A DNA stretch of 34,439 nt, taken from the NCBI GenBank assembly GCA_002085025.1, contig MZGK01000015.1, positions 1-34,439 of the forward strand, read 5' to 3'. Position 1 is the stretch's first letter. Every line of letters starts with the position of its first letter. The translations under genes were made by a program, and so were the position numbers. Source of the stretch: Candidatus Omnitrophica bacterium 4484_213 (lineage in GTDB: Bacteria > Omnitrophota > 4484-213). The notes below the pieces were generated by a model. It was not told where the DNA came from. It did no database searches and worked only from the letters and a program-made list of their open reading frames with translations. Shown here piece after piece: positions 1-34,439 of the stretch.

Positions 1-27
1 CTTTGAGTTCCATTTGCGGTATTTCAT
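1..27 (-). CDS. N-terminus of probable transposase (orfA-like), partial
   Basis: Nine codons (MKYRKWNSK) on the minus strand run off the left edge. The ATG at 27-25 is preceded by GGGGGAG at good spacing. The N-terminus recalls the MKYRKW start of IS3-family OrfA helix-turn-helix proteins. Only nine residues are visible, so this rests on the start context and motif memory, not on a domain. Confidence 0.4.
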
Positions 28-102
28 TTGCTCCCCCTTTTTGGTGCTATTATAAGAGATTTTCTCCTAAATTGCACTTATTTGTTAATGGGGAGCAGTA
101 TA
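1..102 (-). mobile_element. 5' edge of an IS3-like insertion sequence
   Basis: Read on the minus strand, the first 102 bases run from a TATACTGCTCCCCATT-like end, through a short AT-rich leader, to a strong Shine-Dalgarno (GGGGGAG) and an ATG opening MKYRKWNSK. This resembles the left end of IS3-family elements, which begin with TG and carry the orfA transposase start close to the end. The boundary near 102 is inferred from the terminal-like CAGTATA. The rest of the element lies off the window, so the family call is tentative. Confidence 0.45.
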
Positions 103-192
103 AATCCGACCTAATTTACTTTTATCTACTAAAAAGTTAGAAAAAAGCGGTTTTAAGGCAAGGCATATAAAAGAGACATTAGAGGAATGTGT

Positions 193-220
193 CCAAAGTT
201 ATCTGAAGTATTAACTTTGG
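193..220 (+). promoter_or_regulatory. Leader hairpin upstream of the BNR gene
   Basis: CCAAAGTTA and TAACTTTGG form a perfect 9-bp stem around a 10-base loop, 22 bases before the ATG at 243. The Shine-Dalgarno AAAGGAG lies at about 231-237. It may be an operator, an mRNA 5' stem, or one more palindromic repeat. No clear -35/-10 pair was found in 103-242. Confidence 0.35.
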
Positions 221-321
221 AGGAATTTTAAAAGGAGCATCAATGAAAAAAATTATATTTTTATTTCTCTTTATTTTTATAAATATTGCCTTTGCTGAAG
301 CGCAGGAGCGGGAAAGGTTCG

Positions 322-379
322 CCCTGTTAAATAATTCGCCTATGGCGGATTCCCCGCCTTGGCGGGGATTTAACAGGGT
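322..379 (+). repeat. CCCTGTTAAAT...ATTTAACAGGG palindromic element, copy A
   Basis: A 58-bp element with ends CCCTGTTAAAT and ATTTAACAGGG, containing inner GGCGGATTCCCCGCC/GGCGGGG arms. It lies in the BNR gene and is translated as about 19 residues directly after the signal peptide without breaking the frame. Related copies are at 21372-21427 inside pcm and 21742-21803 between genes. Confidence 0.8.
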
Positions 380-1010
380 AAAGGGTATAAAGGATACTGA
401 CCTGAAGGCAATTGCTGTTAATAAAGAAAATCCCGATATTATCTATGTTGGCTCAAAATTTATCTACAGGACCGAAGATGGGGGCGAAAACTGGCAAGAG
501 GTCTTTACTTTGCCGGCGATGGCAGAGGTAAATTTTTTATTGGTGGATGGAAATGCTATACAAGCAGAATAATTTGATTTACCTCGGCACACAAAAAGGG
601 TTATTTAGAAGCAAAGACGGCAAGAGTTGGCAGAGAAGCAAGGGAAAATTAGGTGACGCCGAGATTTACAGGCTAAAGGTGGACCCCGAAGACCCAAATA
701 CAATCTACACTGTCAGCGATGAGGGATTTTTCAAGACCGATAATCAGGGGAGAAATTGGAGAAAGGCCTTTGTTATCTCTAAAATTGCCGAGGAAGAAGC
801 AGAAGAGGAAGAAGAACCGGCAGACAGATTAAACGATTTAGCAATTGCTCAAAATGTACTTTATTTAGTCGGCAAGGATATTTTACTGAGAAGTAAGGAT
901 AAAGCAGAAACCTGGCAGGAAATGGACAAATGGGTTTTAAGGGGCGCAGATATCCGCTCAATTATTGTTGCTGGTAGTAAAATCTTTTTAGGAACAGACA
1001 GGGGCGTATT

Positions 1011-1045
1011 CACGCTCCACGCCGCATGCTCCACGCCGCACGCTC
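1011..1045 (+). repeat. Heptamer array, 5 x 7 bp, inside the BNR gene
   Basis: Five consecutive 7-bp units read CACGCTC, CACGCCG, CATGCTC, CACGCCG, CACGCTC (35 bp). They encode a low-complexity His/Ala/Cys/Pro stretch between two propeller blades. Perfect five-unit arrays of other heptamers occur inside korA and gltX. Confidence 0.75.
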
Positions 1046-1785
1046 CAGGGATAAAAAATGAACAACAAGAAAGCAAAAAAGAAGCTGAAGGAAACTGGAA
1101 GGAAATTTATGTTGGTTTACCCTCTCTTGATGTCCGAAAGATTGCTCTGGCCGGCGATGATTTATGGGCAATTACGGAGAAGGGGGTATTCAAGCTGGAG
1201 GCTAAAAACCAAGAAGAAAAAGAGATAGAAAAAGATAAAGAAGTAAGTTTAAAGCAGAAGATTTTTGAGTTGTTTGCCCACGAGCCGAGTATTCGCGAGG
1301 TGCAAGAAAAGGCGATTGAATACGCCGAGGTTCATCCCGATAAAATAAAGAGGTGGTGGCGGCTTTCGGCAAAGAGAGCCATATTGCCTAAATTTAGTGT
1401 AGGGGTGGATGGTAATAAGGATATCACTTCTAGCGATAGCATTTGGGGTAGTACCTCAAAAGAGTTTTACCATACCGGCCCCGACGACAAAACTGTATAT
1501 GATAAGTTCGGCTGGGATGTTTCGCTTACCTGGGATTTAGGGGATTTAATTTGGAGCGACGCCCAGACCAGTATTGATGTCCGTTCCCGCTTGATGGTCC
1601 AATTGCGCGAGGATATCCTGGATGAGGTAACCCGCACCTATTTTGAGAGAAAACGGCTGAAGATTGAACTCTTTTTGTCACCGCCAAAAGACGAACAGAG
1701 AAAAATAGAAAAGGAATTAAGATTGGAGGAACTTACTGCCAACTTAGATGCCTTGACTGGCGGCTGGTTCTCGGAAAATATCGCT

Positions 1786-1819
1786 GATGCCACTGATAAT
1801 CAGTGTAATCAGTGGCATC
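1786..1819 (+). repeat. Perfect hairpin repeat just before polA
   Basis: GATGCCACTGAT pairs perfectly with ATCAGTGGCATC (12-bp stem, 10-base loop). Degenerate CAGTGTA(A/G)TCAGTG units continue to about 1832. It forms the last codons of the BNR gene and occupies the polA leader, 18 bases before the ATG, so it could influence polA translation. Confidence 0.7.
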
Positions 1820-1837
1820 AGTGTAGTCAGTGTTTCT

Positions 1838-4414
1838 ATGAAAAAACTATTTCTAATTGACGGAAATGCCTGTTGTTATCGGGCTTATTATGGAATTAAA
1901 GACCTAAGAAATTCTCAGGGGCAACCGACAAATGCTGTTTATGGTTTTGTTAAAATTCTAAATATGCTTATCAAAAAGGAAAAACCCGATTATTTAGGGG
2001 TCGCCTTTGACTTGAAGGCACCTACTTTTCGGCACCAAAGATATGAGCAATATAAAGCCCAGCGCAAACCAATGCCCCTGGAATTAGTGAGCCAGATTCC
2101 CTTGATAAAAGATATTGTGCGGGCTTATAACATCCCTTTGTTTGAGAAAGAAGGCTTTGAAGCCGATGATATCTTAGCCACAATTGCCGAGAAAGCCAGC
2201 AAAGAGGAAATCTTGGTTTATATTGTTAGCGGCGATAAGGATATCTTGCAGTTGGTTAGTGACAGAGTCAAAGTTTATAATACGCATAAAGAGGGTTTGA
2301 TTTATGATTCTGAAAAAGTAAAGGAAAGATATGGGGTAACTCCAGAGAAGATAATAGAAATTTTGTGTCTGATGGGTGACGCTTCAGATAATATCCCCGG
2401 GGTACCGGGTATAGGTGAGAAGACAGCCATTGAGTTAATAAAGAGATTTGGGAGCTTGGAGAAGGTTCTGGCGAATATTAACGAGATAAAAAGAAAAGCA
2501 ACGAAGAATGCTTTGCGGGAATTTGGCGAGCAAGCACGAATAGCCCGAGAGTTGCTCATATTAGATAGAAATGTTCCTTTGAAGATAGATTTTGAGAGAT
2601 TACGCCTGGAATCCCCGGATAAAGAGAAATTGAATGAGATATTTACAAAATTAGAATTTAAAAGCTTGCTCTTGAATAAGAATAATAATCATTCCCAGAA
2701 GGCTATCCAAAAGGTAGATAATTTATCGGAAAAAGAAATCTCTCTATTAAGAAAGAGTTCGCAGTTTGTTTTTGATATCAAATTGAAAGATAATTTCGGG
2801 ATTGAGAATATCTCTTTTATTCTGCAAGGTAGAGAGATTATTCTTCCTCGAGAGAATATCCAGCAATTGAGGCCTGTCTTTGAAGACAAAAACCTCAAAA
2901 AAATTGGGCACAATCTAAAACCGCAAATTCTTGCTTTAGCTAACTTGGGCTTTTTTTTAAAAGGAATCGGTTTTGATACTCAGATTGCTGCTTATCTGCT
3001 TACCCCCGAGCAGTCAAATTATGACCTTAAAACCCTTGCCTTTATTTATCTCTCGGAGACTTTTTCCAATCCCTCGCCGGTTATCATCTTGCGACTAAAA
3101 AAGGTTTTAGAAAAAAGGTTAAAAGAAAAGAATTTGTTTCATCTCTTTGCCAATGTAGAGATTCCTTTAATCAAGATATTAGCCGATATGGAAAGAGAGG
3201 GAATTGGTATAGATAGAAATTTGTTAAGCAAGATTTCAGCGAATTTAGAGAAGAAATTGCGCATTTTAAATAAGGACATTTATGAAATTGCCGGTGAAGA
3301 ATTTAATATAAATTCTCCTCTGCAGCTCAGAAAGATTCTCTTTAATAAACTGAAACTGCCAATAGTAAAGAAAACCAAAACCGGCCCATCTACCAGTGAA
3401 GAGGTATTAGAGCAACTTTCTACTCGGCATAGTTTACCAGCAGCTATTTTAGAATATCGCCGTTTGTTTAAGTTAAAATCTACTTATGTAGATACCTTAC
3501 CTTCATTAGTCAATGAGAAAACAGGTCGGATCCATACCACCTTTAACCAGACCGTTACATCTACCGGTCGCCTAAGCAGCAGCAATCCTAATCTACAGAA
3601 TATCCCCATCAAGAGCGAACTCGGCAAAGAGATTAGAAAGGTGTTTGTAAGCAGAGGTCTTTTTCTCTCGGCGGATTATTCGCAGATAGAGTTGCGTATT
3701 TTGGCTCATCTTTGCGGAGATGAAAATCTGATAGAGGCATTCAAAAGGGATTTGGATATTCATAATTACACAGCAAGTTTAATTTTTAGCCTTCCTGTAG
3801 AAAAGATTGATGCTGAGAAAAGAAGGATAGCCAAGACAGTGAACTTTGGAATTATCTATGGGATGGGGGCGCATCGGCTCTCCCAGGATTTAAAAATCTC
3901 TCATAAGCAAGCAGAGGAGTTTATCAATGCCTATTTTAAAAGATATCCAGGCGTCAAGGTCTATATTGAAGAGCAAATAAGGCAAGCAAGAGAAAAAGGT
4001 TATGTAAGGACAATGCTTGGCCGACGGAGATATGTATCCGAGATAAACAGCGAGGAGCATAATGTGCGTGGATTTGGCGAGCGGATAGCGATAAATATGC
4101 CTGTTCAGGGCTCAGCGGCCGACTTAATCAAAATGGCAATGATTGATATATCGCAGGAACTTGAAAAACAGAGGTTAAAAACAAAACTAATCTTACAGGT
4201 TCACGACGAACTTCTATTTGAGGTTCCAGAAGGAGAATTGTCAGCGAACCTCCTTAGAAAATCCGGGAAGGTTGAGGAGGAAGCATTTTCTAAGGGGGTG
4301 AAAGAAATAATTAAAGAAAGGATGGAAAAAGTGATGCAGCTAAAGGTGCCTTTGAAGGTAGATATCAAAGTTGGCAGGAGTTGGGGGGAGTTAACGAATG
4401 AAAGTCAAGGGTAA
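1838..4414 (+). CDS. polA: DNA polymerase I
   Basis: This repair and Okazaki-fragment-processing polymerase has 858 residues from the ATG at 1838. The longer ORF start at 1787 is read from a hairpin repeat and is rejected; MKKLFLIDGN is the usual family N-terminus. Residues 1-290 are the 5'-3' exonuclease domain (SGDKDILQL, then the helix-hairpin-helix GDASDNIPGVPGIGEKTA). Residues of about 300-480 hold a degenerate 3'-5' exonuclease fold: the DxE motif reads FDIK and the second acidic motif reads NLKPQ, so proofreading is probably lost. The polymerase domain has motif A DYSQIELRILAHL, motif B RRIAKTVNFGIIYGMG and motif C VHDELLFEVP. The 3' end overlaps mtnA by 17 bases. Confidence 0.97.
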   Translation: MKKLFLIDGNACCYRAYYGIKDLRNSQGQPTNAVYGFVKILNMLIKKEKPDYLGVAFDLKAPTFRHQRYEQYKAQRKPMPLELVSQIPLIKDIVRAYNIPLFEKEGFEADDILATIAEKASKEEILVYIVSGDKDILQLVSDRVKVYNTHKEGLIYDSEKVKERYGVTPEKIIEILCLMGDASDNIPGVPGIGEKTAIELIKRFGSLEKVLANINEIKRKATKNALREFGEQARIARELLILDRNVPLKIDFERLRLESPDKEKLNEIFTKLEFKSLLLNKNNNHSQKAIQKVDNLSEKEISLLRKSSQFVFDIKLKDNFGIENISFILQGREIILPRENIQQLRPVFEDKNLKKIGHNLKPQILALANLGFFLKGIGFDTQIAAYLLTPEQSNYDLKTLAFIYLSETFSNPSPVIILRLKKVLEKRLKEKNLFHLFANVEIPLIKILADMEREGIGIDRNLLSKISANLEKKLRILNKDIYEIAGEEFNINSPLQLRKILFNKLKLPIVKKTKTGPSTSEEVLEQLSTRHSLPAAILEYRRLFKLKSTYVDTLPSLVNEKTGRIHTTFNQTVTSTGRLSSSNPNLQNIPIKSELGKEIRKVFVSRGLFLSADYSQIELRILAHLCGDENLIEAFKRDLDIHNYTASLIFSLPVEKIDAEKRRIAKTVNFGIIYGMGAHRLSQDLKISHKQAEEFINAYFKRYPGVKVYIEEQIRQAREKGYVRTMLGRRRYVSEINSEEHNVRGFGERIAINMPVQGSAADLIKMAMIDISQELEKQRLKTKLILQVHDELLFEVPEGELSANLLRKSGKVEEEAFSKGVKEIIKERMEKVMQLKVPLKVDIKVGRSWGELTNESQG

Positions 4415-5412
4415 AGATTATAGAACCGTTTGGATGGAAGGTTCATCTGTATTTTTGATAGAGCAAAATCTCCTCCCCTTTGATTTTAAGATTTATGAGG
4501 CGAGGAATTATCTTGAGACCTGTCAAGCTATTAAGACAATGAAGGTAAGGGGAGCGGGCGCAGCAGGTGAATCCGCCGGCTTTGCAATGGCTCAGGCGTT
4601 TTTAGGAGCCCCTGAGGATAGTTTTGGGGAATATATTGGAAAAGCCAAAAAAGAGATAGAAGCAACAAGGCCAACCGCCCAAAATTTATTCTATGCGGTG
4701 AGGCGTGTTTTTAAGACAGCGAAGGAATCAATCGAACCGAGGAAAGCAGCGGTCGCAGAAGCGCAAAAAATTGCTGACGAGGATGTTGAGGCCTGCAGGA
4801 GAATAGGCGAATACGGAAATGAACTAATCAAAGATGGTTTTAATATAGAGACGCATTGTAATGCCGGATGGCTTGCCTTTGTTGACTATGGCACTGCTTT
4901 ATCTCCGGTATATTCTGCTCGTAGAAGCGGAAAGAGGGTAGTTGTCTATGTTGATGAAACAAGGCCAAGAAAAGGGAATTCCTTATGTTATTTTGCCTGA
5001 CAATGCCGGTGCTTACTTGATGTTTCAAGGAAAAATAGATATAATACTTGTTGGAGCGGATAGGATTGCCGGAAATGGTGATGTGGTTAATAAAATAGGG
5101 ACCTTTGAAAAAGCCATTGTAGCAAAGGAACTCGGGGTTCCTTTTTATGTTGCTGCTCCGAGCTCCACATTTTATTTGAATTGTAATTCTGGCAGAGATA
5201 TGCCGATTGAGGAAAGAAGCGAAGATGAGGTTTTGTATCAAACAGGTCTTAGCGAACGAGGAAATCTTGAGGAGATTCTTGTCTGCTTGCCCCATTCTAG
5301 GGCCATCAATCCCGTCTTTGATATAACACCGGCAAAATATATCAACGGAATTATAACCGAGAAGGGGATAATCCAACTAAGAGAGAATTTAATAATAGGA
5401 TTGTTTTCTTAA
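4398..5412 (+). pseudogene. mtnA: Methylthioribose-1-phosphate isomerase, internal deletion and frameshift
   Basis: MtnA converts 5-methylthioribose-1-phosphate to methylthioribulose-1-phosphate in methionine salvage. Two overlapping ORFs (4398-5000 and 4942-5412) carry the N- and C-terminal halves. The first holds the catalytic cysteine motif ETHCNAGWLA and ends after VDETRPR. The second resumes at EKGIPYVILPDNAG and holds ADRIAGNGDVVNKIGT with the catalytic aspartate. The conserved segment normally between them (LQGARLTAWEL in relatives) is absent, so about 14 codons (some 41 bases, explaining the frame change) appear deleted, perhaps between short CAAGA-like repeats. A functional product is unlikely unless this is an assembly fault. 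The ATG at 4398 follows GGGGAG and overlaps polA; the next gene is a class II aldolase that may act on the product. Confidence 0.85.
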
Positions 5413-5421
5413 TTATATTAT

Positions 5422-6015
5422 ATGGGCTATCAAGGGGTAAAGTTTAGAACAGAAGTAATTGGCAGAGAAGTTCCTCAAAGCCCTCGCATCAAAGAACTGA
5501 AGTATTGGTGCAGAAAATTTAGTTCTCAGGGTTTTGCTCCCGTATATGAGGGGGGTTCTTACGGAAATTTGAGTTTCCGCCTCCAAGAGAGCAAGGACCA
5601 ATTTATTATTACCGCCTCGGGGATTGACCTGGGAGAGGAGTTATCCGATGATTGCTTTGTGAAAGTGGAGGATTGTGATTTAAAAAAGGGAGTAGTTTAT
5701 GCATCTGGGGAGAGAGAACCCTCGTCAGAAAGCATCCTCCATTTTGTAATTTATCATGAGAGAAAGGATGTCAACGTAATATTCCATGGGCATTCTAAGA
5801 ACATCTTAGAGCAGGCAAATGAATTAGGAATACCTCAAACAAGTAAGGAAGAACCTTGCGGACCAAATGAGTTGGTACGAAGGGTTTTTTATGATAAAGC
5901 ATTTTTGATAATGAAGAATCACGGATTTATTTCTCTGGGCAGAACTATGAGAGAGGCTGGGGAGTGGCTCAAGCCTTACTCCGTCGACGGAGGAAGGGGC
6001 TTTCTAACGGGGTAA
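5422..6015 (+). CDS. Class II aldolase/adducin family protein (MtnB- or fuculose-aldolase-like)
   Basis: A 197-residue zinc-dependent class II aldolase-fold protein. Visible family motifs are GGSYGNLSFR near residue 45, ITASGIDLG near 65, EPSSESILH near 97, the metal-binding HGHS near 120 and NHGFISLG near 165. Placed 9 bases after mtnA, it could be methylthioribulose-1-phosphate dehydratase (MtnB) or, more interestingly, an aldolase splitting that sugar phosphate to DHAP and a methylthio-aldehyde, as in the DHAP shunt. No mtnK, mtnW, mtnX or mtnD is nearby, which mildly favours the shunt. The start lacks a clear Shine-Dalgarno. The last ten or so codons (PYSVDGGRGFLTG) are read from palindromic repeat sequence, so the original C-terminus has been replaced or extended. 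Confidence 0.8.
   Translation: MGYQGVKFRTEVIGREVPQSPRIKELKYWCRKFSSQGFAPVYEGGSYGNLSFRLQESKDQFIITASGIDLGEELSDDCFVKVEDCDLKKGVVYASGEREPSSESILHFVIYHERKDVNVIFHGHSKNILEQANELGIPQTSKEEPCGPNELVRRVFYDKAFLIMKNHGFISLGRTMREAGEWLKPYSVDGGRGFLTG
5974..6012 (+). repeat. Palindrome plus half CTAACGGGG element at the aldolase 3' end
   Basis: CCTTACTCCGTCGACGGAGGAAGG is a near-perfect palindrome centred on GTCGAC. It is followed by TTTCTAACGGGG, the right end of the CCCCGTTAGAAA...TTTCTAACGGGG family found elsewhere in this window. The stop codon TAA directly follows it. Confidence 0.55.
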
Positions 6016-6019
6016 AAGT

Positions 6020-8206
6020 ATGAAGGAGAGGTTATTGATTGTTTCAAATAGGTTGCCGATTAGCGTTGAAAAAAGAAAAGGGAAATTGCGTTTTCGCCAG
6101 AGTGCCGGCGGTTTAGCCACAGGGATAGGTTCATTTTATAAAGCATACAATAGTATCTGGTTGGGGTGGTGCGGAATCCCTTCGGATAAAGTAGATAGAA
6201 AAGAGAAAAAGAAGATCGAAACAAAATTAATCAGCGAGCATAACAATTATCCTATATTTTTATCCAAAAGAGATATCGAGAGGTATTATTACGGTTTTTT
6301 CAACAAGACCCTCTGGCCGCTCTTTCATTGCTTTAGCCAATATGCAGTTTATGATGAGAGTTTATGGTTTGCCTACAAGCAGATAAATGAGCTTTTTTGT
6401 GATAAGGTCATAGAGGTTGCTGAGGCAAAGGATACTATCTGGATCCACGATTACCATCTAATGCTTCTTCCTAAGCTTATAAGGGAAAGATTGCCTAAGG
6501 CCAAGATAGGCTTCTTTTTGCATATACCATTTCCGCCTTTCGAGATATTTCGTCTGCTCCCCTGGCGGAAGGAGATTTTAAAGGGGCTTTTGGATGCCGA
6601 CCTTATTGGATTTCACACCTATGATTATGTTTGCCATTTTTTGTTTAGCGTTGAGCGTCTTTTAGGCTACGAGCACACGCTTGGGCAAATTAGCGTAGGT
6701 AGTCATGTAGTAAAGGTGGATAGTTTTCCGATGGGGATAGACTATGAGCGATTTAATAGCGCTGTGAGTGATTCGGGAGTTCGCAAAGAGAGCAATAAGA
6801 TTTGCAAGAAAGCAGGTAGCCGCAGGATAATCTTATCAATAGACCGTTTGGATTATACAAAAGGGATAATCCAGCGTCTGGACGCGTTTGATCTCTTTCT
6901 GGAGAAAAACCCGAAATATAAAGAGAAGGTAGTTCTCATCCTTGTAGCCGCCCCTTCACGCACAAAGGTAGAGCAGTATAAGTTATTAAAGAAGCAAGTA
7001 GATGGACTTGTGGGCAAGATCAATGGGAAGTATGGGAGTATTGGTTGGATGCCCATTTGGTATCTCTACTCCTTCCTGCCCTTTGATAATCTCGTTTCTC
7101 TGTATAGTGCTGCCGATGTCGCTTTAATAACTCCTTTGAGGGATGGAATGAACTTGATAGCTAAGGAGTTTATTGCCAGCAAAACCGATGGTAGGGGTGT
7201 TTTGATTCTCGCTGAGATAACCGGAGCGGCAAAGGAATTGGGAGAAGCGATTATAGTGAACCCAAATAATAAGAAGGAGATTGTCGCGGCCTTAAAAGAG
7301 GCGCTGACAATGCCTGAAGCAGAACAGATAGAACGGAATAGAACAATGCAAACGAGGTTAAAGCGCTATAATGTTCGGCGGTGGGCAAAGGATTTTATGG
7401 ACAGCTTATCCGACATCAAAAGGGTTCAGCAAGAGCTTTGTGCACGCAGGTTATCGTCTGCGGGAAAAAAGGAGTTACGCGCCGATTACTCCAAGAGTAA
7501 AAAACGGCTAATCCTGCTTGATTATGATGGAACCCTTACCGCTTTTGGAGAAAAACCCGAAAAGGTAGAGCCGGATAATCAACTCCTCGGATTGCTTAAA
7601 GCCCTTGTTTCTAATAGAAGAAATGAAGTGGTAGTTATAAGTGGACGAGATAAGAATGTAATGGAGAGATGGTTTGCTTCCTTAGACATTGTCTTAATTT
7701 CTGAACACGGGGCATGGCTTAAACAAAAAGGTAATAGCTGGGAAACAATAGAGCCGCTCAAGAATGATTGGAAAGAAGAAATAAAACCGATCCTTGAACT
7801 CTATGTAGATAGAACACCTGGTTCCTTTGTCGAAGAAAAGGATTTCTCTTTTGTTTGGCACTACCGAAGGGTTGAGCCGGAGTTAGCTTTGGCCAGGGCA
7901 AGGGAACTAAAGAGCGCCCTTTTTCATCTTACCGCTAACTTCAACCTTCAGGTCTTGGAGGGGAATAAGGTCATCGAAGTTAAGAGGGTAGGCATAAACA
8001 AAGGTCGGATGGCGTTAAAATGGCTTGAGAAGAAAAGCTGGGATTTTATTTTAGCCATTGGAGATGATTGCACTGATGAGGATGTGTTTGCCGTGCTGCC
8101 TGATAAAGCCTATTCGTTCAAGGTTGGCTTATCTCCTTCAAAGGCGAAGTTTAATCTTGATTCAGTAACGGAAGTGAGATTATTATTAAAAGAACTCGTG
8201 AGGTAA
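6020..8206 (+). CDS. Bifunctional trehalose-6-phosphate synthase/phosphatase (OtsA-OtsB fusion)
   Basis: A 728-residue fusion. Residues 1 to about 465 are a GT20 synthase joining UDP-glucose (or another NDP-glucose) to glucose-6-phosphate: VSNRLPISVE at the N-terminus, QSAGGLATGIGSF, WIHDYHLMLLP, DRLDYTKGI and LRDGMNLIAKEF. Residues of about 490-728 form a HAD-type phosphatase releasing trehalose, with motif I LLDYDGTLTAF and the late motif GDDCTDEDVF. Both halves look complete, so the protein should make trehalose alone, in the cytoplasm. The ATG at 6020 begins 4 bases after the aldolase stop. A second, independent trehalose-forming enzyme follows 4 bases later. Confidence 0.95.
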   Translation: MKERLLIVSNRLPISVEKRKGKLRFRQSAGGLATGIGSFYKAYNSIWLGWCGIPSDKVDRKEKKKIETKLISEHNNYPIFLSKRDIERYYYGFFNKTLWPLFHCFSQYAVYDESLWFAYKQINELFCDKVIEVAEAKDTIWIHDYHLMLLPKLIRERLPKAKIGFFLHIPFPPFEIFRLLPWRKEILKGLLDADLIGFHTYDYVCHFLFSVERLLGYEHTLGQISVGSHVVKVDSFPMGIDYERFNSAVSDSGVRKESNKICKKAGSRRIILSIDRLDYTKGIIQRLDAFDLFLEKNPKYKEKVVLILVAAPSRTKVEQYKLLKKQVDGLVGKINGKYGSIGWMPIWYLYSFLPFDNLVSLYSAADVALITPLRDGMNLIAKEFIASKTDGRGVLILAEITGAAKELGEAIIVNPNNKKEIVAALKEALTMPEAEQIERNRTMQTRLKRYNVRRWAKDFMDSLSDIKRVQQELCARRLSSAGKKELRADYSKSKKRLILLDYDGTLTAFGEKPEKVEPDNQLLGLLKALVSNRRNEVVVISGRDKNVMERWFASLDIVLISEHGAWLKQKGNSWETIEPLKNDWKEEIKPILELYVDRTPGSFVEEKDFSFVWHYRRVEPELALARARELKSALFHLTANFNLQVLEGNKVIEVKRVGINKGRMALKWLEKKSWDFILAIGDDCTDEDVFAVLPDKAYSFKVGLSPSKAKFNLDSVTEVRLLLKELVR

Positions 8207-8210
8207 AACT

Positions 8211-9419
8211 ATGCATAGTTTAGAGGATTATTATGAACTCGCAGGGGATAAGGTTATATCTGATATTCATAAAAAGGCAAGAAAACTCTATGGAAAACAT
8301 ATCCTACACATCAATTCTACCTGCCAGGGCGGTGGTGTGGCCGGGATACTCGCTTCCCTCATCCCCCTAATGAATGATGTGGGAATAGAGGCCGGCTGGA
8401 GAATACTGCACGGTAACCCTGATTTCTTTTCAATAACCAAGAAGTTTCATAATGCCCTCCAGGGAGAACAGATAAATCTCTCCGAGATAAAAAAGGAGCT
8501 ATATACCCAAACCAATAAGCTCTTTTCTGTATACACCCACATAAATCACGATTGTGTTCTAATACACGACCCGCAACCTTTACCGCTTATAAAGCTTTAT
8601 GAGAAAAAGCAACCCTGGATTTGGCGCTGCCACATAGATTTATCCCATCCCAATGAGGAGATTTGGGAGTTTCTGAAGAGATTCATTCTTAGATATGACG
8701 CAGTTATCCTTTCAAATAAGAAGTATAGAAGTAAACACCTACCCGTAGAGCAAAGGGTTATCTATCCGGCCATTGACCCACTTTCGGCAAAGAATAAAGA
8801 ACTTTCTGAGGGTGATATTTCAAAATACTTAAAAAAATTTAGAGTTCCTACAGACAAGCCGCTTATAGTTCAAGTATCAAGGTTTGACAAGTGGAAAGAC
8901 CCGGTAGGTGTAATAGAGGTATTTAATCTTGTTAAAGAAAAAATAGATTGCAGATTGGTCTTGTGCGGAAGTATGGCTGGAGATGACCCCGAGGGATGGA
9001 TGATTTATGAGATGCTAAAGAAAAAGGCAAACCGGCTTATTGAAAATAAAGATATTATATTTATAACCAGTGAGAACAGTATCCTCGTAAATGCCCTTCA
9101 ACGAAGTTCAGCAGTCATAGTTCAGAAGTCGATAAGAGAGGGTTTTGGGCTTACGGTAACTGAGGGGCTCTGGAAAGAGAAACCAGTGGTAGCGACAAAT
9201 GTGGGCGGAATTTCCCTTCAGATAGATAATGGAAAAAACGGGTTTTTGGTTGAGCCATCAGATATAAAAGGATTTGCCCAAAGGGTTGTTCAAGTCCTGA
9301 AAAACCGTAAACTTGCCGAGAAGCTTGGTAAAAAGGGCAGAGAGATTGTCAAAGAAAAATTCCTGATAACCCGACTTTTATCCGATTATTTGGATTTATT
9401 GAATGAAATGATAAGATGA
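8211..9419 (+). CDS. TreT-like trehalose synthase (GT4 glycosyltransferase)
   Basis: A 402-residue GT-B retaining glycosyltransferase. The N-terminus with HILHINSTCQGGGVAGILAS and the later HIDLSHPN resemble trehalose glycosyltransferring synthase (TreT), which condenses NDP-glucose with free glucose. The C-terminal half has the GT4 donor region: IVQVSRFDKWKDP near residue 220, then IREGFGLTVTEGLWKEKPVVAT, the E-x7-E motif. Placement directly after the OtsA-OtsB fusion supports trehalose metabolism, probably osmotic or stress protection or a carbon store. A general GT4 glycosyltransferase is the alternative. The gene overlaps korA by 4 bases (ATGA). Confidence 0.85.
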   Translation: MHSLEDYYELAGDKVISDIHKKARKLYGKHILHINSTCQGGGVAGILASLIPLMNDVGIEAGWRILHGNPDFFSITKKFHNALQGEQINLSEIKKELYTQTNKLFSVYTHINHDCVLIHDPQPLPLIKLYEKKQPWIWRCHIDLSHPNEEIWEFLKRFILRYDAVILSNKKYRSKHLPVEQRVIYPAIDPLSAKNKELSEGDISKYLKKFRVPTDKPLIVQVSRFDKWKDPVGVIEVFNLVKEKIDCRLVLCGSMAGDDPEGWMIYEMLKKKANRLIENKDIIFITSENSILVNALQRSSAVIVQKSIREGFGLTVTEGLWKEKPVVATNVGGISLQIDNGKNGFLVEPSDIKGFAQRVVQVLKNRKLAEKLGKKGREIVKEKFLITRLLSDYLDLLNEMIR

Positions 9420-10486
9420 ATAATAAAAATTCAAGAAGAATACTGGTGAGTGGAAACGAAGCGGTTGGGGAAGCGGCAATCCAGGCTGGATGCACTTTTT
9501 ATGCCGGTTATCCAATTACTCCCCAGAATGAACTCACCGCTTATATGTCCAGAAGGATGTCCGAAACCGGGGGGACTTTTATCCAGGCTGAGAGTGAGTT
9601 GGCGGCGATTAATATGGTCTTTGGCGCCTCGGCGGCTGGTGCGCGGGCAATGACCTCTTCCTCCAGCCCGGGAATTTCCTTGAAGCAAGAGGGGATTTCT
9701 TATCTCGTTGGTTGCAAACTGCCGGCAGTGATTGTAAATATGATGCGCGCCGGTCCGGGTTTAGGCAATATTACTCCTGCCCAGGGCGATTATTTTCAGG
9801 CAACCCGGGGCGGTGGCCACGGCGATTATCGGACAATTGTGCTTGCTCCGAGTTCTGTCCAGGAAGCATTTGAACTGCAGATACTCGCCTTTGATTTAGC
9901 TGATAAATACCGCAATCCGGTGATACTTTTAGGAGATGGAACGCTCGGGCAGATGATGGAACCGCTCACCCTACACCCTACACCCTACACCCTACACGCT
10001 ACTCAGAAACCCTGGGCGGTGACGGGTTGTAAAGAGAGAGAACCGAATGTAATTCGTTCCCTATTTCTAAAAGAAGGAGTTTTGGAAGAACACAACAAAA
10101 AATTGCAAAAAAAATTTGCCGAGATAGAAAAGAAAGAAATTCGTTATGAAGAGAAAAACACAGAGGATGCTGAGGTAATCCTGGTAGCTTATGGGACAGT
10201 AAGCCGAATCTGCCAGGCGGTAATGGAAAAAGCGAGAAGAAAAGGAGCCAAGGTTGGTTTAATCCGCCCGATTACTTTATGGCCGTTCCCTTACGGGATG
10301 ATAAATAAACTTGCTGATTTAAAGAAAAAATTTTTAGTGATAGAAATGAATTACGGCCAGATGCTTGAGGATGTAAAATTGGCAGCGGAAGGAAAGAGTA
10401 AGGTGAAATTTTATGGACGGGGAGGAGGGGGGATACCGCAAGAAGAGGAAATAATGACAGAACTTTTGCATTTCTCACTCTCGTGA
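9416..10486 (+). CDS. korA: 2-oxoacid:ferredoxin oxidoreductase, alpha subunit
   Basis: The alpha subunit carries the pyrimidine-binding and transketolase C-terminal-like domains of a CoA-dependent, oxygen-sensitive 2-oxoacid oxidoreductase, probably for 2-oxoglutarate. Motifs include AGYPITPQNELTAYM near residue 32, QAESELAAINMVFGAS, SSSSPGISLKQEG and a C-terminal LVAYGTVSR...LWPFP region. At 356 residues it is close to family length. Oddities: the linker after EPLTLH is read from five 7-bp repeats (9968-10002), and the last nine codons, ending in TGA, lie inside the left end of a repeat element (from 10457). The native C-terminus has therefore been replaced. That element now separates alpha from beta by 260 bp. 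2-oxoisovalerate or another 2-oxoacid is a possible alternative substrate. Confidence 0.88.
   Translation: MNNKNSRRILVSGNEAVGEAAIQAGCTFYAGYPITPQNELTAYMSRRMSETGGTFIQAESELAAINMVFGASAAGARAMTSSSSPGISLKQEGISYLVGCKLPAVIVNMMRAGPGLGNITPAQGDYFQATRGGGHGDYRTIVLAPSSVQEAFELQILAFDLADKYRNPVILLGDGTLGQMMEPLTLHPTPYTLHATQKPWAVTGCKEREPNVIRSLFLKEGVLEEHNKKLQKKFAEIEKKEIRYEEKNTEDAEVILVAYGTVSRICQAVMEKARRKGAKVGLIRPITLWPFPYGMINKLADLKKKFLVIEMNYGQMLEDVKLAAEGKSKVKFYGRGGGGIPQEEEIMTELLHFSLS
9968..10002 (+). repeat. Heptamer array, 5 x ACCCTAC, inside korA
   Basis: Four perfect ACCCTAC units and a fifth variant ACGCTAC, 35 bp in total, are translated as a Thr/Leu/His/Pro/Tyr linker in KorA. The length and copy number match the arrays at 1011-1045 and 12438-12472, although the unit sequence differs. 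Confidence 0.9.
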
Positions 10487-10727
10487 TTTTTATAGTTGCC
10501 CTGTGGGCAACTCCCCTAGCTTAACGCTAAAATCTGCGTTTCGGCAGGGCAAAATCAAACTTGGCCACCTCAGCCTCGAAACGGTTCGGGTCTTCGGCGG
10601 TCTTCGGACATGATTTGCTAGAACCTATATCATTATAGAGACGATAGAAATTGTCTCTAATAATACCTGCCTCAACTTGATTTTAGCTAAGAAAATCAAT
10701 GTTCGCTCAAAACGGCAAAAGTTCTGT
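10457..10727 (+). mobile_element. Inverted-repeat element, copy 1 (full length, with 13-bp terminal repeats)
   Basis: The element begins ACAGAACTTTTGC and ends GCAAAAGTTCTGT, a perfect 13-bp inverted repeat. Inside lies a second imperfect inverted pair: CTTAACGCTAAAATC on the left and GATTTTAGCTAAG on the right. No transposase is encoded, which fits a MITE-like element. Compared with copies 2 and 3 it has an extra GTTGCCC/GGGCAAC hairpin near 10497-10513 and a GAGACGATAGAAATTGTCTC stem near 10638-10658, but lacks the nested CCCCGTTAG element. It fills the whole korA-korB gap and supplies the korA stop codon. Confidence 0.8.
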
Positions 10728-10746
10728 TAGCAATTAGTAGTGTAAA

Positions 10747-11487
10747 ATGAAAGACGAGAACAATAAAGAGAAGATCAAATCTCTCCGCAATGTACCAATG
10801 CATTATTGCCCGGGGTGTGGGCATACTATTGCTCACCGTTTAATCTGCGAAGTAATTGACGAATTGGATATTCGCGAGAAGATGATTGGTATTGCCCCGG
10901 TCGGTTGCGCCGTAATTGCCTATGATTATTGGAACTTTGATGTTACCGAAGCCGCCCACGGCAGACCACCAGCCGTAGCTACGGGCATAAAGAGAGTAGA
11001 ACCGGATAAGATTGTATTTACCTATCAAGGAGATGGCGACCTTGCCTCTATCGGCACTGCCGAGATTATTCACTGCGCCAACCGGGGAGAAAATATATCT
11101 GTTTTTTTTATCAACAACGCTATCTATGGAATGACCGGTGGACAAATGGCACCCACTACGCTTATTGGACAAAAAACAGCAACTACCCTTACGGGGAGGG
11201 ATATTAAAAGAGATGGTTATCCTTTGAAGATCTGCGAGTTGCTTGCTCTCCTGCCGGGGGCAAAATATATTGAGAGGGTAGCCTTGAGTTCAGCAGAGAA
11301 TATTAGGCAAGCAAAAAGAGCGATGAAAAAGGCATTTCAAACCCAAATAGAAAATAAGGGATTCTCTCTGGTAGAAATTCTTTCTCCCTGTCCAACTAAT
11401 TGGCGCCTGTCACCGGCAGAGGCTATGAAATGGATAGACAAAAAGATGACTTCCTATTTTCCTTTGGGAGTGGTGAAGGATGACTGA
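10747..11487 (+). CDS. korB: 2-oxoacid:ferredoxin oxidoreductase, beta subunit
   Basis: The thiamine-diphosphate-binding subunit, 246 residues. HYCPGCGHTIAHRL near residue 20 is the family signature. GDGDLASIGTAE with a downstream NNAIYGMTGGQ is the ThDP/Mg motif. It works with alpha (korA) and gamma (korC) to convert a 2-oxoacid plus CoA to acyl-CoA, CO2 and reduced ferredoxin. No separate 2x[4Fe-4S] ferredoxin-like delta subunit is visible nearby. The gene overlaps korC by 8 bases, so the two are translationally linked; separation from korA is due to the inserted repeat. Substrate is most likely 2-oxoglutarate by subunit layout, which is inference. Confidence 0.9.
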   Translation: MKDENNKEKIKSLRNVPMHYCPGCGHTIAHRLICEVIDELDIREKMIGIAPVGCAVIAYDYWNFDVTEAAHGRPPAVATGIKRVEPDKIVFTYQGDGDLASIGTAEIIHCANRGENISVFFINNAIYGMTGGQMAPTTLIGQKTATTLTGRDIKRDGYPLKICELLALLPGAKYIERVALSSAENIRQAKRAMKKAFQTQIENKGFSLVEILSPCPTNWRLSPAEAMKWIDKKMTSYFPLGVVKDD

Positions 11488-12031
11488 AAGGATTATTTGC
11501 GCTGGTTTTGGCGGACAAGGAATAGTAACATTGGGTAAGATACTTGCTCATACTGGAATGCTTGAGAAGAGGAATGTAACCTATATTCCCAAGTATGGCG
11601 CCGAGATGCGCGGTGGCACTGCCCATTGTATGGTAATAATTTCTGATAATCTTATTTCCTCTCCCCTCGTGAGCGTTCCCGATTCAGCAATAGTGATGAA
11701 CTTACCTTCCTTGCTTAAGTTTGAAGAGAGCCTTAAAGCAAAAGGAGATTTGTTTCTAAATAGTTCTTTAATTAAGAAGGAAACAGAAAGAAAGGATATC
11801 AGAGTAATAAAAATCCCGGCAACCGAGATTGCTACCAAATTAGGTAATAAGCAGGTAGCCAATATGGTGATGCTCGGGGCCTATTTCAAACAAAAGAGGA
11901 TGTTTTTCGAAGAGAACATTTTTATAGCATTAGAGGAGGTTTTAAACAAACCAGAGTTATTGTCAATAAACAAGCAGGCGGTCAAGGAAGGAATGAAAGA
12001 GGTCTCTGAAAAATACATCAGTGACCTCTGA
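11480..12031 (+). CDS. korC: 2-oxoacid:ferredoxin oxidoreductase, gamma subunit
   Basis: The 183-residue gamma domain, with the N-terminal ICAGFGGQGIVTLGKILA glycine-rich motif and YGAEMRGGTAHCMVIIS, both typical of the Kor/Vor/Por gamma family. The ATG overlaps the end of korB. The stop TGA at 12029 forms part of the first GATTACAGAG-type repeat unit, so the gene runs directly into the intergenic repeat before gltX. Confidence 0.9.
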   Translation: MTERIICAGFGGQGIVTLGKILAHTGMLEKRNVTYIPKYGAEMRGGTAHCMVIISDNLISSPLVSVPDSAIVMNLPSLLKFEESLKAKGDLFLNSSLIKKETERKDIRVIKIPATEIATKLGNKQVANMVMLGAYFKQKRMFFEENIFIALEEVLNKPELLSINKQAVKEGMKEVSEKYISDL

Positions 12032-12115
12032 TTACAGAGATTACAAAAGATTGCAGAAATTTTTTCCACTGGTAAGGTAATCGCTGTAATCTATATTAAT
12101 CGTTGTAATCAGAGA
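12028..12115 (+). repeat. GATTACAGCG-type intergenic repeat, site 1
   Basis: CTGATTACAGAGATTACAAAAGATTGC on the left and inverted GTAATCGCTGTAATC and CGTTGTAATCAGAG on the right make an imperfect palindrome between korC and gltX. The same word family (GATTACAGCGAT or TAATCTGTGTAATC) recurs at 13595-13665, 23051-23128 and 31757-31793. Confidence 0.7.
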
Positions 12116-12146
12116 TTTCTAGTTTTTTCAGAAATCTCACGGAGAT

Positions 12147-13583
12147 ATGTTAAAGGTTAGATTTGCCCCCAGCCCTACCGGCTCATTGCACTTAGGCAGT
12201 GCGCGCACTGCCTTATTTAATTTCTTATTTGCCGGGAATAAAAAGGGGAGATTTGTTCTAAGGATTGAGGATAGCGATAGAGAGCGTTCAGATAAGAAAC
12301 TGGTGGAGGAAATTTTAGAAGACCTCCGCTGGTTAGGCTTGCAATGGGACGAGGGTCCCTATTTTCAGAGTGAAAGAATAGACCTCTACAAAAAATATGC
12401 CGAGAAGTTATTGAATGAAGGGAAAGCGTACTTGGAAAAAGCGCAAAGCGCAAAGCGCAAAGCGCAAAGCGCAGCTATAGTTTTTAAAGTACATCCGCAG
12501 AAGATTAAAATAAACGATTTGATTTACGGAGAAATTGAATTCGACACCAGTGTCCTCAAGGACCAGGTGTTGATGAAATCAGATGGTTCTCCTACCTATA
12601 ATTTTGCCTGCGTCATTGATGACCATCAACTGAGAATTACCCATATAATCCGCGGGGATGACCATATTTCCAATACCCCAAAGCAGATAATGTTTTATCA
12701 GGCACTTGGTTGGCAAATTCCTGAATTTGCTCATATTCCTTTGATTATGGAACCGGGAGGGGGGCGACTCTCCAAGCGCTACGGAGCAACTGCCGTGGGG
12801 GAATATCGCCAGAAAGGTTATTTGTCCGAGGCGCTAATTAATTATCTTGCTCTCTTGGGCTGGGCGCCGGCGGGCACCCGCGAGATTGTTTCTTTAGACG
12901 AAATGATTTCCAAATTCTCTTTGTCTAAAATCAACAAAACAAAGGCTATATTTAATATTGACAAGCTAAATTGGCTTAACGCTCAGTATATTAAACAAAC
13001 GGAGACAAAAAGGATGGTGGAGCTTTGTATTCCTTTTTTGCGGAAGGACGGATTAATCTCTAATGATTACGATTTTAGCCACTTAGAGAAAATCGTTGAT
13101 TTATTTAAAGGGCGGCTAAAGTATCTTTCCCAAATCAGTGCGATGGCTGATTATTTCTTTCTACCGGCAAGGCTAAAGTATTCAAAAGAAGCAAAAACCG
13201 TTATTAAAAAATTAGATAAAGAAATTTGGCAGGAGTTAATAAAGCGATTAGATAATATAGATGATTTTACCCCGTTAGAGAAAGCTGTCGATTTTAATCG
13301 GCGGTCATTACCGATTAAAGGTGACGGTGGTTTAAAGCCGCCGTCACCCCAGACCCTTAGAGAACGAAGTTCTCCAACGGGGTTTACTGCCGATAACGTA
13401 GAAAAGGCTTGCCGTGAGATAATTGCTGAAAAGGGAATAAAGGGCGCCGAACTTATCCATCCCCTAAGAGCGGCTTTAACTAATATGCCAGTAGGGCCGG
13501 GTTTATTTGAGTTAATTTCTGTATTAGGAAAGAAAAAGGCGATAGAGAGACTTAAAGTATGCCTCGCTACGCTTGGCATATGA
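12147..13583 (+). CDS. gltX: Glutamate--tRNA ligase
   Basis: A class I glutamyl-tRNA synthetase of 478 residues. FAPSPTGSLHLGSARTAL carries the HIGH-like motif and RLSKRYGA the KMSKS-like loop. The anticodon-binding region ends in HPLRAALTNMPVGPGLFELI. Two insertions are visible. After GKAYLE, where relatives continue with a CxC-containing segment and an RYDGRC motif, there is only AQSAKRK-type sequence read from five AAAGCGC heptamers, so about 40 residues seem to be missing. In the C-terminal third, 113 bp (13270-13382) of palindromic element are translated in frame with flanking TTTA duplications. The gene may be functional, or it may be a damaged copy in a genome with another GluRS. A GGAG lies only 2 bases before the ATG. 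Confidence 0.92.
   Translation: MLKVRFAPSPTGSLHLGSARTALFNFLFAGNKKGRFVLRIEDSDRERSDKKLVEEILEDLRWLGLQWDEGPYFQSERIDLYKKYAEKLLNEGKAYLEKAQSAKRKAQSAAIVFKVHPQKIKINDLIYGEIEFDTSVLKDQVLMKSDGSPTYNFACVIDDHQLRITHIIRGDDHISNTPKQIMFYQALGWQIPEFAHIPLIMEPGGGRLSKRYGATAVGEYRQKGYLSEALINYLALLGWAPAGTREIVSLDEMISKFSLSKINKTKAIFNIDKLNWLNAQYIKQTETKRMVELCIPFLRKDGLISNDYDFSHLEKIVDLFKGRLKYLSQISAMADYFFLPARLKYSKEAKTVIKKLDKEIWQELIKRLDNIDDFTPLEKAVDFNRRSLPIKGDGGLKPPSPQTLRERSSPTGFTADNVEKACREIIAEKGIKGAELIHPLRAALTNMPVGPGLFELISVLGKKKAIERLKVCLATLGI
12438..12472 (+). repeat. Heptamer array, 5 x AAAGCGC, inside gltX
   Basis: Five perfect AAAGCGC units (35 bp) encode AQSAKRK-like residues at the point where the usual GluRS CxC/RYDGRC segment should be. 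It is the same size as the arrays in korA and the BNR gene. Confidence 0.92.
13270..13382 (+). mobile_element. CCCCGTTAG...AACGGGG palindromic element inside gltX
   Basis: The left end CCCCGTTAGAGAA and right end TTCTCCAACGGGG are near-complementary. Inside are a GGTGACGGTGG/CCGCCGTCACC stem and an AGAGAAC/GTTCTC stem. TTTA lies on both sides (13266-13269 and 13383-13386), consistent with a 4-bp target duplication. It is translated in frame as about 38 residues of GltX. Confidence 0.75.
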
Positions 13584-13594
13584 TTAGAGTGATT

Positions 13595-13665
13595 AAACCA
13601 CGATTACATAGATACACTTTGCGTTGGCAATCGCTGTAATCTGTTTTCAATCTGTGTAATCAAGT
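13595..13665 (+). repeat. GATTACAGCG-type intergenic repeat, site 2
   Basis: ACCACGATTACATAGATAC, AATCGCTGTAATCTG and AATCTGTGTAATCAA form an imperfect palindrome filling most of the gltX-to-membrane-protein gap. It matches the family at 12028-12115. Confidence 0.65.
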
Positions 13666-13692
13666 ATCGAATAAAATCCAATACTATATAAA

Positions 13693-14334
13693 ATGCATAA
13701 TGCCTGGATATTCTTTGCAAGCGGGATAATTCTAAACTGGGGGCCTTGTGTGGGACAGTGTGCCCCTTTTTTTATTCCCTATGTTGTCTCTACAAAAACC
13801 AGTGTTCAAGAGGGGATAAAGGCCTGGATTTCTTTTTGGGCCGGCAAACTCGTTGCTTATTTACTGCTGGGACTTCTCGTCGGTTTATTGGGCGAAAGGG
13901 CACTATCCTATAATCAAGGGCTGAGACACCTTTTTTGGCTTGGAGGGATATTTATTGCTCTTTTAGGGATTCTTATTTTTTTAGGTAAAGAGAATAGAAT
14001 GCCTTTTTGCTCTTTTCTACACAGAAATATTGTCAAAAGAGATAGAGGAATTTTTGCTGCCGGTTTTTTTATCTCTGTTTTGCCCTGTCTGCCTTTATTG
14101 GGAATTTTTTCTTATCTCGTCTTAATTATAAAACACTGGTGGCAGGGAATTTTCTACATCCTCTGTTTTGGCTTGGGCAGTTTCTTCTCTCCTTTGCTTA
14201 TCTTGACAATCTTCTCAGCCATCTTTCCCAAGATATTCCTGAATAGGCAAAGAATCTATCTGATATTCCAGCGCATCTGTGGAATTTTTATCTTTGGTTT
14301 GGGGATGAAAATATTGTTTACAGTCTACAGATGA
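13693..14334 (+). CDS. CcdA/DsbD-like or sulfite-exporter-like membrane protein
   Basis: A 213-residue protein with about six hydrophobic segments. The first carries NWGPCVGQCAPFFIPY and the fourth ISVLPCLPLLG: one cysteine near a proline in each half. That is the layout of the CcdA/DsbD transmembrane family, which passes reducing equivalents across the inner membrane, and of SafE/UreH-type relatives. A role in periplasmic thiol reduction or cytochrome c maturation is plausible but not shown; no thioredoxin or ccs genes are adjacent. Upstream TATATAAAATGC is AT-rich with no clear Shine-Dalgarno. The last codons (ACA GTC TAC AGA) are already part of a heptamer array. Confidence 0.7.
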   Translation: MHNAWIFFASGIILNWGPCVGQCAPFFIPYVVSTKTSVQEGIKAWISFWAGKLVAYLLLGLLVGLLGERALSYNQGLRHLFWLGGIFIALLGILIFLGKENRMPFCSFLHRNIVKRDRGIFAAGFFISVLPCLPLLGIFSYLVLIIKHWWQGIFYILCFGLGSFFSPLLILTIFSAIFPKIFLNRQRIYLIFQRICGIFIFGLGMKILFTVYR

Positions 14335-14354
14335 CAGAAGACAGAAATCAGAAA
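14320..14354 (+). repeat. Degenerate heptamer array, ACAGAAN x 5
   Basis: Units ACAGTCT, ACAGATG, ACAGAAG, ACAGAAA and TCAGAAA (35 bp) span the stop codon of the membrane protein. A related ATCAGAA, ATCAGAA, AACAGAT run occurs near 15234-15254. Confidence 0.6.
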
Positions 14355-14456
14355 CCAAAATCACCGATAACCAAGATACTATAATCAAAACAGAAAGAAA
14401 GCATTAGATTTAATTGTTTGGTTATTGATTATTGGATATTGTGATTTGTTTGTATC
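14355..14456 (+). repeat. AACCAA / TTGGTTATTG inverted repeat, site 1
   Basis: A left arm rich in AACCAA words is followed by TTTGGTTATTGATTATTGG and GATTTGTTTGTAT. The right part is almost identical to 27249-27281 before tsaB. It forms an imperfect palindrome and ends a few bases before the rsmE start. Confidence 0.65.
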
Positions 14457-14551
14457 TTGCCTGTGCCCGCTAGGGTATATCTTGGAATATTAGCGAAAAA
14501 GAGATATTTGCCAGCGGAAAAGAAAATAATCATCTAACCCGTGTCCTGCGG

Positions 14552-15181
14552 TTGACAAAGGGAGAGGAGGTTGTTGTCTTTGATGGCAAGGGAAGAGAAT
14601 ATTACGGAGTTATCAAAGAAATTTCTTCGCAAAGGACGTTGATAGAGATTAAAAAAGTTGAGGAGAGAAGAAAGGAAGAAAAGGTAAAGATAACCCTGGC
14701 GCAAGCAATTCCCAAAAAGGCAAAACTCAGAGACATTATTGAGAAGACAACACAGTTGGGAGTTTCGGGGGTTATCCCGATGATTAGCCAGAGGACGGTT
14801 GTACACCCTCCTGAAGAAAAAGAAAGGTTGCATCTAGAAAGATGGCGAAGGATTGCTCTTGAGTCCTGTAAACAGTGCGGGAGAATAAAGCCACCTTATA
14901 TTGAAGAGATAAGAAGTTTTAGAGATTTAATGGTTACGACCCATAAATATGATTTAGCCCTGATGCCTTCTCTCATAGGTGAAAGAAAAGGGCTCAAAGA
15001 TATCTCTTTGCGAGAAGCAAAAAACATTATTTTCTTTATCGGTCCCGAAGGGGGATTTACTAAATCGGAAATTAACCTCGCTGAAAAAAATAGAGTGGTT
15101 CTTGTTGATTTAGGTGAGAGAGTATTAAAAACGGATACTGCAGCGATTGCAATGATGGCAATCTTGGATTTTTTGACCTGA
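14552..15181 (+). CDS. rsmE: 16S rRNA m3U1498 methyltransferase, N-terminal frameshift
   Basis: A SPOUT-family methyltransferase acting on U1498 of 16S rRNA. Clear motifs are KAKLRDIIEKTTQLGV, ISQRTV, IGPEGGFTKSEI (SAM-binding knot) and GERVLKTDTAAIAMMAIL. The listed ORF opens at an internal TTG, but the same frame continues upstream to 14474 with NISEKEIF and NNHLTRVLRL, conserved parts of the PUA-like N-domain. The expected N-terminus (VPARVYLG) sits in another frame from the GTG at 14463. One added A near 14486 joins them, so the true gene probably spans 14463-15181 with a one-base loss, real or from assembly. It follows an AACCAA/TTGGTT repeat. Confidence 0.9.
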   Translation: MTKGEEVVVFDGKGREYYGVIKEISSQRTLIEIKKVEERRKEEKVKITLAQAIPKKAKLRDIIEKTTQLGVSGVIPMISQRTVVHPPEEKERLHLERWRRIALESCKQCGRIKPPYIEEIRSFRDLMVTTHKYDLALMPSLIGERKGLKDISLREAKNIIFFIGPEGGFTKSEINLAEKNRVVLVDLGERVLKTDTAAIAMMAILDFLT

Positions 15182-15194
15182 ATTTTGTTCCAGA

Positions 15195-15213
15195 CCCCGA
15201 TATATCGTCGGGG
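15195..15213 (+). terminator. Hairpin after rsmE, possible terminator
   Basis: CCCCGATATATCGTCGGGG forms a GC-rich imperfect stem 13 bases after the rsmE stop. There is no U-tract, so it may instead be one of the palindromic repeats; the inner CCCCGACATTACGTCGGGG of 21742-21803 looks related. Confidence 0.35.
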
Positions 15214-15303
15214 CAGGTGCATTGGAAGTTAATCAGAAATCAGAAAACAGATTTTCTGTCGGTGAGGAAATAATGGTGAGTCGTCTTTAATTTTAGCATG
15301 ATA

Positions 15304-15338
15304 AGCGAACAGATAGTTCGCAAACCGTGTTATACGCC
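15304..15338 (+). other. attC/attI-like half site upstream of cassette 1
   Basis: GCGAAC-AGATA-GTTCGC forms a short stem, followed by GTTATACGCC. The latter matches the GTTATACGC core at 16131-16139 and resembles the integron recombination core GTTRRRY. It would mark the 5' boundary of the cassette holding the 15372-15951 gene. The left arm of a full site is not evident. Confidence 0.4.
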
Positions 15339-15371
15339 ATTGAACATAATTAAGTTTACAAGGTGAATTTT

Positions 15372-15951
15372 ATGAGTAATTTAGCATTGGTTATTCTTAT
15401 AGGATTAGGCTTTTTGTAGTGGTAGGAGGGATAGTTGGTATTCATGTTTACTATCTAAAGAGAATATTGAAGCCTTGTCTATCAATAATTGAGGGAGAAA
15501 TTTCTATCTCCATCTTTTCTATAGGTGTAATATTAACTGGAAGATGGCAGGGCAAAAGAGTAGAAATAAAACTCACTTCCCATAAATCTGACTGTGGCAT
15601 TTTAATTAAATTTTATCATCACTTTCCTTTCTCGTGCCAAATCTTTCCAGATAAAGATAATAGATTCATTATTTCTATTCCTCCTTATGGATTTTTAGGG
15701 TCTAAAAACAAAATCTTTGAAGGTAGGTTGGATGTTTCTAATTTATCTTATAAGATTTTTTTTACTCAAGAGCGCCGAGAAGCTCATTTATTTTTGAAAA
15801 AGGTTTCGATTATATAGATATCTCTAACAATTACATAGCAACAAGAATGAGTAGTAGAACAATGGTTCCGCTTAGAGGTCGCGGAAAAGAGATACTTCAG
15901 ATAGAATCAATGAATAAAATATTGGAAGCAATTAATTTATTTTTAGATTAA
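15372..15951 (+). pseudogene. Membrane-anchored hypothetical cassette protein, two frameshifts
   Basis: AAGGTGAATTTT leads into ATG and MSNLALVILIGLGF, which ends at TAG in frame 1. Adding one T to the T5 run at 15411-15415 joins it to the 15419-15817 ORF (VVVGGIVGIHVYYLKR...), giving one N-terminal transmembrane helix. Adding one A to the A5 run near 15797-15801 continues it as GFDYIDISNNYIAT to EAINLFLD and TAA at 15951. The rebuilt protein has about 193 residues: a membrane anchor followed by a mostly beta soluble domain. I do not recognise a family. It lies between two GTTATACGC cores, as a cassette gene would. The two one-base losses in homopolymers mean decay or assembly error. Confidence 0.65.
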
Positions 15952-15962
15952 GATATTCAACG

Positions 15963-16139
15963 GCGCATAACACAGCATAAAAGGTTCGCGCCTTGCGGCA
16001 TTCACCCAAACCCAGCCCTTTATGCATATTTTCATAGGGGCTAGGAAGATTGTTTTTTTAATAGATCCACTAAAATTTGAGAAATGCTTATAGATGGCAT
16101 AGGGGGCAGGGTTTCTTTTATGGCGAAGCCGTTATACGC
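15963..16139 (+). other. Long imperfect palindrome resembling an integron attC site
   Basis: The outer arms GCGCATAAC (15963-15971) and GTTATACGC (16131-16139) are complementary at 8 of 9 positions. GGTTCGCGCC and GGCGAAGCC form a second partly paired zone. The inner arms AAACCCAGCCCTTTATGC (16008-16025) and GCATAGGGGGCAGGGTTT (16097-16114) match at 15 of 18. The order R''-L''...L'-R' with a variable centre between two unrelated short genes fits an attC recombination site, although 177 nt is long and GTTATAC deviates by one base from GTTRRRY. Confidence 0.55.
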
Positions 16140-16171
16140 AATGGTTGCTAAGTAAAAAAGATGAGGTAGAT

Positions 16172-16743
16172 ATGAAGGTGAATCGCGCCGAATTTATATT
16201 GGTTAATAACCCTCTGCGAGGATTGATTCAGGAGGAATACGAACTCAATATTTTGTGCAAAATGTCTTCACTAAAAGATATAGAAATAGCATTGGAAATT
16301 GGCTGTGGGAATGGTAATGGAACAAAATTGCGATTGACCTTGATGAGAAAATGATAAATATTGCCCAACGCAATAATGATACTTCTGTTACTTATAAAGT
16401 AATGAATGCCTCAAAACTTGCTTTCCCTGACAATTGCTTTGATACAGTATTTGATTTTGGTACAATTCATCATATTCCGAACTGGAAAGATTGTATAGAA
16501 GAGGTAGGATAGGTGTTAAAGCCAAATGGTGAATTTATATGTGGAGAAGTATCTATCGAAACATTTACAAAAGGTATTAATAGATTATGGTGCAAACTAT
16601 TTAATCACCCCTATGATTATATGTTTACACCAAGGCAATTTACTGATTATTTACATCACAGAGGTTTTGAAATATTGAATTATAAAGAATTGAATCCTTT
16701 AAGATTGATAAGTCATTTTTCACTTAATGCAGTCAGGAAATAG
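16172..16743 (+). pseudogene. Class I SAM-dependent methyltransferase, frameshift and nonsense
   Basis: The gene starts at ATG 16172 (MKVNRAEFILVNNPLRGLIQ; the ORF start at 16145 is a TTG). EIGCGNGNGTK is the SAM-binding glycine motif. One added A near 16324-16327 continues it as IAIDLDEKMINIAQ, then LAFPDNCFDTVFDFGTIHHI, the usual motif II/III region. A TAG at about 16510 interrupts EEVG*VLKPNGEF, where relatives have R or Y. The remainder, to 16743, is intact. The substrate is unknown. It follows the attC-like palindrome directly and is followed by AATAACATAGCGC, which could be the left arm of another site. It is a probable second integron-type cassette, inactivated or mis-assembled. Confidence 0.75.
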
Positions 16744-16782
16744 AAATAACATAGCGCAGGTAAAAGAGATTTTTGCGTTTAT

Positions 16783-16851
16783 ACTTGAGCTACGCTCAAG
16801 TCCCTTAGGAGCGAACATTATTTGGAATTTATACTTGACCTTTGGTCAAGT
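16783..16851 (+). repeat. Pair of related hairpins before mtaB
   Basis: TTTATACTTGAGC-TAC-GCTCAAGTCCCTTAGG and TTTATACTTGACC-TTT-GGTCAAGTTCCCTAGG are two tandem 8-bp-stem hairpins with the same flanks, about 50 bp apart. They may be terminator or regulatory stems, or a repeat family. ATTATACTTGACT upstream of ilvB (29156 on) resembles the left arm. Confidence 0.6.
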
Positions 16852-16905
16852 TCCCTAGGGTCATTGGGATTTACTTAACCCTGACTCTGGCAAAGTTGAG
16901 TTATT

Positions 16906-18189
16906 ATGACCATCACCTTCAAAACCATTGGATGCAAGGTCAATCAGTATGAGACGCAATTACTGCGCGAGCAGTTTGCTTCTATTGGCTGGCAGGAAGT
17001 CGAGGAAGGTGGGGATGTCTATCTAATAAATACCTGTTCGGTTACTGCTGCCGCCGATAGAAAATCAAGGTATCTGATAAACAGTGCCTTAAAACTAAAC
17101 CCTCAGCCAAAAGTGATAGTTATTGGCTGTGGAGTGAATAACAGATTTAGCGGAATTAGAGATATTAAAGGGGTAGTTTTTAATGTCCGAAGTTTCGCTT
17201 CGGACAAACCCCAAACCATCTCTTATTTTAAAAATCATACTCGGGCATTTATCAAAATTCAAGACGGGTGTGATAACTTTTGCTCCTTTTGCATTATTCC
17301 TTATTTGCGGGGAAGATCTCGCAGTCGAGATGTAGAACAAATTATAACAGAGGTAAAACAATTAGCTGATAATCGGTTCAAGGAAATAATTCTCAGCGGG
17401 GTTAATTTAGGGGCTTACGGAAAGGATATCGGGATGAATCTAATAGATCTGATTGAGGAGTTAGAAAAGATAAAGGGGATTGAAAGGATTAGATTGAGTT
17501 CGCTAAACCCAGAGGATGTTACTCAAGATTTAATCGCCAAATTTAGGGATTCCCAAAAACTCTGCCCGCATCTCCATATCTCTCTTCAGAGCGGGGATGA
17601 TGCTGTCCTGAAGAGGATGAACCGTCCTTATACCAGTAGTGACTTTTTAAATTTAATAGAAAGAATTAGAAAAATAGACCCTTTATTCTCCTTTACTACT
17701 GACATCTTAATTGGCTTTCCTGGTGAAGGAGAAAGAGAGTTTCTAAACACGCTAAAGTTGGTAAAGAAAGTAGAATTCACTCGCACTCATATCTTTTCTT
17801 ATAGCCCACGAGAAGGTACTAAAGCGGCAAGTTTCCCCCAGATGGTTTGTTCGGCTGAGATTAAGAGAAGGCTCAATCTTCTCAAAGAGATAACCGCAGA
17901 GTCTTCTTATAACTATCGTCGAAGGTTCCTAAATCAAGATGCAGGCCCCGTTAGAAACAGAACACCAAAGGTATCCGTCGGTCACCGAAGGCAATCTTTC
18001 TTTAGCAGCGTAAAGGTCTTAGTAGAAGATAAAAAAGATAAAAATGGTTACCTAAAGGGCTACACCGAGCGTTATGTTAAAGTTCTTTTAAAAGGAAGCA
18101 ATAAGTTGAAAAATAAGATAATTTCTGTTAAAATAAACAAAGTGGATGTAGAGAGAACCTTTGGAGTAGTTGAGCGGAGCGAAAGATAA
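16906..18189 (+). CDS. mtaB: tRNA (N6-threonylcarbamoyladenosine(37)-C2)-methylthiotransferase MtaB
   Basis: A radical-SAM methylthiotransferase that adds a methylthio group to t6A37 in ANN-decoding tRNAs. The UPF0004 domain starts TIGCKVNQYETQ with NTCSVTAAAD and IGCG, the first iron-sulfur cluster cysteines. The radical-SAM motif is GCDNFCSFCIIPYLRGRSRSR near residue 122. HISLQSGDD and TDILIGFPGE follow. The C-terminal TRAM domain is disturbed by an in-frame insertion starting PVRNRTPKV (17946-18008). A second insertion, a 23-bp TCCGAAG hairpin (17184-17206), sits between the two cluster domains. At 427 residues it is a normal length. It pairs functionally with tsaE and tsaB, which serve t6A synthesis later in this window. 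The stop overlaps the next ATG by one base. Confidence 0.93.
   Translation: MTITFKTIGCKVNQYETQLLREQFASIGWQEVEEGGDVYLINTCSVTAAADRKSRYLINSALKLNPQPKVIVIGCGVNNRFSGIRDIKGVVFNVRSFASDKPQTISYFKNHTRAFIKIQDGCDNFCSFCIIPYLRGRSRSRDVEQIITEVKQLADNRFKEIILSGVNLGAYGKDIGMNLIDLIEELEKIKGIERIRLSSLNPEDVTQDLIAKFRDSQKLCPHLHISLQSGDDAVLKRMNRPYTSSDFLNLIERIRKIDPLFSFTTDILIGFPGEGEREFLNTLKLVKKVEFTRTHIFSYSPREGTKAASFPQMVCSAEIKRRLNLLKEITAESSYNYRRRFLNQDAGPVRNRTPKVSVGHRRQSFFSSVKVLVEDKKDKNGYLKGYTERYVKVLLKGSNKLKNKIISVKINKVDVERTFGVVERSER
17184..17206 (+). repeat. TGTCCGAAGTTTCGCTTCGGACA hairpin in mtaB
   Basis: A 23-bp hairpin with a 10-bp stem (TGTCCGAAGT-type) is translated as part of NVRSFASDK in MtaB. An identical 23-mer lies inside tsaB at 27632-27654. 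Two exact copies inside unrelated genes point to a mobile or copied palindrome. Confidence 0.85.
17946..18008 (+). repeat. CCCCGTTAGAAA element, partial, in the mtaB TRAM region
   Basis: CCCCGTTAGAAACAG matches the left end of the nested family. CCGTCGGTCACCGAAGG inside is a near-palindrome. The right end is degenerate (CTTTCTTTAGC). It is translated in frame as PVRNRTPKV and so on. Confidence 0.5.
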
Positions 18190-19283
18190 TGAAACGTATC
18201 TTGATAATGTATATTAGCCCTCATTCCGGACATCACCAGGCAGCACAGGCAGTTGAGGAGGGAATAAAAAGAGTTCATCCGGGAGCAGAGATACTGAACA
18301 TAGATGCCTTTAACTACACTAACCCCATCTTAGAGAAAGTGGTAAACAGGACATACACTGGAATAATTAAGAGAAGACCAGAGGTTTGGGAGTATCTCTA
18401 TGACAATCCATTTATCTTCCGTAAGGTTAAAAAATGGCGCCAGTTAGTCCATAGATTTAATTCTCCTAAATTAAGGTATTTGCTCGATAGTTTTAACCCC
18501 GATGCAGTTATTTGCACCCAGGCATTTCCCTGCGGGATGATTGCTGATTGTAAACCGCGAGATATCCTCCTCATCGGTGTTCTTACTGACTATATGCCTC
18601 ATTCTTACTGGTTAAGTGAGAAGGTAGGCTTTTATGTAGTTTCCTCGGAGGAGAGTAAACAAAGGTTAAAGGAGGAAGGAATAGAAGAAGAGAGGATTAA
18701 AATTTTAGGAATTCCGGTGCATCCCAAATTTGATGATGAGGTAAACAGAAAAAGGGTATTTCAAGAACTGAATTTAGACCCCAATTTGCCCAATATTCTG
18801 ATAATGGGCGGGGGGCAGGGTGTGGGACCTATAAAAACAATTATCTATCTTCTTGCTTATTTAGATCTGCCCTATCAAATTTTAGTAGTGGCCGGAACAA
18901 ACAAATCCCTCTTAAGGTGGTTAAAAAGAAGAGAACCTCGATTTAATAAAATAAGGGCATTAGGTTATGTGGATAATGTTAATGAACTGATGGATATTTC
19001 TTCTTTAATAATTACAAAGGCCGGCGGAATTACTACTGGCGAAGCGTTAGTGAAAAACCTGCCGATGATAATTATAAATCCGCTTCCCGGACAGGAACGA
19101 AAAAATACCCAATTTCTTGTGAAACAAGGTGTTGCCTTAGAAGCGAAAAATAGTAAGCAGGCGGCGGTACTTGCCAAGAGACTGCTCAGCAAACCGGAGA
19201 GACTGAGGGAGATTCAAAGAGAGATAGAAAAAATCAGGAGACCGCGAGCGGCGATTAATATTGCTAAATTAATATGTTCCTGA
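18189..19283 (+). CDS. MGDG-synthase/MurG-like glycosyltransferase (GT28)
   Basis: A 364-residue GT-B glycosyltransferase. The N-terminal half (ISPHSGHHQAAQAVEEGI at the start, then LNIDAFNY and the VVNRTYTGIIKRRP segment) matches the monogalactosyldiacylglycerol-synthase domain. The C-terminal half (IMGGGQGVGPI, then TKAGGITTGEALVKNLPMIIINPLPGQE) matches the GT28 donor domain. It probably transfers a sugar to diacylglycerol or another lipid at the inner membrane. The next gene is a lipid acyltransferase overlapping by 10 bases and a GT2 follows, so an envelope-lipid operon is likely. The acceptor cannot be read from the sequence. Confidence 0.85.
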   Translation: MKRILIMYISPHSGHHQAAQAVEEGIKRVHPGAEILNIDAFNYTNPILEKVVNRTYTGIIKRRPEVWEYLYDNPFIFRKVKKWRQLVHRFNSPKLRYLLDSFNPDAVICTQAFPCGMIADCKPRDILLIGVLTDYMPHSYWLSEKVGFYVVSSEESKQRLKEEGIEEERIKILGIPVHPKFDDEVNRKRVFQELNLDPNLPNILIMGGGQGVGPIKTIIYLLAYLDLPYQILVVAGTNKSLLRWLKRREPRFNKIRALGYVDNVNELMDISSLIITKAGGITTGEALVKNLPMIIINPLPGQERKNTQFLVKQGVALEAKNSKQAAVLAKRLLSKPERLREIQREIEKIRRPRAAINIAKLICS

Positions 19284-20131
19284 AGGACCAACCTTTTATT
19301 GTCTATAGAATCTGTCAAGAAATTGTCTTGCATTTACCTTTAAAATTTAGTTATAAATTAGCTTCGGCTATAAGCAATGTTTATCGTTGGCTGCACAAAA
19401 GAGATTACTTTACTATCCAGAAAAATTTAAGGATTATTTTTCCTGATAAATCAGAAAGGGAGATAATCAAATATGCTCGTGAGACATTTAGAAATTTTGC
19501 TATGCATCTGGTTGACTTTTTGTATTTTCCTAAATTAAATAGAGAGTATATTAAGAAGAATATAAAAATTGAAGGTGTAGAAAATTTTGATTCGGCTCTT
19601 TTAAAAAAACAAGGGATCGTTGGGATAACCGCCCATTTAGGGAGTTGGGAAATAGGCGGAGCAATAGCCGCTCTCCTGGGTTATCCAGTAAATGCAATTG
19701 CCTTGGAGCACTCTAATCGTAAGGTCCAGGATTTTTTTCTCCGCCAGAGAGAAGAAAAGGGAATTAAGGTAATCTTTCCGAGAGATGTAGCCAGAAAGAC
19801 CCTCGCGGCTCTTGGTAGAAAGGAAATCGTATCCTTCCTGAACGACAAGGATTATTTCGGTAGTGGGCTCGAGCTTTCCTTCTTTGGGCGAAAAACTTTG
19901 ATACCCCGCGGAGCAGCAGTGTTTGCACTTAAGACAAAGAGCTTGGTTGTCCCCGGTTTTACAGTAAGAGAGGCTGGTTGGCTTAAATTTGTTGTTGAGG
20001 AACCTCTATCTTATAAACCAAGCGGCAATGAGAAAAAGGATATAAAAGAGATTACCCAGAAGATTATTGCAATAATTGAGAAATATATTCGCAGGTATCC
20101 CGGACAGTGGTATTATTTTGATGAACTATAA
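19274..20131 (+). CDS. LpxL/HtrB-family lysophospholipid acyltransferase
   Basis: A 285-residue acyltransferase with the catalytic H-x4-E motif in ITAHLGSWEIGG near residue 118, and the later NDKDYFGSG and IPRGAAVFALK segments of the lauroyl/myristoyl acyltransferase family. Members add secondary acyl chains to lipid A at the inner membrane. This suggests an LPS-bearing outer membrane, or a related glycolipid given the upstream MGDG-type enzyme. It overlaps that gene by 10 bases and ends in the family-typical YPGQWYYF region. Confidence 0.9.
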   Translation: MFLKDQPFIVYRICQEIVLHLPLKFSYKLASAISNVYRWLHKRDYFTIQKNLRIIFPDKSEREIIKYARETFRNFAMHLVDFLYFPKLNREYIKKNIKIEGVENFDSALLKKQGIVGITAHLGSWEIGGAIAALLGYPVNAIALEHSNRKVQDFFLRQREEKGIKVIFPRDVARKTLAALGRKEIVSFLNDKDYFGSGLELSFFGRKTLIPRGAAVFALKTKSLVVPGFTVREAGWLKFVVEEPLSYKPSGNEKKDIKEITQKIIAIIEKYIRRYPGQWYYFDEL

Positions 20132-20144
20132 AAACAAAAATATC

Positions 20145-20198
20145 TACGAATTTACTAATCTATACGAATATACTAATGTTTTTATTCGTATATTCGTA
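20145..20198 (+). repeat. ATTCGTA palindromic intergenic repeat
   Basis: TACGAATTTACTAATC and ATACGAATATACTAATG are direct repeats. ACGAATATAC (20164-20173) pairs perfectly with GTATATTCGT (20188-20197). It fills the gap before the GT2 gene. No promoter was recognised here. Confidence 0.65.
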
Positions 20199-20242
20199 AT
20201 GGATTCATAATTAGTTGATGGTTTTAAATTTGTGATTTTATC

Positions 20243-20959
20243 ATGAATATTCCCATTCTTATCCCTGTTTATAATGAGCAGGCGACTATTGGACAATTGG
20301 TGAAAGAATGCCGCCGCTATTCCGATAGTATATATGTCGTTAATGATGGCTCAAGAGATAGGAGTGCGCAGATTGCCCAAGATGAAGGAGCGGTTATTAT
20401 TACTCACAGTAAGAATAAAGGAAAGGGAGCATCCCTTCGCGATGGCTTTCAAGAGATTCTCAAAGAGGATTTCAAGGCTCTCATTACTATGGATGGAGAT
20501 GGGCAGCACGATCCTCTTGAAATACCCAAGTTTATCCAGAAGTTTCAAGAGACTAACGCCGATTTAATTCTGGGCAGCAGAATAGATAGAAAAACAATGC
20601 CCTTTATTCGCCGGATTACTAATAGATTTATGTCGCGACTCATATCTTCTATGGTCGGACAAAGGATTCCCGATACTCAATCCGGGTTTCGTCTAATTAA
20701 GACAGAGATACTGAAAAATATCAATTTAGAAACATCTAATTTTGAGATAGAATCAGAGTTAATTATGAAAGCAAGCAGAATGGGTTGCCGAATTATTTCT
20801 ATTCCCATTTCTACTATCTATCGGCGGGAAAGAAGTAAGATTAAGCCAATAACAGACGCCTGGAGATTTTTGAGGTTGGTTATTAACCCTGTTAGGAATT
20901 CTGATGAGAAGCTCTTTCAAAACTTGGAAGGTTTATCTCATTCTAAGGGTAATTTCTAA
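20243..20959 (+). CDS. GT2 family glycosyltransferase (dolichyl/undecaprenyl-phosphate-sugar synthase-like)
   Basis: A 238-residue GT-A enzyme. PVYNEQATIGQLV at the start, VVNDGSRDRS near residue 32, MDGDGQHDP (metal-binding DxD) near 86, and DTQSGFRL near 150 match the polyprenyl-phosphate mannosyl/glucosyl synthase group. It lacks C-terminal membrane segments. The last 24 residues (NPVRNSDEKLF onward) come from a 77-bp palindromic element, so the native C-terminus has been cut off and replaced. It likely belongs to the envelope glycolipid group upstream. Confidence 0.88.
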   Translation: MNIPILIPVYNEQATIGQLVKECRRYSDSIYVVNDGSRDRSAQIAQDEGAVIITHSKNKGKGASLRDGFQEILKEDFKALITMDGDGQHDPLEIPKFIQKFQETNADLILGSRIDRKTMPFIRRITNRFMSRLISSMVGQRIPDTQSGFRLIKTEILKNINLETSNFEIESELIMKASRMGCRIISIPISTIYRRERSKIKPITDAWRFLRLVINPVRNSDEKLFQNLEGLSHSKGNF

Positions 20960-20963
20960 CGGG
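20887..20963 (+). mobile_element. CCCTGTTAGGAATTC...TTTCTAACGGG element at the GT2 3' end
   Basis: The ends CCCTGTTAGGAATT and AATTTCTAACGGG pair imperfectly. The 77-bp element is read as NPVRNS and so on, and includes the GT2 stop codon TAA. It is a member of the CCCCGTTAGAAAT family; no flanking duplication is visible. Confidence 0.7.
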
Positions 20964-20970
20964 CGAAAAG

Positions 20971-21687
20971 ATGGAGTTTCCCAAGGATGATAGATATTGG
21001 CAGGAAGAGCGGAGGAGGATGGCGGAGGAACAGTTGATTCCCCGTGGAATTAATGATAGAGAGGTTTTATCCGCTTTTTTGAAGGTCCCGCGGCATCGAT
21101 TTATTCCCTTTGAGTTTATTAACTCTGCTTATGCTGACCATCCTCTTCCTATTGGAGAAGGACAGACAATTTCTCAGCCTTATATAGTGGCTTTAATGAC
21201 CCAATGTTTAGAGTTAAAAAAGGGAGATAAGGTTTTAGAAATTGGCACTGGCTCAGGCTATCAAACAGCCATTCTTGCCGAGCTCAATTGTTCTGTTTAT
21301 TCAATGGAACGTTTCCCTTCTTTAGCCAGGCGGGCTAAGAATATTTTGGCTGAGTTAGGGTATGGGGTTCAGGCTGTTAAATCCCGCAAAGCGGAAATTT
21401 CGCCTTCAGCGAAATTATTTAACAGGGTGAAAATAAAAGTTGGGGATGGCACTAAGGGATGGCCAGAGTTTTCTCCCTATGCAAAGATAATAGTTGCTGC
21501 CGCCGCTCCCAGTCTTCCACCTTCTTTGTTTGAGCAGTTAAAAGAAGGCGGAGTGATGGTTATTCCTTTGGGAGATAAGTTTAGTCAAATGCTTACTTTA
21601 GTAAGGAAAATAAAAGGTAAGGTAAAAAGTGAAAATATCTGCGGTTGTCGGTTTGTCTCCTTGGTAGGGGAGGAAGGTTGGAGGTAA
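20971..21687 (+). CDS. pcm: Protein-L-isoaspartate O-methyltransferase
   Basis: A cytosolic repair enzyme that methylates L-isoaspartyl residues. FLKVPRHRFIP, HPLPIGEGQTISQPYIVALM and VLEIGTGSGYQTAILAEL (SAM motif I) are diagnostic. The end of the fold is seen in IVAAAAPSLPPSLFEQLKEGG and VIPLGD. Between motif I and the next strand a palindromic element (21372-21427) is translated in frame as about 18 residues, so at 238 residues the protein is longer than the usual 210-220. Confidence 0.93.
   Translation: MEFPKDDRYWQEERRRMAEEQLIPRGINDREVLSAFLKVPRHRFIPFEFINSAYADHPLPIGEGQTISQPYIVALMTQCLELKKGDKVLEIGTGSGYQTAILAELNCSVYSMERFPSLARRAKNILAELGYGVQAVKSRKAEISPSAKLFNRVKIKVGDGTKGWPEFSPYAKIIVAAAAPSLPPSLFEQLKEGGVMVIPLGDKFSQMLTLVRKIKGKVKSENICGCRFVSLVGEEGWR
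21372..21427 (+). repeat. CTGTTAAAT...ATTTAACAGGG element, copy B, in pcm
   Basis: GGCTGTTAAATCCCGC and TTATTTAACAGGG are the ends. Two inner stems, CCGCAAAGCGG and TTTCGCCTTCAGCGAAA, lie between them. It is inserted in frame in pcm without disrupting the ORF. Confidence 0.75.
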
Positions 21688-21741
21688 ATGAAGCCACAAT
21701 TTAAGCGACTAAAAGGAGATTAAATTGTATGACTGAATTTA

Positions 21742-21848
21742 CCCTGTTAAATAATCCGCCTTTGGCGGATTCCCCCGACATTACGTCGGGGGATTTAACA
21801 GGGTTCAATGCGCACAGCAACTTATGTTCACTTCGTTCCATAAGTTGC
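21742..21848 (+). repeat. CCCTGTTAAAT element, copy C, plus a second hairpin, upstream of the aminotransferase
   Basis: CCCTGTTAAAT to ATTTAACAGGG (21742-21803) encloses CCGCCTTTGGCGG and CCCCCGACATTACGTCGGGGG stems. TTTA precedes and TTCA follows it. GCAACTTATG (21817-21826) then pairs with CATAAGTTGC (21839-21848). A 51-codon ORF from ATG 21729, behind AAAGGAG, reads straight through both, so they may have destroyed a small gene. Confidence 0.75.
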
Positions 21849-21861
21849 CTGCTTATTAAAA

Positions 21862-23046
21862 ATGCATCCAGCAAATAGATTAAAAAGATTGCCGCCTTAT
21901 TTATTTACAGTAGTTGACGAATTAAAAGAAAGAGTGAGCCAGAGAGGTGTAGATGTTATTGACCTGAGTATGGGGAGCCCTGACCAGCCACCTCCCTTAG
22001 AGGCGATTGAGGAATTATGCCGTGCTACCAAACAGGAAGGAAATCAGCGTTATTCTCGGGAAAATGGCAAGATTGAAAAAAAGCTAAAACAAACAATTGC
22101 TAAGTGGTATGGGGAGCGTTTTGGAATTGAGCTCAGTCCAGAGACAGAGGTTCTTCCGCTTATTGGCTCTAAGGAAGGCATTGCTCATCTCTCGCTTACC
22201 TTTTTAAACAATGATGATATTGCTCTGGTTCCCTCGCCGGCTTATCCGGTGCATTTTAATGGGGCGATTATGGCTGGCGGAATTCTCTATAACCTTCCTC
22301 TCAAAGAAGAAAATGGATACAAACCTGATTTGAAAAAGTTAGATAAAAACATAATCCGGATGGCTAAACTCCTCTTTCTGAGTTATCCACATAACCCTAC
22401 TACTACTGTGGCAAACCTTGATTTTTTTAAAGAGGTAGTTAATTGGGGAAAGGGAAAAGAGATTATTATCGGAAATGACCTTGCCTACTCGGATATTGTT
22501 TTTGATGGATACAGAGCGCCTTCTATTCTGCAAGTGAAAGGGGCGAAAGATTTTTGCGTAGAATTTCATACCCTTTCAAAATCTTACAATATGCCGGGTT
22601 GGCGGATTGGTTTCTGCGTTGGGAATGCCGAGATTTTAGCCAGTTTAAAAAAGACAAAGAGTTATATTGACTTCGGTTTGTTTCGGGCAATTCAATCTGC
22701 AGCTATAAAGGTCTTGTCCGGGCCTCAGGATTGTGTGGCGAGAACAGTAGAGACCTATAGAAAGAGAAGAAACTTTTTTGTAGATGGCTTGAGGAAGATT
22801 GGTTGGAATGTGGAGACGCCAAAGGCGACCTTCTACATCTGGGCGCGTATTCCCCTTAAGTACTCGGCATTGACTTCAATGGAGTTTACACAGTTGTTGT
22901 TAGAAGAGGGAGGGGTGGCGGTTGCTCCCGGAACCGGCTTTGGCGAATATGGAGAAGGATTTATCCGCTTTGCTCTGGTAGAAAAAGAAGAAAGATTAAA
23001 GGTCGCTTTGGAGAGGATTAAAAAGATATTAGAGATTGAAGGTTAA
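21862..23046 (+). CDS. Class I/II PLP aminotransferase (AlaC/DapL-like)
   Basis: A 394-residue fold-type I aminotransferase. DLSMGSPDQPPP near residue 35, LIGSKEGIAHLSL near 100, SYPHNPTTTVA near 175, and the PLP lysine segment TLSKSYNMPGWRIGF near 238 are visible, with FIRFALV near the end. The pattern resembles AlaC-type alanine aminotransferases and the LL-diaminopimelate aminotransferase group. The substrate cannot be fixed here. It starts without a Shine-Dalgarno, just after the palindromic repeats, so translation may depend on mRNA structure. Confidence 0.88.
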   Translation: MHPANRLKRLPPYLFTVVDELKERVSQRGVDVIDLSMGSPDQPPPLEAIEELCRATKQEGNQRYSRENGKIEKKLKQTIAKWYGERFGIELSPETEVLPLIGSKEGIAHLSLTFLNNDDIALVPSPAYPVHFNGAIMAGGILYNLPLKEENGYKPDLKKLDKNIIRMAKLLFLSYPHNPTTTVANLDFFKEVVNWGKGKEIIIGNDLAYSDIVFDGYRAPSILQVKGAKDFCVEFHTLSKSYNMPGWRIGFCVGNAEILASLKKTKSYIDFGLFRAIQSAAIKVLSGPQDCVARTVETYRKRRNFFVDGLRKIGWNVETPKATFYIWARIPLKYSALTSMEFTQLLLEEGGVAVAPGTGFGEYGEGFIRFALVEKEERLKVALERIKKILEIEG

Positions 23047-23050
23047 GCTT

Positions 23051-23128
23051 TGCTTGATTACAGCGATTAAATTAAGATTACAGCGATAATTTCAGCAATC
23101 TTTGTAATCAGAGTTTAATCTGTGTATC
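23051..23128 (+). repeat. GATTACAGCG-type intergenic repeat, site 3
   Basis: GATTACAGCGATTA, AAGATTACAGCGATAA, TTTGTAATCAGAG and TTAATCTGTGTATCC form direct and inverted copies of the family word, filling the gap between the aminotransferase and the DUF72 gene. Confidence 0.75.
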
Positions 23129-23132
23129 CTTA

Positions 23133-23193
23133 TGGGGGCAATAGAGAAGTTGCCTCTAATAATACCTGTAATCAGGCATAACGAAGTTATGCC
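23133..23193 (+). repeat. Two hairpins carrying the DUF72 start codon
   Basis: GGCAATAGAGAAGTTGCCTCTAATAATACCTG (23137-23168) resembles GACGATAGAAATTGTCTCTAATAATACCTG inside element copy 1 near 10640-10669. GGCATAAC-GAA-GTTATGCC (23175-23193) is a perfect 8-bp stem whose right arm contains the likely DUF72 start codon. Confidence 0.7.
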
Positions 23194-23905
23194 ATGTTTT
23201 GTGGGTACTTCCGGGTGGTATTACGAGCACTGGGCAGAGCGTTTTTATCCGGCTGATATTTTAAAAAGTGAATTGCTACCTTATTTTTCCCGCTATTTTT
23301 CCACTGTGGAGTTAAACAATAGTTTTTATCACCTGCCTACAATCCAGAGTTTTAAAAATTGGTATAAAAAAACACCGCCAGATTTTATCTTTAGTGTAAA
23401 GGCAAGTCGAACAATTACGCACTACAAGAAGTTGGTGAACATAGAGGGTTCTTTAGAAGTTTTTTTGAGTCGGGTTATTTTATTAAAGGAAAAGTTAGGC
23501 CCAATCCTTTACCAATTGCCACCTTCATTGAAGAAAGATATTAATCTACTAAAGTCATTTTTGGCTAATCTTCCTAAAACTCTGAGGCAAACGATAGAGT
23601 TTAGAGATTCTTCCTGGCTGGATAAAGAAACCTTTAGTCTTTTAAGTAAATTTAATATTGCTCATTGCATTATCAGTATGGAGGGTTTCCCGCTTTGCTT
23701 AGAGACAACTGCTGATTTTGTATATATCCGAATGCACGGCGCGAGATATACTACTTCTTATTCTGAGAAGGACTTGAAAAAATGGGCAGGTTATATAAAA
23801 GATTTTTTACAAAAGGGTTTAGATGTGTATATCTATTTTAATAATGATTACAATGCCTATGCTATAGAGAATGCAAAAAGGATAAAAGAGTTATTAAACT
23901 GCTAA
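23189..23905 (+). CDS. DUF72 (YecE) family protein
   Basis: A TIM-barrel-like DUF72 protein of unknown function. From ATG 23189 the product is MPCFVGTSGWYYEHW onward, 238 residues, which is the usual family start. The longer ORF from 23132 is read from hairpin repeats and is not preferred. Other family marks are FSRYFSTVELNNSFYHLP, FSVKASRTITH, LYQLPPSL, EFRDSSW, YIRMHG and FNNDYNAYAIENA. It stands alone between two repeat regions, with an intact reading frame. Confidence 0.9.
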   Translation: MPCFVGTSGWYYEHWAERFYPADILKSELLPYFSRYFSTVELNNSFYHLPTIQSFKNWYKKTPPDFIFSVKASRTITHYKKLVNIEGSLEVFLSRVILLKEKLGPILYQLPPSLKKDINLLKSFLANLPKTLRQTIEFRDSSWLDKETFSLLSKFNIAHCIISMEGFPLCLETTADFVYIRMHGARYTTSYSEKDLKKWAGYIKDFLQKGLDVYIYFNNDYNAYAIENAKRIKELLNC

Positions 23906-23915
23906 ATTGGCAAGG

Positions 23916-24151
23916 ATTTTTGCATTCCTCGCTCTCGTGGGTTTTTCTTAACGCTAAAATCTGCGTTTCGGCAGGCAAAAATCAAACTCGCCCGCCTCTG
24001 CCCCTCAACATTTCGGGACATCGGCGGTCTCCGTTAGAAATATCTGTTTTTTTATGTTTCAGTGTTAGAAGTTTGGCAAAATTGCTGACATTGGGAATTT
24101 CTAACGGGGTCAACTCGATTTTAGCTAAAAAAACCAATGTTCGCTCAAAAC
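23916..24151 (+). mobile_element. Inverted-repeat element, copy 2, with nested CCGTTAG element
   Basis: TTTTTGCATTCCTCGCTCTCG to ATGTTCGCTCAAAAC is nearly identical to copy 3 at 33782-34029. The nested element runs 24031-24109; here its left end and about 13 bp of host sequence (TCCTGCCTCAACC) are deleted. There is no convincing coding sequence of its own. The last 15 bases provide the apparent start (MFAQN) of the CPBP protein. Confidence 0.85.
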
Positions 24152-25084
24152 AACAAAGAGATATCTACACTTGGTTCAAACTCTTTAACTCAAAAGATAA
24201 AAGCGGAGGAATTAAGCAAAGTAGTTGCGGAGAATAAAAGTTTGAAAGAGAAATTATCGGTTATTAGCTTCTTTTTTACATTGATTTTAATAAGCGGGAT
24301 AGTTTTATTAATGAGATTTTGTTATTTGAAACTACAAGGAAAAGAAATAATAAATAGATTTTCAGAAGTCCCCATTAGGATTAACTGGGAAATAGGAGAT
24401 ATCGCGAGGGTAATAATATTGCTCCTCTTTTTTGCTTATTTTATCCATATTTTTTTATACCTTCTTTTTCGCCTGTTTTTAGTTAATCTTCATTCTAATC
24501 TAAGATCCATTATTAGCACAGGAATTGTTGACCTTCTCGCTTTATTTTTTGTTTTTTATTTTGTGCTTAAAAAGTATAAACAGAAAATTACCTCTTTAGG
24601 AATAAATTTTAAACATTTCTTTAAGAAAATAAAATTGGGAGTCGCAATCTATATCGCTATTATACCTATTTTAGTTCTATTAGTTGTTTTTCTTGGGACT
24701 CTGGTACAGCGGTTGAATTATCAACCACCAGTACATCCTTTAGCAAATATCATTCTTGGAGAAAAAAATATCCTTTTTTTAATCTTCTTGTTTTTATTAG
24801 GGGCGATTATCGGACCAATCATTGAGGAAATCTTTTTTCGGGGATTTGCTTATCCGGCGCTCAAAAAGAAAACAGGGATATTTTTTTCTATTATAATTAC
24901 GGCGACTTTTTTTGCCGCTTTGCACCAAAACCTCTTTGCTTTTCTGCCTATATTCTTCTTGGGAGTGGTTTTAGCCTATGTTTATGAAAAGAGCGATTCG
25001 CTAATTCCCTCAATGACCATTCACATTTTACACAATTCTCTGATGATTACGGGGATGTTTCTGATGAAAAAAAATCTTTTTTGA
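24137..25084 (+). CDS. CPBP family intramembrane glutamic-type protease
   Basis: A 315-residue membrane protein with about eight hydrophobic segments. The Abi/CPBP catalytic motifs are IIEEIFFRGFAYPAL near residue 232, ALHQNLFAF near 257 and HILHNSLM near 299. Family members include Rce1-type prenyl proteases and bacteriocin-immunity proteins; the substrate here is unknown. The ATG and first five codons come from the right end of the repeat element. A coiled, charged stretch (KIKAEELSKVVAENKSLKEKL) precedes the first membrane helix, so the natural start could lie further downstream. It is 9 bases from a site-2 protease gene, so the two membrane proteases are probably co-transcribed. Confidence 0.87.
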   Translation: MFAQNNKEISTLGSNSLTQKIKAEELSKVVAENKSLKEKLSVISFFFTLILISGIVLLMRFCYLKLQGKEIINRFSEVPIRINWEIGDIARVIILLLFFAYFIHIFLYLLFRLFLVNLHSNLRSIISTGIVDLLALFFVFYFVLKKYKQKITSLGINFKHFFKKIKLGVAIYIAIIPILVLLVVFLGTLVQRLNYQPPVHPLANIILGEKNILFLIFLFLLGAIIGPIIEEIFFRGFAYPALKKKTGIFFSIIITATFFAALHQNLFAFLPIFFLGVVLAYVYEKSDSLIPSMTIHILHNSLMITGMFLMKKNLF

Positions 25085-25093
25085 GGTGAACCA

Positions 25094-25696
25094 ATGAATA
25101 TTCTTTTATTTGTAATTGTGTTAGCTGTTTTTGCTTCGGTTCATGAATATGCCCACGGCTGGGTGGCTTATAAATTAGGTGACCCTACGGCAAAGTATGC
25201 CGGTCGGCTGACCTTAAATCCATTGGCACACATAGACCCGATGATGAGTATCTTTCTTCCGTTGTTTTTACTCTTAATTACCCGGGGGACATTTGCCTTT
25301 GCTGCTGCTAAACCAGTGCCGGTAAATTTTAATAATCTGAGGAATCCTCGACAGGATATGGTCTGGGTAGGATTAGCCGGCCCGGCAAGCAATTTTATCT
25401 GTGCGATTGCGCTTTCTATATTACTGAAGATTCCGTTTTTAGGACTTTTGAGTCCGCTTTTTCAGATAGGTATTTTTGTCAATATGATTTTAGGTGTATT
25501 TAATTTAATCCCTATTCCTCCTTTAGATGGCTCGAGGGTTTTGATGGGCCTCTTGCCACGCGAGTTTGCCTATTCTTATGCCCGTCTGGAGCCTTACGGG
25601 TTTCTTATTCTGATGGGACTGATATTTATGGGGCTGATCAGGGCAATTTTTCCGATAATAATAGGGCTGTGTCGGCTATTGGGAGTGGATCTCTAA
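25094..25696 (+). CDS. Site-2 protease family (M50) membrane metalloprotease
   Basis: A 200-residue compact site-2 protease homologue. SVHEYAHGWVAYKLGD gives the zinc-binding HExxH near residue 17. NLIPIPPLDGSRVL near 145 supplies the third ligand motif NPxPxxDG-like. About five hydrophobic segments are present and there is no PDZ domain, which fits the YwhC/short S2P group. GAGGTGAACC precedes the ATG. It follows the CPBP protease and precedes thiL. Confidence 0.92.
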   Translation: MNILLFVIVLAVFASVHEYAHGWVAYKLGDPTAKYAGRLTLNPLAHIDPMMSIFLPLFLLLITRGTFAFAAAKPVPVNFNNLRNPRQDMVWVGLAGPASNFICAIALSILLKIPFLGLLSPLFQIGIFVNMILGVFNLIPIPPLDGSRVLMGLLPREFAYSYARLEPYGFLILMGLIFMGLIRAIFPIIIGLCRLLGVDL

Positions 25697-25748
25697 AAAA
25701 GGATTTTTTATCTTTCTTGCTTGATTGTTTAACCTCGATCAATTTAAG

Positions 25749-26747
25749 ATGGAAATTGGTGAAATTGGAGAAATAGACTTAATTGATAAAATTGCCCGCG
25801 AGACAAAGATAGATAGAACTGTAATCAAGGGAATTGGCGATGATACAGCTGTTCTAAAATATTCCAACAAAGAGTATCTATTATTTACCACTGATATGCT
25901 ATTGGAAGGAGTCCACTTTACCCACTTGCGCCCCAGGGGTGCAAGTAAGGTCAGGCTCTTTTATAATATTGGCTGGAAGTCTTTGGCTTGCTCTATCAGT
26001 GATATTGCGGCAATGGGTGGAATTCCTCAATATTGCCTCGTTTCTCTTGGATTGCCACCAAATTTAGAATTGGATTCTCTTAAGCAATTATACTCAGGAA
26101 TTAAAACGATTGCCCGAAAATTTAAGATTAATGTTGTTGGCGGAGATACTATAAAAAGCAGGAGATTAATTATCAATATTGCTCTTTTAGGAAGGGTGCT
26201 TAAGGAAAAGTTGGTTCTTCGTTCAGGGGCGAAAAAGGGAGATGCTATTTTAGTAACAGGAAGCTTGGGGGAAGCTATTTTGGGTAAACATTTGGCCTTT
26301 ACCCCGTTAGAGAAGTTTTTAACACGGAGTAAAAGAGGTATCCATAATGTTGGAGAGTGCTCAAAGTATTCTTTAACGGGATTTACTCCTCGCTTAAAAG
26401 AAGCTCAATACTTGGTAAATAATTTCAAGATTCATTCAATGATTGATATTTCCGATGGTTTGATTTTGGATTTATGGCGTATTTTAAAACAGAGCGGGAA
26501 GGGGGCAAAGATTTTTTTAGAAAAAATTCCTATTTCGGCGGTGGCCAAGAGAGGAAAAAACGGCTTAAAGAAAGCGTTATACGGCGGAGAGGATTTTGAA
26601 TTGTTATTTACTGCAAGCAAAAGAACGGCTCAAAAAATAGCTGCTCAGAAACTGGCGCGCATCATCGGAGAAATTAACGACAGAAGGAATATTATAGAAT
26701 CCTCTGATGGAAGGAAGCTAAGGATAAATGGCTATCGACACTTTTGA
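25749..26747 (+). CDS. thiL: Thiamine-monophosphate kinase
   Basis: An ATP-dependent kinase making thiamine diphosphate, the cofactor of KorB and IlvB in this window. I chose ATG 25749 (MEIGEIGEIDLIDKI), which matches family N-termini, over the TTG at 25725. GIGDDTAVL near residue 30, TDMLLEGVHF, SISDIAAMGG, VGGDTIKS and IDISDGLILDL are PurM-like metal- and substrate-binding motifs. YGGEDFELLF is present near the end. An 80-bp palindromic element (26302-26381) with TTTA on both sides is read in frame between GEAILGKHL and FTPRLKEAQ. The gene overlaps tsaE by 20 bases. Confidence 0.92.
   Translation: MEIGEIGEIDLIDKIARETKIDRTVIKGIGDDTAVLKYSNKEYLLFTTDMLLEGVHFTHLRPRGASKVRLFYNIGWKSLACSISDIAAMGGIPQYCLVSLGLPPNLELDSLKQLYSGIKTIARKFKINVVGGDTIKSRRLIINIALLGRVLKEKLVLRSGAKKGDAILVTGSLGEAILGKHLAFTPLEKFLTRSKRGIHNVGECSKYSLTGFTPRLKEAQYLVNNFKIHSMIDISDGLILDLWRILKQSGKGAKIFLEKIPISAVAKRGKNGLKKALYGGEDFELLFTASKRTAQKIAAQKLARIIGEINDRRNIIESSDGRKLRINGYRHF
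26302..26381 (+). mobile_element. CCCCGTTAGAG...TTTAACGGGA element inside thiL
   Basis: The ends CCCCGTTAGAGAAG and CTTTAACGGGA are imperfectly complementary. TTTA lies directly on each side (26298-26301 and 26382-26385), consistent with a 4-bp target duplication. It adds about 28 residues to ThiL without a frame break. Confidence 0.7.
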
Positions 26748-27159
26748 AACAATTACCCGCTCTCCCCAAGAGACCCAAGAATTAGGAAAAAAATTTGCTG
26801 TGTCATTAAAAAAGGGTGATATCGTTGCTCTATTCGGAGAATTGGGGAGCGGCAAAACAACTATGATTCAAGGAATAAGTTGGGGATTGGGTGTCTCCAA
26901 GGATATTTATGTAAATAGCCCCTCCTTTGTTATCTTAAAGGAATACCAGGGGAAATTTCCTATTTATCACTTTGACCTTTATCGCTTAAAGAATTTCTGC
27001 GAATTAACTGAGATTGGCTATCCGGATTTATTGGACAATAAAGGGGTTGTGCTTATTGAATGGGCAGAGAAGATAGAAAAATATTTAGACCGGTATATTA
27101 AGATAGAGATAAGATATGTGAATTTGGAAGAAAGACGGATAGCAATAGAAAATGTCTAA
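26728..27159 (+). CDS. tsaE: tRNA t6A biosynthesis ATPase TsaE
   Basis: A 143-residue P-loop ATPase that resets the TsaBD complex in t6A37 formation. Walker A GELGSGKTTMIQGISWGLG sits near residue 37. SPSFVILKEY, YHFDLYRL and LIEWAEKI are the remaining TsaE signatures. It overlaps thiL by 20 bases and is separated from tsaB by a repeat of about 120 bp, although the two serve one pathway. tsaD and tsaC are not in the window. Confidence 0.93.
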   Translation: MAIDTFETITRSPQETQELGKKFAVSLKKGDIVALFGELGSGKTTMIQGISWGLGVSKDIYVNSPSFVILKEYQGKFPIYHFDLYRLKNFCELTEIGYPDLLDNKGVVLIEWAEKIEKYLDRYIKIEIRYVNLEERRIAIENV

Positions 27160-27164
27160 TCAAC

Positions 27165-27283
27165 TAAATAATAAATAACCAAGAACCAAGAAACAATAAC
27201 CAAATAATAACCAAATTCCAATAACCAAACGAAAACTATTATCCCAGTTTGGTTATTGATGATTGGGATTTGTTTGTATTTTA
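27165..27283 (+). repeat. AACCAA / TTGGTTATTG inverted repeat, site 2
   Basis: The left arm is built of heptamer-like AACCAAG, AACCAAG, AAACAAT, AACCAAA words. The right arm reads TTTGGTTATTGATGATTGG and GATTTGTTTGTAT, almost the same as at 14419-14455. CCAATAACCAAAC and GTTTGGTTATTG pair closely. It lies between tsaE and tsaB. Confidence 0.75.
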
Positions 27284-27315
27284 TATCTTAGTGATTGAAA
27301 TTTATTTGTTTACTA

Positions 27316-28041
27316 ATGATCCTTCTTGCTTTTTCCACTTCCAGTGAAATGCTCAGCGTGGCTTTATTCAGCGACAGTCAGCTAATTAAAGAAGAAAATC
27401 ATTTTTCAGGACTCAAGCACTCGGAAAGGCTTCTGCCGACGATAAAGGATATATTGGGTGTTTCCTCCTTTTCTTTAAAGGATATTGACGCTTTTGCTGT
27501 TGATGTTGGGCCGGGGTCTTTTACCGGTTTGCGCATTGGTTTGGCCACCTTAAAGGGGCTGACTTTTGGCGAGAGGAAAAAGGTAATCGGGGCGTTGTCC
27601 CTGGATGCGCTGGCGGAGAATGTTAATAGCCTGTCCGAAGTTTCGCTTCGGACAGAAGTTCGGACAAAAACTTTAGTTTGTCCAATCATTGACGCCAAGC
27701 AGGAAAGGGTCTATTCGGCGATATATGAAATTACTAAATCAGGGCGACTAAAGAGAAAGATAGATTATTCTGTGATTAAAATCAAAGATTTGTTAAAAAA
27801 ATTGAATAGGCAAGGGGGTTCGCCAAGGCGAATACAAAAAACTATATTCTTGGGAGACGGGCTAGAAAAATATCAGGATTTTATTACTCAGGCAAAAAAG
27901 GATGTAGCCTTTCTTCCCCGCGAATTCTGGTTTCCTTATGCTTCAGTAATTGCTAAATTAGGATTAGAGAGATTAAAAAGAGGTAAAAGCGACAACATCA
28001 ATTCACTTTCGCCGATGTATCTAATTCCACCTATAAAATGA
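27316..28041 (+). CDS. tsaB: tRNA t6A biosynthesis protein TsaB
   Basis: A 241-residue ASKHA-fold partner of TsaD. I chose ATG 27316 (MILLAFSTSSEMLSVALF), which aligns with the usual ILAIDTS start, over the TTG at 27295. HSERLLPTI, VDVGPGSFTGLRIGLATLKGL and CPIIDAKQERVYSAIYE are family motifs. The usual aspartate of AIDTS is replaced (AFSTS). A 23-bp TCCGAAG hairpin (27632-27654) is read in frame just before the PIIDA motif, adding SEVSLRTEVRT-type residues. It overlaps alr by 4 bases (ATGA). Confidence 0.92.
   Translation: MILLAFSTSSEMLSVALFSDSQLIKEENHFSGLKHSERLLPTIKDILGVSSFSLKDIDAFAVDVGPGSFTGLRIGLATLKGLTFGERKKVIGALSLDALAENVNSLSEVSLRTEVRTKTLVCPIIDAKQERVYSAIYEITKSGRLKRKIDYSVIKIKDLLKKLNRQGGSPRRIQKTIFLGDGLEKYQDFITQAKKDVAFLPREFWFPYASVIAKLGLERLKRGKSDNINSLSPMYLIPPIK
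27632..27654 (+). repeat. TGTCCGAAGTTTCGCTTCGGACA hairpin in tsaB
   Basis: Identical over 23 bp to the hairpin in mtaB (17184-17206). An additional AGTTCGGACA half-copy follows directly. It is translated in frame in TsaB. Confidence 0.88.
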
Positions 28042-29138
28042 AACGCACTTGGGTTGAAATAAATCTTTCTGCATTAAGGTATAACCTTCGCCAGATAAGA
28101 AAGAAGTTAGCCAATAAGGCGAAGATATTGGCTGTAATAAAAGACAATGCTTATGGACATGGTTTGCTCAAGGTTTCTCAAACGTTGGTTAAAGAAAGAA
28201 TCGATTATTTAGGAATTTCTAATCTCCGTGAAGCAAGGGAGTTAAGGAAAGCCGGAATTAAGACCCCTATTTTAAACTTAGGAGGCATCTCTTGCAAAGA
28301 AGAAGCAGAAGAGATAGTAAGGTATGAGGTTGCCCAAACCGTGTACAGTAGAAGGATAGCCGATTTATTAAGTAAACAGGCTGCGAGAAGGAATAAAAAG
28401 GTTAAGGTCCATCTTAAGATTGATACAGGGATGGGGCGACTGGGGGTTTTTACAGAGGAAGGGATAAGATTGGCTAAGTATATCTCTCGTCGGAAAAATC
28501 TCCAATTAGAGGGGATTTTCACCCATTTCCCCGACGCCGAGGATAGAAGATTTACTCTTTCCCAGATCAGAAGGTTTAAAGCTTTTTTACGGGGGGTAAT
28601 AAGAGAAGGGATTAATTTTGTCTATCAGCACAGCGCTAACAGCACTGCTTTTCTAAATTCCCCTGAGACATGGCTTAATCTCATTCGGCCGGGTTTGATT
28701 CTTTACGGGATTTATCCTAATCTTTATTTGAGTAAGAAATTCAAGCTAAAACCTGTTCTTTCCTGGAGGACAAAAGTGGTTTATATAAAGGATATCCCAA
28801 AGGGCTGGAGTGTGAGCTATGGAAGGACCTGGATTGCTCCCAAAAGGGAAAGAATCGCAGTTCTCGCTATAGGTTATGGCGAGGGTTATTTTCATAGTTT
28901 ATCTAACAAAGCAAGGGTTTTAATAAAAGGAGATTCTTTTCCAATTGTAGGCAATGTATGTATGGACCAAACAATGGTGCGTGTAAATGGGGATGTCAAA
29001 ATAGGGGATGAAGTTATTTTAATCGGCCAGCAAGGGGATAAACAAATAAAGGTTGAGGAATTGGCTAAATTAGGTAAGACAATTCCCTATGAAATAGTTT
29101 GTCGGCTTAGTCATCTGGCGCATATTTATAAAAGGTAG
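28038..29138 (+). CDS. alr: Alanine racemase
   Basis: A 366-residue PLP enzyme supplying D-alanine for peptidoglycan. The N-terminus TWVEINLSALRYNL and the PLP lysine segment AVIKDNAYGHG near residue 36 are diagnostic. HLKIDTGMGRLG, QHSANSTAF, RPGLILYGIYP, VSYGRTW and VCMDQTMV (the active-site region of the C-terminal barrel) follow. Length and frame are normal. It is coupled to tsaB by an ATGA overlap and is last in the thiL-tsaE-tsaB-alr group. Confidence 0.96.
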   Translation: MKRTWVEINLSALRYNLRQIRKKLANKAKILAVIKDNAYGHGLLKVSQTLVKERIDYLGISNLREARELRKAGIKTPILNLGGISCKEEAEEIVRYEVAQTVYSRRIADLLSKQAARRNKKVKVHLKIDTGMGRLGVFTEEGIRLAKYISRRKNLQLEGIFTHFPDAEDRRFTLSQIRRFKAFLRGVIREGINFVYQHSANSTAFLNSPETWLNLIRPGLILYGIYPNLYLSKKFKLKPVLSWRTKVVYIKDIPKGWSVSYGRTWIAPKRERIAVLAIGYGEGYFHSLSNKARVLIKGDSFPIVGNVCMDQTMVRVNGDVKIGDEVILIGQQGDKQIKVEELAKLGKTIPYEIVCRLSHLAHIYKR

Positions 29139-29176
29139 TTCGGAGGAGATTTTGCATTATACTTGACTTTTTTTAA

Positions 29177-29205
29177 TTGACAAAAACAATAATTAGGGCT
29201 AAAAT
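29177..29205 (+). promoter_or_regulatory. Strong sigma70-type promoter of ilvB, leaderless layout
   Basis: TTGACA (29177-29182), a 17-bp spacer, and TAAAAT (29200-29205) form a near-consensus promoter. Transcription should start about 7 bases later, near 29212, only a few bases before the ilvB ATG at 29215. No Shine-Dalgarno fits, so the mRNA is probably leaderless. Confidence 0.75.
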
Positions 29206-29214
29206 AAGAGCACT

Positions 29215-30879
29215 ATGAGACTAAAAGGAGCACAGATTTTAGTAGAGGCATTAAAAAAAGAAGGGGTAGAGTATATCTTCGGCATACCTGGAGGAGTTCT
29301 ACTGCCTATTTTTGATGTTCTTTACGATTCCCCAATAAAATTTATTCTCACCCGCCATGAGCAGGGGGCGGCCCACGCCGCCGATGGCTATGCCCGGGCA
29401 ACCGGCAAGGTAGGGGTTTGTATAGCTACCTCTGGTCCGGGGGCTACAAACTTAGTTACCGGTATTGCTACGGCGAATATGGACTCTATCCCGATGGTTA
29501 TCTTTACCGGTCAGGTAAGGAAAAAACTGATTGGCAACGATGCCTTTCAGGAAGCCGATGTTACCGGAATTACCCGTCCGATAACCAAACATAATTATTT
29601 AGTTAAAGAAACAGGTGATCTGGCAAAGGTAATTAAAGAAGCATTTTATATCGCCTCCAGCGGCAGACCTGGCCCTGTACTGGTTGACCTCCCTGTAGAT
29701 GTCACAATTGAAGAAAGCGAATTTGAGTATCCCGAAAAAATAGAACTGCGCAGTTATAGACCTACTTATTTAGGCCATCCTGGCCAAATAAAGAAGGCTG
29801 CGAGGTTAATAAAGGAAAGCAAAAAGCCAATTATCTATGCCGGCGGTGGCGTGCTTATTGCCAATGCTATCCAGGAATTAAAGGAATTAGTTGAAAAAAC
29901 CTCTATTCCAGTAGCTACTACGCTCCTTGGGCTGGGTTCGTTTCCAGAGACGCATCCTTTGTCCTTAAAGATGTTAGGGATGCACGGCACGATTTACGCC
30001 AATTACGCCATTATGAATTCTGACCTGATTATTGCTATTGGTGCTCGTTTTGACGACCGGGTTACCGGCGATACAGAAAAATTTGCCCCCGAGGCAAAGG
30101 TAATTCACATTGATATTGACCCTACGACCATTGGTAAGAATATCCCTGTTGATGTTCCTATTGTCGGCGATGCTAAAAATGTCTTGAAAGAGTTGAATAA
30201 GATTGTCCAGAAACCAGATATTGAAGATTGGCTCACCCAGGTCAAGGAATGGAAGACAAAGAATCCTTTGCGCTATAGCCGGAAGGGAGGATTGAAACCC
30301 CAATATGTAATAGAAGAGATTTACAAGTTGACCAAAGGAGAGGCAATTATCGTTACCGAGGTTGGTCAAAATCAGATGTGGGCGGCCCAATTTTATAGCT
30401 ACACAAAACCGCGGACTTTTATCTCCAGCGGCGGATTAGGCACAATGGGTTATGGTTTACCTGCGGCTATCGGCGCTCAGTTTGGCTCGCCGGACAAAGT
30501 AGTATTTGATATTGCCGGCGACGGCTCCATTCAGATGAATATTCAGGAATTAACCACTGCCGTTTTAAATAAGTTACCAATTAAGATTGCCATTTTAAAC
30601 AACAGTTATTTAGGAATGGTGAGACAATGGCAGGAATTATTTTACAAAAAGCGATATTCACATACCTATCTGCTTAACCCCGATTTTGTCCGATTAGCCG
30701 AGGCATACGGTGCGGTGGGCTTCAGGGTTATTAGAGAAGAAGATGTTGTTGCCACGCTAAAAAAAGCCCTGAATATCAAAAAGCCGGTGGTTATGGATTT
30801 TATAGTTAAGGAAGAAGAGGATGTCTTTCCAATGGTTCCGGCCGGCGAAGCCATTGACCGAATGATTGAAATGGCTTAA
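29215..30879 (+). CDS. ilvB: Acetolactate synthase large subunit
   Basis: A thiamine-diphosphate enzyme making acetolactate or acetohydroxybutyrate for branched-chain amino acids, 554 residues. IFGIPGGVLLPIFD, the catalytic glutamate in RHEQGAAHAADGYARATG near residue 47, TSGPGATNLVTGIATA and GNDAFQEADV are N-domain marks. GDGSIQMNIQELTTAV with ILNNSYLGMVRQWQ is the ThDP/Mg motif and quasi-catalytic loop. The length and the Q..E..D pattern fit anabolic AHAS and not the catabolic type. It starts with almost no 5' leader. The regulatory subunit ilvN follows 383 bp later, across a decayed gene. Confidence 0.96.
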   Translation: MRLKGAQILVEALKKEGVEYIFGIPGGVLLPIFDVLYDSPIKFILTRHEQGAAHAADGYARATGKVGVCIATSGPGATNLVTGIATANMDSIPMVIFTGQVRKKLIGNDAFQEADVTGITRPITKHNYLVKETGDLAKVIKEAFYIASSGRPGPVLVDLPVDVTIEESEFEYPEKIELRSYRPTYLGHPGQIKKAARLIKESKKPIIYAGGGVLIANAIQELKELVEKTSIPVATTLLGLGSFPETHPLSLKMLGMHGTIYANYAIMNSDLIIAIGARFDDRVTGDTEKFAPEAKVIHIDIDPTTIGKNIPVDVPIVGDAKNVLKELNKIVQKPDIEDWLTQVKEWKTKNPLRYSRKGGLKPQYVIEEIYKLTKGEAIIVTEVGQNQMWAAQFYSYTKPRTFISSGGLGTMGYGLPAAIGAQFGSPDKVVFDIAGDGSIQMNIQELTTAVLNKLPIKIAILNNSYLGMVRQWQELFYKKRYSHTYLLNPDFVRLAEAYGAVGFRVIREEDVVATLKKALNIKKPVVMDFIVKEEEDVFPMVPAGEAIDRMIEMA

Positions 30880-30912
30880 ACAGGTTGCAAGCTTCAAGAT
30901 ACGGAGGCAGAT

Positions 30913-31263
30913 ATGACAAAATTTGGAGAAGTTAAAAAAGCAGCAGGAGAAACTGGGTATAAGAATAGAAAAGGTAGAATTGAGATTAAATAAAATAGAA
31001 AAGAAATTAAAGGAGTAGGAAATAAAATTAGAGAAGCTGGAAGTTGAAGTTGCCAGAAATACAAAGTCCATAGATAATTTAGCCGAGCAGGTTGTAGAGA
31101 ATACAGAAGTGATAAAACAGATGGTTGCTCGTGAAGAATTTTATGAAAAAACAAGAGAAATTTTAGACGGTCAGGATAAAGCGGTGACCATTCTAAAGCG
31201 ATTAGACGAGGAGAGGATTTTTGCAAATACACGATTAGTAGATTAGAAGAGAAGGTATTATAA
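30913..31263 (+). pseudogene. Decayed coiled-coil protein between ilvB and ilvN
   Basis: ACGGAGG and ATG 30913 start a gene that shifts frame at once. From 30917 the other frame reads QNLEKLKKQQEKLGIRIEKVE, a charged heptad-like coiled coil. A TAG at 31016 interrupts it. After that it reads LEKLEVEVARNTKSIDNLAEQ, REEFYEKTREILDGQDKAV and LKRLDEERIFANTRLVD before a TAG at 31244. One more base change would extend it through RLEEKVL to the ilvN start. I know similar small coiled-coil hypothetical proteins but no function. At least three lesions make a working product unlikely, yet the coding signal is clear. It sits inside the normally adjacent ilvBN pair. Confidence 0.65.
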
Positions 31264-31745
31264 TGAAACACACAATTTCAGTATTGGTAGAGAATAAGCC
31301 CGGGGTTCTGGCACGAATTGCCGGGTTGTTTTCAGCGCGGGGGTTTAACATTGATAGCTTGAGCGTAGGCCGAACCGAAGACCCGACAATCTCGGAGATG
31401 ACTGTAGTTGCTGAAGGAAACGAACGCATCCTTGAACAGATTACCAAGCAATTGTATAAACTGATTGATGTGATAAAGGTTGAGGATTTGACCAAAGCCA
31501 AGGTAGAGTTTATTGAACGGGAGTTGATTTTGGTACGAATGAAAGTCAATCCTCGTGAAGAGAAAAAAATCCAGGAGACTACTGAAGAAATCGGAGCACA
31601 GATTTTGAAAAAAAGTAAAGATGTTTTGATTGTTGAAGTTGTCGGTGAACAGAACGAAATCGAGACAAGTTTGGTTCTTTTGAAACAATTTGATATCCAG
31701 AGAATTTTTAGGACAGGAAAGATTGCAATGAAGGCATCCGCTTGA
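31263..31745 (+). CDS. ilvN: Acetolactate synthase small (regulatory) subunit
   Basis: A 160-residue regulatory subunit that activates IlvB and confers valine feedback. The N-terminal ACT domain is clear: HTISVLVENKPGVLARIAGLFSARGFNIDSLSVG, with TVVAEGNERILEQI and QLYKLIDVIKV. The C-terminal half (ERELILVRMKVNPREE onward) matches IlvH/N. AGAGAAGG precedes the ATG. The stop codon TGA lies in the loop of a perfect hairpin. Confidence 0.95.
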   Translation: MKHTISVLVENKPGVLARIAGLFSARGFNIDSLSVGRTEDPTISEMTVVAEGNERILEQITKQLYKLIDVIKVEDLTKAKVEFIERELILVRMKVNPREEKKIQETTEEIGAQILKKSKDVLIVEVVGEQNEIETSLVLLKQFDIQRIFRTGKIAMKASA

Positions 31746-31756
31746 GGCGGATGCCT
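31732..31756 (+). terminator. Perfect hairpin over the ilvN stop codon
   Basis: AGGCATCCGC (31732-31741) and GCGGATGCCT (31747-31756) form a 10-bp stem around TTGAG, which contains the stop codon. There is no U-run, so it may be a palindromic repeat and not an intrinsic terminator. Confidence 0.45.
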
Positions 31757-31793
31757 GATTACAGCGATTTAAAAAACAGATTACAGCGCTGAG
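31757..31793 (+). repeat. GATTACAGCG-type intergenic repeat, site 4
   Basis: GATTACAGCGATTT and AGATTACAGCGCTG are two direct copies of the family word, in the short gap between ilvN and the EF-G-like gene. Confidence 0.7.
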
Positions 31794-31820
31794 AAATACG
31801 ATCAGAAGAATTATTTTAAT

Positions 31821-33767
31821 ATGAATATCTGTAATATTGTTTTGCTTTCTCATTCTGGAGCTGGAAAGACTTCTTTAGCCGAGAGATTTCTTTTTAATAC
31901 TGGCGAGATAACCCGCTTGGGCAAGGTAGAAGAAGGAAATACAGTCAGCGATTATAGCCCTGAAGAGATTGAGCACAAAATTTCTTTAAGCCTTTCTCTT
32001 TTACACTGTCACTACAATAATACAAAAATAAATATTTTAGATACCCCCGGCTATGCTGACTTTATCGGTGAAACAATCTCAGGTTTAACTGCTGCTGAGG
32101 CAGGGATTCTGATCATTGATGCTGTTTCCGGTATTGAGGTAGGTACAGAGCGCGCTTATAATCTTTTAAAAGAATATCAGTTACCTTTTTTTATCTTCGT
32201 AAATAAACTGGACAAAGAGAATGCGGATTTTGCCAGGGTCCTCGAACTCATCCAGAAAGAATTTGGAAAAGAATGTTTTCTTTTCCAGTATCCATTAGGT
32301 AAAGGAAGCGATTTCAAAGAAGTAGTTAATATTTTGTCCTCTGATATAGAGGAGTTATCCGGCGAAGGGAAAGAAAAAACCGAGGAGTGGAGGAAAAAAA
32401 TAATAGAAGCGGCCGCTGAAAGCGAAGATACCCTGTTAGAGAAATATCTTGAGGAAAGTGAACTTTCCCCGGAGGAAATTGTTCAAGGTTTGAAGAAAGC
32501 GATTGCCGAGAGAAAACTCGTGCCTATCTTTTGTGGCTCTGTTTTAAAAAATATTGCAATAGATTCTCTACTCAAGGCAATCGTCGACTTCTGCCCCGCA
32601 CCTCAGTCTTCAAAAGATAAACCATTGAACGGACAGATATTCAAGACAATCTTTAACCCTTATGTGGGGCAGTTGAGTTTATTTAAGGTTTTCTCAGGCG
32701 AACTTGTTTCAAATAGCGGATTTTATAATTCCAGTAAAAAAGAAAAAGAACGAATCGGTTCACTCTATTTTCTCCAAGGGAAGGAGCAAAAACCAAGTCC
32801 AAAGGTAGAAGCGGGCGATTTAGGAGCAGTAGCAAAACTAAAGAATACCCATACTGGCGATAGTATCTGCGATGAGAAGAATCCAATTACCTTTCCGCAG
32901 ATTGAATTTCCTCGTCCTCTAATTTCTCTTGCCTTAAAGCCAAAGTCAAGCAAAGATGAGGCAAAGATTTCTGATGCCCTTACAAAGCTTACTCACGAGA
33001 ACCCTACCTTTCAGGTTTCCCGTGACCAGCAGACAAAGGAGTTGATTATCTCAGGAATGGGCAATCTGTGTTTAGAGATTGCTATTGCTCGCTTGAAGAG
33101 GGAGTTTAAATTAGAGGTAGAGGTTGGAGAGCCAAAGATTGCCTATAAGGAAACGATTACGGGCACGGCAGAGGTGCAGGGAAAGTATAAACGGCAGAGT
33201 GGCGGACACGGCCAATATGGCGATGTCTGGTTAAAACTTGAGCCATTAGAGCGAGGTAAAGGATTTGAATTCGTAGATAAGATTGTGGGAGGAAGGATTC
33301 CCCGGCAGTATATTCCAGCGGTTGAAAAAGGAATAAAACAGGCGATGTCTGAAGGAGTTCTGGCCGGTTATCCACTGGTTGACTTAAAAGCCACTCTCTA
33401 TGATGGTTCTTTTCACTCGGTAGATTCCTCGGATTTGGCTTTTCAGATTGCCGCGGCGATGGCTTTGCGTAAGGGGGCACTCGAAGCAAAACCGGTTCTT
33501 TTAGAGCCGATTGTGGAGGTGGAGGTCGATGCTCCCGAGGAGTATATGGGTGATATAAACAGTGGGTTGAGTTCTAAGCGGGGAAGGATTATGGGGCTAG
33601 AAGGAAGGAAGATTAAAGCCATTGTGCCTTTGGCAGAGATGGCTCATTATGCTGCCGATTTAAAGTCGGTCACTGGCGGACGGGGCTCTTTCTCGATGAA
33701 GTTTTCGCATTATGAGGTTGTGCCGCAGAAAATAGCGGAAAAAATAATTGAGCAAAGTAAGAAGTAA
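31821..33767 (+). CDS. Elongation factor G-like GTPase (EF-G paralogue)
   Basis: A 648-residue translational GTPase. SHSGAGKTSLAERFL is the P-loop, ILDTPGYADFIGE is G3 and FVNKLDKENADF is G4. GHGQYGDVWLKLEP and GGRIPRQYIPAVEKGIKQAM are domain IV marks, and the C-terminal end resembles domain V. It is shorter than housekeeping EF-G (about 690), and its G2 region (VSDYSPEEIEHKISLSLS) departs from the canonical one, as in the EF-G2 group of unassigned function. Ribosome recycling or a stress role is possible; tetracycline-protection proteins are less similar. It stands alone, with repeats on both sides. Confidence 0.9.
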   Translation: MNICNIVLLSHSGAGKTSLAERFLFNTGEITRLGKVEEGNTVSDYSPEEIEHKISLSLSLLHCHYNNTKINILDTPGYADFIGETISGLTAAEAGILIIDAVSGIEVGTERAYNLLKEYQLPFFIFVNKLDKENADFARVLELIQKEFGKECFLFQYPLGKGSDFKEVVNILSSDIEELSGEGKEKTEEWRKKIIEAAAESEDTLLEKYLEESELSPEEIVQGLKKAIAERKLVPIFCGSVLKNIAIDSLLKAIVDFCPAPQSSKDKPLNGQIFKTIFNPYVGQLSLFKVFSGELVSNSGFYNSSKKEKERIGSLYFLQGKEQKPSPKVEAGDLGAVAKLKNTHTGDSICDEKNPITFPQIEFPRPLISLALKPKSSKDEAKISDALTKLTHENPTFQVSRDQQTKELIISGMGNLCLEIAIARLKREFKLEVEVGEPKIAYKETITGTAEVQGKYKRQSGGHGQYGDVWLKLEPLERGKGFEFVDKIVGGRIPRQYIPAVEKGIKQAMSEGVLAGYPLVDLKATLYDGSFHSVDSSDLAFQIAAAMALRKGALEAKPVLLEPIVEVEVDAPEEYMGDINSGLSSKRGRIMGLEGRKIKAIVPLAEMAHYAADLKSVTGGRGSFSMKFSHYEVVPQKIAEKIIEQSKK

Positions 33768-33781
33768 CTATGCCAACAGAA

Positions 33782-34029
33782 GTTTTGCATTTCTCGCTCT
33801 CGTGGGTTTTTCTTAACGCTAAAATCTGCGTTTCGGCAGGCAAAAATCAAACTCGCCCGCCTCTGCCCCTCAACATTTCGGGACATCGGCGGTCTCTCCT
33901 GCCTCAACCCCGTTAGAAATATCTGTTTTTTATGTTTCAGTGTTAGAAGTTTGGCAAAATTGCTGACATTGGGAATTTCTAACGGGGTCAACTCGATTTT
34001 AGCTAAAAAAACCAATGTTCGCTCAAAAC
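33782..34029 (+). mobile_element. Inverted-repeat element, copy 3, with nested CCCCGTTAG element
   Basis: GTTTTGCATTTCTCGCTCTCG to ATGTTCGCTCAAAAC. The left (GGGTTTTTCTTAACGCTAAAATC) and right (GATTTTAGCTAAAAAAACC) parts are inverted to each other. The sequence is nearly identical to copy 2 apart from small indels. The nested element is complete and bounded by TCAA on both sides. The right end supplies the start of the next small ORF. Confidence 0.88.
33908..33987 (+). mobile_element. Nested CCCCGTTAGAAAT...ATTTCTAACGGGG element with TCAA duplication
   Basis: An 80-bp element with ends CCCCGTTAGAAAT and AATTTCTAACGGGG. TCAA precedes (33904-33907) and follows (33988-33991) it. The matching site in copy 1 reads CCTCAACTTGATTTTAG with a single TCAA and no element, so this is a filled site next to an empty one. 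Confidence 0.85.
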
Positions 34030-34194
34030 ATAATCTTTTGCATCATAATCGCTTTTTTTATGTTTATTTTTTATAAAGTAATTCATCCGGTGAATATAAT
34101 GATGGTGAGGGAGTATAAGGATTATATGTTAAATACTGATGATGAGAAGGATGTTCAGAATAAAGTTGAAGGGCGGATTGAGGTAACCCAATAG
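34015..34194 (+). CDS. Small membrane protein, hypothetical
   Basis: A 59-codon ORF: MFAQN from the repeat end, a strongly hydrophobic IIFCIIIAFFMFIFYKV stretch, then a charged tail (MMVREYKDYMLNTDDEKD and so on) ending VTQ and TAG. One membrane helix with a cytoplasmic or periplasmic tail is likely. The family is not recognised. Its start is made by the repeat element, exactly as for the CPBP gene. It is below the ORF-track length. Confidence 0.5.
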   Translation: MFAQNIIFCIIIAFFMFIFYKVIHPVNIMMVREYKDYMLNTDDEKDVQNKVEGRIEVTQ

Positions 34195-34203
34195 GATTTA
34201 AAA

Positions 34204-34231
34204 AGTAGAGAGTAGAAAGTAGCGAGTAGAG
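34204..34231 (+). repeat. Heptamer array, AGTAGNR x 4
   Basis: AGTAGAG, AGTAGAA, AGTAGCG, AGTAGAG (28 bp) are followed by AG. It is a fourth kind of 7-bp array in this window, here in the leader of a truncated ORF. Confidence 0.75.
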
Positions 34232-34249
34232 AGAAAAAATGGGGGAAAA

Positions 34250-34327
34250 ATGGAAGTAAAAGAATTGATCGCCAAAGAAATAGAAAATGTTCCTGAGTTC
34301 TATCTTATAGGTGCTGGATTTATCTAA
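34250..34327 (+). pseudogene. Truncated antitoxin-like ORF
   Basis: GGGGG and ATG 34250 open MEVKELIAKEIENVPEFYL, which resembles the N-terminus of small DUF2281-type antitoxins. The ORF then ends abruptly with IGAGFI and TAA (25 residues). The normal continuation, a LEEVLDF-like helix, is missing. It may have been cut by whatever begins after about 34310. Confidence 0.35.
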
Positions 34328-34439
34328 TTTTTAACTGTCGAATAGCACCGCATATATGACCGTTTTTTGGTTCTTTGTCATATGACTCTTAAGTGTCAAT
34401 TTGTAGCAGCGGATGTATGACCATAGGTTATAATCTCCT
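34328..34439. other. AT-rich tail with TATGAC repeats, no gene seen
   Basis: CATATATGACCG, TCATATGACTC and ATGTATGACCA are three related words spaced about 25-40 bases apart. GGTGCT (34310s) and AGCACC (34340s) are inverted. Nothing codes here. It could be the outer end of an insertion sequence or an operator region continuing past the window. Confidence 0.3.

Follow-up and report, generated by a model that had tools for sequence, protein, structure and literature searches.

A coding-compatible palindromic element, probably mobilized in trans, whose end sequences recur in at least eight bacterial phyla

How does a short palindrome come to occupy some copies of a repeat and not others, with the same four letters on either side of it? 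The window analysed here, a stretch of 34,439 nucleotides from a 0.93-Mb Omnitrophota genome that we call G000, carries three forward-strand copies of a larger repeat, with approximate bounds 10459–10726 (copy 1), 23915–24152 (copy 2) and 33774–34036 (copy 3). In copy 3, an 80-bp palindromic element (33908–33987), which starts with CCCCGTTAG, finishes with CTAACGGGG and has a 13-bp terminal inverted repeat (CCCCGTTAGAAAT / ATTTCTAACGGGG), stands between two copies of TCAA (33904–33907 and 33988–33991), so that the order is CCTGCC, TCAA, the 80 bp, TCAA and then CTCGATTTTAG. Copy 1, which has other insertions, is empty at this site and runs CCTGCC, a single TCAA (10672–10675) and CTTGATTTTAG. 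Copy 2 is filled at about 24029–24109, but a small deletion took the 5′ flank, the left TCAA and the first bases of the element; about 14 bp are missing on that side (ctcctgcctcaacc) and the right TCAA alone remains. Base-by-base alignment of the three copies agrees with an earlier, sequence-only reading of the window, which had reported the element in copies 2 and 3 and its absence from copy 1, had placed the TCAAs correctly to the base and had implied the loss on the left of copy 2.

That reading had taken the filled and empty sites as a sign that the element moves. The sites are real, but the filled copies all descend from one event. Nine more copies of the larger repeat align with a single TCAA and no element (on contigs C44 and C48 of G000, five in the same-genus genome G002 and two in the same-family genome G003), and a third filled copy lies on contig C22 of G000 (16829–16916). 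All three filled copies have TCAACTCG; at this point the empty copies read TCAACTTG or something close to it. This linked base change points to a single insertion that was later multiplied as a passenger, and on this alignment the 80-bp copy is the product of one insertion into the larger repeat, which then spread it. The case for mobility must therefore rest on independent copies.

The larger repeat has peculiarities of its own. Its copy 1 contains extra sequence relative to the other copies at 10603–10666 (about gctagaacc...ctctaataata), probably another insertion. Together with copies at other loci (L341, L346, L348, L351–L354 and L359), it forms a dispersed palindromic family of its own, with dozens of matches in G002. 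Its outermost 4–7 bases vary between copies yet are complementary across the two ends of any one copy (AGAAG...CTTCT, AGGAG...CTCCT and AGAAT...ATTCT, for example), as if the copies were sited in small palindromes or one end had been copied from the other.

An independent copy of the 80-bp element's family lies in gltX (12147–13583, forward strand), which encodes a glutamyl-tRNA synthetase of 478 amino acids (best solved chain 2o5r, glutamyl-tRNA synthetase 1, E = 7e-106). Here a 113-bp element (13270–13382), with TTTA on each side, adds 39 amino acids in frame (TPLE...PTGF). The flanks of this site meet gaplessly in G002 (81% identity) and G003 (74%), both of which are empty here; the matching contig of the same-genus genome G001 stops at the insertion site. 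Matched empty sites in relatives, which had been set beforehand as a test of transposition, were thus found both at the larger repeat and, independently, in gltX.

Flanking sequences across the family tell the same story on a larger scale. We collected 233 elements, 22–320 bp long as searched, from G000, its relatives and at least 115 named stretches; the source data are draft metagenome assemblies, and the elements are partly non-independent, some sharing a genome or subfamily. Exact 4-bp repeats flank 118 of the 233, compared with a mean of 18.3 and a maximum of 32 when flanks are permuted, and repeats of 3, 5 and 6 bp flank 7, 5 and none of them, respectively. This sharp excess at one length, likewise set beforehand as a test, supports the proposal of a small transposable element with a 4-bp target duplication. 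Every duplicated target fits YNNR, the majority being T..A and chiefly TTTA/TAAA, TCAA/TTGA and TGAA/TTCA, and the two flanks repeat each other in the same orientation and do not prolong the palindrome. As judged from these junctions, the element inserts at 4-bp YNNR targets and leaves the target duplicated, and empty sites are present.

The distribution of the family is both wide and patchy. The 12-mer CCCCGTTAGAAA occurs 50 times in G000, compared with once for a reversed-pattern control, 62 times in G001 and 20 times in G003, but is absent from same-genus G002 and from the same-family genome G004. In the fetched loci, 371 inverted end pairs lie 20–320 bp apart, a figure that includes overlapping loci and loci chosen for carrying a pair, compared with 0–1 for each of four control 10-mers. 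A scan of a species-level genome collection, in which both ends had to be exact, yielded at least 115 stretches. Hosts among the matches listed include Patescibacteria (Kaiser-, Uhr-, Jorgensen-, Kerfeld- and Nealsonbacteria, among others), Omnitrophota, Planctomycetota (Phycisphaerae and Brocadia), Deltaproteobacteria/Syntrophaceae/Desulfobacterales, Cloacimonadota, Stahlbacteria, KSB1, Bacteroidetes and Thermodesulfovibrionales, and by exact match identical end sequences recur in at least eight bacterial phyla. Dispersal by phage was considered and set aside, two scans of IMG/VR having turned up the end pair on only 7 contigs.

The window also holds a degenerate family member (20887–20964), which lies at the end of an ORF (20243–20959) and lacks a target duplication, and two solitary forward-strand end sequences (17946–17958 and 26302–26314) for which no partner was found. 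Elsewhere, some elements are joined in tandem by one 4-bp target copy (L232, 2942–3105; L162, 1465–1532), an arrangement that suggests either that an element landed in a duplication already there or that the pair was amplified through it. A 32–33-bp element with a TAAA duplication occupies the same place in G000 and G001 (L101, 4690–4722; L090, 1481–1512), which indicates that short copies can be old and have in some cases been inherited stably.

Like the gltX element, nearly all genic copies are compatible with the frame of their host gene. A site was counted as genic when removal of the element and one target copy left an uninterrupted reading frame of 180 codons or more spanning the junction; ORFs were called mechanically and homology was checked for few. 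By this count, frame-compatible lengths (2 modulo 3, such that length plus 4 is divisible by three) are found at 37 of 39 genic sites and 25 of 65 intergenic ones (Fisher p = 2.4e-9), and at 33 of those 37 genic sites the frame is still open through the element. Because element length plays no part in the ORF test, the bias is not circular. Its simplest reading is survivorship, in which frame-breaking genic insertions were removed or the genes that received them decayed. The arms themselves contain stop codons, TAG on the left and TAA on the right; at a length of 2 modulo 3, both stops share one frame, leaving two frames open, and the encoded peptides are accordingly of two kinds, xPVR...SNGV (25 cases) and TPLE...LTGF-like (8 cases).

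Comparison with solved homologues locates several of these peptides. In aspartate-semialdehyde dehydrogenase, npvrnwflrgssdisngv falls in a gap relative to the best-matching solved homologue, with both flanks aligned; the DnaE insert sits between two aligned blocks; and in the glutamyl-tRNA synthetase the inserted peptide is unaligned and its flanks match. For the DHOase at L030 the alignment starts just past the insert and so gives no information on it, and L270 had no PDB match at E 1e-20. Nine elements, from several phyla, lie directly before the type IV prepilin motif GFTL(I/L/V)E (L095, L232, L272, L285 and L303), where the element's last codons (LTGF) help to rebuild the motif and provide its Gly, LTGF being joined to TLIEV. 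The prepilin leader is normally cleaved off and would thus be a tolerant landing place for elements.

No transposase is encoded in the interior between the arms (roughly 3 to 290 bp); that one would be needed in trans, as the sequence-only reading had argued, is a reasonable inference. The terminal inverted repeat is 13 bp long (CCCCGTTAGANNN) and comprises 10 conserved bases, CCCCGTTAGA, and three whose partners lie in the opposite arm of one and the same element. For elements 56 bp or longer, arm bases 1–10 are conserved at about 95–100%, whereas bases 11, 12 and 13 are complementary to the mirror position in 96, 91 and 75% of cases; exchanging ends among elements lowers these values to 44, 61 and 35%. 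Beyond base 13, pairing is at chance level. With one element taken per locus, positions 11–13 are all paired in 118 of 166 elements (permuted mean 18.8, maximum 34) and positions 14–16 in 7 of 166. Eighteen distinct triplets were seen fully paired at positions 11–13, at least five of them repeatedly within G000. Short forms are most often 29 bp long, with two 13-bp arms around 3 bp, and several elements of 29–33 bp keep intact 4-bp duplications. A near-identical 32-bp element is present in G012 (L168, 1181–1212) and in a Cloacimonadota contig (L241, 206–237), and the two differ by a compensatory pair change at stem position 8.

The features of the family, namely 13-bp arms, a fixed 4-bp duplication, short length without a transposase and dispersed multicopy occurrence with filled/empty polymorphism, are those of a MITE, and we think it probable that these are non-autonomous, MITE-like and coding-compatible palindromic elements mobilized in trans by a transposase. 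The 4-bp duplications, the empty sites, the copy number relative to control, the ends shared across phyla, the reading-frame bias, the unaligned peptides between matching flanks and the covarying arms all support this explanation. Of these, the reach over phyla, the frame bias and the pairing at arm positions 11–13 go beyond what the sequence-only reading had noticed. A trans-acting enzyme would recognize the arms and insert the element at a 4-bp YNNR target, which would be duplicated in the process; as the stagger is fixed at 4 bp, the enzyme is probably of the DDE type. Copies within genes would be the survivors of selection, and a frame-compatible insertion would provide the host protein with a peptide such as xPVR...SNGV or TPLE...LTGF. 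Several findings sit less well with this explanation, the negative searches for a transposase (given below) among them. Elements of 29–33 bp with intact duplications are awkwardly short for the binding and synapsis of two duplex ends, and at least five paired triplets in one genome are not easily reconciled with a single sequence-specific end-binding protein.

Several narrower or rival explanations were weighed. The conventional sub-case of the MITE-like explanation, in which the elements are internally deleted derivatives of an ordinary IS with CCCCGTTAG ends and a 4-bp duplication, whose autonomous copies were lost or collapsed in drafts, has the classic origin of MITEs behind it and gains from the tendency of IS copies to break metagenome assemblies, the G001 contig ending at the gltX site. 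However, no autonomous transposon sharing the family's ends was found in the fetched loci or in ten draft genomes, nor did the fetched loci or listed end coordinates reveal any element of IS size that combines these ends with a transposase gene; moreover, interiors differ widely although the ends hardly vary from phylum to phylum. Fifteen IS-sized candidates, each an end pair that encloses a long ORF and has the same 4 bp on both sides, were rejected; those opened (L254, L260, L278 and L158) contain ordinary genes, and others are either two separate short elements joined or poor matches at one end. Among eight genomes searched, DDE_Tnp_1 was found only in G000 and G012 and most element-rich genomes lack it; the sole such gene in G000 (L188, 586–2233, contig 43) is a decayed, IS1182-like one whose perfect 13-bp inverted ends, CCTTCACGAAACT, are unrelated. 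Elements of the piggyBac and IS1380 type produce 4-bp target duplications and have ends beginning with CCC, and piggyBac has a 13-bp terminal repeat, all of which recall the present family; the family targets YNNR and is not restricted to TTAA, however, and neither the IS1380-type transposase (PF13701) nor the IS701-type (PF13546) was found in any of ten genomes. We therefore regard the IS derivative as possible but on balance unlikely. Far less credible is movement by a RAYT (REP-associated Y1/HUH transposase), one kind of enzyme towards which the sequence-only reading had directed the search. REP/REPIN sequences are likewise small palindromes scattered through genomes and may be served by an enzyme in trans, and Y1_Tnp was found in 48 of 58 relatives, but its presence bears no relation to element number: G023 has 64 end sequences and no Y1 match, and G002 has Y1 genes and no elements. 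No intact CCCCGTTAGA end pair surrounds the Y1 genes examined, the nearest element being an unrelated one of 32 bp that lies about 0.8–1.1 kb from, and does not flank, the Y1 gene of G012 (L201/L168). The ends read CCCC...GGGG, no GTAG tag stands beside the palindrome in the end and flank sequences, and, to our knowledge, HUH enzymes are not expected to produce fixed 4-bp duplications. We give next to no weight to immobile structural RNA or terminator hairpins flanked by repeats through chance; the palindromes are strong and some are intergenic, but varied targets are duplicated base for base, empty sites are clean, insertions lie inside conserved enzymes and a consistent T-run 3′ of the palindrome was not seen. 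An integron attC-like reading was set aside by reasoning, the ends being wrongly oriented and the target duplicated.

The arms raise a more radical alternative, that the element moves as a folded single strand. An enzyme would recognize the 13-bp stem, 10 bases by sequence and 3 by pairing only, and the hairpin would be joined into a 4-nucleotide staggered break whose fill-in makes the duplication. The varied triplets that match within but not between elements, the sharp end of pairing after position 13 and the compensatory change at stem position 8 all fit such a mechanism, and the 29-bp form, some examples of which have intact duplications, corresponds to a minimal hairpin loop. Yet several related transposases with symmetrical end recognition would likewise match the inner bases, longer elements could have given rise to the short forms by internal deletion, and a fixed 4-bp duplication is what duplex transposition ordinarily gives. 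Arm pairing and short forms fit either several related end-binding transposases or a pairing-only stem. Taking the evidence as a whole, we consider it doubtful, and less likely than descent from a conventional IS, that this is a pan-phylum mobile DNA hairpin, down to 29 nucleotides long and moved by an undescribed enzyme acting on a folded strand.

The MITE-like elements described here have partial counterparts among known repeats. Like the bacterial MITEs NEMIS/Correia, RUP and ERIC, they are short, with terminal inverted repeats, a target-site duplication, no transposase and presumed mobilization in trans, but each of those families is limited to particular lineages and has ends of the TA type (PMC2229807), whereas the present family crosses phyla, has covarying arms and has no parent IS that we could find. 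REP/REPIN sequences differ in their GTAG tag, their association with RAYTs and the absence from them of a fixed 4-bp duplication. The closest likeness in behaviour is to the Rickettsia palindromic elements (RPE; Ogata et al. 2000, 2002), small dispersed palindromes that lie in frame in conserved protein genes, as reviewed (PMC2229807, PMC10969869); both encode an open frame, and for neither is the mobilizing enzyme known. RPE, however, are about 105–150 bp long, have been described in Rickettsia (Wolbachia being the subject of a separate report) and have a CGTC tag at one end (PMC3733652); for their target duplication the review gives no more than "unknown" (PMC2229807). The present elements start at about 29 bp, span at least eight phyla, have CCCCGTTAGA ends in place of the tag and show an explicit 4-bp duplication; by sequence, tag and host alike, the family is not RPE. 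Our search of the open literature, outside which subscription papers lie, found no description of the family, nor of the end sequence ccccgttaga in such a sense.

Palindromic insertions that encode protein have been described mainly from Rickettsia, with their mode of movement unknown. The family reported here shows coding-compatible behaviour across many phyla, together with an explicit duplication, a target rule and an end sequence, which make the mobilizing enzyme a definable target. Should the folded-strand mechanism be true, a mobile hairpin would have spread among unrelated, mostly uncultivated bacteria, adding in-frame peptides to essential proteins. The family also provides a simple account of the odd peptides (xPVR...SNGV and TPLE...LTGF) in conserved enzymes of uncultivated bacteria, where the inserted sequences have a bearing on gene calling, alignment and structure prediction, and it constitutes a natural experiment on the tolerance of proteins to peptide insertions.
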